This document shows positions 1 through 64,000 of a stretch of DNA of 64,000 nt, in pieces (position 1 is the stretch's first letter; every line of letters starts with the position of its first letter). The notes below the pieces were generated by a model. That model was not told the DNA's origin and did not search any database. It was given only the letters and a program-made list of their open reading frames with translations. Location: positions 496,001 through 560,000 of the forward strand of contig NZ_CP032152.1 of assembly GCF_003555505.1 (NCBI RefSeq). Reading direction: 5' to 3'. This stretch comes from Thermosynechococcus sichuanensis E542 (lineage in GTDB: Bacteria; Cyanobacteriota; Cyanobacteriia; Thermosynechococcales; Thermosynechococcaceae). Both the position numbers and the translations under genes were made by a program.

Positions 1-706
1 GGGTCGGCCATTGGGCAAAGACATGGCAAGCGCGATCGCTCACGGTGACCTGACCATTGACGAGCACCATGATCCAGTCTGCCCAGCCATAGGCAAAATC
101 AAGATCATGGGTGGCAATGACAATCGTGGTTCCTTGATGGTGAATTTTCTCTAAAGAGTGCTGCAATTGCTGCCGCTGCTGATAGTCGAGATAGGTGGTG
201 GGTTCATCCAAGAGTAATAGGGTTGGCGCTAAGGCCATCACCCCAGCCAGTGCTACGCGGCGTTTTTGTCCCAAACTCAGATGATGCAGGGGGCGATCGG
301 CAAGATCCACTAAATCAAAGTCCTGTAGGGTTTGCTGCAAGCGGGCTTCAATTTCAGCCGTGGGTAGGTCTAAGTTGCATAGCCCATAGGAGATGTCCTC
401 CGCCACGGTGCCTGCCACCAGTTGCTGTTCGGGGTCTTGGAAGGCCAAGCCAATGCGTTGCCGCCACTGCCGCAGTTGGTTCGGTTGATGAATCAGTCGT
501 TGCCCCTGCCAGTAAATTTCACCGCGATCGCGCCGATAGAGAGCTGCCGCCAGATAAAACAGCGTTGATTTGCCTGAGCCATTCAGTCCCAAAAGGGCAA
601 CTTTCTGTCCCGCCTCTAGGCTAAAGGAGCAGTTTTGCAGCACAGGGGTCGGGGTATTGGGATAGCGAAAGCCAACCTGATGAAACTCAAGGAGGGGCAC
701 AGACAT
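1..706 (-). CDS. cbiO: Cobalt ECF transporter ATPase CbiO (3' end cut by window edge)
   Basis: ATP-binding subunit of an energy-coupling-factor cobalt importer, acting on the cytoplasmic face of the membrane. About 235 residues are visible. Walker A GLNGSGKST lies near residues 40-48, followed by a Q-loop (LAFQDPEQQ), the ABC signature LSLGQKRR and Walker B LLLLDEPTTYLD. Reading leftward it begins with ATG at 706, one base after the cbiQ stop codon, so it is the last gene of cbiM-cbiN-cbiQ-cbiO and is probably translationally coupled. The C-terminus lies outside the window. Family assignment is firm; cobalt rather than nickel is inferred from the CbiN partner. Confidence 0.93.
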   Translation of the reverse strand, partial: MSVPLLEFHQVGFRYPNTPTPVLQNCSFSLEAGQKVALLGLNGSGKSTLFYLAAALYRRDRGEIYWQGQRLIHQPNQLRQWRQRIGLAFQDPEQQLVAGTVAEDISYGLCNLDLPTAEIEARLQQTLQDFDLVDLADRPLHHLSLGQKRRVALAGVMALAPTLLLLDEPTTYLDYQQRQQLQHSLEKIHHQGTTIVIATHDLDFAYGWADWIMVLVNGQVTVSDRACHVFAQWPT

Positions 707-707
707 T

Positions 708-1496
708 TCAAGCAATTGCATTCAGCAGAATGAGGGCACCGCCACCAATGACGATTTCAAGACCATACCGTTGCGAATAGGCATAGGACTGGGAACGCAA
801 CACTCGAAACTCCCCTTGAAAACCACGACTGAGGAGCGCAAGGTTGGTTTGGTGATAGCGATGCAAAGATTGCTGGAAAAGTTGACCGGCTAAAAGACTC
901 ACACTAAAGAGCCAGCGCGATCGCCGTTGATAGCCGCCCCGTGCCCGCTGTGCCAATTGCAGCGTGAAAGCGGTTTCTAGGAGGGTGAAAATGTAGCGGT
1001 ACATTAACATCAGAATATCGAGGAGGAAATGGGGAACCCGCCAGCGCTCAGCCACGCTCAGCAGGGCTGGAAAGGGGGTTGTCAATAAAATCAACAGTAA
1101 ACAGGTGCTGGCAACCATTGTCCGCAGTCCTACCGCTAAACCTTGGTGCCATTTCTCAGCACTGATAAAAAGCGACCAGCCCATTAGGGAGATATCACTG
1201 AGAACCACTTGCCCCGAAGCCCTTAAAGTTTCCGTCGGGATGAGTTGCACCACTAACCCCGGCAAACTCACGAGCCAAAAGGCAGCAACTGTGGCTAAGA
1301 GGGTGAAATAAACCCGCCACGGAATGCGCGCATAACCGAGAATCCATAGACTCAGCCACAGCCAAAGCAAACTCTGGACCAGGGGGCGAGCAAAAAAGGT
1401 CAATAACAGGCTGGCGATCGCGAAAATCAGCTTTTGTTCGGGGTGCAGATGCCGCAGACCATTGGTGTAGGCATAGGTATCGAGGTGATGGTGCAT
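708..1496 (-). CDS. cbiQ: Cobalt ECF transporter transmembrane subunit CbiQ
   Basis: Integral membrane coupling (T) subunit that joins the CbiM substrate-binding protein to the CbiO ATPase. The 262-residue protein has several hydrophobic helices and, in the C-terminal half, the conserved ARGG-type coupling motif (QRARGGYQRRS) that contacts the ATPase. ATG at 1496 (MHHHLDTYAYTNG) is preferred over an in-frame start at 1643, because the longer version would run through cbiN and lacks family similarity there. It follows cbiN by 7 bases and is followed by cbiO after one base. Confidence 0.92.
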   Translation of the reverse strand: MHHHLDTYAYTNGLRHLHPEQKLIFAIASLLLTFFARPLVQSLLWLWLSLWILGYARIPWRVYFTLLATVAAFWLVSLPGLVVQLIPTETLRASGQVVLSDISLMGWSLFISAEKWHQGLAVGLRTMVASTCLLLILLTTPFPALLSVAERWRVPHFLLDILMLMYRYIFTLLETAFTLQLAQRARGGYQRRSRWLFSVSLLAGQLFQQSLHRYHQTNLALLSRGFQGEFRVLRSQSYAYSQRYGLEIVIGGGALILLNAIA

Positions 1497-1503
1497 TGAC
1501 CGC

Positions 1504-1803
1504 TTAGGACTGTTGCGATTTTGAGGCGGCTTTTTGGCGATGGCGTTCGCGGTACTGTCCCAAAATAAACCCCATGACCCCTGCCCCCAAGGCTGCCTGA
1601 AGGGCAAAAAGCAGTGACTCCACTTCCCCACTCGGTGGCTCAAAGACCGGTTCTACCCAAGGTTCGTAGTTTGGCGAGACCTCACGAACTAAAGCTTGGG
1701 CTTTGGCATCAGCACCTTCAAAGTCACCCTTGACCAGCAGTAGGGGAAGTGTACTTAGGAGAATTGCACCGCCCAATAGGAACGCCACTGTTTTTTTATT
1801 CAT
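1504..1803 (-). CDS. cbiN: Cobalt transporter accessory subunit CbiN
   Basis: Small 99-residue membrane protein that stimulates metal loading of CbiM in cobalt-type ECF transporters. It has two hydrophobic segments, one at the N-terminus (about residues 7-25) and one near residue 65-83 ([14 protein letters not shown]), with a short soluble loop between them, which is the CbiN topology. Its start overlaps the cbiM stop by 8 bases. CbiN is typical of cobalt systems; nickel versions usually use NikN or NikL, so its presence favours Co2+ as substrate. Confidence 0.88.
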
Positions 1804-2578
1804 TCGATTCCGCTCCGGACAAGAGTTTTAGGGTTTGTAATTCTGCTGTGCAGTAGGTGGTCAACCAGTTCCACACCAACACCGTGAGTAACCCTTCACT
1901 GATGGCGAGGGGAATCTGCGTCACGGCAAAGAGCGCCGCAAATTTGGCAAAAGCCGTCGCTACCCCACCCAGACTATCGGGAAAGGCCAATGCCAATTGT
2001 AAAGAGGTGACAGCGTAGGTAGCCAAGTTACTGACTAGGGCAGCACCAAACATCGCGATCGCTGGCTTCGCTGTAGCACGGGACACTCCCCAATAGGTGA
2101 GCCAAGCCAACCAAGGTCCTACCACTGCCATTGAAAAGCCATTGGCTCCTAGGGTGGTCAAGCCGCCATGGGCAAGGAGCAGGGCTTGAAAGAGCAGCAC
2201 CAATGTCCCCAAGACGGCCATTAGGGGTGGCCGAAAGAGCACTGCCCCCAAGGCAATCCCCATCGGATGCGAACAACTACCGGTGACAGAGGGAATCTTC
2301 AAAGAGGAGAGCACAAAGGCGTAGGCACCGGCTAGGGCAATCAGCAGGGTTGACTCCGGTTGCTGTTTGATCTGTTGGCGCAGTGCCCATAGTCCCCATG
2401 CCAAAAAAGGGAGGAATACCAGCCACCAGCCCACCGCCCAGCTAAGGGGCAAAAACCCCTCGCTAATGTGCATTGCCAAGGCGGGGTTAGGACTCGCCAC
2501 CACCAGATATGCCGTCAGAAGGGCGATCGCCCCAAGGGAGCCATATCGCTTCGCTGGGCTACGCTTGATCATTCCCAC
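1796..2578 (-). CDS. cbiM: Cobalt transporter substrate-specificity subunit CbiM
   Basis: S component that binds the metal ion in the membrane. A hydrophobic leader (residues about 12-35, ending NPALA) precedes MHISEGFLP. In characterised CbiM/NikM proteins the processed N-terminus Met-His supplies metal ligands, so cleavage just before MHIS is predicted here. About seven membrane helices follow, with the conserved [12 protein letters not shown] segment. The start drawn is GTG at 2578; ATG at 2572 is an alternative. First gene of the cbiMNQO operon. The 231-base upstream gap has no convincing B12 box, so control by a cobalamin riboswitch is not supported. Confidence 0.92.
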
Positions 2579-2809
2579 GTTACCTAAACCTAAGTGCGCC
2601 TATTCTAGTGCGCAACGGGTGACTTGCCTATGCCCAGTGGGGGCTAGAACAGATGTTAGAAACAGCCATCTGCGCTCAAGAATTCATTGGTGGCAAGCGT
2701 TTCAGGCTGCAATTTGCATAAATCTTGATGTAGTCGGTATAACAGGATGAAGGTAAATGTCATTATTGAATCGTAAGTACCGTTACTATGTTCCCAAGGG
2801 GGGGGTGTC

Positions 2810-3115
2810 ATGAGTGAATTGACTGCCTTTGGTCATTCTTTGAGTAGTGGCTATGAAGTGGTGGTGATCAAGCCGCAGTCGTTGAGTGATACGACCCTGA
2901 TCGTTCAGGCGCTGCGGGCTGACAAGGCAGTGATTCTTAACCTAGAGCACCTCGATGTCACTGAGGCACAGCGCATTTCTGATTTTGCCGCTGGCAGTAC
3001 CTATGCCATCAATGGCCATCAATCCCGCCTTGGGGATGGCGTGTTTCTCTTTACCCCCAGCATCATCAATATCCAAGAAGCGACGGCAACCCCCACACCA
3101 GCCGGATTGATCTAG
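2810..3115 (+). CDS. Minimal SepF-like (DUF552) protein
   Basis: 101-residue protein made almost entirely of the SepF/YlmF fold (VVVIKPQSLSDTTLIVQALR, then DGVFLFTPSIINI). SepF crosslinks FtsZ filaments and tethers them to the membrane. Usual cyanobacterial SepF (Cdv2) is close to 200 residues, with an N-terminal amphipathic membrane-binding helix and a linker. Both are absent here: an in-frame TAA at 2774 rules out a longer form. ATG 2810 follows a run of eight G (2798-2805) that may serve as the ribosome-binding site. It may be a short paralog with a different role. Downstream gene 3123 is 7 bases away. Confidence 0.75.
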   Translation: MSELTAFGHSLSSGYEVVVIKPQSLSDTTLIVQALRADKAVILNLEHLDVTEAQRISDFAAGSTYAINGHQSRLGDGVFLFTPSIINIQEATATPTPAGLI

Positions 3116-3122
3116 ACTGCTG

Positions 3123-3509
3123 ATGAACCCTGCGGACTTGCTCACTGTGAGTGAGTGTCAAGAGATTGATCAATTGCTCCTGCCAGCAGCCGATCGCTTT
3201 GCGATTCGAGTGGCAGTGTATGCCCAGCGCTATCTGCGAGTCAAGACTGAGGTGACCCCCCTCGAAGACCTGACGGAAGCCCAAGTCTATGAACTGGTGG
3301 CCGCAGATCCGCAGTTGCAAGCAGAGGAGCAACGCCAAGGGGGATTCATGACGTGGTATGGCCAAATTCTCATCAGTGCCCTCAAGCAACTGCGGCAGAT
3401 TGCTGAACGGGAGGGGGTGCCCATTGCTGAGCTAACGATTCCCCAGATTAGTCGCTGGTTTGAGCAGCAGTGTCAGGCACGCTTGCAATCCTCCCCGCCG
3501 TCACCCTAA
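3123..3509 (+). CDS. Conserved cyanobacterial protein, unknown function
   Basis: 128 residues, soluble, predicted mostly helical, with no signal peptide or membrane segment. I recognise no catalytic motif. It starts ATG 7 bases after the SepF-like stop, so the two are probably cotranscribed. Its last 62 bases overlap the 3' end of recF on the other strand. Codon use resembles the neighbours, supporting a real gene. Confidence 0.7.
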   Translation: MNPADLLTVSECQEIDQLLLPAADRFAIRVAVYAQRYLRVKTEVTPLEDLTEAQVYELVAADPQLQAEEQRQGGFMTWYGQILISALKQLRQIAEREGVPIAELTIPQISRWFEQQCQARLQSSPPSP

Positions 3510-4587
3510 GAATTTGGGCTTGTTGCCGCCACGGGGTGGCAAAGGGGGCAAGGTGGGTGGTGGTAATCAGGGTTTGGTAGCGATCGCCCATCACTTCTAG
3601 CAAAATCCCCTGTCGCTGCAAATCCAGTTCGGCAAGGACATCATCCAAGAGCAAGAGGGGGGTATCACCAACAACATTTTCCAGTAGCTGGAGTTCGGCC
3701 AGTTTCAGGGCTAAGACAAGGGTACGCTGCTGACCTTGGGAGGCAAATTGGCGGGCACTTTGCTCATTGAGGCAAAAGCCAACATCGTCACGGTGTGGTC
3801 CTACCAGACTGGTTTTTTGCAGCAGTTCAATGGCGCGGCGAGCCGCTAAGGCTTCTGTAAAAGCAGCAACAATGGCTTCAGAGGTGCCATCCCCAAGGGG
3901 CACGTGGCTTTCATAAGTTACGGTTAGGGTCTCGCGATCGCCACTCAAAACGCGATGCCAACACTCTGCCAAGGGCGCCAAGCGTTCAATGAGGCGCTGT
4001 CGGCGGCGGATAATGCGGGTACCGTTGATCACCAACTGCTGGTTCCATGCTTGCCAGAGGGCTTCATCCCAGCCTTGACTCCCTGCCTGTTTCAGAAGAG
4101 CATTCCGTTGGCGCAGGGCTTTCTGGTAGGTTTGCAGCAGTTGGCTATAGAGGGGTTCCAACTGCACCAACATCCGATCCAACCAATCGCGGCGAATGGC
4201 CGGTGTGCCCCGCACTAGTTCCAAATCCAAGCAGGAAAATTCCACGGCATTGAGCTGACCGAGAAATTCGACAGTGCGCTTGACAGTACAACCATTAACG
4301 CGGAGAACACGGCCTGCAAGGGGGCGCAAACTCACCGCCAAATCAAGGGGAACCCCTTGGCGCTCAAGGGTGGCTTCAATGTGGGCGCTGTCTTGTCCCT
4401 GCTGAATGAGATCGCGATCGCGATGGGTACGATGGGATTGCAAGGTGGCCAGCCACTCCACCGCCTCCAGCAAATTCGACTTGCCCTGGGCATTGTCCCC
4501 AACGATGATGGTTTTCGGCGCAGCAAACGTCACCCATTGCTCGCTGTAGTTGCGAAAGTGGTGCAGATGCAGTGATTTGAGAAACAC
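3448..4587 (-). CDS. recF: DNA replication and repair protein RecF
   Basis: 379-residue SMC-like ATPase that binds gapped DNA and helps load RecA through RecOR. It opens MFLKSLHLHHFRNY, a typical RecF start. Walker A (GDNAQGKSN) is near residue 31, and a C-terminal signature region with Walker B (LLLLDDVLAELD) follows. Start is GTG at 4587, placed immediately after the stop of the upstream DUF427 gene with zero spacing, which suggests coupled translation. The 3' end overlaps the convergent gene at 3123-3509 by 62 bases. Confidence 0.95.
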   Translation of the reverse strand: MFLKSLHLHHFRNYSEQWVTFAAPKTIIVGDNAQGKSNLLEAVEWLATLQSHRTHRDRDLIQQGQDSAHIEATLERQGVPLDLAVSLRPLAGRVLRVNGCTVKRTVEFLGQLNAVEFSCLDLELVRGTPAIRRDWLDRMLVQLEPLYSQLLQTYQKALRQRNALLKQAGSQGWDEALWQAWNQQLVINGTRIIRRRQRLIERLAPLAECWHRVLSGDRETLTVTYESHVPLGDGTSEAIVAAFTEALAARRAIELLQKTSLVGPHRDDVGFCLNEQSARQFASQGQQRTLVLALKLAELQLLENVVGDTPLLLLDDVLAELDLQRQGILLEVMGDRYQTLITTTHLAPFATPWRQQAQILRVTAGRIASVPDTAAQTSD

Positions 4588-5076
4588 TTACCAGCCCCAA
4601 GTCCCCGCTGCCCCCTTGAATGGGCCGACAATGTCCGGGGTGATCCAGCCGCCATAGAAGCCCCCCGCTTGCGGAATCACCACCACCCCATCTACGGTGC
4701 ATTCATCCATTGGCCCCGCATAGAAGGCAATGTAGTTGCGAATTGGCGCAAAAGCAGGGGTGGGTTGGGGATAGTACCATGCGGCATTATTGGCTTGGCG
4801 ATCGCCCACCTTGACGTGGTAGTAGGCGCCGTGTCCCTTCCATTCGCAAAAGGTCTGCCGCGGCGAGGGCACCAGATATTGAGATTGCACATCCTCAGGT
4901 GGAAAGTAATAGACGGGGGGATGACTGGTTTCAAGCACGCGCTGTCCCCGCTGGGTGTCGGCAATCACCACACCATTAAAGACCACCCGCAGGTGTTTTG
5001 CCGTGGGTTCTACGCGGGGCGGACGGGGATAGTCCCAAACCGATTCTTGGCCAGGGGCAGGGGGAATCCGTTGCAT
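4588..5076 (-). CDS. DUF427 domain protein
   Basis: 162-residue soluble protein with the DUF427 fold. Characteristic segments include NGVVIADTQRGQRVLETSHPP and CEWKGHGAYYHV near the middle, then FYAGPMD near the C-terminus. Function is unknown in the family. Its TAA stop is directly followed by the recF GTG start, so the two probably form an operon. No relationship to RecF function can be inferred from sequence alone. Confidence 0.85.
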   Translation of the reverse strand: MQRIPPAPGQESVWDYPRPPRVEPTAKHLRVVFNGVVIADTQRGQRVLETSHPPVYYFPPEDVQSQYLVPSPRQTFCEWKGHGAYYHVKVGDRQANNAAWYYPQPTPAFAPIRNYIAFYAGPMDECTVDGVVVIPQAGGFYGGWITPDIVGPFKGAAGTWGW

Positions 5077-5132
5077 CGGGTTTCAGTTCCTCAACACTCT
5101 TCTTTGACCGTAACAGCTATAACAGCTATGGC

Positions 5133-5786
5133 TCAAGCTTGGGAACTGGGTTGTCGCTCCACCAAGCCCTGTTCAATTGCCAGTCGCACCAATTCAGCTC
5201 GATTGTGAACGGCTGTTTTTTGAAAGAGGCTACTGACGTGCTTTTCAATCGTTCGGGCACTCAAGTGCAGGCGATCGCCAATCTGGGCATTGGAGAGTCC
5301 CGCCACCAGCAAGGCTAAAACGTCCTTTTCCCGCTGTGTCAGGTCAATGGCAATCCGCTGGGTTTTTGGCGGCGAGAAGGGCTGCTGTCGCTGCTGCCAC
5401 TCCATTTGTACCAGTTGCGCCCGATCAAGCAGGTTGCGCACCACCGCTGCCAATTCATTCAAATCAAAGGGCTTGGCGAGATAAACATCGCCGCCGGTGC
5501 GATAGGCGCGAATCCGCTCCTCCAGTTCTGTGCGTGCCGTGAGGTAAATCACGGGCAGGAGGCGTAAGGAGGGATGCTGGCGCACTTGCCGCACCAACTC
5601 ATAGCCATTCATATTGGGCATGGCAATATCCGTAATCAGCAGGTGAGGCTGATAGCGATGGATCATTTCGAGGGCTTGGGCACCATCGCCCGCCGTGACG
5701 CAACAGTACCCTTCGGATTCCAAAAAGCGGCTCACCGAAAGGCGAATGCCGGGATCATCGTCGGCAATAAGTACTGTGAGGGACAT
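5133..5786 (-). CDS. NarL/LuxR-type response regulator (Rre1/Ycf29-like)
   Basis: 217-residue two-domain transcription factor. The N-terminal receiver has the acidic pocket (IADDDPG), the phosphoacceptor Asp in LLITDIAMPNMNGYE and the conserved Lys in YLAKPFD. The C-terminal LuxR-type helix-turn-helix (residues about 145-205) contains LSNAQIGDRLHLSARTIEKH. The pattern resembles cyanobacterial Rre1, whose plastid counterpart is Ycf29; this subfamily call is from memory and less certain than the domain call. The gene lies 6 bases downstream of the M20 hydrolase on the same strand. No sensor kinase is adjacent, as is common for cyanobacterial regulators. Confidence 0.88.
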   Translation of the reverse strand: MSLTVLIADDDPGIRLSVSRFLESEGYCCVTAGDGAQALEMIHRYQPHLLITDIAMPNMNGYELVRQVRQHPSLRLLPVIYLTARTELEERIRAYRTGGDVYLAKPFDLNELAAVVRNLLDRAQLVQMEWQQRQQPFSPPKTQRIAIDLTQREKDVLALLVAGLSNAQIGDRLHLSARTIEKHVSSLFQKTAVHNRAELVRLAIEQGLVERQPSSQA

Positions 5787-5792
5787 AGGGAA

Positions 5793-7001
5793 TTAGGTCT
5801 CCACTAGACCACAGTATTTCTCCACACAGCGGACAAACAATTCAACCCCAATACTTAAAACGGTTTCGTCAAAGTCAAAGCGGGGATGGTGGTGGGGAAA
5901 ATCTAACCCCAGTGTGCCATTAGCTGACCCCAAAAAGAAGTAACAGCCCGGAACAGCATTGAGAAAGAAGGACATATCTTCGGCTGCCATGGTTTGGCAA
6001 TGGGGGGTGACGCCGGCGGGTACCTCCACTACCGATTCGGCAACTGTTCGCACCAACTCCGCCATCTTGGCATCGTTAATGGTCGGCGGGTACATGCGCT
6101 GATAGTCAAAGCGGTAAGTGGCACCATGACTCTGGCAGATACCCGCAATCACCTGCTCAATCCGCTGGGGTAGCCAGTCGCCCAGCTCGGGCTTGAAGTA
6201 GCGAACTGTGCCCTTAAATGTGGCGCGATCGGCAATCACATTCTTGGCGGTGCCCGCATGTACTGCCCCCACGGAGATTACTGCGGTTTCGAGGGGATCC
6301 ACGTTGCGGGAAACGATGGTGTGCAAGGCGGTAATAATCTGCGCAACAACGAGAACTGTATCCACCGTAAACTGGGGTAAAGCTGCGTGTCCCCCCTTAC
6401 CGTGGACTTCACACTCAAAAAATTCCGCTGCCGCCATCAACGGCCCACTCCGCACGCCCACCGTACCCACGGGCAGAAAATTCCAGAGGTGTAGGCCAAT
6501 AATGCCATCCACTTTGGGGGCATCGAGCACCCCCGCTTCAATCATGGGCTTAGCCCCACCGGGGCCTTCTTCTGCTGGTTGAAAGATGATTTTGACCGTA
6601 CCAGCAAAATCGCGGTGCTGAGCAAGGTATTTCGCCGTACCAAGGGCGATCGCTGTGTGACCGTCGTGCCCGCAGGCGTGCATTTTCCCCTCATGGAGAG
6701 AGCGGTAGGGCGTATCGTTTTCCTCCTGCACCGGCAAGGCATCCATATCGGCGCGAATCGCCAGCACTGGCCCCGGTCGCGTGCCCGGAATCAACGCCAC
6801 AATTCCGGTTTCCGCAATGCCTGTGCGATGCTGAATGCCCCATTGCCGCAGTTTTTCACTGACAAAGGCCGCCGTCAGGTGCTCCTGAAAGCCCAATTCC
6901 GGACGCTGATGCAAATAGCGCCGCCACTGCACAAGTTCGGGCTGGAGGGCAGCGACCTCTGGACGCAGTTTGCAGCTCAGTTGGGGGAGATGAAAGGCCA
7001 T
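5793..7001 (-). CDS. M20 family metallo-amidohydrolase (hippurate/IAA-amino acid hydrolase type)
   Basis: 402-residue predicted zinc hydrolase that would cleave N-acyl amino acids or similar amides in the cytoplasm. Metal-site motifs of the M20D group are visible: RADMDALPVQE, MHACGHDGHTA, FQPAEEGPGGAKPM and the dimerisation-domain start HGKGGHAALP. C-terminal H-PRFDFDE completes the fold. The true substrate cannot be told from sequence. It is the upstream gene of a pair with the response regulator. Confidence 0.9.
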   Translation of the reverse strand: MAFHLPQLSCKLRPEVAALQPELVQWRRYLHQRPELGFQEHLTAAFVSEKLRQWGIQHRTGIAETGIVALIPGTRPGPVLAIRADMDALPVQEENDTPYRSLHEGKMHACGHDGHTAIALGTAKYLAQHRDFAGTVKIIFQPAEEGPGGAKPMIEAGVLDAPKVDGIIGLHLWNFLPVGTVGVRSGPLMAAAEFFECEVHGKGGHAALPQFTVDTVLVVAQIITALHTIVSRNVDPLETAVISVGAVHAGTAKNVIADRATFKGTVRYFKPELGDWLPQRIEQVIAGICQSHGATYRFDYQRMYPPTINDAKMAELVRTVAESVVEVPAGVTPHCQTMAAEDMSFFLNAVPGCYFFLGSANGTLGLDFPHHHPRFDFDETVLSIGVELFVRCVEKYCGLVET

Positions 7002-7074
7002 TGAGGCAATGATGCGATGGCATTAGGGACTGACTTCTAGGATAAACGATGTCCCTGGCCAAAGGCTTCCCCTG

Positions 7075-7109
7075 CATTCACTTGTTCGACTGAGAAAGGC
7101 TCCTAAGCA
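7075..7109. repeat. Degenerate CRISPR repeat abutting the array with no spacer
   Basis: The segment TTCGACTGAGAAAGGCTCC (7085-7103) matches the core of the array repeat (TTCGGCTGGGAAAGGTTCC) at most positions. It ends directly against the first intact repeat at 7110. The match continues weakly upstream (CATTCA for CATTTA) with a four-base insertion. Decayed repeats are normally at the leader-distal end, so this marks the left side as the old end of the array. Confidence 0.6.
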
Positions 7110-8221
7110 GTTTCCATTTATTCGGCTGGGAAAGGTTCCCAGCACATTGAAGGTGAGGATATCGCTCCTGCACTTCAGCGTTTCCATTTATTCGGCTGGG
7201 AAAGGCTCCCAGCACTTGCATGGGTTAGTTCTTCTACCAAGTCAAGGGCAGTTTCCATTTATTCGGCTGGGAAAGGCTCCCAGCACTTGGCTTGATGGGA
7301 AGAGTCGAGCAAATGACGGGAGTTTCCATTTATTCGGCTGGGAAAGGCTCCCAGCACATTCTGAAGGACAGGTAACATCTGTACGTCCAATATCGTTTCC
7401 ATTTATTCGGCTGGGAAAGGCTCCCAGCACATGGCACCTTCGTGCACAAGCTTTCGACAGCTTGTGTTTCCATTTATTCGGCTGGGAAAGGTTCCCAGCA
7501 CGCTTCCCTTCTTGAATCCCTAGAAGTTCAAGTACTGCGGTTTCCATTTATTCGGCTGGGAAAGGTTCCCAGCACACACCCTATTGAATTTGTAGAAAAC
7601 GTATGGCTGGAGTTTCCATTTATTCGGCTGGGAAAGGTTCCCAGCACTTGCAAATGCGCAACCTTGATCAATTTAAGGCCAGGTTTCCATTTATTCGGCT
7701 GGGAAAGGTTCCCAGCACTAAATTATCACGTAATCAGTCTTTTGGCCGAAGTGGTTTCCATTTATTCGGCTGGGAAAGGTTCCCAGCACAAGAAACAAAC
7801 CGCATTTTGGTTGACATTCGTGTTAACGTTTCCATTTATTCGGCTGGGAAAGGTTCCCAGCACTATTTCAACCAGACTTAGTGAATGTCTCTGCATTAGA
7901 GTTTCCATTTATTCGGCTGGGAAAGGTTCCCAGCACCAGAAAATCTCCGTCTTGCCTGCCCCTGTGGGAGTTTCCATTTATTCGGCTGGGAAAGGTTCCC
8001 AGCACGGGAAACCGTTTGTAATCAAGCTTGGACGGGAAGTGTTTCCATTTATTCGGCTGGGAAAGGTTCCCAGCACTCGGTGGCTACGCCGGCCGATTTG
8101 CCCACTGGGGGTTTCCATTTATTCGGCTGGGAAAGGTTCCCAGCACTCGCGGATTTTTTGATTTATACTTAAAATGTAATCAGTCGTTTCCATTTATTCG
8201 GCTGGGAAAGGTTCCCAGCAC
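7110..8221 (-). CRISPR. CRISPR array: 16 repeats of 36 bp, 15 spacers
   Basis: Repeats start at 7110, 7180, 7251, 7322, 7395, 7466, 7540, 7612, 7683, 7754, 7828, 7901, 7970, 8041, 8111 and 8186; spacers are 33-39 bp. On the plus strand the repeat begins GTTTCCATTTATTCG and then has a perfect stem GCTGGGAA, loop AGG, stem TTCCCAGC. Repeats 2-5 carry a T to C change in the second arm (GGCTCCC). I infer transcription from the minus strand: there the repeat ends ATGGAAAC, close to the common 8-base crRNA tag ATTGAAAC, the A-rich leader-like DNA is on the right, and the degenerate repeat is on the left. No cas gene is in the window, so type cannot be fixed; the strong hairpin fits Cas6-processed type I or III systems. 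Confidence 0.97.
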
Positions 8222-8708
8222 TCCGCCTCCTTGGAAGAGGCTCTAGAAGTAGCATAGCACAGATCATTTTCAAGCACCTAGGGGAGATGATTTTTTTGTT
8301 TTTGTAAAATTTTTGGATCCGCAGTGATGAGGTCAGTCAAAGTCTCTCTGGAAGCCTGTTTTGGGAAAATTCAAGCACCTCTAAATCTGTTAGAAATTCA
8401 TCAAAGCCTTGCAGAGACTGCGTTTGGGAAAATTGCCGAGCTGAGAGGATATTTTAGTCCAGAGGTGCTTGCATCGCTACACAAGTGAAGTCATCAGATG
8501 TTGGAACCCAGACCAGAGAGGCCGCTCCCTAGAGGAAAAGTCGTGTTTTGGACAAGGCTAAGATTTTTTCGTCAGAAGCTCCTGACGGAGGAAACATTTG
8601 TTATTATGGCGAGTAGTTCCCTAGGGCAAAAATTAAAATAGTTCAGTATTGGATATTACAGTTTGCCAATTCTGAATCCTAGGGTTCCTTCCACCAAACG
8701 AGGATGTT
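8222..8708. other. Gene-free leader-like region with repeat-like motifs and long inverted repeat
   Basis: 487 bases without a gene. Next to the last repeat is a small hairpin (GCCTC at 8225, GAGGC at 8237). A T-rich run at 8290-8312 is A-rich on the inferred crRNA strand, as leaders are. CAAGCACCT occurs at 8271 and 8372, and an inverted copy at 8461-8471 makes a perfect 11-bp inverted repeat (8372-8382 with 8461-8471). Two stretches, 8361-8378 and 8423-8441, resemble the 3' part of the CRISPR repeat. A further 6-bp hairpin lies at 8570-8587. This may hold the leader and promoter plus a small structured RNA; only the leader role has contextual support. Confidence 0.55.
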
Positions 8709-8930
8709 ATGGTTCAATCCCTTCAGTATTCCATCGAACTCGTCAAAGATGAAGCACGACGACTGGTGGCCAAAGGTGTGGTAAGTCGGCAGCAGCCCAT
8801 TTACACCCTCTGCCAGTTTGTGCCCGTTCGGGAGTGGCCCCTCATTGAGGCAGAGCTAGAGCGTTGTGACTTTATGCTGCGCGATCGCATTGGCGACTTG
8901 ATTGGTCGTGAATGCTGGGATAACGACTAA
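8709..8930 (+). CDS. DUF4327 family small protein
   Basis: 73-residue cyanobacterial protein with the family pattern: MVQSLQYSIELVKDEARRLV, then VSRQQPIYTLCQFVP and a C-terminal LRDRIGDLIGREC. Function is unknown. ATG 8709 has a plausible GAGGA ribosome-binding site just upstream. It is the first gene right of the CRISPR leader region and is transcribed away from it. Confidence 0.85.
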   Translation: MVQSLQYSIELVKDEARRLVAKGVVSRQQPIYTLCQFVPVREWPLIEAELERCDFMLRDRIGDLIGRECWDND

Positions 8931-8972
8931 AGAGCAATCATGAAGGGCACCGCCTTCCCCTATGCGCCAATC

Positions 8973-9326
8973 CTAGGAGGTGGGTGCCTGAGAATCCTGC
9001 TGGAGGTCTTGGCGAATTGCTCGCAGGGTTGCAAGGAGGGTTTGAATATCTGCGGCTAAGTCAGCACTCTCCCGCGGAGCAGGCGAAGGGGTCGAGGCGG
9101 GTTGTTGCTGTTGGGCAATAAAGGCTTGGATCAGTTCGCGGGCTTGCGCTTCGGTGAGGCGGCCTTTCTCAGCACAGACCGTGGCCAGTTGACGGGCATC
9201 CACCCGCAGTTGCGTCAGGTATTCTTGGCGCTTGGCCTCATCCTGGAGGGATTCAATGGCAGCAGCCGCCGCTCCAATACTGGTGTAGTAAAGTTGCTGT
9301 GCAAGTTCGAGGGGATTGCGATCCAT
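8973..9326 (-). CDS. Conserved hypothetical helical protein
   Basis: 117 residues, acidic and Ala/Gln-rich, predicted to be two helical blocks (residues about 5-70 and 88-112) joined by a Pro/Ser/Gln linker (QQQQPASTPSPAP). It resembles small phasin-like or coiled-coil proteins, but I recognise no defined family. It sits 58 bases downstream of panC-cmk on the same strand and could be cotranscribed with it. Confidence 0.65.
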   Translation of the reverse strand: MDRNPLELAQQLYYTSIGAAAAAIESLQDEAKRQEYLTQLRVDARQLATVCAEKGRLTEAQARELIQAFIAQQQQPASTPSPAPRESADLAADIQTLLATLRAIRQDLQQDSQAPTS

Positions 9327-9384
9327 AAAGTTAATTCCGCAGCAGACTATCCTTTGCTACTCTACGGGAAATCTCCCTTCCTTA

Positions 9385-10926
9385 TCAAGGTTGAGGAAGG
9401 CGGCTGCGGTAGAGATGGACAATTTTACTCACCACCTCATCGATCCCCAAGTTGTCCGTACAGATTTCTATGGCATCGGCCGCTTTGCGAAAGGGGGCAT
9501 AGGTGCGTTGCTGATCCGCGGTGTCGCGAGCGGTAATCTGAGCCAGCAATTCCTCATAGGAGAGGTCGCATTGCCCCTGCTGTTGTAATTCCTGCCAACG
9601 ACGCTGGGCACGCTCTGCGGGCGAGGCCGTCAGGAAAATTTTCAAGCCCGCTTCCGGAAAGACGTGGGTACCAATATCACGCCCTTCGGCAGCAATGCCG
9701 CCATTGGCTCCGATCGCCCGCTGTTGTCGTACCATGAGCCGTCGCACACCGCGCAGGGCGGCAACTTGGGACACCCGCTGCGTCACCTCAAGGGAGCGAA
9801 TGGCTTGGCTGACCTCGCGATCGTTAATCCATACCCGTGTGGGTTGATGGGGATCGCTGCTCTCAAGGCGCAATTGACAATGGGCGATCGCCTCGACGAC
9901 CGCTGGCTCATCCCTGAGATCAAGGTTATTTTCCAAGCACCACCAAGTAACCGCGCGGTACATGGCACCGGTGTCAAGGTACTGCAACCCTAGGGCTTGC
10001 GCCGCCCGTCGCGTCACGGTGGATTTACCCGCCCCGGCAGGGCCATCCACGGCCAGAATCGGCAAGCGGCGATCCAGTAGGCAATTGTCAATGAGGCGCG
10101 TTTGCCCCACCCAGCCGGCGATCGCCAGCAGCCCCACCGTCTCAATGCGTTCCAAGGGCACAAGGGTTTGGGGATGCACCAACTCGGCATAGTCGAGACG
10201 CAACTGCGGAAACTGCCGCAGATGGTTGTGAATCGGCGCCAAGAGATCGCTAGCGGTAAAGCAGCCCTGACGAAAAGCAGCAGTCGCTATCTCTAGGCTC
10301 TGGCTTAGGGCTAAGGCGGTGGCGCGATCGCCCTCACTCAGGTATTGATTGCGGGAACTCAGGGCTAGGCCATCGGCATCGCGGACAATGGGACAGGCGA
10401 TGATCTCCACCTCCAGATTCAAATCGGCCACACAACGGCGAATAATCGCTAACTGCTGGGCATCCTTTTGGCCAAAATAGGCACGATCCGGCTGCACCAG
10501 ATGCAAGAGCTTGAGCACAACGGTTGCTACCCCGCGAAAATGACCGGGGCGCGATCGCCCGCAGAGGCGTTCGGTTAACTCCCTTGGCGGCTCAACCAGT
10601 GTGAGAGTCTCCATCCCCCTTGGGTAAAGCTCAGCCACGTCCGGCACAAAGAGGACATCCACACCCAACTCTTGACAAAGACGAGTATCAGCCTCAAGGG
10701 TGCGCGGATAGCGTTCCAAATCCTCTTGGGGACCGAACTGGAGGGGATTGACAAAAATACTGACAACCACAACATCACATTCTTGCCGCGCCCGCTGGAT
10801 CAAGGCGACATGCCCCCCGTGGAGTGCCCCCATCGTTGGCACAAAACCAAGGGTGGTTGCGGGAGATAATGTGCCAAGGGCAGCCTGTAAACCCGCGGTG
10901 GTGCTCAAACAGTAAAACATACCCAT
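9385..10926 (-). CDS. panC/cmk: Bifunctional pantoate-beta-alanine ligase / cytidylate kinase
   Basis: 513-residue fusion. Residues 1-275 are PanC, which joins pantoate to beta-alanine in coenzyme A synthesis: TMGALHGGH (HIGH-type ATP motif), FVNPLQFGP, YFGQKDAQQ and RNQYLS are all visible. Residues about 285-510 are Cmk, which phosphorylates CMP and dCMP: Walker A (GPAGAGKST), LDTGAMYRAVT and GRDIGTHVFP. This fusion is a known cyanobacterial arrangement, not a frameshift artefact. PanB, the earlier pathway step, is in this window at 30.1 kb but is not linked. Confidence 0.95.
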   Translation of the reverse strand: MGMFYCLSTTAGLQAALGTLSPATTLGFVPTMGALHGGHVALIQRARQECDVVVVSIFVNPLQFGPQEDLERYPRTLEADTRLCQELGVDVLFVPDVAELYPRGMETLTLVEPPRELTERLCGRSRPGHFRGVATVVLKLLHLVQPDRAYFGQKDAQQLAIIRRCVADLNLEVEIIACPIVRDADGLALSSRNQYLSEGDRATALALSQSLEIATAAFRQGCFTASDLLAPIHNHLRQFPQLRLDYAELVHPQTLVPLERIETVGLLAIAGWVGQTRLIDNCLLDRRLPILAVDGPAGAGKSTVTRRAAQALGLQYLDTGAMYRAVTWWCLENNLDLRDEPAVVEAIAHCQLRLESSDPHQPTRVWINDREVSQAIRSLEVTQRVSQVAALRGVRRLMVRQQRAIGANGGIAAEGRDIGTHVFPEAGLKIFLTASPAERAQRRWQELQQQGQCDLSYEELLAQITARDTADQQRTYAPFRKAADAIEICTDNLGIDEVVSKIVHLYRSRLPQP

Positions 10927-11252
10927 CGAATGTCTAGGGGGCGATCGGTGCAGTTTTGATACAATCTGTCATATTACCGCCCTTTTCACACCGAGAGAAG
11001 ACACGCCAGCTTAGGGGCTGGTTTGCTCTACCCCAAGAAAAGGGCTGTTCAATGCCCCTGCCGGCTTTTTCTGACTAAAGTTTGTACATTTGTTGCGAAG
11101 GCTTTAATCTTAGGGGCAGGTTTTCTAAAATTCAGGTACTTCCGTTTCTCTGTACTTGCAACCCCTGTAACGCAACCTCAGTTTCACCCCCCTTAGCCAA
11201 AAGCTTATTTTTTAACTGCAACTGTTTAGCATACGCCGCGAGGATCGCCCCT
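10927..11252. other. Gene-free interval with hairpins
   Basis: 326 bases between divergent panC-cmk and the membrane protein at 11253. TACAAT at 10960-10965 could be a rightward -10 box. A hairpin CCAGC/GCTGG spans 11006-11021. GGGC/GCCC pairs at 11042-11057, followed by GCCGGC and five T (11061-11070), could be a weak terminator of a short leader or small RNA. AGGGGC at 11113 can also pair with GCCCCT at 11054, so alternative folds are possible. I recognise no known riboswitch or Yfr RNA. Confidence 0.4.
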
Positions 11253-11573
11253 ATGGCCAATGAACTACAAAACGGCTTACAAAAATACCGTTTCGTCTGC
11301 ACCCTCACCTTCGGGGATATTTATGGCCAAGTGATTGTTTGGCTGATTGTCATCTTTATTGGTTTGGCTGCGTCCCTCACCCTCTACAACAATCCAGTGC
11401 AGGCGTTTTTGGTCGGCGGGCTAATTTTGGTGCTAACGTTACCCTTTTTGCTCTTTGCCTTTGTCACGACGCTGCTCAACCATATAGAAATGCGACCTGT
11501 AACAGTGACAGAGAAGAAAAAGCGCAAAGATGCCGCCGTGGCCTCAACCACTGAAGTGGCACCAGCGAATTAA
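11253..11573 (+). CDS. Small two-helix membrane protein upstream of flotillin
   Basis: 106 residues from ATG 11253 (MANELQNGLQKYRF). An upstream in-frame start at 11082 would add a Cys-rich stretch of low coding quality and is rejected. Two membrane helices are clear: about residues 26-45 and 51-75, followed by a Lys-rich cytoplasmic tail (TEKKKRKDA). No family is recognised. It is 80 bases upstream of the flotillin gene on the same strand, a position where bacteria often place an NfeD-type partner, but it lacks the NfeD OB fold. Confidence 0.7.
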   Translation: MANELQNGLQKYRFVCTLTFGDIYGQVIVWLIVIFIGLAASLTLYNNPVQAFLVGGLILVLTLPFLLFAFVTTLLNHIEMRPVTVTEKKKRKDAAVASTTEVAPAN

Positions 11574-11653
11574 GCGAATTAAAGAACCCTTAAAAATAGC
11601 GGGCGATCGCCCCCAAACTGCCACACTGAAATTGACGCTGAGGGGGCAGTCCT

Positions 11654-13489
11654 ATGCTTTACTGGCTAACATTTTTACAGGCATTGCCGACGCCAGAATT
11701 ACCAGCACCACCTCGAACCGAAACTAAGGCCACAGTACTGGCGGAGTCTCCCCCCATCGTCATCGGTAATCTGGGTGGATTGCTCTTCTTTCCTGGTGTC
11801 ATTGCCGGCATTGTGATTTTGCTGCTCCTCAGCATTTGGGCCTACACGCGCGTCTATGTCATCACCCCCAACAACGAAGCCTTTGTGCGCACAGGGGGGA
11901 TTTTTGTTAAGAAAAAAACAGTGATTCTCAACGGTGGCTGTATTGCCCTGCCGGGGTTCCACGAATTGACACGGGTACCGCTGCGGGAGATCTCCATTGA
12001 CGTAGAGCGAACAGGCAAATTGGCGGTGCGCACCCAAGATTATCTGCGGGCTGATATGCGGGTCACCTTCTATGTCTGCATCAATGCCACCGAAGAGGAT
12101 GTCCTGACTGCTGCTGCTCGCCTCTCCCAAAATAACCGCATTACCCCCGAAGATATCAAGAATGCCCTCGAAAAACGGGCAGATGACGCCATCCGCGCGG
12201 CCGCAAAACACAAGTCCCTTGCCGAAATTGACTCCGACAAGCTGGGGTTTGCCCAAGAGGTGCTCAACTTGATGCAGCAGGATCTGCAAAAAGTCGGCCT
12301 CACCCTCAACAACATTGCCATCTCAGAAGTCCAAGAGAGCGATACCTACGACGAAAACAACTTTTTTGATGCTCAGGGAGTGCGGCTGCGCACCGAAACC
12401 ATTCAACGCTCGATTCAGCAAAAACGGGAAGTGGAACTCTCAACCCGGGTGGCGATCGAACAGAAGGAACTGGACGCCCAAAAACGCTCCCTGCAAATCG
12501 AAGAGGAAAAAGAAGCAGCCCTGTTGAGCCAACGCCTGAAGGTGGAAGCCCTGAAAGCGCAGCGGGAGCGGGAAATTGAGGAGGCCAAAGCCGCAGAGGC
12601 AGCGGCGACTCAGCGGGCAAAGTTGCTCCAAGCCCAAGCGGTTGAAGAAGAAGAAATCCGCAAAAGACTTGCCATCCAACAAAAGGAAATTGAGGCCAGT
12701 ATTGAACTGGAGGAGAAAAATAAACTCCTGAAGGTGACCCAAGCGCAGCAACAACAGGAGGCAGAAATCGCCGAGATCAACCGCCAGCAGCAGGTGGAGG
12801 CCAACCGTTTGCAAGCGCAGGTGGCCATTGCGGAGTCCGAGCGTCAAGCGCGCCTTGCCCAAGAGGATGTGGCGATCGCCGTTGCCATCAAGAAAAAAGA
12901 AAGCCTGATTGCCGAAGCAGAGCGGGCACGAGCAGAGTCAGCGGTCACCACCGCCATCGAAGTGGAAAAAGCCGATCGCCAGAAAAACCTAGCGATTATT
13001 GCCGCAGAGCGGGAAGCGGCTGAAAAACGGGTACTAGAGCAAAACGTCGTGGAGATTGATGCCTTTCGGCGGCGCCGCCAAGCGGAAATTGCCCAACAGG
13101 CAGCGGAACTGGAGGCAGAAGCAATTCGTACCCTTGCTGCGGCCAACCGTGATAAAGCGCTTGCTGAAGCAGAAGGGATAGAGGCCATGCTGGCGGCCAA
13201 GAATGTCATTAGCAACGCTAACCTAGTCGCTCAAGTGATTACAGCCCTCTGGCCAGAACTGGCACCGCAACTGCCCCAAGTGCTCCAAGCCCTTGCCCCC
13301 CAACCGGGGGTGATTGGCGATGCCAAGATTTACACCTTTGCCAATGGAGGCACCACCCCTGATCTCAATAAACTACTCCTCTCCACCAGTGGACTGACCC
13401 TGATCAATGCCCTGTTTGAGGAGGGGAAACTCGGCCAGTTGTTAGCGCAAATTAAATCCCTTCTCCAAGAAAATACGTCTAATTCCTAA
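11654..13489 (+). CDS. Flotillin family protein
   Basis: 611 residues. An N-terminal membrane helix (residues about 40-70) precedes a PHB/SPFH domain (YVITPNNEAFVRTG through about residue 250). A long charged heptad-rich coiled coil rich in Ala-Glu repeats follows (about 255-520), then a C-terminal oligomerisation segment. Flotillins organise membrane microdomains and scaffold protein complexes. ATG 11654 has AGGGGG about 8 bases upstream. It is preceded by a small membrane protein, possibly in the same operon. Confidence 0.9.
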   Translation: MLYWLTFLQALPTPELPAPPRTETKATVLAESPPIVIGNLGGLLFFPGVIAGIVILLLLSIWAYTRVYVITPNNEAFVRTGGIFVKKKTVILNGGCIALPGFHELTRVPLREISIDVERTGKLAVRTQDYLRADMRVTFYVCINATEEDVLTAAARLSQNNRITPEDIKNALEKRADDAIRAAAKHKSLAEIDSDKLGFAQEVLNLMQQDLQKVGLTLNNIAISEVQESDTYDENNFFDAQGVRLRTETIQRSIQQKREVELSTRVAIEQKELDAQKRSLQIEEEKEAALLSQRLKVEALKAQREREIEEAKAAEAAATQRAKLLQAQAVEEEEIRKRLAIQQKEIEASIELEEKNKLLKVTQAQQQQEAEIAEINRQQQVEANRLQAQVAIAESERQARLAQEDVAIAVAIKKKESLIAEAERARAESAVTTAIEVEKADRQKNLAIIAAEREAAEKRVLEQNVVEIDAFRRRRQAEIAQQAAELEAEAIRTLAAANRDKALAEAEGIEAMLAAKNVISNANLVAQVITALWPELAPQLPQVLQALAPQPGVIGDAKIYTFANGGTTPDLNKLLLSTSGLTLINALFEEGKLGQLLAQIKSLLQENTSNS

Positions 13490-13846
13490 GACGTGACCGC
13501 ATACTGCGGTCAACAACCATGGATAACTCTTCAGCAGGGCGGAAGGGCGTGAACCAGCAATTGACTTATTTCGTCTGTATTCTCAAAATCCATAGAGTCT
13601 TATCAATGGAATAAATATAAAAAAAAGATTAAGAACCGCCAAAGGTCAGTGTTAGTATTCCGACGAACAGATTTAGAAATGTTAAGATTCTTAATATATG
13701 TAACACATCTACGAAAACGCTGTTAAAGCACCGTTGGCTTGGCCGCGATCTTTAGCAGGGGCGATCGCCCATCCTATAGCGAAAACGATATTCCTAGGCT
13801 TTGAACGAATCACTGCTGTCAACCTTGAGAACGAGCGATAGGGACT
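13490..13846. other. Gene-free AT-rich interval before sigma factor gene
   Basis: 357 bases. Just after the flotillin stop is a perfect hairpin at 13495-13511 (GACCGCA, loop TAC, TGCGGTC). It lacks a T run, so intrinsic termination is doubtful. The stretch 13600-13725 is strikingly AT-rich compared with its surroundings, and TATAGC at 13776 is a candidate -10. The region probably carries the sigma gene promoter and its control sites. I see no gene in it. Confidence 0.45.
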
Positions 13847-14794
13847 ATGGATACTTCAAAAGATTTAGTGCGCACTTACCTACGGGAGATTGGCCGTGTG
13901 CCATTGCTCACCCACGAACAGGAAGTGATCTACGGCAAACAGGTGCAGCAGCTTGCCGCCATGAACGAGATTCGCGAAAAGCTCGCGGCAGAACTCAACC
14001 GTGAACCCACCCGTGCTGAATGGGCCGCCGCCGCCAACATTAGTGAAGAAGAATTAGAGACAATTATCGAAAATGGCGAGCGCGCCAAACGCAAAATGGT
14101 GGAGGCCAACCTGCGTCTCGTGGTTTCAGTGGCTAAAAAATACATCAAGCGCAATGTGGATCTACTCGATCTGATCCAAGAGGGAACGATCGGGATGCAG
14201 CGGGGGGTAGAAAAGTTTGACCCCACCAAGGGGTATCGTTTCTCCACCTATGCCTACTGGTGGATTCGTCAAGCCATCACACGGGCGATCGCCGAAAAGG
14301 GGCGCACCATTCGCCTGCCGATCCACATCACCGAAAAGCTGAACAAAATCAAGAAAGCCCAGCGACAACTATCCCAGCGTCTTGGTCGCGCTGCCACAAT
14401 TAATGAACTGGCGGCTGAACTGGAATTAACCCCTGCCCAAGTGCGAGAATACCTTGAACGGGCGCGACAACCCCTCTCCCTTGATGTCCGTGTCGGCGAT
14501 AATCAGGATACGGAGTTGGGCGAATTGCTGGAGGATCCCTCCATTTCCCCGGAGGAATTTGCTGCTCAATCCTCCTTGCGCAGTGACCTTGAACGGCTCA
14601 TGGCCGATCTAACCCCACAGCAACGCCATGTTCTCTCCCTACGCTTTGGCCTAGAGAATGGCCAGCCCCTCACCCTTGCCAAAGTGGGCGAACTGCTCAA
14701 CATTAGTCGCGAACGGGTACGGCAAATTGAGCGGGAAGCCCTCAGCAAACTCCGCAAACGTCGGGGTGATATTCACGAGTACCTTGCCAGCTAA
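13847..14794 (+). CDS. Group 2 RNA polymerase sigma factor (SigB/SigD-like)
   Basis: 315 residues with the sigma-70 regions: 1.2 ([17 protein letters not shown]), 2 ([47 protein letters not shown]), 3 and 4 (C-terminal helix-turn-helix with [17 protein letters not shown]). The short N-terminus lacks the long extension of the principal sigma factor, which marks group 2. Such factors in cyanobacteria adjust transcription to light, stress or nutrient state. Which paralog this is cannot be decided here. Stop is 3 bases before the cobO start. Confidence 0.92.
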
Positions 14795-14797
14795 CTC

Positions 14798-15400
14798 ATG
14801 CTCACTGACGAACAGCACCGCCAAAAAATGCAGCAGCGCAAAGCCGTGCAGGCCCAACGCCTCGCCGAGCGCACCCGTGAGAAGGGATTGATTATTGTCC
14901 ACACAGGCAACGGCAAGGGCAAAACCACGGCAGCGCTGGGTATGGTGCTGCGCTCCCTGGGGCATGGCTATCGCGTAGCAATTATTCAGTTCATCAAGGG
15001 GGCGTGGGAACCCGCCGAAAAGGCCGTTCTTAGCCATTGGTCAGACCAACTGGCCTTCCATGCCATGGGAGAGGGCTTTACGTGGGAAACCCAAGATCGG
15101 CAGCGGGATATTGCCTGTGCCCAAGCGGCTTGGGAACTTGCCCTCAGCTACCTCACCAACCCTGAGTACCGCTTGGTACTGCTAGATGAAATTAACGTCG
15201 CCCTCAAGCTGGACTACTTAACTGTGACCCAAGTGCTGCAGGGCCTTGCCCGCAAGCCAGAAATGACCCATGTGATTCTCACTGGGCGTGGTGCGCCCCC
15301 AGCCCTGATTGACGCCGCCGACCTCGTGACCGAAATGACCCTCATCAAGCATCCCTTTCAGGAGCAGGGAGTTAAAGCCCAGCCGGGGATTGAATTCTAA
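14798..15400 (+). CDS. cobO: Cob(I)yrinic acid a,c-diamide adenosyltransferase
   Basis: 200-residue CobO/BtuR (CobA) type corrinoid adenosyltransferase that attaches the adenosyl group from ATP to cobalt in B12 synthesis or salvage. The P-loop GNGKGKTTAALG is near residue 40, with IQFIKGAW and LLDEINVALKLDYL downstream. It begins 3 bases after the sigma factor stop, so it is probably cotranscribed with it. The 3' end overlaps the PhzF-like gene by 4 bases, tail to tail. It complements the cobalt importer at the left of the window. Confidence 0.93.
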   Translation: MLTDEQHRQKMQQRKAVQAQRLAERTREKGLIIVHTGNGKGKTTAALGMVLRSLGHGYRVAIIQFIKGAWEPAEKAVLSHWSDQLAFHAMGEGFTWETQDRQRDIACAQAAWELALSYLTNPEYRLVLLDEINVALKLDYLTVTQVLQGLARKPEMTHVILTGRGAPPALIDAADLVTEMTLIKHPFQEQGVKAQPGIEF

Positions 15401-16188
15401 AGCAGGAGTTCCCCAGCAAAAATCGTAACGGCCTGACCCAGTAGCCGCAGGCGATCGCCCCCTTGGGCTTGCATTTTAATCACGCCGCCCCGGGCGGAGG
15501 CTTGGTAAGCGATCAGTTCTGGTTTGCCCAGCTTCCGTTGCCAGTAGGCATAGAGGCTACAGTGGGCAGAGCCAGTGACCGGATCCTCAGGGATGCCCAA
15601 TTGGGGGGCAAAAAAGCGGGAGATCATGTCATATTTCTCGTTACGGGCAGTTACAATTAGTCCCCGGCAGGGTAGGCGGGCAATCTGGTCAAAATCAGGT
15701 TTCAACTGTGCTACCGCATCGGCATCGGCCAGTTCCACCAGCAGATCACTCCCCGCTTGCCCCATAAACACCGCCGTTGTCCCGATAGCTGCAATGATTG
15801 AGGCTTGTATCTGCTGATCCTCAAGGGGGGTTACCGGCTGCTGCGGAAAATCAAGGGCAATCCAATCCCCAAGGCGCTGTGCACGCAGGAGACCACTGCG
15901 GGTGTGAAATTCTAGATCTCCCACCACCCCCTGATGCTGCCAGAGGACGTGGGCTGTTGCGAGGGTGGCATGACCACAGAGATCCACTTCTGCCACAGGG
16001 GTAAACCAGCGCAGGTGAAAGCCGCTGGCCATTGGCACAACAAAAGCCGTTTCCGAAAGATTCATCTCGCGGGCGATCGCCCCCAAGGTTGCATCGTCAA
16101 AAAACGTCTCTAGGACACATACGGCTGCCGGGTTTCCCTGGAAAGGTTCTTGGGTAAAGGCATCAACTTGATACAGTGGTAGCGGCAT
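15397..16188 (-). CDS. PhzF family isomerase/epimerase-like protein
   Basis: 263 residues from ATG 16188 (MPLPLYQVDAF). An in-frame start at 16266 would extend into ndk and is rejected. PhzF-fold features: QGNPAAVCVL, MNLSETAFV with the likely catalytic Glu, DLCGHATLATAHVL and EDPVTGSAHC. Family members catalyse isomerisation or epimerisation of small acids; the substrate is unknown. It is divergent from ndk with 55 bases between starts. Confidence 0.9.
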   Translation of the reverse strand: MPLPLYQVDAFTQEPFQGNPAAVCVLETFFDDATLGAIAREMNLSETAFVVPMASGFHLRWFTPVAEVDLCGHATLATAHVLWQHQGVVGDLEFHTRSGLLRAQRLGDWIALDFPQQPVTPLEDQQIQASIIAAIGTTAVFMGQAGSDLLVELADADAVAQLKPDFDQIARLPCRGLIVTARNEKYDMISRFFAPQLGIPEDPVTGSAHCSLYAYWQRKLGKPELIAYQASARGGVIKMQAQGGDRLRLLGQAVTIFAGELLL

Positions 16189-16243
16189 CCGACCCCCGAA
16201 AACCGTAAAATCAATCCTGTAGATCGAGCAGAGGACATACTGC

Positions 16244-16696
16244 GTGGAACGGACATTTCTAGCCATTAAGCCCGATGGCGTTCAGCGTGGGCTAGTGGGG
16301 ACGATTATCCAACGATTTGAACAAAAAGGCTACACACTGGTTGGCCTCAAACTCATGCGCGTCAGCCGCGAACTGGCAGAGCAGCACTACAGCGAACACA
16401 AAGACAAACCCTTCTTTGCGGGGCTGGTGAATTTCATTACCTCTGGCCCAGTGGTGGCCATGGTCTGGGAAGGACGGGGCGTGATTGCCAATGCCCGCAA
16501 ACTCATTGGTGCCACCAATCCCCTCAATGCTGAACCGGGAACCCTACGGGGGGATTTTGCTGTAGATGTGGGACGGAATGTGATTCACGGCTCCGACAGT
16601 CCCGAAAATGCCGAGCGCGAAATCAATCTCTGGTTCCAAACCCAGGAACTGGTGCCCTGGGAGCCAGCCTTCACCTCTTGGGTGTATGAGATGTAG
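16244..16696 (+). CDS. ndk: Nucleoside diphosphate kinase
   Basis: 150 residues, full family length. It transfers the gamma phosphate between NTPs and NDPs through a phospho-His. The opening [15 protein letters not shown] and the active-site segment [16 protein letters not shown] with catalytic His are diagnostic. Start is GTG at 16244. The last 26 bases overlap the 3' end of the TerC gene on the other strand. Confidence 0.97.
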
Positions 16697-17411
16697 GCTC
16701 ATGGGTTGATTGGGGAAGGCTAGGGGGAGTCTCTGGCTCCTCCACCTCCCGTTTGGAAAAGCCCCACGTAAAGCACAGGGCAATCAGGCTAATCATCACC
16801 CAGTCGGAGGGGACGAGTTGCGGATTAATCACCCGAATCAGTAACCGCAGCCCCACCAGCGTCACTGTGAAATAGCCCGCATCCTCAAGTCGAGGAAATT
16901 CTTTGAGCCAGCGGATAAATAGCTCCGCCATAAAGCGCAGCATAATCACGCCAATGGTGCCACCCAACAATACCAACCAGCGCTCATCCGAAAGGGCGAT
17001 CGCCGTTGTCACACTATCGAGGGAAAAGGCCAAATCTGCTAAAGCCAGTAGGGGAACTGCCTGCCAAAACGAACGAATCACCCGCTCGTGGTGATGCTCT
17101 GGCTCGGTCGTAAAGAAAAAGTACTTTGCCGCTAACCAGAGAAGATACAACGCCCCCGCCAACTCAAACTGCCAGAATCTCAAGACCCACGTGGCTGTGA
17201 AAATCAGCGCAATCCGGAAAATGTAGGAAATGGCGAGTCCCAGATTGAGTGCCCGCCGCTGCTCATCTAAATCTTCGATGCCTCGTACCAAGGCCGCTAG
17301 GGCGATCGCATTGTCCGCTGAAAGAACTGCTTCTAGGGCCAACAACACCACAAGCAACAACAGAGTATCCAGTCCCCAGTTGGGCGAGAGTTCCAATAGT
17401 TCATCAATCAT
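16671..17411 (-). CDS. TerC family integral membrane protein
   Basis: 246 residues with about seven hydrophobic helices. TerC signatures with membrane-embedded acidic residues are present: [17 protein letters not shown] near residue 28 and [17 protein letters not shown] near residue 125. Family members are linked to metal efflux (often manganese or calcium) and, in plastids, to thylakoid membrane protein insertion. The C-terminal tail is polar and Pro-rich. Which role applies is not visible. Confidence 0.92.
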
Positions 17412-17554
17412 CGGGCGAGGGAAGTTCTCCGAGTTTTTGGCTGCTTATCCTTATCGTCGCATAGTAACGGTACAGCCTTTTCCCCAAGACAGAAGACTGA
17501 ATCGCTAGGATAGACCTCAGAATTGTCATTGACCCCTAGAAACATTGCTTCACC

Positions 17555-18086
17555 ATGGGACTCATTAACAACACCTTAAAATCTGCTGGCAAGCTCGATC
17601 CGATTTCCTTGACCTTGTGCATCGTTGGCTCTCGCAAAATTTACCGTGACGATGATTATGCCCAATCCCCATGGCATATTTTTGCCCCAAATTTGAGAAT
17701 TTACGGCTTTGACGCTGATCCAGAGGCCTGTGATGCAGCCAATGCTGCCCTAGAAGCCCAAGGAATCAATTGGTTTGAGCACCACTATCCCCTTGCTCTT
17801 GGCAAAGAAGTGGGCGAATCAACCCTGTACATTACCAATACGGCAACAAAATGCCCATCTACAGACCCCGGCGCATTTATTGAAGCTGGCAGCGATCGCC
17901 GATGCCCTAGACTTTCCTGACTACGCTTTGGAAGTCTTGACGCAACTCACACTTCGGTACGGCGAAACTCCCCAGTGGAACTGCCGTTCTGAAATTTTTG
18001 CCATTTTAGAGCAGGCGAAACCTGTGATCAGTGCTGATATCACTGACCTACCCATTGGGCAAGCGCTGTCTCAGCCAGTACCCTAG
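17555..18086 (+). pseudogene. Broken FkbM-type methyltransferase
   Basis: The first part (17555-17920, 121 codons) opens like an FkbM SAM-dependent methyltransferase: TLCIVGSRKI, then an acidic FDADPEACDAAN motif and a conserved HHYPLALG segment. Similarity stops near ITNTATKC. The reading frame then shifts: a C-terminal segment (HLLKLAAIADALDFPDYALEV and onward) is found in another frame from about 17868 to 18086. The middle of the domain is missing, so this is best read as an internal deletion plus frameshift. It ends tail-to-tail with the TPR gene, overlapping by 4 bases. Confidence 0.7.
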
Positions 18087-18994
18087 CCCTGCGGCAAAAG
18101 GCGGCGGCTAAACTGCTGAATTTCCTCGCGAATGCCCCGTGGCAATTGGTTTTGTTTGGCGAGGGCTTGCTGGAAGTATTGCTGTGCTTGGGATCGGTTG
18201 CCACTGGCAGCTAAAATTTGCGCTTTCAAATAAAGGAGTTCTGGATTGTTGGGAGCCACAGCCAAGGCTTGATCAATGGCACTTAAGGCTTGCGGCCATT
18301 GCTGGCGATCGCGATAGGCCAAGGCCAAGCCTCGATAACTCAAGTAATTGGGAGCAGCGTAGGTTTGCAGGGTTTGAATTGCTCGATCCATGCTGACAAA
18401 ACCGACATTACTGGCAATCCCCCACTCCATAAAGCCCCGCACCAGATTCAATTCTGGATCGCGAGGATTGACCGCTTCGGCTCGCCCCACATGATCAAGA
18501 ACTCGCTGTACCCGCAACAGAGCGGCGGGAGCACCAGCCACAGGCCCCGATCCGGCATTGGAGATTTCATAGCCGGCCATCAGGAAATGCCCCACGGCTT
18601 GATAGAGATTGCCCCGCAGGGGATCGCGGCTCGTGAGGGCTTGGGCAGCACGCAGGGTCTCCTCAGCATAGCGTTTGTACCCTGCCCAGTCTTCATTGAG
18701 ATAGGCAATGGCGGCAGCCAAGGTCAGGGTGAGGGGTTCACGGCGATCGCGCTCCAAAGCAGCCGGCAGTAACTCTTTCCCTTTGACATAGTTACCATCG
18801 CGAAAGAGAGCCACAAAAACGGCTTCCGTTTGATCGGAAATGGGTCGTGCTTGCGATCCGCTGCGGAAAGGATCCCCCGCAAGGGCAGCCGTACTCAGTA
18901 CCCAAGGGGCGATCGCTCCACTAAGATAGAGAGCAAAGCGTTGCCACAGGCGCCATTGACGTGTTTGCACGGTCGTTACCTCCGGAGTCTGCAT
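18083..18994 (-). CDS. Exported TPR-repeat protein
   Basis: 303 residues. A signal-peptide-like stretch (about residues 20-40, ending STAALA) precedes a helical domain. At least two TPR units lie near residues 215-285 (WPQALSAIDQALAVAPNNPELLYLKAQIL and following). It resembles cyanobacterial Sll0558-type proteins of unknown role. ATG 18994 is only one base from the divergent TTG start at 18996; GTG at 18970 (residue 9) would give a shorter and equally plausible leader. Confidence 0.8.
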   Translation of the reverse strand: MQTPEVTTVQTRQWRLWQRFALYLSGAIAPWVLSTAALAGDPFRSGSQARPISDQTEAVFVALFRDGNYVKGKELLPAALERDRREPLTLTLAAAIAYLNEDWAGYKRYAEETLRAAQALTSRDPLRGNLYQAVGHFLMAGYEISNAGSGPVAGAPAALLRVQRVLDHVGRAEAVNPRDPELNLVRGFMEWGIASNVGFVSMDRAIQTLQTYAAPNYLSYRGLALAYRDRQQWPQALSAIDQALAVAPNNPELLYLKAQILAASGNRSQAQQYFQQALAKQNQLPRGIREEIQQFSRRLLPQG

Positions 18995-18995
18995 C

Positions 18996-19661
18996 TTGTT
19001 TTCGGTTCACCATCTCAGCTACCACCCCGCTGCCACCCCTCAGCCCATCTTGCGGGACATTAACTTAGACTTGGGTATGGCTGAACTGGGATTAATTATC
19101 GGACCTAGTGGATCCGGCAAGACCACCCTACTAGAGATTTTAGCGGGCTTGGCCACCCCCAGTCGGGGAGTCATTCGCTGGCAGGATCAGGTTCTTACAC
19201 CCGATCATTTACAACAGTTGGCCGGATTGGTCTTTCAGTTCCCGGATCGCTACTTCTGTGGCAGCACCATTCTCGAAGAACTGCGCTTTGGTCACCCGGA
19301 AATTCCCTACGAAAACTTTTACCGCGCCCTTGCCGATGTTGGCCTAGAGCATCTACCTTTGCACACCCGCCCCGAATCCCTCAGTGGCGGTCAGCAGCGT
19401 CGCCTTGCTCTCGCTGTGCAACTGGTGCGCCAACCCTACCTGCTCTTGCTCGATGAACCCACAGCGGGTCTGGATTGGTCAATGCGCCGCCAATTGGTAC
19501 AGGTGCTGCGCCGCCTCAAGGAACACTGGAGCCTGCTGGTGGTCACCCATGAAGCGACGGAACTGCGGGAGATTAGCGATCGCACTTGGCGCTTGGAAAA
19601 TGGTTGTCTGGTGCCACTGACTTCCCATCAGTCAAGTCCTGTAATAAGTTTTAATACTTAG
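18996..19661 (+). CDS. ECF/CbiO-like ABC ATPase (plant ABCI11-like)
   Basis: 221-residue ATP-binding subunit. Walker A (GPSGSGKTT) near residue 36, Q-loop VFQFPDRYF followed by STILEELRFG (a CbiO/EcfA pattern), signature LSGGQQRRLALA and Walker B LLLLDEPTAGLD are all intact. It has no neighbouring permease. The plant plastid protein ABCI11 (NAP14) is a solitary ATPase of this kind, proposed to work with the EcfT-like ABCI12; a solitary EcfT is found here at 34.3 kb. Start is TTG at 18996, one base from the divergent TPR gene; a later start is possible but would cut into the first strand. Confidence 0.82.
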   Translation: MFSVHHLSYHPAATPQPILRDINLDLGMAELGLIIGPSGSGKTTLLEILAGLATPSRGVIRWQDQVLTPDHLQQLAGLVFQFPDRYFCGSTILEELRFGHPEIPYENFYRALADVGLEHLPLHTRPESLSGGQQRRLALAVQLVRQPYLLLLDEPTAGLDWSMRRQLVQVLRRLKEHWSLLVVTHEATELREISDRTWRLENGCLVPLTSHQSSPVISFNT

Positions 19662-19888
19662 GTAGCAAAACTTTGCAATTTGTTACCACAGGGGCGCAAA
19701 GTCGCTCCACAGCTTGATTTTCTGCTACAACCACAAAAGGTATAGCCCTTCTTGCAAGGATGGAAAACCTGCACCACCGTGCAAGCCGGTGTTAGGACAG
19801 CACCGCCTTTATGTCCTCCATCGTTTTCCCACAGGGCTGTATATCCCACTTGGGGTTTGGTCTCGATCGTTACAAGGAGTTTGAACGC

Positions 19889-22800
19889 ATGTTCACCCAC
19901 GTCAAGTCCACGATTCGGCATATCGCGCCAGCGGCGTTGAATGGGCGATCGCTGTTGCGAGTGGTGTATGTGGTACTTGAAGCCCAATACCAGAGCGCGC
20001 TGTCGGCAGCGGTTCGCAGCATTAACGACACCCATCCACAGGTGGCCATTGAAATCAGTGGCTATCTCCTTGAGGAACTGCGCAATCCCGAAAACTATGC
20101 CGCCTTCTGTGAAGACGTGGCGCGGGCGAATGTGTTTATTGCCTCCCTCATCTTTATTGAGGACTTAGCCGATAAGGTGGTCGAAGCCGTTCAGCCCTAT
20201 CGCGATCGCCTCGATGTGGCAGTTGTTTTCCCCTCCTTGCCACAGGTCATGCGCCTCAACAAAATGGGCAGCTTTTCCCTAGCGCAAATTGGCCAGTCCA
20301 AGAGCGTCATTGCCAACTTCATGAAGAAGCGCAAGGAGAAATCGGGTGCCGGCTTCCAAGATGCCATGCTCAAACTCCTGCGAACCCTGCCCCAAGTCCT
20401 GAAGTACCTCCCCATTGACAAAGCACAGGATGCCCGCAACTTCATGCTCAGCTTCCAGTACTGGCTGGGGGGGTCGCCAGAAAATCTGCAAAACTTCCTG
20501 CTGATGCTGGCCGATCGCTACGTCTTCAAAGGTCAGCCAAACAGCCACCTCAGCTACCAAGAACCGGTCACCTACCCCGACACTGGTATTTGGCACCCCC
20601 TTGCACCGCAGATGTTTGAGGATCTCAAGGAGTACCTCAACTGGTTCAACAGTCGCCGCGATATTGGCGCTGATCTTAAAGATCCCCTTGTGCCCACCAT
20701 CGGCCTGCTGTTGCAGCGTACCCACCTTGTCACCGGTGATGACGCCCATTATGTCGCCATTGTGCAAGAATTTGAATCCCAAGGGGCGCGGGTGATTCCC
20801 GTCTTCTCCGGCGGGCTGGACTTTTCGACGCCACTGGAAAAATTCTTCTACGATCCCATCAACCCTGAGAAACCCATTGTTGACACTGTGGTGTCTCTAA
20901 CGGGATTTGCCCTTGTGGGCGGCCCTGCCAAGCAGGATCATGCTAAAGCAGTGGCAGCACTGAAAAAGCTCAACCGTCCCTACATGGTGACCCTGCCCTT
21001 GGTGTTTCAAACCACTGAGGAATGGGAGGACAGTGATCTGGGGCTGCACCCCATTCAAGTGGCGCTGCAAATTGCCCTCCCCGAACTGGATGGTGCCATT
21101 GAGCCAATTATTCTTTCGGGTCGTGATGGCATGACCGGCAAGGCGATCGCCCTGCAAGACCGCGTGGAAATGATTGTGCAGCGGGCACTAAAGTGGGCGA
21201 ATCTGCGCCGCAAGCCCAAAGTGCAAAAGAAAGTCGCCATCACCATCTTTAGCTTCCCGCCGGATAAGGGCAACGTCGGTACGGCTGCCTACTTGGATGT
21301 CTTTGGCTCCATCTACAAAGTCATGGAAGCCCTGAAAAACAATGGCTATGACGTGCAGGACATGCCAGAGAGTGCCGAAGCCCTGATGCAGGACATTCTC
21401 CACGACGCCCGTGCCCAAGTGGGGAGTCCTGAACTTAATATTGCCTACCGCATGAGTGTGCCGGAATACGAGCGCCTGACCCCCTACGCCAAACGCCTTG
21501 AAGAAAACTGGGGCAAACCGCCGGGGCACCTCAACAGTGATGGCCAAAACCTGCTCATCTACGGTAAAGCCTACGGCAATGTCTTTATTGGGGTACAGCC
21601 CACCTTTGGTTACGAGGGGGATCCCATGCGGTTGCTCTTTTCTCGCTCCGCCAGTCCCCACCACGGTTTTGCTGCCTACTACACCTTCCTGAACCACATT
21701 TGGCAGGCGGATGCGGTGCTTCACTTTGGCACCCATGGGTCTTTGGAGTTTATGCCGGGTAAACAGATGGGCATGTCTGGGGATTGCTACCCCGATAATC
21801 TCATTGGCTGTATTCCCAACCTCTACTACTACGCCGCCAATAACCCCTCCGAAGCCACCATTGCCAAGCGCCGCAGCTACGCCAACACCATTAGCTACCT
21901 CACCCCGCCGGCGGAGAATGCTGGTCTCTACAAAGGGCTACGGGAACTCAGCGATCTCATTGGCTCCTACCAAACCCTGAAAGATAGTGGTCGGGGGGTT
22001 CAGATTGTCAACACGATCATGGACAAGTGCCGCATGGTCAATCTCGATCAAGATGTGGCTCTCCCCGATAAGGACGCGGCCGATCTCAGTGCCGAGGAGC
22101 GGGATACCCTCGTGGGCAAGGTCTATATCAAGCTGATGGAGATTGAAAGCCGCCTCTTGCCCTGTGGCCTGCACGTGATTGGTAAGCCGCCAACAACAGA
22201 AGAAGCGGTGGCTACGTTGGTGAACATTGCCAGCTTGGATCGTCCTGAGGACGGCATTAAGAGCTTGCCCCGGCTGATTGCCGAGAGCCTAGGACGGGAC
22301 ATTGACGAAATCTATCAGAATAGCGATCGCGGGATATTGGCGGACGTTGAACTGCTGCGCCAAATTAACGAAGCCACCCGTGCTGCCGTCAGTGCCCTTG
22401 TCCAAGCCCAAGCCGATGCCGATGGTCGTGTATCGCGGGTCTCGAAGCTGAACTTCTTTAACATGGGGCGCAAAGAGCCATGGATTGAATCCCTCCATGG
22501 AGCGGGCTATACCCAAGTGGATGCCGCTGCCCTCAAGCCTCTCATGGAATACCTCGAATTCTGTTTGCAGCAAATCGTCGCTGACAATGAACTGGGGGCA
22601 TTACTGCAAGCCCTTGAGGGTGAGTACATTCTCCCTGGCCCTGGTGGCGATCCCATTCGCAATCCTGAGGTCTTGCCGACGGGCAAAAATATCCACGCCT
22701 TGGATCCGCAAGCAATTCCCACGGCTGCTGCTGTGCAGTCCGCCAAAGTCGTGGTCGATCGCCTTCTAGCGCGGCAAAAAGCAGAAAACAACAACCAATG

Positions 22801-23869
22801 GCCAGAAACCATCGCCATGGTGCTCTGGGGCACAGACAATATCAAAACCTATGGCGAGTCCCTTGCCCAAGTGTTGTGGCTAGTGGGGGCACGTCCGTTA
22901 CCCGACTCCTTAGGGCGGGTCAACAAGGTGGAACTGATTCCGTTGGAGGAGCTAGGACGGCCACGCATTGATGTTGTCGTCAACTGTTCAGGGGTCTTCC
23001 GCGATCTCTTTATCAACCAAATGGCACTCATTGACCGCGCCATCAAGATGGCTGCCGAAGCCGATGAACCCCTTGAGCTGAACTTTATCCGCAAACACGC
23101 CCTGCAACAGGCCTCAGAATTGGGCATTGACCTGCGCCAAGCGGCCACACGGGTCTTCAGCAATGCCTCCGGTTCCTATGCAGCCAATGTCAACCTAGCG
23201 GTGGAAAATAGCTCTTGGGAACAGGAGTCGGAACTTCAGGATATGTATCTCTCCCGTAAGTCCTTTGCCTTCTCGGCGGATTCGCCGGGGACAATGCAGC
23301 AGGCGCGGGAACTCTTTGAAACCGCCCTCAAAACAGTGGATGTGACCTTCCAAAACCTTGACTCCTCAGAAATCAGCCTCACGGATGTCAGCCACTACTT
23401 TGACTCGGATCCGACCAAGCTGGTGGGGGCACTGCGAGCTGACGGCAAGCAACCCAAGGCCTATATTGCCGATACCACCACAGCCAATGCTCAAGTGCGT
23501 ACCCTCTCAGAAACCGTTCGCCTCGACAGCCGCACTAAGCTGCTGAATCCCAAGTGGTATGAGGGGATGCTCTCCCACGGCTACGAAGGGGTGCGCGAGA
23601 TCTCGAAGCGGCTCGTGAACACAATGGGCTGGTCGGCGACGGCAGGAGCTGTGGATAACTGGGTCTATGAGGAGGCCAATGCCACGTTTATTCTCGATGA
23701 GCAGATGCGGCAGCGGCTTTTGAATACCAACCCCCACTCCTTCCGCAAAATGGTCAGCACCTTCCTCGAACTCCACGGCCGTGGCTACTGGGAGACCAGT
23801 GAAGCCAATCTGGAATTGCTGCGGCAACTCTATCAAGAGGTCGAGGACAAAATTGAGGGGGTTGAGTAA
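19889..23869 (+). CDS. chlH: Magnesium chelatase subunit H
   Basis: 1326 residues, the large porphyrin-binding subunit that with ChlI and ChlD inserts Mg into protoporphyrin IX, the first committed step of chlorophyll synthesis. Full CobN/BchH-type length. The start chosen is ATG 19889 ([12 protein letters not shown]), which matches the usual ChlH N-terminus and has AAGGAG at 19874-19879; a TTG/ATG-rich extension upstream to 19811 is not family-like. An intrinsic terminator follows at 23891. chlI and chlD are not in the window. Confidence 0.97.
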
Positions 23870-23890
23870 ACAACGTTAATAGGTTGCACG

Positions 23891-23910
23891 GGGGGATCTT
23901 CCCCCTTTTT
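23891..23910 (+). terminator. Intrinsic terminator after chlH
   Basis: A perfect 6-bp stem (GGGGGA at 23891-23896, TCCCCC at 23900-23905) with a three-base loop is followed directly by five T. It lies 21 bases past the chlH stop codon and before the next gene on the same strand. Confidence 0.85.
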
Positions 23911-23994
23911 ATTTGGGTGCAGCGGTGGTCGGAACCCTTCTGATGCCTTGAGCGTCAGACTCCGCAGGATGTTTTTTCTGGGGAGGAGTTGACG

Positions 23995-24306
23995 ATGTTG
24001 AAGACACTGCAAGTCGTTGGCCTATCGTCCTTGACTGGTTTGGCTGTCCTTTCCTTTGCAGATGCCGCCGCTGCCCAACTGAATGTGAATATCAATTTCG
24101 GTGGTTCCCGTCAGCCGGTGTATGTGGTACCGAGTCCCCCCAGCCAACCCGTCTATGTGGTGCCCACCCCGCAAACGCAACCAGTGTATGTGGTACAGCC
24201 AGGAGCGGTTAGGGTTCGATCGCGCCATCACCGCAAAAAGCCCCATCAAAATCAACCGCAGTTTGTGATTCCCACCAATCCTAGTGGGGTGCTGATCACG
24301 TTTTAA
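23995..24306 (+). CDS. Small secreted protein with QPVYVV repeats
   Basis: 103 residues from ATG 23995; TTG 23989 would add two residues. A signal peptide (about residues 1-27, ending ADAAAA) is followed by three tandem units built on QPVYVVP and separated by Ser/Pro/Gln/Thr. A basic His/Lys/Arg segment (RSRHHRKKPHQNQ) and a short hydrophobic end follow. GGGGAGGAG just upstream is a strong ribosome-binding site. No family function is known to me; it is likely periplasmic or cell-surface. Confidence 0.75.
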   Translation: MLKTLQVVGLSSLTGLAVLSFADAAAAQLNVNINFGGSRQPVYVVPSPPSQPVYVVPTPQTQPVYVVQPGAVRVRSRHHRKKPHQNQPQFVIPTNPSGVLITF

Positions 24307-24395
24307 GAATTCCAGCCAGAATTGCTGCCCCTTCTGCTAAGATGGATTTACACATCGGTATTCCGACCGACTTATCGTAGATTAGTAGCAGCATA

Positions 24396-25442
24396 GTGAG
24401 CTGGCGGCGTTTTAGGATTTGGTTTAGTCTGTTTCTACTCGCGGTAGGCCTCAGTGGTCTCACCGCTGCTTGTCAATTTCAGGCCACCCTCCCCGATGGT
24501 CGCCCCGCCGAAGTCAATCTAACCCTCGCGTCGTTTGCAGTGAGCAAGAAGGCGCACGAGGCTATTATGCCTCTGTTTGCCGCCCAATGGGAGCGAGAAC
24601 ACCAACAAAAAGTCCGCTTTCGCACCACCTACGGGCCTTCCGGTCGCCAGTCGCGAGCAGTGATTGATGGCTTAGAGGCCGATATTGTGCACTTGTCCCT
24701 CGGCTTAGATATTGATCGCATTGCCAAAGCAGGGTTAGTTCGTGCCGATTGGTCTAGCCAAGCCCCCCACAACAGCATTGTCACCACTTCTGTCTGTGCC
24801 CTAATTACGCGCGAGGGCAACCCCAAAAATCTGCAAACATGGCAAGACCTACTTCGTGAGGATATTACATTTGTGACTGCGGATCCTAAAACCTCTGGCG
24901 CAGCGCGTTGGAACTTCCTTGCCCTGTGGGGATCCATCACCCAAACAGGGGGAACACCTGAACAAGCACAACAGTTTGTGACTGAGGCCTTTCGCCATGT
25001 GGCTGCCTTACCTCGGGATGGCCGTGAAGCCACCGATGCTTTTCTAAAACAGGGTCAAGGAGATGCCTTGATCAACTATGAAAATGAAGTGATCTTGGCA
25101 CGACAAAAGGGACAAACCCTTTCCTATACGATTCCTCCTGTCAATATCCTGATTGAAAATCCGATCGCCCTTGTGGACAAGTATGTCGATAAGCATGGCA
25201 CACGGGAGGTGGCCCAGGCCTACATTGATTTTCTCTACACCCCCCAAGCCCAAGAAATTTTTGCGCAGTATGGTTTCCGACCGGTGGATGCTACTGTCCT
25301 TGCTGCCCATCAGCAGGAGTTTCCGCCGGTGCCCACTCTCTTTACCGTGGCGGATTTAGGGGGATGGGACAAGGTGCAAGCGCAATTTTTTGCCAATGGT
25401 GCCCTGTTTGATCAAATTCAGCAGGAGAATCGAGCCTCATGA
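24396..25442 (+). CDS. sbpA: Sulfate-binding protein SbpA
   Basis: 348 residues, the periplasmic sulfate receptor of the SulT importer. A lipobox-like LTAAC near residue 22-26 suggests lipid anchoring. Family motifs are TYGPSGRQSRAVIDGLEADIV, KTSGAARWNFLALWG and ENEVILARQKG. Start is GTG 24396. It overlaps cysT by 4 bases. No cysA ATPase gene follows cysW, so the ATPase must be encoded elsewhere. Confidence 0.95.
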   Translation: MSWRRFRIWFSLFLLAVGLSGLTAACQFQATLPDGRPAEVNLTLASFAVSKKAHEAIMPLFAAQWEREHQQKVRFRTTYGPSGRQSRAVIDGLEADIVHLSLGLDIDRIAKAGLVRADWSSQAPHNSIVTTSVCALITREGNPKNLQTWQDLLREDITFVTADPKTSGAARWNFLALWGSITQTGGTPEQAQQFVTEAFRHVAALPRDGREATDAFLKQGQGDALINYENEVILARQKGQTLSYTIPPVNILIENPIALVDKYVDKHGTREVAQAYIDFLYTPQAQEIFAQYGFRPVDATVLAAHQQEFPPVPTLFTVADLGGWDKVQAQFFANGALFDQIQQENRAS

Positions 25443-26290
25443 TCACCACAAACCCCATCCCTGCGGCCTTCTCTCCTAAAAAACAGCGCTGGCAGTTCCC
25501 TTGGGTCTGGAGAATCACCGTCTTTTACCTACTGGTGATGCTGGCTGTGCCCATTGCTGCCCTCTTTAGCCGTGCCAGTAGTGCCGGACCACTGCATTTT
25601 TGGCAGGTGGCCACGCGGGCGATCGCCCTTTCCGCCTATGAAGTCACGTTTGTGACTGCCCTTGTCGCAGCGCTGATCAATGGCGTCTTTGGTACCCTGA
25701 TTGCTTGGGTGCTGGTGCGCTATTCCTTTCCGGGGAAGCGCTTCTTTGATGCCGTCGTGGATCTACCTTTTGCATTGCCAACGGCGGTGGCCGGTCTCAC
25801 CCTAGCCACGGTTTATAGCGAAAATGGCTGGATTGGTAGCCTAGTAGCTCCCTTCGGAATTAGAATTGCCTTTACCCGCTGGGGGGTAGCAGTGGCGATG
25901 CTTTTTATTTCGCTGCCCTTCGTCATTCGTACGGTTCAGCCAGTCCTTACGGAAATGGAAAAGGATGTGGAGGAGGCTGCATGGTCGCTCGGTGCTACCC
26001 ATGCTCAGACCTTCTGGCGAGTGATTTTGCCGCCTTTAATGCCCGCCATTCTGACGGGGGTGGCTCTAGGCTTTTCACGCGCCGTAGGGGAATTTGGTTC
26101 GGTTGTGATTATTTCCTCCAACACCCCCTTTCGCGACTTGATTGCTTCGGTGCTGGTGTTTCAGAGCTTGGAGCAGTACGACTATGAGGCAGCCACCATT
26201 ATTGGTACGGTAATGCTCTTGGTGTCCTTGGCAATTTTATTTTTGATTAACCTGCTGCAAGCATGGGGGCGGCGCTATGCGGAGCGTTAA
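25439..26290 (+). CDS. cysT: Sulfate ABC transporter permease CysT
   Basis: 283 residues with six predicted membrane helices. The cytoplasmic EAA loop that docks the ATPase is visible (EEAAWSLGATHAQTFWRV). It starts inside the last codons of sbpA and overlaps cysW by 14 bases, so the three genes form one tightly coupled operon. Confidence 0.95.
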   Translation: MITTNPIPAAFSPKKQRWQFPWVWRITVFYLLVMLAVPIAALFSRASSAGPLHFWQVATRAIALSAYEVTFVTALVAALINGVFGTLIAWVLVRYSFPGKRFFDAVVDLPFALPTAVAGLTLATVYSENGWIGSLVAPFGIRIAFTRWGVAVAMLFISLPFVIRTVQPVLTEMEKDVEEAAWSLGATHAQTFWRVILPPLMPAILTGVALGFSRAVGEFGSVVIISSNTPFRDLIASVLVFQSLEQYDYEAATIIGTVMLLVSLAILFLINLLQAWGRRYAER

Positions 26291-27116
26291 ACCCTCGCCC
26301 ACCCAAGAAAAGCCGTGGCTGCACGCCCTTTTGATTGTCATTGCTATCGGCTACTTAGCCTTGGTGCTTTTGATTCCAGCGGCCAATGTCCTTTTCCAAG
26401 CCTTTCACAAGGGAGTCCTGCCCTTTCTGGAAAATTTGCTGGAGCCAGATTTTCTGCATGCGGTGTGGCTGACGTTTGCCCTTGCCTTGGTAGTCGTGCC
26501 CTTAAACACGGTCTTTGGCCTCTGTGCCGCTTGGGCGATCGCCCGCCATCGCTTTCCGGGCCGCACCCTGTTGCTCAGCATGATTGACTTACCCTTTTCC
26601 ATCTCCCCCGTTGTTGCCGGACTGATGCTCGTACTGGTCTATGGCCGCAATGGCTGGTTTGGCGGCTGGCTGCAAGCTTTAGATATTCGCGTTATTTTCT
26701 CTTTTCCGGGGATGGTGCTGGCAACGGCCTTTGTGAGTTTGCCCTTTGTGGCGCGAGAAGTCATCCCTGTCCTAGAAGAAATTGGCACTGAGCAGGAGGA
26801 AGCCGCAAAAACCCTAGGCGCCAATGAGTGGCAAACCTTTTGGCGAGTCACCCTGCCCAATATCCGCTGGGGGCTGCTCTATGGGGTCTTGTTGACCAAT
26901 GCGCGGGTAATGGGGGAGTTTGGCGCAGTGGCAGTGGTTTCTGGTAATGTGGCGGGTTTGACGCAAACCCTGCCCCTCTTTGTGGAAGATGCCTACAAAA
27001 ACTACAACACAGAGTCGGCCTACGCCGCAGCCGTGATCCTTGGTCTCTTGGCCTTGGTGACACTGGTGGTGAAGGAAATTTTAGAGCGCAAAACCGGCAT
27101 CAAGCCCAATGCTTAG
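26277..27116 (+). CDS. cysW: Sulfate ABC transporter permease CysW
   Basis: 279 residues, second permease of the sulfate importer, with six helices and an EAA loop (EEAAKTLGANEWQTFWRV). It pairs with CysT to form the membrane channel. The 3' end overlaps homoserine dehydrogenase by 4 bases, tail to tail. Confidence 0.95.
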   Translation: MRSVKPSPTQEKPWLHALLIVIAIGYLALVLLIPAANVLFQAFHKGVLPFLENLLEPDFLHAVWLTFALALVVVPLNTVFGLCAAWAIARHRFPGRTLLLSMIDLPFSISPVVAGLMLVLVYGRNGWFGGWLQALDIRVIFSFPGMVLATAFVSLPFVAREVIPVLEEIGTEQEEAAKTLGANEWQTFWRVTLPNIRWGLLYGVLLTNARVMGEFGAVAVVSGNVAGLTQTLPLFVEDAYKNYNTESAYAAAVILGLLALVTLVVKEILERKTGIKPNA

Positions 27117-28399
27117 GACGTACCCAAGACGCGCAAAATCGAGGGCACAGCTTCAATATCGGCCATCTGGGCAATCTCGGCCATGGCTTGACGAAACTCC
27201 CCTTCGCGCACATGGTGGGTGACAATCACAATTTCTGCCAGTTCATTATGGCTGCCAATTTGTACAAGGGATTCCAAGCTGACATTGTGGTTGCCAAAAC
27301 AGGTGCCCAGTTTCCCCAAAACCCCCGGATGATCTTGGGCATGGACACGGGCATAGAAGCGACTATCCACCTCCGCCATCGGCAGCAGCGACACAAACTG
27401 ATCGGGCTGGCAGGTCAGCAAGGGGTGGCTGGCACGGCCTTGGGGTAGAAGGGCAGCAATGTTGATTAAATCCGCTACGACGGCACTGGCGGTTGCCCCT
27501 GCACCAGCACCGGGACCATAGAACATGACCTGTCCCAAAGGCTCTGCCTCTAGGAGAATGGCATTAAAGACGCCATTCACGCCGGCAAGGGGATGCTCGA
27601 GGGGCACGAGGGTCGGATGAACGCGCACCTCTAGGGGTTGACCCTTCAGTTGGCGAGCGATCGCCAGCAGTTTAATGCGAAATCCTAGCTTTTCCGCATA
27701 GGCAATATCCACGGCGGTGATGTCACGAATGCCTTCGCAATACACTTCCTCACGGCGAATCCGTCCGCCAAAGGCAAGGCTAGCAAGAATAGCAATTTTA
27801 TCCGCTGCATCCCACCCCTCAATGTCAGCACTGGGATCCGCTTCGGCATACCCTAGGCGTTGGGCATCGGCAAGGATGGGGGCAAAATCTCCCTGCTCCT
27901 GTTGCATGCGGGTCAAGATGTAGTTGGTGGTGCCATTGAGAATGCCGCTGACACTGTGGATACGATTGGCGCCTAGGCTCTGTTTCAGGGCTTGAATGAC
28001 GGGAATCCCACCAGCTACAGCCGCTTCCAGCATCACATAGACCCCTTGAGCATTGGCAGCATCAAAAATTTCGGCACCATGACGGGCAATAACAGCCTTG
28101 TTGGCGGTGACAATGTGCTTGCCGTGGGCAATGGCCTTGAGGATGAGCGATCGCGCCGGTTCAATGCCCCCAAGGACTTCCACCACAATGTCAATGGCTG
28201 GGTTGGTGACAATGCTTTCTAAATCCGTTGTCAACAGTTGTGGATCAAGGGCAACGGCACGGGGTTTGTGGGGATCGCGTACCCCCACTTGGGCGATCGC
28301 TAGTTCCTTAAGCAGGGGATGGCGTCCCGCTGGATCCGCCAAAATTTGCGCCACACCGCCACCGACAGTGCCCAACCCTAGTAAACCAATGTGATACAT
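27113..28399 (-). CDS. hom: Homoserine dehydrogenase
   Basis: 428 residues. It reduces aspartate semialdehyde to homoserine in threonine, methionine and isoleucine synthesis. The N-terminal NAD(P) motif GLGTVGGGV, the GILNGTTNYIL segment and DIEGWDAADK catalytic region are present. A C-terminal ACT domain (about residues 350-425, HPGVLGKLGTCFGNHNVSLESL) suggests feedback control by an amino acid. No aspartokinase is fused. It begins ATG 28399. Confidence 0.95.
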   Translation of the reverse strand: MYHIGLLGLGTVGGGVAQILADPAGRHPLLKELAIAQVGVRDPHKPRAVALDPQLLTTDLESIVTNPAIDIVVEVLGGIEPARSLILKAIAHGKHIVTANKAVIARHGAEIFDAANAQGVYVMLEAAVAGGIPVIQALKQSLGANRIHSVSGILNGTTNYILTRMQQEQGDFAPILADAQRLGYAEADPSADIEGWDAADKIAILASLAFGGRIRREEVYCEGIRDITAVDIAYAEKLGFRIKLLAIARQLKGQPLEVRVHPTLVPLEHPLAGVNGVFNAILLEAEPLGQVMFYGPGAGAGATASAVVADLINIAALLPQGRASHPLLTCQPDQFVSLLPMAEVDSRFYARVHAQDHPGVLGKLGTCFGNHNVSLESLVQIGSHNELAEIVIVTHHVREGEFRQAMAEIAQMADIEAVPSILRVLGTS

Positions 28400-28444
28400 C
28401 AGACCCGTCCTATTGCACTGTTCCTATTATCAGTCGCGCTTGTC

Positions 28445-29968
28445 CTAGTCACACACATGGCGAACGTAGGGTTCCTCCTCCGGCAAAAAGGGTTCAAAAC
28501 TGGCCATTTGGGCAGCAATCAGATCGGGGGTTGCCTCGGCAATATCCCCTTGGCGATCGCTCAAGCGACGGCGCAATTCCTCCGGGGGTGCACTACAGAA
28601 ATGAATCTCTAGGGGTACGTGCAATTTCTCTGCAAGGGCAATCACTGGTTGCCGCAGTGCCACGCGATCGTACTTCGCATCCAAAATCACCGTTTGTCCC
28701 TGACGCAGTAACAATTCCGCATAGGCCAAGAGTTGATTGTAGGTTTTTTGGGTCATCGCTTCGGAATAGAGATCCACCTCTGGAAAGTCACTGCTGTGGC
28801 GATCGAGGGGTAACCCCGCCAAGTGTTTGCGCACAGCATCGGAGCGGATTTGAATCGCCTGCTCCCCTTGAGCAAGACCCCGCCCCCGGGTACTTTTGCC
28901 CGCGCCGGAGAGGCCACACATGACATAGAGCTTGGCTTGGCGCGGTTGAGTGTAGCGGTAGGCGGCCTCATAGTAGGCGGCAGCAGTGGCTTGAATCTGT
29001 GCCTTTTCAGCATCACTAATGGCGGGATCATTGAGCGCCAAGGAGTTGACATTACCGCGAATATAGGCCCTCACACACAGGTACAGCGGCAAGAGCACTG
29101 CCCCTTCATAGTCCCCACTCCATTCCAAGTAGGTGTTGAGGAAAAGATTGGCCAAATCGCTGCGCCCACGAAATTTCAGATCCATGAGCAAAAAGGCAGC
29201 GTCATAGATGCCATCAATATTGCGAAATTCCTCGTTGAACTCAATACAGTCAAAAATTTGCACCCTGCCGTTGTAGAGACAGATATTATTCAGGTGCAGA
29301 TCCCCATGGCACTCGCGAATTTTACCCCCTGCTTGCCGCTGTACAAACCACTCTTGATGTCGCGTCAAAAAGTCATCGGTAAAGGCCTGAATCGCCGCGT
29401 ACTGCTCTGGGGACTGACAGCGACCAACAAACTGGGCGGCCAGGGCATGGCAATTGTTAATCACTTGGGCGATCGCTCGCGGGGAGCCAAATTCACTAAT
29501 GTGGGGACTGGTGGCAGCGGTGCGGTGAAAGTGAGCCAGTTCTTTGCCGAGGGATTCAATCAGGTGGGGGGTGACTTGGTTGGCTGCAAAGAGATGAGAA
29601 AACAGTTGCGATTGATCAAACTGCCGCATTTGTACGGCATAGTCAATCACCTCAGACCCTGCAGGCAGGTCTTGGGAATCCACCACGCAATAGCGATCGC
29701 CCACCGCCACAATCGGCACCACAGCCAAGTAGAGATCTGGCGCCAAGCGGCGATTCAGCCGTAACTCTTCCTGACAATAAAATAGCCGCTTTTCTAGGGT
29801 TGTAAAGTTCAAAAACCCAAAATCCGCCGGCTTTTTCACCTTGTAGGCATAGTCCCCCGTCAGAAACACATAGGAAATATGGGTTTGCAGCAATTGAATC
29901 GGCGTGGTGACCCCATGGGGATAGGCAGCGGGGGTTAATAGAGCTTCGACAAAGGCAGGCAAAGACAT
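28445..29968 (-). CDS. Two-domain kinase: APH-like phosphotransferase plus P-loop kinase
   Basis: About 507 residues from ATG 29968; ATG 29986 adds six. The N-terminal part (to about residue 330) is an aminoglycoside-phosphotransferase-like fold with the catalytic HGDLHLNNICLY segment and a metal-binding IFDCIEF. The C-terminal part (about 340-505) is a zeta-toxin or gluconate-kinase-like P-loop kinase with Walker A GLSGAGKST. This domain pair occurs widely in bacteria, but its substrate is unknown. It is not an antibiotic resistance call. Confidence 0.85.
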   Translation of the reverse strand: MSLPAFVEALLTPAAYPHGVTTPIQLLQTHISYVFLTGDYAYKVKKPADFGFLNFTTLEKRLFYCQEELRLNRRLAPDLYLAVVPIVAVGDRYCVVDSQDLPAGSEVIDYAVQMRQFDQSQLFSHLFAANQVTPHLIESLGKELAHFHRTAATSPHISEFGSPRAIAQVINNCHALAAQFVGRCQSPEQYAAIQAFTDDFLTRHQEWFVQRQAGGKIRECHGDLHLNNICLYNGRVQIFDCIEFNEEFRNIDGIYDAAFLLMDLKFRGRSDLANLFLNTYLEWSGDYEGAVLLPLYLCVRAYIRGNVNSLALNDPAISDAEKAQIQATAAAYYEAAYRYTQPRQAKLYVMCGLSGAGKSTRGRGLAQGEQAIQIRSDAVRKHLAGLPLDRHSSDFPEVDLYSEAMTQKTYNQLLAYAELLLRQGQTVILDAKYDRVALRQPVIALAEKLHVPLEIHFCSAPPEELRRRLSDRQGDIAEATPDLIAAQMASFEPFLPEEEPYVRHVCD

Positions 29969-30084
29969 GCGTATTGTGGCTAACATCGCGCCCCAATCAT
30001 ATCACTAGACTCTATGCCTGTGGCTAAATTGACGTTTTGAGCGTTCCTTTAGAGGATGGGGATACAACCCTTGTGGATAGGACT

Positions 30085-30870
30085 ATGGTGCGTCGCCCCG
30101 TCACATTACCCCAACTCCAGCAAAAAAAACAGCAGGGAGAGCCGATTACCATGCTCACGGCTTGGGACTATCTGTGGGCGCGGCTATTGGATGCAGCGGG
30201 CGTGGATGTGATCCTTGTGGGGGATTCCCTTGGCATGGTTGCCCTTGGTTATCAAACCACGTTGCCGGTGACCCTTGAGCAGATGATTCACCATGCCCAA
30301 GCCGTGCGCCGAGGGGTCAGCCACAGCTTCCTCGTGTGTGATTTGCCCTTTTTGAGCTACCAAGAAAGCCCAGAGCAGGCGCTGCGATCAGCAGGGCGTT
30401 TAGTCAAAGAAGCAGAGGTGCAGGCGGTGAAAATGGAAGGGGCTTCGCCTGTGGTTCAGGCAGCCACACGGCGCCTTGTCGAAGCGGGCATCCCCGTACT
30501 TGGCCATGTGGGCCTCTTGCCGCAGCGGGTGCATCAATTGGGGGGTTGGCGCCAACAGGGGAACACGCCGCAGGGAGCGGAAGCTGTTTTAGCCGATGCC
30601 CTTGCCCTTGCTGAGGCAGGCGCCTTTGGCATTATTTTGGAGCATATTCCTGCCGACTTGGCACAGCAGATTACCGCCAAGCTCGAGATTCCCACGATTG
30701 GAATTGGGGCAGGTCCCCACTGTGATGGTCAGGTGCTGGTGACGGCAGATGTCTTGGGCTTGAGTCCACAGGTGCCCCCCTTTGCCAAGGTGTATGCTGA
30801 CTTGGGCACTCAGGCGATCTCGGCCCTTGAAAACTACTGTCAAGCTGTTAAATCACGACAATTCCCCTAA
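30085..30870 (+). CDS. panB: 3-methyl-2-oxobutanoate hydroxymethyltransferase
   Basis: 261 residues from ATG 30085; TTG 30037 would extend it by 16 less conserved residues. It makes ketopantoate in pantothenate synthesis. Family motifs are [35 protein letters not shown] and [14 protein letters not shown]. It ends one base before the dnaJ-like stop on the opposite strand. Confidence 0.95.
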
Positions 30871-30871
30871 C

Positions 30872-31813
30872 TTAAACTGGCCAATGGCTACGGGGGTTAA
30901 AGGTGCGCAGCGATCGCAATTTTTCGTAGAGTTCTTTTTCTTGAGCACTCAGGGATTTGGGGGGCACAATTTGCACCTTCGCAAGGAGATCCCCGGCACT
31001 GCCCCCACTACTGGGCCACCCCTTGCCCCGCAACCGCAGAGATTGCCCCGATCGCGTCCCCGCCGGTACATTCACAACCACATTCCCTGAGGGCGTCGGC
31101 ACCGTGACTTGGGCACCCAAGGCCGCTTCATCCGGAGTAATCGGCAAATCAATCACCAGTTGATCATCTTCAAAGCGGAAAAGGGGATGGGGCGCCACTT
31201 GGACGGTTAGGTACACATCTCCCCGCTGTTGGGTGTAGGGGTTATATTGACCTTTGCCCCGCAGTCGCAACTTCGTCCCCGGCTTAATGCCAGCGGGAAT
31301 CCTCACCGTCACCTGTTCATTGCCAATGGCGAATGATTTTTGGCAGCCTTGAAAGGCCTCTTGGAAGCTAATTTGCACTTCCGCCTCAACGTCGGTGCCA
31401 CCAAACCCAGCAGTATCAAAGCCAACGCTGCTCCAACTACGGGTGCGCCCTGTGGTTGTGCCCGTGGCAAAGCGTCCCAGCAACTCATTGATAAAATCTT
31501 CAAAGTTGGCAAACTGACTAAAATCAGCGCCAAAGTCCCCCACATTGACATTAAAGCCACCGGCACCCGCCGCACTGGCCTGTTGCCAGTACTGACCAAA
31601 TTGATCGTATTTGCGCCGCTTTTCTGGATCTGAGAGCACTTCGTGGGCTTCGTTAATTTCCTTGAAACGAGCTTCTGCCTCTTTGTCCCCCGGATTTAAG
31701 TCGGGGTGATACTTGCGAGCAAGACGGCGAAAGGCTTGCCGAATTTCGGCATCCGTGGCATTTTTGCTGACCCCGAGGATTTGGTAGTAATCTTTGAAGT
31801 CGGTACGCGCCAT
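30872..31813 (-). CDS. DnaJ-class co-chaperone (CbpA-like, no zinc finger)
   Basis: 313 residues. A J domain (residues about 7-72) carries the HPD tripeptide (YHPDLNPGDK). A Gly/Phe-rich linker (GAGGFNVNVGDFGADF) and two C-terminal beta domains follow (VRIPAGIKPGTKLRLRGKG and NVPAGTRSGQSLRLRGKG). The cysteine zinc-finger domain of DnaJ is absent, so this is a type II J protein that would stimulate a DnaK ATPase. Confidence 0.93.
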   Translation of the reverse strand: MARTDFKDYYQILGVSKNATDAEIRQAFRRLARKYHPDLNPGDKEAEARFKEINEAHEVLSDPEKRRKYDQFGQYWQQASAAGAGGFNVNVGDFGADFSQFANFEDFINELLGRFATGTTTGRTRSWSSVGFDTAGFGGTDVEAEVQISFQEAFQGCQKSFAIGNEQVTVRIPAGIKPGTKLRLRGKGQYNPYTQQRGDVYLTVQVAPHPLFRFEDDQLVIDLPITPDEAALGAQVTVPTPSGNVVVNVPAGTRSGQSLRLRGKGWPSSGGSAGDLLAKVQIVPPKSLSAQEKELYEKLRSLRTFNPRSHWPV

Positions 31814-31926
31814 AGCAACATTCGCCTCTAAGTAATCAAAAGATGCAGATGAGTGGCAGGGCTGGCAGCAAATGAGGGCAAAAAGCTCAGTGCTATTATA
31901 GTTGAATCCCCTTATACCGTCTTGGC

Positions 31927-33027
31927 ATGGCGACGTTTCTTCGTCCAGAACTGAGCAACCTCCGCGCCTACTCTACCCTCACGAGCGACTCCCTACCGCC
32001 AGAAGTGGACTCCCTCGATACCAATGAGTTTCCTTGGGATTTGCCCATTGCTCTCAAGGAAAGGCTAGCCCAGCAGTACGTCAGTACCCTAGCCAGTCAT
32101 CGCTATCCCGACAGTCACCATTGGCCGCTGCGGCAGGCGATCGCTCGCTATGTCAGTGAACACAGCCCAACTGCAATCTCCCCACACCAAATTGCGGTTG
32201 GCAACGGCTCCGATGAACTCATTCGCTCGATTTTACTGGCCACTGCAATCGGGGGCTATGGTTCTATCCTAGTGGCCGAACCGACCTTTTCCATGTACGG
32301 GATCCTCGCCCAAACCCTAGGGATTCCCGTCCAGCGATCGCCCCGCGATCCTGACACCTTTGCCGTGCAAATTGCCGAAGCGGACACGCTCATTGCCCAA
32401 GGGGATCCCCCCGTGCGTGTTCTGTTTATGCTGCAGCCCAACTCCCCAACGGGAAACCCCCTCACCACAGCAGAGGTGGACTGGCTACGGCAGCTTCCTG
32501 AGGACATTTTAGTGGTGATTGATGAGGCCTATTTTGAGTTTTCGGGCAAGACACTGGTGGGGGAATTGGCAGCCCATCCCAACTGGTTAATTCTGCGCAC
32601 CTTTTCCAAGGCCTTTCGCCTCGCCGCCCATCGCGTGGGCTACGCCATTGGCAATCCAGAGGTCATAGCAGTCCTAGAAAAAGTCCGTCTGCCCTATAAC
32701 CTACCCACCTTTTCCCAAGTGGCGGCGGAAGTTGCCCTTGAGCATCGTCAGGAACTGCTAGCCGAGGTTCCCACAGTGCTGGCGGAGCGGGAGCGCCTCT
32801 ATGAACGGCTTCAGGCGTGCCCCCAACTGCGGGTATGGCCCAGTGTGGCCAATTTTCTCTTTTTCCGTTTGCAGGAACCGCAACACACCCAGCCCCTGTG
32901 TGATACCTTAAGGCGTGAAGGTACCCTTGTGCGAGCGATCGCCGGCGGGATTCGAGTCACCATTGGCACACCAGCGGAGACGGAGCGCTTTTGGCAACGG
33001 CTGCAAGCTTTTTTGAACCAGCTTTAG
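31927..33027 (+). CDS. hisC: Histidinol-phosphate aminotransferase
   Basis: 366-residue PLP-dependent class I/II aminotransferase. PLP-binding features are VGNGSDELI, LQPNSPTGNPL, VVIDEAYFEF and the Schiff-base Lys in RTFSKAFRLAAHRVGY. The pattern is that of HisC of histidine synthesis, although related aromatic aminotransferases cannot be fully excluded. It directly abuts the pentapeptide-repeat gene, tail to tail. Confidence 0.92.
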   Translation: MATFLRPELSNLRAYSTLTSDSLPPEVDSLDTNEFPWDLPIALKERLAQQYVSTLASHRYPDSHHWPLRQAIARYVSEHSPTAISPHQIAVGNGSDELIRSILLATAIGGYGSILVAEPTFSMYGILAQTLGIPVQRSPRDPDTFAVQIAEADTLIAQGDPPVRVLFMLQPNSPTGNPLTTAEVDWLRQLPEDILVVIDEAYFEFSGKTLVGELAAHPNWLILRTFSKAFRLAAHRVGYAIGNPEVIAVLEKVRLPYNLPTFSQVAAEVALEHRQELLAEVPTVLAERERLYERLQACPQLRVWPSVANFLFFRLQEPQHTQPLCDTLRREGTLVRAIAGGIRVTIGTPAETERFWQRLQAFLNQL

Positions 33028-33441
33028 CTAATCGGACAAGCGGCCATTGGGCAGGACTGTGCCCCGTAGGGTTGCCGTGGCTAAAGAGGTGCGTGTTAGT
33101 GTAGCACCCCGCAGGTTGGCGCGACTCAGGTTGGCTTGGCGCAGTTGCACATCCGTCAGTTCAGCATTGATCAGCTTAACTTCAATCAGCTTGGCATGGG
33201 TCAAATCCACATTAGTCAGCGTAGCATTGCTTAAATCCGAACCACTGAGATCTGCCCCTGCCAAATTCACGTCTTCTAAAGTGACACCGCGCAAATCCAG
33301 TCGTCGAAAATCGCGCTGACCCTTGGCATAGTCCGCCAACATTTGATCGGCTCTGTTTTGATTAATAATGGCTGGGGCGTAGCGACTAAGAAAGCCATGT
33401 TTATCAAAGGCGTCTGAAGGTCGCCCCGAAGAAGCAGACAT
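33028..33441 (-). CDS. Pentapeptide-repeat protein
   Basis: 137 residues. From about residue 47 the sequence follows the A(D/N)LXX pentapeptide pattern (DLRGV, DVNLAGADLSGSDLSNATL and so on), which forms a right-handed beta-helix. The N-terminal 45 residues are not repetitive. Such proteins are abundant in cyanobacteria and mostly of unknown function. Confidence 0.92.
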   Translation of the reverse strand: MSASSGRPSDAFDKHGFLSRYAPAIINQNRADQMLADYAKGQRDFRRLDLRGVTLEDVNLAGADLSGSDLSNATLTNVDLTHAKLIEVKLINAELTDVQLRQANLSRANLRGATLTRTSLATATLRGTVLPNGRLSD

Positions 33442-33581
33442 TAACTAAAACAGCACAGGTATTCTACCAATCTTACTATAGCCTACCCCTAGGGCAGCAG
33501 CCCTTTTTGGGACGCATGGCCAAAGGGTTTAAAGAAAGTGGCATACTGCTATAGATAAGGAACCAATAGGGAGATAACGCT

Positions 33582-34313
33582 GTGGGACTGTTTGATCGCG
33601 TCAGCCGTGTGGTTCGCAGTTGGCTCAATGCGCTGGTGGCTGCTGCCGAAGATCCGGAAAAAATCCTCGAGCAGACGATGATTGAAATGCAGGACAATCT
33701 AGTGACCCTGCGGCAAGCCGTTGCCCAAGCGATCGCCTCCCAAAAGCGGTTAGAGCAACAGTTCAACCAAAATCAACAGCAGGCGGCTGAGTGGGAGCGC
33801 CGGGCCAAAATTGCCCTGCAACATGGGGATGAGCAACTGGCGCTTGAGGCCTTGAGTCGCAAAAAAACTGCACTGGATGCCGCTATGGCCCTCAAAGGGC
33901 AACTGGAGCAGTCCGTGACCCAAGTGGAAGCGCTCAAAAAACAAATGCAGCAGCTTGAAAGCAAGATTGCGGAAGCGAGAACCCGTAAAGAAATGTTGGT
34001 GGCACGGGCACGGGCAGCCAAGGCCTCAGAGCAACTGCAACAAACCTTTAGCAGCCTCAACACCAATGCCCCAATGGCCGCCTTTGAGCGCATGGAGGAA
34101 CGGGTTCAGGAAATAGAGGCTCGCTCCCAAGCCGTGGCTGAACTGAATAGCGACACCCTCGAAGCCAAGTTTGCTGCCCTAGAAACAAGCAGTGTGGATG
34201 AGGATTTGGCACGGCTGAAGGCAGAATTGGCCAATCCGCAACTATCACCCAGCACTACCCCTGCCTACGATCCAGAGTTGGAAGCGCTGCGGCGGGAACT
34301 GGAGAAAAACTAG
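33582..34313 (+). CDS. Vipp1/PspA (IM30) membrane-remodelling protein
   Basis: 243 residues from GTG 33582. The opening MGLFDRVSRVVRSWLN is the amphipathic membrane-binding helix of the IM30 family. Long coiled-coil helices follow, including EDPEKILEQTMIEMQ and the FERME segment. A short conserved C-terminal helix (DPELEALRRELEKN) is the feature that separates Vipp1 from PspA, but the linker before it is shorter than in typical Vipp1. Vipp1 is needed for thylakoid biogenesis. Vipp1 is favoured; PspA is not excluded. Confidence 0.88.
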   Translation: MGLFDRVSRVVRSWLNALVAAAEDPEKILEQTMIEMQDNLVTLRQAVAQAIASQKRLEQQFNQNQQQAAEWERRAKIALQHGDEQLALEALSRKKTALDAAMALKGQLEQSVTQVEALKKQMQQLESKIAEARTRKEMLVARARAAKASEQLQQTFSSLNTNAPMAAFERMEERVQEIEARSQAVAELNSDTLEAKFAALETSSVDEDLARLKAELANPQLSPSTTPAYDPELEALRRELEKN

Positions 34314-34322
34314 TTATTTTCC

Positions 34323-35225
34323 ATGGATCTGTTGCGATCGCTCCCCTTGGGGCTATACCTTGAACAACCTGTTACTTGGCTGCACCGCCTTGATCCACGG
34401 GTCAAGCTGGCATGGTTGATGACGTTTCTGTTGGCTCCCATTTTGGCGGATGTCACTTGGCGGTTGGGGCTAGTGGTCAGTTTAATTCTCCTGACGCTCC
34501 TAGGGGGAATCCCCGCACGGGTGTGGCGGCGGCAACTGCTGTGGCTCCTCTTGGTGGGTAGTTTAATTCTAGTCATCACGGCTTTAATGCCCGATGGGAT
34601 GGCTGTCACCTATCAACCCCGCCGTCCTTTGGCAGCCCCAGTTCCACCGACGAGTTACAGTTATATCCTGTGGCAGTTTCATACCCAAGTGGGTCAGTTT
34701 CCCATTCATCTGCAAATCTCCCAGCGATCGCTGGATTTGGGGCTACGACTGAGTACCCTCCTGTTTACACTCCTTTACAGTACGCACCTGTTTTTGCTCA
34801 CCACTGCCCCTGAGGAAGTCACCGCTGGCTTGGAAAATCTGATGCAGCCCCTGAAACGCTTGAAGCTGCCAGTAGCCGAAATTGCCCTGACCTTGACGCT
34901 TTCGCTGCGGTTTATTCCCTTGGTCTTGGAAGAGGTGCAAAACCTGAGCCGCTCCGTGCGGACTCGTGCCATCAATTGGCGGTTGGTGGGTATCAAAGGC
35001 AGTATTAAGCTGTGGCTCACCTTGGCGGTACGCTTGTTGGACAACTTGCTCCTGCGGGCAGAACAGGTGGCCTGTGCCATGCAGGTACGGGGTTTTCAAG
35101 AACCGGGCACCTACGATAATCCCTGGCACCATCTGCGCTTGCAGCGGCGAGATTGGCTGGCCCTAGGGGGGATGGGACTATTTTGGCTGGTTCGTTTGGG
35201 TTGGTTGGGGGTGACACACCATTGA
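34323..35225 (+). CDS. Solitary EcfT/CbiQ-like transporter coupling protein
   Basis: 300 residues with about five to six membrane helices. CbiQ-family features are LHRLDPRVKLAW near the N-terminus and the A-R-G coupling helix motif (VACAMQVRGF, SVRTRAINW) in the cytoplasmic part. Unlike cbiQ at 0.7 kb it has no adjacent ATPase or S component. Plant plastid ABCI12 is an EcfT of this solitary type. Its stop TGA overlaps the likely TTG start of the next gene. Confidence 0.85.
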   Translation: MDLLRSLPLGLYLEQPVTWLHRLDPRVKLAWLMTFLLAPILADVTWRLGLVVSLILLTLLGGIPARVWRRQLLWLLLVGSLILVITALMPDGMAVTYQPRRPLAAPVPPTSYSYILWQFHTQVGQFPIHLQISQRSLDLGLRLSTLLFTLLYSTHLFLLTTAPEEVTAGLENLMQPLKRLKLPVAEIALTLTLSLRFIPLVLEEVQNLSRSVRTRAINWRLVGIKGSIKLWLTLAVRLLDNLLLRAEQVACAMQVRGFQEPGTYDNPWHHLRLQRRDWLALGGMGLFWLVRLGWLGVTHH

Positions 35226-36598
35226 TCTTCCCCTGTCAGCCGTGGCTATGGTGCTCTTTGCCGCTGCGGGGTCGCACGGGTCGCGCCGTTTTTCAGCAGC
35301 TATTTTTGGCGGAGCCGATTGCCGTTCTCCTCGAAAGCCCAGCCCAAGCCCCCACCCCCCAAGCGCGTTACTCCATTTGTGCGGGTTCCCCCCGGGGCGA
35401 TCGCCAGTGGCCACTCTCCTTGGGTGAAGTCCTGCCGACCCTACACCGCTTTCCCCAATGTGACGTGGTTCCCGAAGCGGTGCGCCATCTGCCCTTTACT
35501 GGTGGCTGGTTGGGGTGGTTGGGGTATGAGTTGGCGTGGGAAATTGAAGCCCTCCCCCCCCTAAAACCCGATCCGCTCCCTTTTCCAGTGGCCTTTTGGT
35601 ATGAACCCGCCGCCTTTGCCGTCTTGGATCATCAGGACGATCTCCTCTACTTGGCGGCTTCGACTCCTAGCCAACTAGTGGCGCTGCAAGAGGCGCTTGC
35701 GGAAACACCCCCTGCGGATTCTCTCTGGGTGCCCGATCGCCCCGGCAGCATTGAACTAGCCGCTGGCTGGCAGCCCGACACTTACAAAGCCGCCGTTCGC
35801 CAAATCTTACATCATATTCGCGCCGGGGATATTTTTCAGGCTAATCTGTCGGCACGCTTTTGCCATTATGGCTCTGTTGATCCTTGGCAACAATACCTGC
35901 GGCTTCAGCAGATTAACCCCTCTCCCTTTGCCAGTTTTTGGCAGACCCCTTGGGGCTACATTGTCAGTTGCTCACCGGAACGCTTGGTACAAGTTCAGGG
36001 AGATAGGGTGCAAACTCGACCCATTGCCGGTACCCGTCCGCGCGGCCAAACCCCAGCGGGCGATCGCGCCTACGCCGAGGAACTTCTCAGCAATATCAAA
36101 GAACAGGCCGAACACATTATGCTTGTGGATTTAGAGCGCAATGACTTGGGGCGGGTGTGCCAGTGGGGCAGTGTGGTGGTGGATGAACTGCTAACACTGG
36201 AGTACTACAGCCATGTGATGCACTTGGTGAGCAATGTGCGCGGCAAATTGCAACCGGGGCTGTCCCCCGTGGATGTGATTCGTGCCCTCTTTCCCGGCGG
36301 CACAATTACCGGCTGTCCCAAGGTGCGCTGCATGGAGATTTTGGCTGACCTAGAACCCTTTCCCCGTAACTTGTTCTACGGTTCCTGTGGCTACTGGGAT
36401 CAGCGAGGGCATTTGGATTTGAATATCCTCATCCGTACCCTCTTGGTGGCTCGCGATCGCCAAACGACGTGGGGACAGGTAGGGGCTGGTATTGTGGCCG
36501 ACAGTGATCCACAGCGGGAATGGCAAGAATCCCTGAGCAAAGCCCAAGCCCTGCTCCTTGCCCTCGGAACACCCACGCCCATCAGCACCTGTTCCTAG
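35222..36598 (+). CDS. pabB: Chorismate-utilising enzyme, PabB/TrpE component I
   Basis: 458 residues from TTG 35222, whose TTGA overlaps the ecfT stop, suggesting coupled translation; an upstream in-frame extension into ecfT is less likely. The C-terminal chorismate-binding domain is complete: TRPIAGTRPRG, EHIMLVDLERNDLGRV, YSHVMHLVSNVRG, FPGGTITGCPKVR and AGIVADSD. PabB makes aminodeoxychorismate for folate, TrpE makes anthranilate. The PIAGT motif has Ala where classic PabB has Lys, so the product is not certain. Length and the lone, unlinked location resemble the second, PabB-annotated paralog of cyanobacteria. Confidence 0.8.
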   Translation: MIFPCQPWLWCSLPLRGRTGRAVFQQLFLAEPIAVLLESPAQAPTPQARYSICAGSPRGDRQWPLSLGEVLPTLHRFPQCDVVPEAVRHLPFTGGWLGWLGYELAWEIEALPPLKPDPLPFPVAFWYEPAAFAVLDHQDDLLYLAASTPSQLVALQEALAETPPADSLWVPDRPGSIELAAGWQPDTYKAAVRQILHHIRAGDIFQANLSARFCHYGSVDPWQQYLRLQQINPSPFASFWQTPWGYIVSCSPERLVQVQGDRVQTRPIAGTRPRGQTPAGDRAYAEELLSNIKEQAEHIMLVDLERNDLGRVCQWGSVVVDELLTLEYYSHVMHLVSNVRGKLQPGLSPVDVIRALFPGGTITGCPKVRCMEILADLEPFPRNLFYGSCGYWDQRGHLDLNILIRTLLVARDRQTTWGQVGAGIVADSDPQREWQESLSKAQALLLALGTPTPISTCS

Positions 36599-37071
36599 AC
36601 TCCCTCAATGAGAGCGTGCCACTCGATCGCCACAGCAGCGGGAACGGCAATCTCAATCCCCTGCTCCTCTAGGGGCGGACGCAGCACCAAAGATTCACTC
36701 TTGGGCAATTGCGAGGCGAGGGGCAACAGGTCAAACTGTCCCACATTGGCAACGGTGTCTGCCTTGGGAAAGTCATCTACGGCTGTGAGGGTTTGACCGC
36801 TCGACGTGATTAGCACCAAGGGATCGGGATGGCGAAAGTGGTACTGCTCGGGAAACCCCACTAAGCGCAACTGCAACTGGCCAGGACGGGAAAAGAGAAT
36901 CACCTGCCACGTGAAGCCATGATTATCGCGCAACTGATGCCGCGACTGCACCACCACTTGATTGGGAGCCTCCTCAATCGTGCGAATCATGGCAGGACTA
37001 CTGGGGGATACCGCTAACCACAGGGGAACCACGAGCAGGATCACCAGCAAAACACGCTGCCAACGTTTCAT
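36595..37071 (-). CDS. DUF3122 exported protein
   Basis: 158 residues. An N-terminal signal peptide or anchor (residues 5-27) precedes a small beta-rich domain with the DUF3122 pattern: EAPNQVVVQSRHQLRDNHGFTWQVILF written in order across residues 34-60. It has no cysteines. It lies 12 bases downstream of the heme protein gene on the same strand and is probably in its operon. The function is unknown; exported location matches its neighbour. Confidence 0.78.
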   Translation of the reverse strand: MKRWQRVLLVILLVVPLWLAVSPSSPAMIRTIEEAPNQVVVQSRHQLRDNHGFTWQVILFSRPGQLQLRLVGFPEQYHFRHPDPLVLITSSGQTLTAVDDFPKADTVANVGQFDLLPLASQLPKSESLVLRPPLEEQGIEIAVPAAVAIEWHALIEGV

Positions 37072-37083
37072 TGCAGTCTCTCC

Positions 37084-37659
37084 CTAGGGTGAGGTTTGGA
37101 GTGCCTGTTGAATTTGCGGAATGGTCACAGCGTACATGCCCCGCAGATCGCCAACGCGGAAGCCATAGGCGCGATCGCTGGGATATTTTTCTTGAATAAA
37201 GGCAGGACGCTGATTTTTAGCCCCATGACAGGCAAGGCAACTGGCTTGAACATCAATCCGACGGAAGTAGTGCACCCCTTCAGCATCCGTTTGCCAAAAG
37301 GCTTGGAGTTGACGATTGTTATCAAAACGATTGAGAGCCTGCACTTCCAGCGCTGTGCGTGGGGCATGGTTGGGGTTGCGGTACTTGAAGGCCACCTGAC
37401 GCACTTGCCAGCCATTGGCGGCAGCCATTTCCTTGGCTTTCTTGCCCACAGGGGCACAGACGGCCTTAAAGGTGTCAAGGGTGGGTTCGGTGGTACTGCC
37501 CTCGAGGGTAGAGGCAAGACCAATGCGCATTTGATCCAACTGTTCAATGGCGGTTACGGCTTTCCCCAGTTCATCGGGATTCACACTGGCCAAAGCGGCC
37601 GGCGAACTCTGGAGCCATAGGAACACCAGCAACAGACCCATGAGAAAGATGCGCACCAT
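37084..37659 (-). CDS. Tll0287-like c-type heme protein (DUF3365)
   Basis: 191 residues. A signal peptide (1-24, ALAS) precedes a PAS-like domain with a single heme-attachment CLACH at residues 141-145. Cys68 is the only other cysteine. It closely resembles Tll0287 of Thermosynechococcus elongatus, a heme c protein with His/Cys axial ligation and unknown function, so His145 and Cys68 are the likely ligands. It is encoded between the SQR-like flavoprotein (43 bases upstream) and DUF3122, all on one strand. It is predicted to be exported, to the thylakoid lumen or periplasm. Confidence 0.9.
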   Translation of the reverse strand: MVRIFLMGLLLVFLWLQSSPAALASVNPDELGKAVTAIEQLDQMRIGLASTLEGSTTEPTLDTFKAVCAPVGKKAKEMAAANGWQVRQVAFKYRNPNHAPRTALEVQALNRFDNNRQLQAFWQTDAEGVHYFRRIDVQASCLACHGAKNQRPAFIQEKYPSDRAYGFRVGDLRGMYAVTIPQIQQALQTSP

Positions 37660-37702
37660 AGAAATTGCTCCTTATTAATTAAAGGTTGTCAATGTTGATC
37701 TA

Positions 37703-39001
37703 TCAAACTTTCATGGTGGGTTGCGGCTCTGGGAGCACGGTGGGTTGCAGGGGACGCACGAGGGAGAGGCCAAAGAAGAGCCGCAGTCCCCACTGTTCGA
37801 ACCAAGGCACACTTAGCCCCCATCTCATTTTCAGCAGGAAGTAGCGCTCAAAGGCAGCCTTGACCCAACTGACCCACAATCCTTGCATGGCGTAGGCCAA
37901 GCGGCGCTTCTGCCCGAGAGTCTCAGGAATCACAGGAGCGGCAATATAGGCAATACCTGTATCCCCAAAATCAGCAAAACAGAGGGCATCCAGTGTCGGC
38001 ACCACAGGCTCAGCCGCTAATTCCCCAAGGGCAACAGCAATGTTGTGGCTCGCAGCGATCGCCATCTCCTCAGTCATTTGCCCCGTCTTGGGCAATCCGA
38101 TGGGAACAGGGGTGACTTCTAAAGACGGAAGGTGAACACTAATGCCAACCCCATAGATTTCAGGATAGTCGGGATGCTGAAGGGTCGGCAGCAGGGGCAA
38201 AAATCCCTTTTCATTGCCAAGACCCGATGCGCGCACAAACGCCGCTCCGCGAAAAGGCGGCAAAATCATGCTATAGCCAAAGGGGATCCTCTGCCCGTCC
38301 TGTAACAAAATACAATTCTGCTCAATGGCGGTGATTGCTGCATTGGTGATGGTTTCAATGCCCCGCTTCTCAATCAAGTCAAGGGTGAGCCGATCGCTGT
38401 TGGCCAAGCCGCCAATCCCCAGATGGCCAATGTAGGGTTCAGGGGTAATGAAGGTAATCTTGACGCGATCGCGCAACCCATGACGCCGCAGGGCGTGCTC
38501 TGCCAAAAACAGAAATTCATAGGCAGGCCCAAAGCAACTGGCTCCCGGTGCCGCACCCACAACTAAGTCCCTTGGGTCTTTGAGGAATGCTTGCCATGCT
38601 CGATGGGCAGCAACTGCATGGGTGGGCGTACACACCGAATGACTATGAATGCCAAGGCCGGGAATCACATCGAGGGCGAGTTCTGCCCCTGTGGCAATCA
38701 CTAAATAGTCGTAGTCAAGGGTTTGCCGAGGCAAATAGACTTTCTTGGCCTTAGGATCAACCTGCTGGACTTTGCCTTGTACCCACGCCAACCCATGGCG
38801 ACGGCTCACGGTCTCTAGGGACACTTGCAGGCGTTCAAGGGAATTGTGTCCGAGGGCAACTGCCACCAACCCTGGAATAAATGTAAACCGATCCACATCG
38901 GAGACCAACACCACTTGATGGCGATCGCCCAAACGATGCCGTAATTCATAGGCCGTGGGCAAGCCGCCAATCCCAGCCCCAAGGACAACCACCCGTGCCA
39001 T
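37703..39001 (-). CDS. Sulfide:quinone oxidoreductase-like flavoprotein
   Basis: 432 residues from ATG 39001 (MARVVVLGAGIGG), which has GAGGA upstream; an in-frame start at 39058 adds a non-family leader. Two Rossmann FAD/NAD units are present. Three cysteines, Cys124 (HSVCTPTH), Cys156 (GASCFGPAYEF) and Cys341 (DALCFADFGD), are placed as the redox cysteines of sulfide:quinone oxidoreductases. This favours SQR over type II NADH dehydrogenase. It would pass electrons from sulfide or a related thiol to quinone. First gene of a three-gene cluster with the heme protein and DUF3122. A TATATGGTAGTATAG stretch at 39034 may hold the promoter. Confidence 0.82.
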   Translation of the reverse strand: MARVVVLGAGIGGLPTAYELRHRLGDRHQVVLVSDVDRFTFIPGLVAVALGHNSLERLQVSLETVSRRHGLAWVQGKVQQVDPKAKKVYLPRQTLDYDYLVIATGAELALDVIPGLGIHSHSVCTPTHAVAAHRAWQAFLKDPRDLVVGAAPGASCFGPAYEFLFLAEHALRRHGLRDRVKITFITPEPYIGHLGIGGLANSDRLTLDLIEKRGIETITNAAITAIEQNCILLQDGQRIPFGYSMILPPFRGAAFVRASGLGNEKGFLPLLPTLQHPDYPEIYGVGISVHLPSLEVTPVPIGLPKTGQMTEEMAIAASHNIAVALGELAAEPVVPTLDALCFADFGDTGIAYIAAPVIPETLGQKRRLAYAMQGLWVSWVKAAFERYFLLKMRWGLSVPWFEQWGLRLFFGLSLVRPLQPTVLPEPQPTMKV

Positions 39002-39179
39002 GAGCGCATCCTCTGCAAATTTGTTTAACTGACTATATGGTAGTATAGAAAAATACAACTAGCCATAGCCGTCTGTGCTAAAGAGAACCCCAAAGTTGCG
39101 CTACATTGATTCGGCGGCTCTGTCGCGGCAGCCGTTGGGACTATACTGGAAGGAACGTGAACTGTTGGAAGCCCATCAG

Positions 39180-39617
39180 ATGAATAGCTGCGTCCTTTTT
39201 GCGGAAGTGATTCAAGCCCCAGAGCTGCGCTACACCCAAGATACGCAGATGGCGGTGGCCACGATGGTGGTGCAGTTTGCCAGCTTGCGCAGTGAAGAGC
39301 CACCCATGAGTTTGCGAACCGTGGCTTGGGGCAATTTGGGGCAAAAAATGCAGGCAGAATGCAAGGTGGGCGATCGCTTGATCCTCGAAGGTCGGCTAAA
39401 AATGGACACCATTGACCGCCCCGAGGGCTTCAAAGAAAAACGCGCCGAGTTGGTGGTGAGCCGTTTCTACACCGTTGAGGGCAACATTGTGGATCATCCT
39501 GCACAGCCTGCCACAACTCCAATGGCTACCCCCACCGTCACAACATCTGTCACCCCTCGGGTCGCACCCCCACCCCCCGAACCTGAGGATATTAACCTGG
39601 ATGAAGTGCCTTTCTAG
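39180..39617 (+). CDS. Single-stranded DNA-binding protein (Ycf41-like)
   Basis: 145 residues from ATG 39180 (MNSCVLFAEVIQAPELRYTQ), preferred over an upstream in-frame start at 39075 that adds 35 unrelated residues. The OB fold runs to about residue 100 and includes VAWGNLGQKM and GDRLILEGRLKM. A Pro/Thr-rich linker and an acidic tip (EDINLDEVPF) follow, like the protein-docking tail of SSB. The N-terminus matches the cyanobacterial Slr1034/Ycf41 group rather than the main SSB. Confidence 0.85.
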   Translation: MNSCVLFAEVIQAPELRYTQDTQMAVATMVVQFASLRSEEPPMSLRTVAWGNLGQKMQAECKVGDRLILEGRLKMDTIDRPEGFKEKRAELVVSRFYTVEGNIVDHPAQPATTPMATPTVTTSVTPRVAPPPPEPEDINLDEVPF

Positions 39618-39735
39618 GAATTGACGCTGATTCAGCTAGCCTCATCCTTTGGTTGATAACCATCTCCATTCGCAAAGGTGTCCGTCGGGCGGTGTGAATC
39701 AGCCTGGCTCAAAGGAACCTGCCCCTAACCCCTAC

Positions 39736-39861
39736 CTAAATTTTGGGGGCGTTGTTCTTCATCCAAGTGGCGATCGCCTCAAGGACTGCCTCAACATTCC
39801 GGCGCACCTTTTCATCTTGAAAACGCCAGAATCGAACGCCCAAGGCTTCAAGTCTGTGTTG
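39736..39861 (-). pseudogene. C-terminal remnant of a DUF559 nuclease-fold gene
   Basis: Read leftward, 41 codons ending at TAG 39736 encode RLEALGVRFWRFQDEKV, then RRNVEAVLEAIA. This is the usual C-terminal end of DUF559 (Vsr-like endonuclease fold) proteins. The N-terminal two thirds, including the catalytic part, are absent. The fragment stops exactly at the left edge of the IS605 element. It has no start codon and is not expected to be functional. Confidence 0.65.
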
Positions 39862-39878
39862 ACCCGGTGCGCGGCAAG

Positions 39879-39898
39879 CCCCGCCGTTCAGGGCGGGG
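39879..39898. repeat. IS605 left-end hairpin
   Basis: CCCCGCC (39879-39885) pairs perfectly with GGCGGGG (39892-39898) across a short loop GTTCAG. IS200/IS605 TnpA recognises such imperfect-palindrome ends as single-stranded hairpins. Confidence 0.7.
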
Positions 39899-39939
39899 AA
39901 GGATAGCGCGGACTTTGTTGCCGTTCTTGTCTTTGGGTT

Positions 39940-40353
39940 TCAGTGTGGAGTCTGCTGCTGCTCGATGTACTGGCGCACGATAGAAATGGGCGCCCCGCCA
40001 CAGCTTGAAGCAAAGTAGGACGGCGACCACAGCACGCCTTTCCAGTAACGCTTCTGGATGTCGGGCCGCTCCTTGCGCAGCAAGCGACTGGACACGCCTT
40101 TCAGGCTGTTCACGAGGTTGGAAACGGCGACCTTTGGCGGATATTCCACGAGCAGGTGCACGTGATCGTCCTCGCCGTCCATCTCGATCAGTTGCGCCTC
40201 AAAGTCGGCACAGACCTTGGCGAAGATCGCGCGCAACCGGTTGATGGCGTCACCATCGAATACCCTGCGGCGATATTTCGTCACAAAGACCAAGTGGACG
40301 TGCATCTTGAAAACACAGTGCCGCCCGTGTCTAATTTCGTTATCATCACTCAT
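39940..40353 (-). CDS. tnpA: IS200/IS605 transposase TnpA (Y1 HUH)
   Basis: 137 residues, full family length. The HUH metal motif is HVHLLVEYPP (about residues 63-72), and the catalytic Tyr is in SIVRQYIEQQ near the C-terminus. All catalytic parts are present, so the enzyme may still mobilise the element by single-strand peel-and-paste transposition. It is divergent from tnpB. Confidence 0.95.
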   Translation of the reverse strand: MSDDNEIRHGRHCVFKMHVHLVFVTKYRRRVFDGDAINRLRAIFAKVCADFEAQLIEMDGEDDHVHLLVEYPPKVAVSNLVNSLKGVSSRLLRKERPDIQKRYWKGVLWSPSYFASSCGGAPISIVRQYIEQQQTPH

Positions 40354-40375
40354 AGACCAAGAGTATAATTAAGCT

Positions 40376-41656
40376 ATGCAACGACTTCAAGCCTACAGAT
40401 ACGAACTTATGCCGACTGGTGAACAGCAGCGCAAAATGCGCCGCTTCGCTGGCTCGTGCCGGTTCGTCTACAACAAGGCGCTGGCGTTGCAGAAAGCGCG
40501 TTACGAGCAAGGCGAGAAAAAGCTGGGTTATGCCGGGCTGTGCAAGCTGCTCACCGAGTGGCGCAATAGCTCTGACACTGCTTGGCTGGCCGATGCGCCT
40601 GTGCATCCGCTGCAACAGGCGCTCAAAGACCTAGAGCGGGCTTACAACAACTTCTTCGCCAAGCGAGCCAGCTTCCCGCGTTTCAAGCGCAAGGGGCAGA
40701 GCGACAGCTTCCGTTACCCCGACCCGAAGCAGATAAAGCTGGACCAGGCCAACAGTCGCCTGTTTCTACCAAAGCTCGGATGGCTGCGTTACCGTAACAG
40801 CCGCGAAGTGTTAGGCGCGGTGAAGAACATCACTGTGAGCCAGTCGTGCGGCAAGTGGTTTGTGAGCATCCAGACCGAACGCGAGGTTGAGCCGCCTATC
40901 CCGCAAGGCGGCGTGGTCGGCATCGATATGGGCATTGCTCGGTTCGCCACGCTATCGGATGGTACGTTCTACGCGCCACTCAACAGCTTCAAGAGGCATG
41001 AGTCGCGCTTGCGCAAGGCACAGCAAGCACTCGCACGCAAAGTGAAATTTAGCAACAACTGGAAGAAGGCGAAAGCCCGTGTCCAGCGCATTCACGCCCG
41101 CATCAGCCATGCCCGCCGAGACTTCCTGCACAAGATTTCGACCGCGATCAGCAAAAACCACGCTGTGGTGTGTGTCGAGGACTTGCAAATACGGAACATG
41201 TCCAAGTCAGCGGCAGGCACGACCGAACAACCGGGCAGAAACGTTAGAGCCAAGGCTGGCCTAAACAAGTCCATCCTCGATCAAGGCTGGTTCGAGTTCT
41301 GCCGCCAACTGGACTACAAGCTGGCATGGCGGGGCGGCTGGTTGGTGGTAGTTCCGCCGCAGAACACGAGCCGCACCTGTCCGTGCTGCGGCCATGTGTC
41401 GGCGGACAACCGCCAGACCTAGGACCGGTTCGCGTGTGTGGAATGTGGCTTCGAGGCCAACGCCGATCTAGTTGGCGCGATCAACATCCTTTCTCGCGGG
41501 ATGCAAAAACTGCGAGACGAAGGGCGGGACACGCTGGACGCTTTCAGCGGGACGGCGCAAGCCGTCAGCCCGGATGGCCTGTGGATCGAACCGCGCTGGC
41601 GGTCGGAAGCAGGAACCCACCGAAGCGAATCAGGGGCGGCTCAATGCCGTGCCTGA
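40376..41656 (+). pseudogene. tnpB: TnpB RNA-guided nuclease gene split by one amber codon
   Basis: Codons 1-348 encode a TnpB (OrfB) with the wedge/REC-like N-terminus and RuvC. The first Asp is in GIDMGIARFA and the Glu in CVEDLQIRN. A first zinc-ribbon pair CPCC follows. TAG at 41420-41422 then interrupts the frame. Beyond it, in the same frame, the rest continues without further damage: CVEC (second half of the ribbon) and ANADLVGAIN with the third catalytic Asp, ending TGA at 41656. The truncated product would lack that Asp and half the ribbon. A CAG to TAG change is the simplest explanation. Confidence 0.9.
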
Positions 41657-41669
41657 GCGCCGTAGGAAT

Positions 41670-41689
41670 CCCTGTCCTTTAGGGCAGGG
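41670..41689. repeat. IS605 right-end hairpin (end of predicted omega RNA region)
   Basis: CCCTGTCC (41670-41677) pairs with GGGCAGGG (41682-41689) with one G-T type mismatch across a TTTA loop. It is followed by AGGATG and the TCAA tip. In related elements the RNA guide of TnpB is transcribed through this end, so the guide would begin at about 41700. Confidence 0.65.
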
Positions 41690-41699
41690 AGGATGTCAA

Positions 41700-42086
41700 C
41701 TAAGGGTGAATATCCTTCACACCACTAATTTTACTTATCCTGATCTGAGCGTCACCTGTGACGATCGCGATCGCCAGAGTCCCTTTTTTATCACTTATCC
41801 CTGTCTCATTGTCGAAGTGCTCTCACCCGCAACGGAAGCCTACGATCGCGGCAAAAAGTTTGACCTTTACCGCCGTAACCCCAACCTTGTGGATGATGTC
41901 TTGGCTAGCTCAGAGGAGATGGCGATCGACATCTATCAAAAAAATGAGGTGGGGGATTGGCTGCTGCGCTGTTACCGTGCGGGCGATCGCGTCGAATTGA
42001 GGAGCATTGATCTCAGAGTGTCCATTGAACAGTTTTATGAAGATGTTGACCTTTCTCCCCCCGCTGTAGAGACCACTGCTCAGTGA
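41700..42086 (+). pseudogene. C-terminal remnant of a Uma2-family endonuclease gene
   Basis: 128 codons in frame directly after the IS605 right tip. They encode the Uma2 (DUF820, PD-(D/E)XK fold) core: FTYPDLSVTCDDRD, YPCLIVEVLSPATEAYDRGKK and SSEEMAIDIYQKNEVGDW. The N-terminal part (about 60 residues) and a start codon are missing. The fragment begins at the element border, so it was broken by the insertion or an adjacent deletion. Confidence 0.75.
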
Positions 42087-42179
42087 AACAGCGAGCGACT
42101 CTGCCTATGGACACCAAGGCTATCGAAAAAGCAAAATTGGGTATTCTTTGAGAGAAGAGTAATTCAAGGGGTACCAGAC

Positions 42180-42962
42180 ATGTTGCCGTTAACGGTGAGT
42201 CGCCTCTGGACAATTAGCCGTAATGTTTTCAATGAAACACTGCGGGAGCGGGTTCTTTACGTCACTGCTGTTTTTGCCATTGGCCTAGCCTTAGCGGTGG
42301 TGATTTTGGGACAGGTGTCAGCGGGAACCCAAGACAAAATTAGCCTCGATGTGGGGATGGCAGGCATTTCCCTCTTTGGCCTACTGATTGCGGCCTTTGT
42401 CGGGGGTGGTCTGCTCAATAAGGAGATAGAAAAGCGCACGATTTTGGTGATGTTGGCCAAACCCATCAGCCGTGCCGAATTTATTATTGGCAAGCATTTA
42501 GGTCTATCGGCGGTTCTGCTGGTACTGGTGGCACTGATGACGCTGATTCTGTTTATTCTGATGAGCTTGAATCAGTTTGCCTATCCCGCAGGCCCTTTGC
42601 TAGTGACCTCTTTGTACATTGCGCTGCAACTCGCCCTGTTGACGGCAGCCGCTCTGCTCTTTGGCAGTTTTACCAGTTCATTGATTGCCACGCTGCTAAC
42701 GGTGGCACTGTACTTTATGGGTCACTTTAGCCAAAACTTGGTGATCCTCAGCCAAAAGATGGAGAGTGATGCGGTGCGGCAACTGATGCAGTTTCTCTAT
42801 CTCATCTTTCCCGATTTATCCCGCTTGGATTTTAAGAATACGGCGGTCTATGGAATGCTGCCCTCTGTCCCCGAACTCGTGGCCAATGCCTTTTATGGCG
42901 TGATTTATACGGTGGCACTGCTGGCGATCGCCACTTGGATTTTCTCTCGTCGCAACTTTTAG
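42180..42962 (+). CDS. ABC-2 type transporter permease
   Basis: 260 residues with six predicted membrane helices: a TM1 after an N-terminal cytoplasmic segment, then the motif FVGGGLLNKEIEKRTI and KPISRAEFIIGK typical of ABC-2 permeases. No ATPase gene is adjacent, so partner and substrate are unknown. ATG 42180. Confidence 0.85.
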   Translation: MLPLTVSRLWTISRNVFNETLRERVLYVTAVFAIGLALAVVILGQVSAGTQDKISLDVGMAGISLFGLLIAAFVGGGLLNKEIEKRTILVMLAKPISRAEFIIGKHLGLSAVLLVLVALMTLILFILMSLNQFAYPAGPLLVTSLYIALQLALLTAAALLFGSFTSSLIATLLTVALYFMGHFSQNLVILSQKMESDAVRQLMQFLYLIFPDLSRLDFKNTAVYGMLPSVPELVANAFYGVIYTVALLAIATWIFSRRNF

Positions 42963-43027
42963 CAAAAACTCGCGGTCAACTGTGCAATTGTTCTCCTAAT
43001 GGGCTATGATAAAGCTCTGGGAATTTT

Positions 43028-43099
43028 GCCCGTGTAGCTCAGTGGTAGAGCACACCCTTGGTAAGGGTGAGGCCACGAGTTCAATCCTCGTCACGGGCT
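43028..43099 (+). tRNA. trnT: tRNA-Thr (anticodon GGT)
   Basis: 72 nt cloverleaf. Acceptor GCCCGTG (43028-43034) pairs with CACGGGC (43092-43098), discriminator T at 43099. D arm is GCTC/GAGC. The anticodon stem CACCC/GGGTG encloses loop TTGGTAA with anticodon GGT (43060-43062). The T loop is TTCAATC. The 3' CCA is not encoded. TATGAT at 43005-43010 is a plausible -10 box. Confidence 0.97.
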
Positions 43100-43144
43100 T
43101 TGTTTGACGAACCTCGCACAATTTGCCATCTGCGGTGGAATCAT

Positions 43145-43900
43145 TTATCGCTGTCGCAACCAGTAAATAATCGCCAGCACAACGGCCAAAAGAACCACGA
43201 TGCGGCGCAATAGCAGGGGGTTAACCGCACGGGCAAATTTGCCCCCCAAAAGCCCACCAACAATGGTGGCGATCGCCATCCCCACGGCAACGGGCCACAC
43301 CACTTCCCCCGAGACGACAAAAAATGCGGCAGCGGCAACATTGACCCCAAAGGCCAAAATTTGCTTCAAGCCATTGAGGCGCGTCAAACTCTCCCCCAAG
43401 ACCATGCCGAGCACGGCCAGCAAAATCACGCTCAGCCCCGCGCCAAAATAGCCACCATAGACGGCCGCTAAAAACACAAGAGGAATGGCTCCCACTTCAG
43501 ATACGGCCGGCGCACTGATTCGCCGCAGTAACCAAGCCCGCACCTGCTCCTGAACCCCCAAGAGGACAGCGGCTAAAAACAGCAAATAGGGAATCAGGGC
43601 ATTAAATAGTGCCTCGTTGGTACGCAACAGTAACATGGCTCCTGTGATCCCGCCGGCCACCGCACTGGGAAAGAGCCAACCAAGACGCCGTTGCTGCCCC
43701 TGAAGATCCTGTCGTTGCGCCACTGTCGCCCCCAAGTAACCGGGAACCAAGGCAACCGTGCTTGTGAGATTGGCAACCACTGGCGGCAAGCCGATCGCCA
43801 CCAAGGCCGGAAAACTAATCAGTGTTCCGCCACCGGCAATGGCATTGACAAAGCCCGCCGCCAGACCCGCAACGGTCAGGAGTCCGATCTCGCTGATCAT
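43145..43900 (-). CDS. TauE/SafE family membrane exporter
   Basis: 251 residues with about eight hydrophobic helices. The N-terminal [20 protein letters not shown] and later [14 protein letters not shown] repeats are family marks. Members export sulfite, sulfoacetate or other organosulfur anions; the substrate here is unknown. It lies 19 bases downstream of the NTRC gene on the same strand. Confidence 0.9.
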
Positions 43901-43919
43901 GCCCCTGACTAGCTAAAGC

Positions 43920-45281
43920 CTAGGCGAGGTAGCGTTGGATGGTCTCGCGGTACTGACTCTTGGGTTTCATACCGACAATCACCTCTAGGAGTTCTTTGTT
44001 TTTGAAAAGTTGAATCGTGGGTGTACTGGTAACCCCGGCTTGCTCGGCGATCGCGCTGTCTTCAGTAATGTCAATTTCAATGAGCTGTACTTTGCCATCG
44101 AATTCGTCCACCAGCCGATCCAAAATGGGCTTGAGGGTATGACAAGGACCACAGGTGGGGGAGACATATTTCACCAGCAGCAGGCGATCGCTCTCGTGGA
44201 AGAGTTTACGCAGGGCATAGCTGCCCCGGTGCTTAATGGCATTGGGATCAAACTCCTGTTCGGGGGATGCAGTAGGTTTCGCCGTTTCTGCGGGTTTGGT
44301 CGCCGTTTCCGTTTGGTGAAACTCCTGAATTAATCCCCGCGCCGAGAGCCAACGTTCTGCCTCAAGGGCGGCCATACAACCACTGCCGGCTGCTGTTACT
44401 GCTTGGCGGTATTCATGGTCTTGGACATCCCCTGCGGCAAAGACCCCTTCCACATTGGTTTGTGTCCCGTGGCGGGTGACAATATAGCCAACGCTATCCA
44501 ATTCCAGAAAATCCTTGAAGAGTTGGGTATTGGGGGTGTGACCAATAGCATAGAATAGACCCCGCACCGGCAGGACGGATTCTTCCCCTGTGGCCTTATT
44601 GATCATCCGCAGACCCGTCATTAAATTGCCATCGCCAAGGATTTCCCGTGCCTCGGTTTGCCAGTGAACCGTAATTTTAGGATTGGCAAACACCCGATCC
44701 TGCATCGCCTTACTGGCGCGCATTTTGTCACTGCGCACAAGAAGATGAACGTGGGAGCCATACTTCGTGAGATAGACTGCTTCCTCCGCTGCACTATCAC
44801 CGCCGCCAATCACCGCCAACTCCACATCCTTGAAAATTGGCGTTGCCCCATCACAAATGGCACAGGCGGACACTCCCTTCGTCCAATACTGCTCTTCGCC
44901 GGGCAGATGGAGTCGTTTGGCCGTGGCACCAGTACAGATAATTACGCTGTGGGCATAGACTTGGCGCTCCGCCGAGCTAATGAGAAAAGGGCGCTGACTA
45001 AAATCCACTTGAATCACATCTTCAGTGACCATTTCTGTACCCCAGCGCTCCGCTTGTGCCTTCATTCGTGCCATCAGTTGGGGCCCTTGAATGCCTTCGG
45101 GAAAGCCGGGAAAGTTTTCCACCTCAGTGGTGGTCATGAGTTGTCCCCCCGGCAGCCCCCCAATTTGATAGCCTTCAAACATGAAGGGCTTGAGGTTGGC
45201 GCGAGCGGCATAGATGGCTGCTGTGTAGCCCGCAGGGCCCGAACCAATAATGACAACGTTTTCAATCCGTGGCGGTGTCAT
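43920..45281 (-). CDS. trxB: NADPH-thioredoxin reductase/thioredoxin fusion (NTRC)
   Basis: 453 residues. Residues 1-320 are a flavin thioredoxin reductase: [16 protein letters not shown], redox-active CAIC in [19 protein letters not shown] and FAAGDVQD. A linker ([15 protein letters not shown]) leads to a thioredoxin domain (about 355-453) with CGPC in [12 protein letters not shown]. This is the NTRC type known from cyanobacteria and chloroplasts, which reduces 2-Cys peroxiredoxin and other targets using NADPH. It is intact and not a frameshift fusion. Confidence 0.95.
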
Positions 45282-45472
45282 GGCTAAAACAAACTCGAAA
45301 CGACTATGAGTTATTTGATTCTAACTTGATTTTCCGTGGCAAACAAGGGGAGGATCTCTGGGCATAATGGAAGCAAAGCGGCCTACTAACAGAAGTTGTC
45401 CCCTACCCTAATAAATTCACGAGTGATACCAACCCACAGTGCTACAGAATACAGCCGTACACCCTGAGCCAA

Positions 45473-46432
45473 ATGTCATTGTTATTCTCTACCGAATCTA
45501 TTGAAACCAATTTCAAATCAGACACTCCCATTATTATTTTTTCTGGTGATGTCAATGATTTTGTTACACAGATCCCCGATAATTCGGTCGCTCTAATTGT
45601 GACTTCGCCCCCCTATAACCTAGGAAAAGCCTATGAGAATCGGCTTTCCATTGACCAATATCTAAAAATTCAATCTCAATTGATTAGTCAACTTCACCGT
45701 ATTTTAAGAGAAGATGGCAGTATTTGTTGGCAAGTAGGTAATTTCATTGCAGATGGGGAAGTGTATCCCCTTGATGTGCTCTACTATCCGATCTTCAAAG
45801 AGCTAGGGATGAAATTACGTAATCGCATTGTTTGGAAATTTGGACACGGATTACATGCCTCTAAGCGATTTTCAGGGCGTTACGAGACTATTCTATGGTT
45901 TACGAAATCTGATAATTACATCTTCAACCTTGACGCCGTTCGAGTTCCAGCAAAATACCCTGGCAAACGTCATTTCAAAGGTCCCAATAAGGGAAAGCCA
46001 TCGGGAAACCCGTTGGGAAAAAATCCCTCTGATGTCTGGGAAATCTTAGTCCAAGACTGGGAAGAGCTGGTCTGGGAGATTCCTAACGTCAAGTCTAACC
46101 ATCCAGAGAAAACGATCCACCCTTGCCAGTTTCCGATTGAGCTGGTTGAACGTTGCGTGCTGGCGCTGACGAATCAGGATGATTGGGTCTTCGATCCCTA
46201 TATGGGGGTTGGTTCTGCATTGATTGCTGCGCTCATGCATGATCGGCGGGCAATGGGTTGCGAAAGAGAAACAACCTATGTGGAGATAGCCCGTCAACGC
46301 ATTCAGGCGTATTACAATGGTACGCTCCGTTATCGCCCGATGGGCAAACCGATCTATCAGCCTACAGGAAAGGAGAAAGTCTCCCAAATTCCTGAAGAAT
46401 GGAAGGAGTCTTCCCAAGTGTTTGGAGTTTAG
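45473..46432 (+). CDS. Solitary DNA methyltransferase (beta class, SPPY type)
   Basis: 319 residues. Motif IV (VTSPPYNLG) is near residue 44, motif I (FDPYMGVGSALIAA) is near the C-terminus, so the order is beta class. SPPY is common in N4-cytosine enzymes but also occurs in adenine methylases, so the base is not fixed. The coding sequence is visibly more AT-rich than its neighbours and uses ATT, TTT and AAT codons, suggesting transfer. No restriction enzyme gene is next to it: upstream is NTRC, downstream a 158-base gap and smc. Confidence 0.87.
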   Translation: MSLLFSTESIETNFKSDTPIIIFSGDVNDFVTQIPDNSVALIVTSPPYNLGKAYENRLSIDQYLKIQSQLISQLHRILREDGSICWQVGNFIADGEVYPLDVLYYPIFKELGMKLRNRIVWKFGHGLHASKRFSGRYETILWFTKSDNYIFNLDAVRVPAKYPGKRHFKGPNKGKPSGNPLGKNPSDVWEILVQDWEELVWEIPNVKSNHPEKTIHPCQFPIELVERCVLALTNQDDWVFDPYMGVGSALIAALMHDRRAMGCERETTYVEIARQRIQAYYNGTLRYRPMGKPIYQPTGKEKVSQIPEEWKESSQVFGV

Positions 46433-46590
46433 AGCATCGTGGCGTTGCGGATATTGACATCCCTGTACTGGTACTGGGAATCACTGCCTGAGAAATAGGG
46501 CTGGCTAAACCGTTCATGGGCGATGTACTCAGCAATGACCTAGCTATGCTTTGCAGCTAGGATGTATATCGTTGAGCAGCGTCCTGAATT

Positions 46591-49500
46591 GTGTATATCA
46601 AGCAGTTAGAATTGACAAATTTTAAGTCCTTTGGCGGCACAACGGTGATTCCGCTGCTGCCGGGGTTTACGGTGATTTCAGGTCCCAATGGCTCAGGGAA
46701 GTCGAACCTCTTGGATGCGTTGCTCTTTGCCCTCGGCCTTGCAGGGTCTAAGGGGATGCGAGCTGAACGCCTGCCCGATTTGGTGAACCATAGCCAAACA
46801 CGACGCGGCCATAGTGTTATCGAAACGCGAGTCACGGTGACCTTTGCACTGGATGCCGAAACGGAATGGCGGGTGACGCGGCGACTGCGGGTAACCAAGC
46901 AGGGCACCTATACCTCGACCTATGCGGTGAATGATCAACCCTGCACGCTGAATGAATTGCACGATCAATTACAGGCGTTTTGTATCTACCCCCAAGGCTA
47001 TAACGTGGTTTTGCAGGGGGATGTCACCAGTATCATTTCGATGAATGCCAAGGCACGGCGGGAAATTATTGACGAATTGGCGGGGGTGGCGGATTTTGAC
47101 CGCAAGATTGCCCAAGCTCGCGAAAAATTAGATACGGTGAAGGAGCGCGAAGAACGCTTTCGCATTGTTGAGCAGGAATTGATTCAACAGCGCGATCGCC
47201 TGCAACGGGATCGCCTGCAAGCCGAGAAATATCAAGCCCTGCGGTTAGAACTGCAAGAGCGAGAGCAATGGCTACTGGTGCGCCAATGGCAAGCCCACGA
47301 AGCGCAAAAAGCGCAACTCCAAGCACAGATTCAGACGCTACAAAAAGAACAGGTTGAACGCCAAGTCCAACTGCAACAAAAGGCACGGGAGATTGAAACG
47401 GCAGCCGTCACGCTGGAACAACTGAATCAACAGGTGAAAGCCCTCGGTGAAGAAGAGTACCTCCGCCTGCAAGCAGCGTTGGCAGATCTCCACGCCCAAC
47501 AGCGGCAGTGTCAGCGCCAGCAAACCGCCTACCAACAGCAGCAGGAACAGTTGGGAAGACAACTCCAGCAACAACAGGCCCAGTACCATAGGCAACAGTT
47601 ACAGCAACAGCAACTGGCTGAAGCGTTAGAACAGCAACAGGGCGATCGCCCCCCTTTGGTGCAGGCGGTTGCAACTAGTCAAGCCACCCTCGATGCCCTA
47701 CGCCAGCAAGCTCAGGAGTTGAATACAGCAGCCCAAGCTTGGTTTCAGGAGCACAGCCAGCGGCGGCAGCGAATTGATGCCCTGATCCACGAACTGGAAC
47801 CGAGTCGCAGTGAACTCTCGCGTCTTCAGGAGCGATCGCAACAATTGCGGCAGCGGCAAGAGGAATTGCAGCAAGCGGCCACCACCTTAGAAGCCCAACA
47901 ATTGGAATTGCAAGACGCACTCACAACAGCCGCAGCAGCAGTTAAACAAGAGGAGCAGCAACTGCAAACCCTAGCCCAACAACTCGCTACAGCGCAGCAA
48001 CAATTAAGCTTGGTGGAAGAAACCTATCAACGCCTTGAGCGAGAACAGCGCCAAAAGCAGCGGGAACTGGATCAACTGGAAGCACGGCAACAGGCGGTAC
48101 AGGAAAGCCAAGGGAGTTTTGCAACGCGGCTGATTTTAGGTGCTGATCTCCCCGGCGTTTTAGGGCTGGTGGCACAACTGGGACAGGTGGAACCCCGCTA
48201 CCAACTGGCCTTGGAAATTGCGGCCGGGGCACGCCTAGGGAATATCGTTGTAGCAGATGACAGTGTGGCAGCAGCAGCGATCGCCATCCTCAAACGGGAA
48301 CGAGCCGGCAGAGCGACATTCTTGCCCCTGAACAAGATGGCACGCCCCAAACCCCTACCTCCCATTTCTTTAGAAGGCTGTGTTGACTATGCGCTGAATC
48401 TCGTCACATTTGAGCCGCAATATGCCCCCATTTTTGCCTATGTGTTTGGCAGCACGCTGGTCTTTGAGAGCCTTGAGGCGGCGCGACAATACTTAGGGCA
48501 ATATCGGATGGTCACCCTAGAGGGAGATTTACTGGAACCCTCAGGGGCAATGACCGGGGGCAGCTATAGTCGCACTAACACGCTCCGTTTTGGTCAGGGG
48601 GTCACCCCCCAGGAGTCAGCAGAAGTTCAACAGGTGCGCGATCGCCTTGGGGAATTGGAACGCCTATTAGATCGCCTCCTGCAAGAGCGCACGCAAAAAC
48701 AGGGGAGAGTGAACGATCTGAGCCAAGCTCTGAGTGAAGCTCGCCAAAGCCATCGCGATCGCCAGCGACAATGGGAGCAACTTCAGCAGCAACAGCAGCA
48801 CCTCAACCGCCAGCAAGCAGACTTATCGCGCCAACAGCAGCACATTAGCCAAGAGTTAACCGCCGCAGAAACTGAACTTGCTCACCTAGAGGCTCGCCTT
48901 CCAGAACTCGAAGCAGAACTCGCCGCTGAACGCCTTGCCCTCAATGCCCTTGAAGCCAATCCCAGCCATCAGCAGTGGCAACACCTTCAGGAACAGCTTC
49001 AGGCACAGGAGAAAATCCACGCTGACCATGTGGCCGCCCTGCAAGCGGTGGATCAAGCCTTGGGCGATCGCCACCGTCAACTCGAGCAACTGGCACGAGA
49101 CTTGCAACAAATAGCACAGGAGATGCAGCGACTACGCCAAGCCCAGCAGGAAACCCTTTATCAGCAGCAAGCCCTCGATCAGACCCTTGGGGACTTGACC
49201 ATGCAGATTCAAAGCACGCAAACTGCCCTCAGTGAGTTAGACGCCCGCCTAGGACAGCTTAGGAGCGATCGCGATCGCCAAGACTACCAACTACGGCAGT
49301 ATCAAAAGGACTACCAACAACTGGAATGGCAATACCAAAAAGCGATGGACACCCTCACCACCCTGCAAACCCAACTTCAGGAATTGAGTGCCATCGAGGC
49401 ACCCCCCTTACCCCAGCCCTTGCCGGAGGTACCTACCGATCTCTCCCTCAGCGACATTCAACAGCAGTGCCAAGCCCTCGAAAAACGGCTCCGCGCCATG

Positions 49501-50097
49501 GAACCCGTCAATATGCTGGCAATTCAGGAATTTGAGGAGACGCAAGGACGGCTCAATGAGCTACAGGAGAAGCTCGCCGTTCTCGCAGCCGAGCGCACAG
49601 AGATCTTACTGCGGATTGAGAACTTCACCACCCTGCGTCACCAGTCCTTCCGGGAAGCCTTTGATGCCGTGAATGCTAACTTCCAAACCATTTTTGCCAC
49701 CCTTTCCGATGGCGATGGTTATCTACAACTGGAAAGTCCCGAAGATCCCTTTGCTGGGGGTCTGAATCTGGTGGCGCATCCCAAGGGGAAACCCGTCCAG
49801 CGCTTGGCCTCAATGTCCGGGGGAGAAAAATCCCTAACCGCTCTCAGTTTTATCTTTGCCCTACAACGCTATCGCCCCTCCCCCTTCTATGCCTTTGATG
49901 AAGTGGATATGTTTCTCGATGGTGCCAACGTCGAGCGCCTTGCCAAAATGATTCAACAGCAGAGCCAAGAGGCACAGTTTATTGTTGTCAGTCTGCGGCG
50001 ACCAATGATTGAAGCAGCTCAGCGCACCATTGGTGTCACCCAAGCCCGGGGTCAACATACCCAAGTCATTGGCCTCGATTTGACGGCTCACCATTGA
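46591..50097 (+). CDS. smc: Chromosome segregation ATPase SMC
   Basis: 1168 residues, complete. N-terminal Walker A (GPNGSGKSN) is near residue 31. A long coiled coil rich in Gln and Glu follows (about 170-500). The hinge (about 510-660) includes [16 protein letters not shown] and GAMTGGSYS. The return coiled coil comes next. The C-terminal head has the signature [17 protein letters not shown] and Walker [13 protein letters not shown]. Start is GTG 46591. It acts with ScpA and ScpB to organise the chromosome; neither is in the window. Confidence 0.97.
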
Positions 50098-50218
50098 CGC
50101 CTGACGGTGTCTGAAAAATCATTTCTAGAATTTTGATAGTTGATCGGCGTGGATCGTAGTGGAACAGTAGAATCCATTTAACTGTCAAAACCTCCAAGTT
50201 CTGCTGAGGAGTGTCCCT

Positions 50219-50836
50219 ATGAAATACTGGCAACAATTTGGCCTGAGCCTATTGACCGTGGCCTGTTTGGGAGCCATTGCCCCTCGGCCTGCCCAAGCCA
50301 ATATGTTTACACAAACGGAAGTGGATCAAAGCCGCTATGTGGTGATGGCTGTGCCCCTTGCACGCGGTGGGTATCGCCTACTGGTGGTCGAGCAAATCAA
50401 GGATACTCGTCCCTGCTGGAGTGAATCGGGGAGTAACCCCGTAGTGATTGATCCCCTGCTCACAACGTTTGACTTCACCGGCATTTGTGGTCGAGCCACG
50501 GATAGCAATGGTTACTCAATTCGGGTGGCACAAGAAGATCTAGGGTTGCGATATAGTCTGCGCATTGAACAGGGGAATGGCGAGTTGCTCCTTGTTGGCA
50601 GCAGCAATCGCGGTGGTCCGCGGATGATCATTGGCCGCACCCACGGTATGCAGGAAGGGCAATTTCTGAAGTTTCAACTGGAACCCACTTGGCGATTAAC
50701 GCGGCGCACCTATGAAGGACAGGTGCTCGGCCATGTCTATTTCACCAATGACTCTTGGGAAGCGGCAACGGGAAGTGCGCCTACCCCTGTCGGCACCGAA
50801 ACCAACGTGATTCTCGTACCCGCACCGCAAAGCTAG
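50219..50836 (+). CDS. DUF3747 exported protein
   Basis: 205 residues with a signal peptide (residues 1-27, ending PAQA). Family pattern: MFTQTEVDQSRYVVMAVPL, then LLVVEQIKDTRPCW and FTGICGRATDSNGYSIR. Two conserved cysteines could form a disulfide outside the cytoplasm. Function is unknown; the family is cyanobacterial. GAGGAG upstream is a strong ribosome-binding site. Confidence 0.8.
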   Translation: MKYWQQFGLSLLTVACLGAIAPRPAQANMFTQTEVDQSRYVVMAVPLARGGYRLLVVEQIKDTRPCWSESGSNPVVIDPLLTTFDFTGICGRATDSNGYSIRVAQEDLGLRYSLRIEQGNGELLLVGSSNRGGPRMIIGRTHGMQEGQFLKFQLEPTWRLTRRTYEGQVLGHVYFTNDSWEAATGSAPTPVGTETNVILVPAPQS

Positions 50837-50838
50837 GC

Positions 50839-51297
50839 TTAACGTTGCTTCATTGCCCGCTCCATTTCCCGTTTATCCTGCCGCTGCTTGAGGTCTTGGC
50901 GCTTATCGTGGAGCTTCTTGCCACGGGCAAGCCCCAAAGAGACCTTAACTCGGCCATTTTTGAGGTACAGTTTCAGGGGCACAAGGGTTAGCCCTTTTTG
51001 TTCAACTTTGCCCACTAGCTTACGGATTTCCTGCTTGTGGAGAAGGAGCTTGCGATCGCGCAGCGGATCATGGTTGTAGGATTGGTTAGTACTCTCGTGG
51101 GGGGAGATGTGGACATTCATCAACCACGCTTCCCCATTGCGGATGCGGGCAAAGCCATCCCGTAAATTCACCTTGCCAGCGCGAATGGACTTGACCTCAG
51201 TGCCGAGCAAGACGAGACCACACTCATAGGTTTCCAGAATTTCGTATTGAAAGCGCGCTTGGCGATTTTCACTCAGGACTTTGACGCTATCACCCAT
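50839..51297 (-). CDS. smpB: SsrA-binding protein SmpB
   Basis: 152 residues, family length. It delivers tmRNA to stalled ribosomes. Motifs are [36 protein letters not shown] and the C-terminal [18 protein letters not shown]. The tmRNA gene itself is not in the window. It converges with the DUF3747 gene with a two-base gap. Confidence 0.97.
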
Positions 51298-51400
51298 TTG
51301 AGACTCGCAAGGGTATTGCCAATATACCGTAGTTTAGGGGTAGGGGAAGTTTTCATCTTATCACTGTGCTCCCACCTCCTTGCTGAATGGTTGTGACGCC

Positions 51401-52021
51401 ATGCCCAAGCCGCAGCAGTTAGAATTCTTGCAAGCCCTGCCCTTGATTGCAGTGGTGCGGGCTCCTGATCCTGCTGAAGCGATCGCCCGCGCTCAAGGGT
51501 ATATTCAAGCGGGCTTCACCTGTCTAGAGGTGACTTGGACAACGCCTAATGCTGCTGGGATCTTGCAACAGCTTCGTCAAGACTATCTCCACTGTACGAT
51601 AGGCGCTGCCAGTCTCAAAACACCAGAGATGGCCGAGGAAGCGATCGCCACTGGCGCGCAATTTCTAGTGACTCCCCATACAGCCATAGAGGTGGTTCCC
51701 CTTGCGCGGGAGGCAAGCTGCCCCCTAATTTTAGGCGCATTGACACCAACGGAAATTTTCCACGCTTGGCAAGCTGGCGCAACCGCAGTTAAGGTGTTTC
51801 CAATCATGGCGGTGGGAGGTGCCAGCTATCTGCGAGCCTTGCGACCCTTGTTTGCTGAGATTCCCTTGATTCCCTGTGGGGGTATTGGTTGGGAAGATGT
51901 GGTGCCCCTCTGGAGAGCGGGGGCGATCGCCATCGGTATGGGTAGTCAGCTCAGCACCGATGTGGCCACCCTTAAGCAGCAGGTGGCTCAGGCTCGTCAG
52001 GCCTATCAGGAGCAGGGGTAA
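51401..52021 (+). CDS. eda: KDPG/KHG aldolase
   Basis: 206 residues from ATG 51401; an in-frame ATG at 51380 adds seven residues. Class I aldolase that splits 2-keto-3-deoxy-6-phosphogluconate, the last step of the Entner-Doudoroff route, or 4-hydroxy-2-oxoglutarate. Catalytic Glu in CLEVTWTT and Schiff-base Lys in AVKVFPI are present, with IPCGGIG phosphate binding. The 3' end overlaps the DUF1997 gene by 50 bases on the other strand. Confidence 0.9.
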   Translation: MPKPQQLEFLQALPLIAVVRAPDPAEAIARAQGYIQAGFTCLEVTWTTPNAAGILQQLRQDYLHCTIGAASLKTPEMAEEAIATGAQFLVTPHTAIEVVPLAREASCPLILGALTPTEIFHAWQAGATAVKVFPIMAVGGASYLRALRPLFAEIPLIPCGGIGWEDVVPLWRAGAIAIGMGSQLSTDVATLKQQVAQARQAYQEQG

Positions 52022-52664
52022 GGGTGCGCACTCGTTCAGCATGGAATCGCTTACGCCGCCAGCGTTTGCCCAAATCTAGACCAATGGTTTTGTGAAAATC
52101 ATCCTGCACCTTGGCCGTGAGGCGGTAGGACACTTGGCGAACAATTTGAGCCAAGACGCGGTTGCCTGTCCCCTGAATCAGACCATGGGGCAGACGGTAG
52201 ATAAACCGCGGAAAGTACATCTCCACCCGCAAATCCAGTTCCCAATTGACCCGCGTGTAGTCAATTACATTCAGGGCTAGTAGGTCGCTATCGGTCTCAG
52301 GGGTGGCTCGCATCGGTACCAAGGCCATGGCCGCTTGAAAATTCACCTCGTAGTTCAAAAATGGCTGTTCGGGCACAGGAATCGTTTCAATGCGATAGAC
52401 CCCCTCCTCTTGGGGTAGCAGGTGTAGTCCAATTTTAGGTTCCACTTCATAGCCATGGGAACCATAGCGGCCAATGGTGAGAATGTAGCCATGCGTACCC
52501 ACAGGTTCTGTTTTCATAGGATGGGCACAGCGGTGAAACCATTCTTGGTGATTGTTCAGATAGGTTTCGTAGCGTTGCACTGGCGCATAGACTTCCATCC
52601 AGCCTTGGAATTGGTTGTGAAAAATAAAGGGGGGTAGCTTTATCCCGTCTTGGGCATCGGTCAT
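51972..52664 (-). CDS. DUF1997 family protein
   Basis: 230 residues, soluble, beta-rich, with the cyanobacterial/plastid DUF1997 pattern: a VYAPVQRYETYLNNHQEWFHR start and repeated YEVEPKIGLHLLP and YEVNFQAAMALVP segments. The C-terminus is basic (GKRWRRKRFHAERVR). Function is unknown. The gene is convergent with eda. Confidence 0.85.
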   Translation of the reverse strand: MTDAQDGIKLPPFIFHNQFQGWMEVYAPVQRYETYLNNHQEWFHRCAHPMKTEPVGTHGYILTIGRYGSHGYEVEPKIGLHLLPQEEGVYRIETIPVPEQPFLNYEVNFQAAMALVPMRATPETDSDLLALNVIDYTRVNWELDLRVEMYFPRFIYRLPHGLIQGTGNRVLAQIVRQVSYRLTAKVQDDFHKTIGLDLGKRWRRKRFHAERVRTLTPAPDRPDEPEPPAA

Positions 52665-52809
52665 AGCATTACATCAGCATTTGGCGATTTTGATCCTGAC
52701 ATATGGCTGGGGGCGATCGCTACTGCGAGGAACTTTGGCAATGTCGTCCCTGTCCACGGGTTAGTTTACGTTTCGTTACATTACTATTCAGTTGCTTGAG
52801 GCTCCAGCA

Positions 52810-54882
52810 ATGCCCACCGTTCCTCCTTGGTTGGCCATTGAACATTTAGACAAACCATGGATCTTTTGGCCATTGTGCTTGATGGTGGTTCTCAGCAGTG
52901 GCATTTTGCGCTGGGGGAAGGTACAGCAGCAGTGGGCGCGGGTTATTGTCGTTGGCAGTTTGATGGCTCTGATGGTGCATTATCTGCTGTGGCGATCGCT
53001 GGCCACCCTCAATCTGCGCACTCCCCTAGAGGCTACTGTCAGCCTACTTCTATTGGGCATTGAAGGGTTTATGATGGCGGGCTATGGCCTGCAACTCTAC
53101 CTGCTCTTACATATCAAAAATCGTCGCCCTGAAGCCGATGCCGCTGCCCTTGCGGTCAAAAGTGGCCATTATCAGCCTTGGGTAGATATTTTTATTCCCA
53201 CCTACAATGAACCCCTGACAATTTTGCGACGCACGATTGTTGCTTGCCAAGCCCTCGACTATCCCCACAAGCGGATTTATGTGCTTGACGATACCCGTCG
53301 CCCTGCCCTTCAGGAATTAGCCCGTGAACTGGGCTGTGAGTACCTCAGCCGTCCCGACAATCGCCATGCCAAGGCGGGCAACCTCAACCATGCCCTTACG
53401 CAAACCAAGGGGGAACTGATTGCGGTTTTTGATGCTGATTTTGTTCCCACGCGCAACTTTCTCACCCGCACTGTCGGCTTTTTTCAGACCGCTGATATTG
53501 GCCTTGTGCAAACCTACCAAAGCTTTTACAACCCCGATCCCATTGCCCGTAACCTTGGCCTTGAGGATCACCTGCCCCAAGAGGTGGAAATCTTCTCCCG
53601 TCATTATCAGGTTCTACGGGACAGTATTGAAACAGCGCTGTGCTACGGCAGTTCCTTTGTGGTGCGGCGATCGGCGCTAGAGGCCATTGGTGGCTTTGTC
53701 ACTGAATCCCTCAGTGAGGACTACTACACAGGAATTCAACTAGCGGCAGCAGGTTACCGCCTGATTTACCTAAATGAAAGTCTCAGCGCGGGCTTGTGTG
53801 CAGAGGACATGGCAGCCCACATTCGTCAACGTCAACGCTGGGCACGGGGCACCCTGCAAGGCTTATTCATTGCGGCAAGTCCACTACGGGTACCCAATCT
53901 CACTTGGCTGCAGCGCCTTGCTCACCTCGAGGGGATCACCCAGTGGTTCCACAGTCCGATGCGTTTGCTGTTGCTGCTGTTGCCTTTGATGGCTGCCTTC
54001 TGGGGGGTGGTTCCCCTTGAAACCACGCTGCGGCAGTGGCTCTACTATTTTGTGCCCTACTACTGGCTGCTGTTGAGTACATTCCGCTGGCTGAATGGTC
54101 AAAGTCGCTCTGCTTTGGTGTCCGATCTTTATGCCGTGCTTCAGTGTGTACCGTTGACACTGACGGTGATTGACACGGTGTTGCGTCCCTTTGGTCGCGG
54201 TTTTTGGGTCACCCCCAAGGGAAGTTATCGCGATCGCTACCATTTTCAGTGGCACCTTGCGGCGCCGCTCCTTATACTTTTTGTTCTCTCTATTGCTGCT
54301 GCTGTATTGAATTGGCAGGCCTTACACACCAAAGGACTCCTGCTGGCTTGGGTCTGGAACCTCTACAATCTGGTGATTCTGGCACTTGCCCTCTACAGCC
54401 TTATCGAACGCCCCCGTCCCGATCCCTACGATTGGCTCAATGTGCAGCAGACCGTTGAACTGCATCTCGCTTGGGATCAAACCACTGCCCTGTGGGGCAA
54501 GACAATTCGCCTTTCTGAAGGGGGTGCTATTGTTCAGCTCCACCAACCCCTCCCCCCCTCCGCAATGGGGATGCCCCTCACCTGTCGGCTTTTGGAGGCA
54601 GGCATTGACCTCAGTGGCCAAATTGTTAATCTGACCAATCAAACAACCCTAGAGATTTACTTTGACCCTCTCACCTCCCCTCAGTACCGCCAATTGGTCG
54701 CCTTACTTTTTTCTGAACCCAACCGCTGGCACTGGCAGCAAGCCCCCAATGAATTGCAAACCCTGTGGCTGCTCCTGCGCACTCTTCTCTTGCCTCCCCT
54801 CGTTCGTCACTGGATGCGGAGACCCCCCTCTGCTCAGGCAAAAGCATGGCATCGTGCCTACAGCTATGTCAACGAAAAATGA
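52810..54882 (+). CDS. Cellulose-synthase-like glycosyltransferase (GT2, BcsA type)
   Basis: 690 residues from ATG 52810 with GAGG 8 bases upstream; TTG 52792 is an alternative. N-terminal membrane helices precede a GT2 catalytic domain (about residues 115-360). The D, D, D, QxxRW set is visible: YVLDDTRRP, FDADFVP, a TESLSEDYY motif and QRQRWARG. Further helices and a C-terminal PilZ-like region (about 560-650) follow; the RxxxR c-di-GMP motif is not clear. It probably polymerises a beta-glucan for the cell surface. No BcsB or BcsZ gene is adjacent. Confidence 0.9.
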   Translation: MPTVPPWLAIEHLDKPWIFWPLCLMVVLSSGILRWGKVQQQWARVIVVGSLMALMVHYLLWRSLATLNLRTPLEATVSLLLLGIEGFMMAGYGLQLYLLLHIKNRRPEADAAALAVKSGHYQPWVDIFIPTYNEPLTILRRTIVACQALDYPHKRIYVLDDTRRPALQELARELGCEYLSRPDNRHAKAGNLNHALTQTKGELIAVFDADFVPTRNFLTRTVGFFQTADIGLVQTYQSFYNPDPIARNLGLEDHLPQEVEIFSRHYQVLRDSIETALCYGSSFVVRRSALEAIGGFVTESLSEDYYTGIQLAAAGYRLIYLNESLSAGLCAEDMAAHIRQRQRWARGTLQGLFIAASPLRVPNLTWLQRLAHLEGITQWFHSPMRLLLLLLPLMAAFWGVVPLETTLRQWLYYFVPYYWLLLSTFRWLNGQSRSALVSDLYAVLQCVPLTLTVIDTVLRPFGRGFWVTPKGSYRDRYHFQWHLAAPLLILFVLSIAAAVLNWQALHTKGLLLAWVWNLYNLVILALALYSLIERPRPDPYDWLNVQQTVELHLAWDQTTALWGKTIRLSEGGAIVQLHQPLPPSAMGMPLTCRLLEAGIDLSGQIVNLTNQTTLEIYFDPLTSPQYRQLVALLFSEPNRWHWQQAPNELQTLWLLLRTLLLPPLVRHWMRRPPSAQAKAWHRAYSYVNEK

Positions 54883-55028
54883 AAAATGATTTGTGCCAGC
54901 TTTAGGCTTCTGGGTGCCCCTTAGTAAAGCAATTTTCTGGCCAGTATTTTAAGATTTGTTAGAAGAAAATTTATTTTTGCGATCAATATCTGGGAAAATT
55001 GCATTGAGATATACAGGATTAAGCACAG

Positions 55029-55715
55029 ATGCATTGGCAAGTGGCTTGGAAAAACGGCATTCGCTATCTTTTGCTGGCTCTGTTCGCGAGTACGTTGTGG
55101 GTCACCCCCGTTTGGGCAACCAGCGCGATCGATATCCCCTTTCCGGGAACAACAGCCGGGGTCATTGATGAGGGTAATGTTCTCAGTGCCGTTACCCAGG
55201 GCAGTGTCGGGCGATCGCTCCAAGACCTCGCTAAGACAACGGGCATCAATGTTCACGTTGTTACACTGCACCGCCTCGACTATGGTGAAACCCCCCAGAG
55301 CTTTGTGGATGACCTCTTTAGCCAGTGGTTTCCCGATCCGAAGTCCCAAGCCAATCAAGTGATCATTGCCCTCGATACCGTCACCAATGGCACAGCCATT
55401 CACTATGGCGATGCTGTGGCCGAACGCCTGAATCCTGAAACTGCTGAAAGTATTGTCCAAGAAACAATGCGGGTGCCCCTGCGGGACGGCAACTACAATC
55501 AATCAGTGCTTGACACCGTCGATCGCCTTGCGAAAGTCCTCAAAGGCGAACCCGATCCAGGCCCCCCCGTTGTGCGAGAAACCGTTGTCGAAAAAACCTA
55601 CAAGAGCAAAGAGGAAACCGACGATCGCTCCGCCACAATTATCGTGGTTGCTTTGCTGATCGCCGCTACAGTGATCCCAATGGTGACATACTTTATGTAT
55701 CAAGGATCATCGTAG
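55029..55715 (+). CDS. Psb32-like TPM-domain protein
   Basis: 228 residues. A signal peptide or anchor (about residues 12-31, VWA) precedes a TPM/TLP18.3 domain (about 45-180: [30 protein letters not shown]). A C-terminal membrane helix (205-223) gives a luminal domain anchored at its end. Psb32 of cyanobacteria protects photosystem II from damage and aids repair; that role is inferred from homology. It lies 19 bases upstream of comB. Confidence 0.85.
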
Positions 55716-55734
55716 CCAAGCTCCCCTTCCATTT

Positions 55735-56469
55735 ATGAAAATCTATACCTACCACACACCAGAGCGTGTACCAGCCGACTGGCAACCCGACTGTGCCATT
55801 GCTGTTGATGTCCTGCGGGCAACCACCACGATCGCCACTGCCCTTGCCGCTGGCGCAGAAGCTGTCCAAGTCTTTAGTGATCTGGCAGAGTTAGAACAAG
55901 TCAGTCAGCAGTGGCCGGCAGCCAAGCGGATTCGCGTCGGTGAACGGGGTGGGAAAAAAGTTGCCGGTTTTGATATGGGCAATTCCCCCGCTGAGTGTGT
56001 ACCTGAGCGTGTGAAAGGGTGTCGCCTCTTTATGAGCACCACCAATGGCACCCGTTCCCTTGAGCGCATTCAAGCCAGTCCCCTCGTTCTCGCCGCTGCC
56101 CTCGTTAATCGTGCTGCTGTTGCTGAGTTTGTCCAAAAGCATCAACCAGAAACCATTTGGATTGTCGGTTCCGGCTGGGAAGGCAGCTACTCCCTTGAAG
56201 ATACCGTCTGTGCCGGGGCGCTGATTCATCACCTCTGGGGTCAGCAGGATGCCCCCCTTGAAACCCTTGCCGGCAATGACGAAACCATTGCTGCCACTGC
56301 TTTGTACCGCTACTACCAAGAGGATCTATTGACCCTCTTTCACCATTCCAGCCACGGACAGCGCCTGCTTAGCCTTGGCAATGAAGCGGATCTCAAATAC
56401 TGTGCCCAAGTGGATATTCTGGCAATTGTACCGTGGCAAGTTGCTCCCAAACTCTTGACTAAGGCCTAG
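55735..56469 (+). CDS. comB: 2-phosphosulfolactate phosphatase (ComB family)
   Basis: 244 residues with ComB features: [18 protein letters not shown], the conserved [25 protein letters not shown] and [20 protein letters not shown]. In methanogens ComB makes sulfolactate for coenzyme M. Cyanobacteria do not make coenzyme M, so the physiological substrate is uncertain. Last 11 bases overlap the 3' end of ubiA. Confidence 0.88.
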
Positions 56470-57367
56470 GGCACCACATCCCTACCCAAAGCAAAAAGCC
56501 TAACCAGACATTTTCATTGAAGTAACGACCATAGGTCTGAATGGGGAGCGTTGTTGTCTGGGTATCACGACGTTCGTGGGTATAGATTTGCAGGGATTGG
56601 CGCAGCCAAAAGTAGGTGGTCACGGCCAAGGCCAGCCAAAATCGCCAAGTGAGTCCCGCACTCAAACCAACAATAGTTAGGAACACCACCGTCAGCGTAT
56701 AAAATAACGCGATCGCCAAGGGGGCATAGCCACCGAAAAATAAAGCACTAGAATTGACTCCCAGTCGGCGATCGTCGGGGCGATCGGGCATGGCATACAC
56801 CGTATCAAAGGCCAGTGTCCACATCACCACTGCCGCCCACAACCACGCGGTGGTCAACGTTAAGCGTCCCTGTACTGCTGCCCAAGGAATGAGCACAGCA
56901 AATCCCCAGGCCACCGCCAAAACCAGTTGCGGAATCGGCAACACTCGCTTCGCCAAGGGATAGAGGAGAATTACGGGCACTGCGGCCACCGCCAGCCAAT
57001 AGCCCAAGGGAGTGAGGTAAAACGTCAATCCCCAAGCACAGAGTAAAGCAATGACCATCAAACCCAAAGCCACACTCAGGGAGAGGCGGCGACTCGCTAG
57101 GGGGCGGTTTTGAGTCCGCTGCACATGGGGGTCAATATTGCGATCCCAGCAGTCATTCACAATGCAGCCCGCCGCACTGGTGGCGATCGCCCCCACCGTG
57201 ATAATTAGTAGCAACTTCAACGACGGCAAGCCTTCACTGGCCAAGGTTAACGACCACAGCGCAGGAATGAGGAGAATCAAACGACCCGCAGGCTTGTGCC
57301 ACCGCAACAGTTGGGCGATCGCGACCCAAGTTGGCACTGAGGTTCTCGAGACTTGAGAATTCACCAC
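56459..57367 (-). CDS. ubiA: 4-hydroxybenzoate polyprenyltransferase (plastoquinone synthesis)
   Basis: 302 residues, multi-spanning membrane enzyme that attaches a solanesyl-type chain to 4-hydroxybenzoate on the plastoquinone pathway. Two Asp-rich metal motifs are visible: NDCWDRNID with R-PLASRR downstream (about residue 70), and [12 protein letters not shown] (about 190). The start is divergent from corA. The call is firm for UbiA; the acceptor is inferred from the organism. Confidence 0.93.
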
Positions 57368-57491
57368 ACCGCTCCCACCGTGAATGCCACTACACTTAAA
57401 AATCTTAACTTTTCAGGCGATTTTGGGACGTTGCCCCCCTATTTGCCCTAGGTTTCTAGTAGCCCGTTTGCACTCTGTCGATTCCCCCTTT

Positions 57492-58682
57492 ATGGCCAGA
57501 AAACCCTTTCACTTTTTCCGTAGTGCCGCTCCGCCAGACCCCACACCTCCTGCCGAGGAAGAAGATAACTATCTTGAAGATTACTTCTTTGACGAACCCG
57601 GAGCCATGCCCGGTACCCTCAGTATTGAGGCCGACGCTCCACCACCAACCATCATTCTCATTGACTATCAACCGGATCAGGCTACCCGTCGCATTCTAGA
57701 AACTCCCGAAGAATGTGGCCCCTACCTCAGCAGTCCCTCCGTCAGTTGGATTGATGTTCAAGGGATTGGCGATGAAGATGTAATGCGGCGACTTGGCCAA
57801 GTCTTTCACCTGCACCCCATTGTCCTTGAAGATATTGTCAATGTTCCGCAGCGTCCCAAAGTTGAAGACCATGACGATTACATGGTGCTCATTACCCGCA
57901 TGGTCACCCCCAAAGAAAATGAACACGGCTTTTATACTGAACAGGTGAGCTTCGTCTTAGGGCAACATTTTCTGTTGACCGTCCAAGAAGAACCCGAACG
58001 GGACTGTTTTGACATGGTGCGGCAGCGGATTCGGACAAGCCGTGGCATTATTCGCCGCTACGGCCCCGATTATCTGGCCTATGCTCTCCTTGATGCCATT
58101 ATTGATGGCTTTTACCCTGTGCTGGAGGACTATGGTGAGCGCATTGAGGAGTTAGAGGATGCTGTGGTCACCCGTCCCAGTCGCGCCATTCTCGAAGAAG
58201 TCCACCAAGTGCGCCGCGAATTACTGGCGTTGCGCCGTGCCATTTGGCCACAACGGGATGCGATCAATGCCATGATTCGAGATCCCAGCCCCCTTCTCTC
58301 GGAGGAAGTGCGCATCTATCTGCGGGATTGCTATGACCATGCCATTCAAGTACTAGATATGGTGGAAACCTACCGTGAACTGGCGGCTAGTTTGATGGAT
58401 GTGTATCTTTCTTCCGTCGGCAATAAAATGAACGAAATTATGAAAATTCTGACAATTATCTCGACGATTTTCATCCCATTAACCTTTATTGTTGGTATCT
58501 ATGGCATGAACTTCGACCCCGATACCTCCCCTTGGAATATGCCAGAACTGGAGTGGTATTGGGGTTATCCAGCGTGCTGGGCGGTCATGCTGACAGTGGC
58601 CGGCAGTTTGTTTTTCTTTTTCTGGCGCAAGGGCTGGTTCAAGAGTACCACCAGCCTAGATCCCCTAGAGACTGAACGCTAG
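57492..58682 (+). CDS. corA: Magnesium/cobalt transporter CorA
   Basis: 396 residues from ATG 57492 (MARKPFHFFRS). An in-frame ATG at 57384 adds 36 residues of low quality and is not preferred. A long acidic cytoplasmic domain is followed by two C-terminal helices; the first ends in the selectivity motif YGMNF. An acidic N-terminal stretch (PAEEEDNYLEDYFFDEP) precedes the core. It transports Mg2+ and possibly Co2+. Confidence 0.93.
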   Translation: MARKPFHFFRSAAPPDPTPPAEEEDNYLEDYFFDEPGAMPGTLSIEADAPPPTIILIDYQPDQATRRILETPEECGPYLSSPSVSWIDVQGIGDEDVMRRLGQVFHLHPIVLEDIVNVPQRPKVEDHDDYMVLITRMVTPKENEHGFYTEQVSFVLGQHFLLTVQEEPERDCFDMVRQRIRTSRGIIRRYGPDYLAYALLDAIIDGFYPVLEDYGERIEELEDAVVTRPSRAILEEVHQVRRELLALRRAIWPQRDAINAMIRDPSPLLSEEVRIYLRDCYDHAIQVLDMVETYRELAASLMDVYLSSVGNKMNEIMKILTIISTIFIPLTFIVGIYGMNFDPDTSPWNMPELEWYWGYPACWAVMLTVAGSLFFFFWRKGWFKSTTSLDPLETER

Positions 58683-58904
58683 TTCTGCGAGAGTTTTAGA
58701 AACTTGCCCCTTGTACATTGCGTCAAATTGGCTTAGGGTGGGAAAGCAAAGGGAGTACTTTATATGTAAAAATACTCACTTGCTTAGTGCATAAGTTTTG
58801 GTGTGAGTTAGGTACTACATTGCGATCGCCACCCCTCTCCCCAACTGAGGAACTGAATTTGGAGAGTTCACCCACTGCAATAGCGCATTCATTTAGGAGA
58901 CTGT

Positions 58905-59807
58905 ATGAAAAGATTGGCACACTTGGGTGTTTTGGCAGGGTTAGTGAGTAGCCTGTGGTTAGCACCCGCCATCAGCCGCTATGACATTGCCACTGCCTTG
59001 CCCGAAGAACAAGTGCTGCGGATTCTCAACAATGTGCCCGTTTTTATGATCACCAATGAGAAGGGGGAACCGCTGACCTTTGAGATGCCTAATCCCCAAG
59101 ATCAAAGCAAGAAAATTCAAGTTTTTACCTTCTTTGTCAATCAGCAGGATGCCCAAACAGCCCTCAACACGATTAAAACGCAGCAGCCGGAGGTGGGTCG
59201 CGTGGCTCGGGTCTCCGCCGCCGCCCTCAGTGGAGCGGTGAAAATTGCCCTCGAAAGCCAAAAAAATCCTGCCATTGGTGTGGACATTATCCCCTCTAGA
59301 CCGCAACTGGAAGCAGCCGTGAATCTGCTCAAACAAAGTGGCGATCTCGTAGAACGTGATGGCAAAATTCTGACCAAGGATGGTAGGCCGTTTATGGGCG
59401 GGACCCCCCTCTTTTTCCTAGCGGATAGCAAAACAGGCAACCCCATTGCTGTTGAGGCGCAAATGCGCGAAAACGGTCAGACCCGTACCCAACGGTTTAT
59501 TCCCTTTTACTTTGATAAAACCCAACTCCAACGGGAAGTGGATCAAGCCCGCCAGCAGCGTCCTGAACTGGCCAAAGATACAGGGATTCGCGTCGTCATG
59601 CTGGATAATTTGGTGGCAACCATGTTGAGCACCAACGATCCCGTGGCGGGTCAAATTCAACTGGTACAAACCCCTGAGGCGATTCAGTTTGCCGTGCAAC
59701 AGAGCGGTGGTAATAATGCCCAGCGACCGAACCAAGCGAATCAACCGGCGGCTCCCCAACGCCCAAGTCAACAGGGGGGTGGGCAAGGCACAAATCGCAA
59801 CCGTTAA
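58905..59807 (+). CDS. Tic22-like protein
   Basis: 300 residues. A hydrophobic leader (residues 5-25) precedes a Tic22 domain: LPEEQVLRILNNVPVFMITN, then VFTFFVNQQDAQTAL and FIPFYFDKTQL. A low-complexity Gln/Asn/Pro-rich tail runs from about 270. The cyanobacterial relative of plastid import factor Tic22 is periplasmic and linked to outer-membrane biogenesis. TAGGAG just upstream of ATG 58905 is a good ribosome-binding site. Confidence 0.88.
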   Translation: MKRLAHLGVLAGLVSSLWLAPAISRYDIATALPEEQVLRILNNVPVFMITNEKGEPLTFEMPNPQDQSKKIQVFTFFVNQQDAQTALNTIKTQQPEVGRVARVSAAALSGAVKIALESQKNPAIGVDIIPSRPQLEAAVNLLKQSGDLVERDGKILTKDGRPFMGGTPLFFLADSKTGNPIAVEAQMRENGQTRTQRFIPFYFDKTQLQREVDQARQQRPELAKDTGIRVVMLDNLVATMLSTNDPVAGQIQLVQTPEAIQFAVQQSGGNNAQRPNQANQPAAPQRPSQQGGGQGTNRNR

Positions 59808-59816
59808 GACACAGCC

Positions 59817-60872
59817 ATGCCTTGGCGACGCCTGCTGACGGGGATTCTGCTCCTTGGCTTCCTGTGGGGGTGTGCCCTGCCCCAAGTGCGAGCAGAGGAG
59901 CGCCTGTTTTTGAATGTCGGGGTGGAATTTCGCGGCGAAGTTCAATTAGCCGTCGGCAGCCAGTGGCAGGGTACCGAGGTGGGGGGGCTGTCGGGTTTGA
60001 CGTATGATCCGCGTCAACAGCAGTTCTATGCCATTAGTGACGATCGCCAGCAACCTCGGTTTTACACCCTCGAGATTACCCCTGAAACCATTGTCCCCAA
60101 GGGTGTAACCTTTCTCCAGCAAACCAATGGTGAGGTGTATCCCCCCAACACTGCCGACACTGAAGGGATTGCGCTGACACCTGAGGGGCATCTGGTAATT
60201 AGCAGTGAAGGGGTAACGGCCACGGCTAGCCCCCCTTGGATCAAAGAGTTTGAGCGCGAAAATGGACGAACCATTGCAGCTCTCCCTATTCCCAAGTACT
60301 ATCAGCGGGGCATTCGCAATAATCTCGGTTTTGAGGCACTGACGCTTTCGCCGGCGGGCGATCGCCTGTTTGTCGGCGTGGAATCTGCCCTTGCCCAAGA
60401 TGTCCGCCCCAATATCCCCATCTACTGCCGCCTGCTGCATTACCTGCGGGGGGATGTTGCCCCTGTACTGTTGGCGGAGCACCTGTATCCACTGGATCCC
60501 TCAGAGGCAGTGTTTCATGGCCTTGTGGAGCTACTCGCCCTTGACAATGGTGGTCATTTTCTGAGTTTGGAGCGCACCTACAGTCCGGGGGTGGGGCATG
60601 GCATCAAGCTCTTTGAAGTGTCCCTAGCAGGGGCGACAGATACCCTTGGCATGGCCACGTTACCAGTTGATCTACGCACCATCCGCCCTGTGCAGAAACG
60701 TCTAATTTTGGATTTCAAGACGCTGGGAATTCCCCTCACCAATTTGGAGGGAATGAGTTTTGGCCCCCCCTTGGCTGATGGGGCGCGATCGCTCTACATC
60801 ATTGGCGATAACAACTTTGATGGCAAAACGCCGACCCAAGTCCTCATTTTTGCCTTGACCGCTAAACCTTAG
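59817..60872 (+). CDS. Esterase-like phytase family (PF13449-type) exported protein
   Basis: 351 residues. The leader (LLTGILLLGFLWGCALP) ends with a lipobox-like LWGC, so it may be a lipoprotein. Beta-propeller segments follow: GGLSGLTYDPRQQQFYAISDD, ADTEGIALTPEGHLVISSE and FEALTLSPAGDRLFVGVE, ending in TNLEGMSFGPPL. The family is annotated as phytase-like esterase; the substrate is unknown. It starts 9 bases after tic22 and overlaps the DRTGG gene by 4 bases at its 3' end. Confidence 0.87.
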   Translation: MPWRRLLTGILLLGFLWGCALPQVRAEERLFLNVGVEFRGEVQLAVGSQWQGTEVGGLSGLTYDPRQQQFYAISDDRQQPRFYTLEITPETIVPKGVTFLQQTNGEVYPPNTADTEGIALTPEGHLVISSEGVTATASPPWIKEFERENGRTIAALPIPKYYQRGIRNNLGFEALTLSPAGDRLFVGVESALAQDVRPNIPIYCRLLHYLRGDVAPVLLAEHLYPLDPSEAVFHGLVELLALDNGGHFLSLERTYSPGVGHGIKLFEVSLAGATDTLGMATLPVDLRTIRPVQKRLILDFKTLGIPLTNLEGMSFGPPLADGARSLYIIGDNNFDGKTPTQVLIFALTAKP

Positions 60873-61936
60873 GCCTCAACCGTCAAGAGTCCCAACTGAG
60901 CCAGCAGGCGATCGCCCTCCACGTGCTCCTGCATCATTTGCTCAACGCACTTGACTTTGGCAATTTCATGGAGACGCACTTGACCAAAGGCGCGATCCAC
61001 AATTTCCACGGCGGTCAGGGTGTCTAGATCCACCGAGAGGATGGGAATTTCCAACTCTTCAGCACGGGCAAGAATGGCAGGGGAAGGGGGCAAATGACCC
61101 GTGAGAATCAGACAGTGGGTGGAGGTCTCCAAGGCGGCCCATTGAATATCGGTGCGATCGCCCCCGGTAATCACCGCCATATTGTTCGCCTTACGGAAGT
61201 ACTTTAGGGCAGCACTAACATTCATGGCTCCAATGGTAAGTTCTTCTACCAGCAAATCCAAGCGATCGGGGCGGCACAACACTTCGGCATTTAACTGGCG
61301 TACCAATTCCTTGACACTGACACTGCGCAGCAACTGACTGCGGGGCAACATGCCAAAAACTGGAATTTGGTGTGCCTCGAGATATTGGCGAATGGCAGGC
61401 AAGGGCTGGGCTTCGGGTTGGGGAATATCGTTAATGATCGCCCCCAGCAGGCGATCGCCCAATTCCGACTTGGCGAGGAGGAGTGATTCCACCACTAAGG
61501 GGGACTCATAGCGCACCACCAGTAAAATCGGCGCATCCAACACCGCTGCCATCTGGGCGAGCCCCAAATCAAAGAGCCGTCCCTCTGCCAATGTGGCTGG
61601 CCCTTCAAGGAGCACCAAGTCTTCGCTATTCATATTGTGATAGGTCGCTAGGGCTTGGCGATAATCCTGCTGATCGGTGCCCATGAGCCGTGCCTTGATG
61701 GCTTCTGGCGTCAGCGTGAGCAATGTCGGCCGCACATTCTCTAGGTTGAGGGTTTTCTGTAAAAAGCTGACATCGGCTTCGGTGTCTTCGCCGTCGGTAG
61801 CGGGTTGGTATGTGCCGAGGGGCTTGCCGTAGGCAATGCGGAGGTGGCGATCGCGACAGAGCTTGGCCAAACCTAAAACCGTTGCAGACTTGCCGCTATA
61901 GGGCACAATTGAACCAATCAATAAATGCTTTGCCAC
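60869..61936 (-). CDS. BioD-like / DRTGG-domain protein
   Basis: 355 residues. An N-terminal P-loop fold (SIVPYSGKSATVLGLAK) resembles the BioD-like N-terminus of phosphotransacetylase. The C-terminal part is a DRTGG domain, including AVITGGDRTDIQWAAL. The phosphate acetyltransferase catalytic domain itself is missing, so it is not a full Pta. Its role is probably regulatory or unknown. Related cyanobacterial proteins are annotated as phosphotransacetylase family. Confidence 0.8.
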   Translation of the reverse strand: MAKHLLIGSIVPYSGKSATVLGLAKLCRDRHLRIAYGKPLGTYQPATDGEDTEADVSFLQKTLNLENVRPTLLTLTPEAIKARLMGTDQQDYRQALATYHNMNSEDLVLLEGPATLAEGRLFDLGLAQMAAVLDAPILLVVRYESPLVVESLLLAKSELGDRLLGAIINDIPQPEAQPLPAIRQYLEAHQIPVFGMLPRSQLLRSVSVKELVRQLNAEVLCRPDRLDLLVEELTIGAMNVSAALKYFRKANNMAVITGGDRTDIQWAALETSTHCLILTGHLPPSPAILARAEELEIPILSVDLDTLTAVEIVDRAFGQVRLHEIAKVKCVEQMMQEHVEGDRLLAQLGLLTVEA

Positions 61937-61981
61937 CGTTTAGTTACTCCTCCCGCAACCCCAACCCTGAACACGCTATCC

Positions 61982-62356
61982 TTAGTCAAGCCGTAACAGC
62001 TTACGATAAAACGCTTTGGAAAAATCGGCAATACGATGTTTTTTATAGTTAATAATTACATCAATGAGATGATCCACCAGTTCAAACGTGGTGATGGACA
62101 TTTCGTACTGGAGATCAGGAGAGTTGTCAAAGGTCACCGTACAGCGGGATAAATCCGCCGGCAAATTGGCGATCGTCCATGTGGCAACAAAATCAACATT
62201 GTTACCGCCTTCAATCCCCCGTTGTCCCTCCAACTTTCCCAAACGGTAGAGGGCGATGCCCAAGGGCAGCAGCGGACGTTTCTCAGCACGCATGTAGGGG
62301 GCAAAAATATTGACTTCCCGGGGGTTGGCAGGCTGAAGCTGATCGAGGGCGGTCAT
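61982..62356 (-). CDS. EbsA-like type IV pilus biogenesis protein
   Basis: 124 residues, soluble, with a pattern conserved in cyanobacteria: NIFAPYMRAEKRPLLPLGIALY, FVATWTIANLPADLSRC and DFSKAFYRKLLRLD at the C-terminus. It resembles EbsA, a cyanobacterial pilus-assembly and biofilm-suppression factor. The assignment is from memory of the family and should be treated as probable. It is 45 bases upstream of the DRTGG gene start on the same strand. Confidence 0.6.
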   Translation of the reverse strand: MTALDQLQPANPREVNIFAPYMRAEKRPLLPLGIALYRLGKLEGQRGIEGGNNVDFVATWTIANLPADLSRCTVTFDNSPDLQYEMSITTFELVDHLIDVIINYKKHRIADFSKAFYRKLLRLD

Positions 62357-62494
62357 GCAAGCATCCTTGTGTATTCAGTCTCACCGAGTGCTGAGGTCTA
62401 TTCTACAGTTAGAGCAGGTAGCATAGTTGCCTTGGCTCTAGTAGCGTATTTCGGTTTGGTAACATATAGTTAACATAACTAACGAGCACTGCCT

Positions 62495-62827
62495 ATGGTT
62501 TTTGATCCCGGAAACGCTAATTTCTACCAGTCTTCTACGGATGATGGGCAGCCCAATCTGCTCCTGAAGTACCTGCAACGGCAATCGCCAGAAGTTTTGA
62601 CCCGCATTGCCCGTTCCGTCAGTCCAGAAATTCGCCAAATTATTAGCCAAAATGTCCAAGGTCTGGTGGGTGGCCTCCCCTCCGAGGAGTTTAATGTGCA
62701 AATTGCCACCGATCGCGACAACCTTGCGGGGTTATTGGCCTCAGCCATGATGACGGGGTATTTTCTGCGCCAAATGGAACAGCGCATGGAACTGGAAATG
62801 AGCCTCGGCGATCTACCCACGCCCTAG
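62495..62827 (+). CDS. DUF760 family protein
   Basis: 110 residues, helical, with the cyanobacteria/plastid DUF760 pattern (LLKYLQRQSPEVLTRIARSVS, then FNVQIATDRDNLAGLLASAMMTGYFLR). Function is unknown. AGTTA and TAACT flank ACA at 62466-62478 in the upstream region, a short inverted repeat of unknown meaning. Confidence 0.85.
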   Translation: MVFDPGNANFYQSSTDDGQPNLLLKYLQRQSPEVLTRIARSVSPEIRQIISQNVQGLVGGLPSEEFNVQIATDRDNLAGLLASAMMTGYFLRQMEQRMELEMSLGDLPTP

Positions 62828-62860
62828 GTTCTGCCAAGATACTTGATGTGAGTCTTGCTT

Positions 62861-63289
62861 GTGTCCGATCCTTGGCAACAGTTTAAGGCACTGCCTTGGC
62901 GATCGCTGGTGCCCACAGGTCTCCTCGTTGCCTTGCTTGCAGCGCTGTTTGATACCGGGCTTTACTATATTGGCGGTGCCGTTGCATCTGTCCGCGAGGC
63001 GTTGATCATCCTGCTTCAGCCTCCTTTGGTTCTCCTAGTCCGCCTTGGTCTGAGCATTGGCCTTGGGATGGTGGCAGTCATTGCTCTAGAGGTGTGGTTT
63101 AATCCAGCACCTATCTATAGCGGTACCCTCTGGGCATTATTTTTGTGTGTCCTAATGGCCAGTGTGTTCTTGAGCTTTTTTGGCGGTAGCTTGGGACTGC
63201 GACCCCTATTTTTCCCCTTGACCGATGTGTTCCTGATTGGCACAGCCGTGGGGATTTTCTGGCAAGGTCGTCGCTACTGGCGCTACTGA
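62861..63289 (+). CDS. Small membrane protein, unknown function
   Basis: About 142 residues from GTG 62861; TTG 62855 is an alternative. Four hydrophobic helices cover most of the protein (TGLLVALLAALFDTGLYY, ALIILLQPPLVLLVRLG, GMVAVIALEVW, LWALFLCVLMASVFL). No family recognised. Its last 7 bases overlap the convergent gene at 63283. Confidence 0.65.
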   Translation: MSDPWQQFKALPWRSLVPTGLLVALLAALFDTGLYYIGGAVASVREALIILLQPPLVLLVRLGLSIGLGMVAVIALEVWFNPAPIYSGTLWALFLCVLMASVFLSFFGGSLGLRPLFFPLTDVFLIGTAVGIFWQGRRYWRY

Positions 63290-63591
63290 GTAGATTCCTC
63301 AAGACGAGACGCGGTGAGCTTTGGAACCGCTGCCCTAATCTCAGGGTTAAAGGTGGCATCAAAGGCATCAGCCCCCTGAAACAAATACCATACGGCCTCA
63401 ATCACACAGGCAATGCGAGCAACACTGCCCAGAGAACCATGGGGTGTTGTCGAAAAAAGCAGCCCCAGCAGCAGGTAAACTCCACCCCACAGGGGTTGGC
63501 GCAAATAAAACTTATGGAGTCCGGGGAGAAAGATGCCGGCCAAGGCTAAGAGAATGGCGATCGCGCGATTACGGTAACCCATCATTGACAA
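63283..63591 (-). CDS. TM2-like small membrane protein
   Basis: 102 residues from ATG 63591; MMGYRN two codons later is also possible. The pair of hydrophobic stretches with GLHKFYLRQPLWGGVYLLLG matches the TM2 domain (a G-x-H-R/K-FYL-G type turn between two helices). A Cys/Val helix and a soluble tail follow. Role unknown. Confidence 0.7.
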   Translation of the reverse strand: MSMMGYRNRAIAILLALAGIFLPGLHKFYLRQPLWGGVYLLLGLLFSTTPHGSLGSVARIACVIEAVWYLFQGADAFDATFNPEIRAAVPKLTASRLEESTQ

Positions 63592-63658
63592 CTGCGAATG
63601 ACTCTACAATGCGATATTCAGTTAATCTTTAGCAAAAGGCAACCTTAAGGAGTCTGGA

Positions 63659-64000
63659 TTGCCCGAACCACTATCTGTTGCTGTCTTTATTTGCCTAGAA
63701 TGGCAACCCCATGCTGGGGGACATGTCAAATGTTGGGAACGTTTTGCTGAAGCTGCCAGCCACTACCCAGACCGCGTTGACCTGACCGTTTACTTCCTTG
63801 GCGCAAAACGGCAAACTCGAGAGGTAGCAGCCAATGTTCGCTACCAATTCTTACCGCCCCAGTTCAGCACGCACTCATTGGAAATTATGCGCCAAGGGGC
63901 AGGCATGACCGATGTGGCTCCCTTTCACTGGGGATTGCGCCGCTATTTACCGCAACATCAGGTGTTTCACATTACGGATACCTTTAGCTTTGCCCAAACA
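63659..64000 (+). CDS. Glycosyltransferase (group 1/GT4-like), 3' end cut by window edge
   Basis: 114 codons are visible without a stop. TTG 63659 has a well-placed AAGGAG at 63647-63652 (6-base spacing). The N-terminal Rossmann half shows a VAVFICLEWQPHAGGHVKCWERF opening written over residues 7-29, and later VFHITDTFSFAQ near the edge. The AGGH donor-loop pattern suggests a GT-B glycosyltransferase. The C-terminal half and product are unknown. Confidence 0.65.
   Translation, partial: MPEPLSVAVFICLEWQPHAGGHVKCWERFAEAASHYPDRVDLTVYFLGAKRQTREVAANVRYQFLPPQFSTHSLEIMRQGAGMTDVAPFHWGLRRYLPQHQVFHITDTFSFAQT

Follow-up and report, generated by a model that had tools for sequence, protein, structure and literature searches.

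In organisms that lack IHF, it is an open question how the integrase of a CRISPR system locates the correct end of the correct array. Santiago-Frangos et al. are said to have described, in 2021, phased leader motifs and leader folding in type I-E and I-F systems. The nearest tested case to the leader analysed here is the type I-D leader of Synechocystis. Excerpts of PMC10212523 describe a cyanobacterial type I-D leader of 202–220 bp with three conserved motifs (I–III; Kieper et al. 2019) that enhance spacer uptake; one of them is likened there to the integrase anchoring site of type I-E, and Synechocystis is said there to lack an IHF homologue. For type I-F, passages of PMC12259127 report structures in which upstream motifs and folding bring leader DNA to the integrase. 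In the type I-A system of Sulfolobus islandicus, according to excerpts of PMC9456107, Cas1 binds or prefers a leader-proximal stem-loop and Csa3a binds a distal motif. Adaptation in trans is described in parts of PMC8092290, where a type II-C system serves a VI-B system and the two leaders share little.

We analysed a 64-kb stretch of DNA (called the window; C1:496001–560000 of a 2.65-Mb genome) of Thermosynechococcus sichuanensis. Its CRISPR leader contains a word, GGTGCTTG(A/C)AAA, at −57 (site P) and −158 (site M) from the first repeat, and once more, inverted, near −250 (site D). With the Synechocystis leader it has in common three conserved motifs in a cyanobacterial leader; the I-D word, TTGCCAAA, is found at −156 and −53 in the Synechocystis 6803 I-D leader. 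It differs in its word, in its Cas1 family, in the inverted third copy, and in being known here from sequence; the comparison was made with three I-D leaders. In general plan, upstream motifs and a proposed folding of the leader recall types I-E and I-F. A hairpin at the leader–repeat junction and a distal motif, both recognised from the letters alone, recall the S. islandicus I-A leader. As far as the excerpted account of the II-C/VI-B pair goes, the likeness is that a single Cas1 appears to serve an array belonging to another type, at a locus devoid of cas1; the difference is that in the window's genome the whole leader is common, with 69–92% identity. We consider it likely that the three copies of the word are phased DNA anchors for a spacer-integration complex and that they form a platform common to two kinds of array.

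The features of the locus are collected in Table 1. The array repeat carries single-base variants towards its left end, so that the leader must lie at the right, from 8222 upward, with the array read on the minus strand. A degenerate repeat copy at 7085–7109 abuts the left end of the array without a spacer, as judged by eye, and no cas gene was recognised by eye among the ORFs beside the array. When a 487-base query was compared with its own genome, four more matches were obtained, two at 92% and two at 69% identity, within about 8229–8478; similarity to the two 92% copies spans 8229–8478 of the window leader. The region thus lies at the growing end of the array and is conserved between arrays, as CRISPR leaders are, and in the genus as a whole its copies precede 17 arrays of at least six repeats.

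Table 1. Position and strand of the array, the leader and the leader elements in the window.
Feature	Coordinates	Strand	Remarks
CRISPR array	7110–8221	−	16 repeats, leader end at right
Array repeat, leader-proximal copy	8186–8221	−	GTGCTGGGAACCTTTCCCAGCCGAATAAATGGAAAC as read on the minus strand
CRISPR leader, whole conserved unit	8222–8478 (right end about 8478)	−	four further copies in the same genome
Leader–repeat junction hairpin, 7 bp, 3-nt loop	8225–8241	−	covariation examined in 18 distinct 30-base leader ends of the genus
Extended −10 like element, TGTGCTATGCT	8251–8261	−	at P+17 in 22/30 Thermosynechococcus copies
Anchor motif P, AGGTGCTTGAAAA	8267–8279	−	GGTGCTTG begins 57 bp before the repeat
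A-tract between M and P, AAAATTTTAC	8304–8313	−	conserved in Thermosynechococcus copies
Anchor motif M, AGAGGTGCTTG	8372–8382	−	GGTGCTTG begins at −158; distance to P 101 bp
Anchor motif D, inverted copy, GCAAGCACCTCTGGAC on the minus strand	8457–8472	−	distal end of the leader; AGAGGTGCTTGC reads on the plus strand at 8461–8472

A preliminary description of this DNA had pointed to repeat-like fragments and an inverted repeat inside the leader, and every string it named is present where it was placed. We found TTGGGAAAATTCAAGCAC at 8361–8378 and TTTGGGAAAATTGCCGAGC at 8423–8441; CAAGCACCTCT (8372–8382) is the exact reverse complement of AGAGGTGCTTG (8461–8471), and CAAGCACCT occurs at 8271–8279 too. 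The shorter word AGGTGCTTG was counted three times in the 64-kb window, each time inside this leader (0.77 expected; 4 of 100 shuffles reach three), and when the leader was shuffled 5000 times with its dinucleotides preserved, 73 shuffles contained a perfect inverted pair of 11 bp. The two exact copies of TTTGGGAAAATT are likewise real, but leaders belonging to the other repeat class do not conserve this word.

Altogether, 31 leader copies were identified in 10 of 11 Thermosynechococcus genomes, 30 of them by a search in which split matches were joined, and one, in genome G008, by hand beside its Cas4-Cas1. The genus alignment contains 30 copies, since the G006 copy at C1:2108039, which is still counted, and a repeat-only match (L022) were left out. 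The motifs of the preliminary description are conserved in these close relatives, and their distances are nearly constant: P lies 57 bp from the repeat in 21 of the 23 copies in which this could be measured, M lies 101 bp from P in 19 of 26, and the D–M distance ranges from 84 to 110 bp and is 90 or 92 bp in 25 of 29. In G008, beside an array of 26 repeats, D has diverged (L089) and both the 57-bp and the 101-bp distance are kept. One further copy (L018) has an insertion of 18 bases at the distal D motif. An exact 19-mer was also matched in Marinomonas and Thermoproteales.

The leader is not tied to one kind of repeat. In the window's genome three leaders, 89–100% identical, stand before arrays with repeats A and B, and both 69% leaders stand before C-type arrays, one of them directly after cas2. 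The repeat behind the two 92% copies is GTGCTGAGGCTTGTCCTCAGCCGATTAAATGGAAAC; behind the two 69% copies it is GTGC(T/C)TCTACCTCTGATGCCG(C/T)AAGGCGTTGAGCAC. One leader type is therefore common to repeats ending in TGGAAAC, the window's kind, and to repeats of type I-MYXAN, two classes that have little in common beyond GTGC at the leader end. Mean spacer lengths overlap as well (35.1–36.3 in A/B arrays, 32.8–36.4 in C arrays). Within Thermosynechococcus, GTGCT occurs both at the start of the repeat and in the leader word, and we considered whether the two form one co-evolving signal; the idea was rejected because in other genera the first repeat bases vary and the word does not.

A single cas1 was found in this genome. 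It encodes a Cas4-Cas1 fusion which matches the I-MYXAN model, and the order of the locus is Cas4-Cas1 gene, cas2, 69% leader, array and I-MYXAN operon. A leader placed after cas2 and before the array, in an I-MYXAN locus that encodes Cas4-Cas1, was thus seen for this paralogue (L005) and in other genomes; the window leader sits at a remote array whose neighbouring ORFs were judged by eye, and its P motif lies at −57, close to the position of about −55 typical of I-MYXAN leaders. The III-B (Cmr) genes, including Cas10, are located about 0.8 Mb away and have no cas1 of their own in the window's genome. Judging from the repeat type, the TGGAAAC (A/B) arrays would feed the III-B effector. Since the same leader precedes these arrays and the III-B system has no cas1 of its own, one integrase probably serves both kinds of array, and it probably recognises the leader and not the repeat body.

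The presence of arrays largely follows the presence of the enzyme. In five genomes with full-length Cas4-Cas1, arrays of at least six repeats were found behind 16 of 19 leaders, as compared with 1 of 12 in the five other leader-holding genomes, which are without it (Fisher p 9e-5, a descriptive value because leader copies within one genome are not independent). There are exceptions in both directions: G007 keeps a 7-repeat array without Cas4-Cas1, and G002 has Cas4-Cas1, yet three of its four leaders are without arrays. In G008 an additional array (L090) carries a different repeat (GTTTCCATTCGATCGCC...) and is found near a second, distant Cas1.

The layout was then compared with I-MYXAN leaders of other cyanobacteria. 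Among 388 genomes sampled from the class, 78 gave a match to Cas4-Cas1 (E <= 1e-60), including matches that are fragments or members of a divergent group. From 64 named loci we obtained 50 leaders with I-MYXAN repeats, after leaving out eight duplicates, an identical leader (L162), a further duplicate (L130) and four loci without an I-MYXAN repeat (L108, L152, L153 and L155); L101 and L156 are the same locus and were used once, as L156, and two of the 50 (L139 and L141) are near-identical. These leaders align weakly, with 0.470 per base pairwise against 0.417 for shuffles (1225 pairs), which indicates that there is little else in them that can be aligned. A plain word count, made without a position weight matrix (PWM), nevertheless placed CTTGCAA (at most one mismatch) at −51/−50 in 42 of the 50, against a mean of 0.39 per position. 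With a PWM (GGTGCTTGCAAAA), P exceeded the 95% shuffle threshold in 49 of 50 leaders, M in 39 and D in 37, so that M fell below it in 11 and D in 13. The matrix was built from P sites and the sites were sought in set windows, and the modes of the distances are for this reason firmer evidence than the pass counts. P lies 53–56 bp from the repeat in 49 of 50 leaders (55 bp in 34, 54 in 10, 56 in 4 and 53 in one). The M–P distance is 98–102 bp in 24 of 38 leaders and 109–114 bp in 12, with 91 and 104 bp once each, and the D–M distance is 94–98 bp in all 31 leaders with both sites above the threshold.

Cas4-Cas1 is also encoded on plasmids; seven matched and five were looked at, of which four have P at −55. 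The fifth shows no recognisable repeat within the stretch and carries a TnpB gene after cas2; in this plasmid, from Gloeothece citriformis (L178), the TnpB-family gene directly follows cas2, at the expected place of leader and array. At three divergent Cas4-Cas1 loci (L152, L153 and L155; 56–58% identical) the repeats are of the TGGAAAC type and matches to the motif are weak or distant.

A scan that makes no use of the motif gave a similar spacing. We took each 9-base word from −75 to −38 and looked for a second copy, with no more than one mismatch, at a distance d upstream. The best-supported distance was 100 in the 50 I-MYXAN leaders (8 leaders; 22 hits fell in a 5-bp window, where the mean is 2.2), 101 in 23 cas1_CYANO leaders (14 leaders) and 103 in the I-D set (2 of just three leaders), so a direct duplication at about 100–103 bp is present in three leader sets. 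After similar leaders had been removed, 21 of 46 I-MYXAN and 11 of 16 cas1_CYANO leaders had a duplication at d 98–104, the control range of 68–74 giving 3 and 1. The duplicated word is particular to each set: GGTGCTTGCAAAA in I-MYXAN, CGCGCA in cas1_CYANO (peaks at −153 and −52) and TTGCCAAA in I-D. Both the cas1_CYANO and the I-D set are matched by one Cas1 model, but they differ in repeat and word. Together these two sets cover 26 of 31 loci; the I-C set covers 8 of 10 and the I-E set 15 of 20, the remaining loci having no array within the locus. The duplication at about 101 bp was not found in the 8 I-C leaders, which show a weak peak near 79–80 bp instead (L213–L222), or in the 15 cyanobacterial I-E leaders, one of which (L241) is perhaps wrongly oriented. 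The I-C peak at 79–80 bp corresponds to two helical turns less than 101 bp. Many of the cas1_CYANO relatives at L183–L212 have GGGATTGAAAC-type repeats, CGCGCA near −52 and −153, and ACCTTGAAAA at −41.

Could the motifs instead be sites for a transcription regulator, or parts of a promoter, that set the expression of pre-crRNA rather than integration? In Thermosynechococcus P lies just upstream of the extended −10 like element, which would be a promoter, and thus at a possible −35 position, so that a role in transcription is possible; the A-tract between M and P may likewise be a bend or a promoter element. In addition, a TAAAAT-like word (at least 5/6) was found 40–42 bp upstream of P at 13 sites in the 50 leaders of other genera. 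We nevertheless regard this explanation as unlikely. The best −10-like match of G008 is found not at P+17 but 11 bp further down, at P+28, while P–repeat and M–P stay at 57 and 101 bp. The spacing of the motifs is rigid relative to the first repeat, and the duplicated word varies between leader sets, whereas the distance of about 101 bp persists.

That the inverted copy is the terminus of a mobile element carrying leader and array together is very unlikely. Leader copies do occur at differing sites across genomes, with the window's site empty in most relatives, and the similarity ends abruptly near D. At the window's site, however, no target-site duplication or matching far end was seen by eye, and in other genera the D–M distance is fixed inside leaders that stand beside cas2.

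The preliminary description had also suggested a small structured RNA, in which the inverted arms would form a hairpin in the leader transcript. The arms are perfectly complementary over 11 bp in the window, and both are as in the window in 12 of 29 Thermosynechococcus copies that have them. Among these 29 there is not one compensatory double change, and in eight of them one pair or more is broken. For 30 leaders from other genera, all with the three sites above the threshold, D–M agreement (0.739) equalled the permuted mean (0.739) and was reached by 1027 of 2000 permutations, thus without covariation, and M matched its direct copy P slightly better than D (0.770 against 0.739). The arms of D and M match as copies of a single word; pairing is not the reason. 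M and D also lie upstream of the promoter-like elements, and a permissive Rfam scan of 7000–9000 gave three matches, all far below gathering scores. The suggestion is thus unsupported, and a hairpin of these arms is scarcely credible. As for decayed repeats from an older part of the array, the fragments look like TGGGAAAGGTTCCCAGCAC, but scored against the repeat of this array their best local match is no better than chance (reached by 31% of 500 shuffles), the same leader stands, 92% identical, before arrays with a different repeat, and outside the genus the word changes little where the first repeat bases vary, so that this suggestion can be dismissed.

The third suggestion of that description, leader motifs recognised during spacer integration, agrees well with the position of the sites, their conservation, their rigid spacing and the way they track the Cas1 family, and we take phased anchors to be the probable function of the three copies. 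Several observations count against it: the diverged D of G008, the leaders in which M or D is below the threshold, the array exceptions in G007 and G002, the possible −35 position of P, the three divergent Cas4-Cas1 loci and the small size of the I-D set. For the binding partner, the folding of the leader and the effect on acquisition we infer the following course. The integrase would be the Cas4-Cas1 fusion with Cas2, probably assisted by a host DNA-bending protein, and the complex would dock on the first repeat. The leader would fold back and bring P, about 55 bp upstream, and M, roughly another 100 bp away, into contact with the complex or its helper; D would close the platform, and the folded platform would restrict integration to the leader end of the array.

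More tentatively, and with somewhat more doubt than confidence, we extend the anchor reading to cyanobacterial Cas1-Cas2 integrases of several families, which might use a common ruler independent of sequence, each with its own word, present as a pair of direct copies; the pair would be spaced by about 101 bp, and its near member would lie about 55 bp ahead of the first repeat. In Thermosynechococcus, a single integrase might thereby equip the III-B system with arrays of quite different repeats by means of a portable leader. Such a leader, working with unrelated repeats, would explain continued spacer uptake by a III-B system without its own cas1. A layout of 55 + 101 bp that outlasts most of the sequence similarity can be tested sharply by changing the spacing. 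The I-MYXAN leader layout was not found in the titles and abstracts searched, a search to which Kieper 2019, Santiago-Frangos 2021 and Buyukyoruk 2025 did not belong, and the novelty of the triple-site layout is therefore provisional.

The hairpin at the leader–repeat junction behaves differently from the distant arms. In the 18 leader ends, 73.8% of cells were paired (0 of 500 shuffles reach this) and 12 cells were changed on both sides (1 of 500); its covariation was 0.428 against 0.277 for shuffles (0 of 500 reach it), and versions slid along the sequence gave at most 0.233. Two further measures were unexceptional, the count of doubly changed pairs (246 of 500) and that of pair types (86 of 500), and two of the seven pairs are broken, in 7 and 12 of the 18 sequences. 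It thus covaries by three of five measures, and relatedness inflates such counts.

The surroundings of the arrays vary between genomes. The site of array and leader (window 7052–8558) is empty in 7 of 10 relatives, where the flanking matches are roughly 70–230 bp apart; in G005 a leader remnant is present at this site in the opposite orientation, and in G009 there are apparent remnants of repeats. At four other loci (L007, L010, L013 and L016) the same flanking genes were seen, by eye, beside different leader copies in varied combinations, which suggests rearrangement between arrays.
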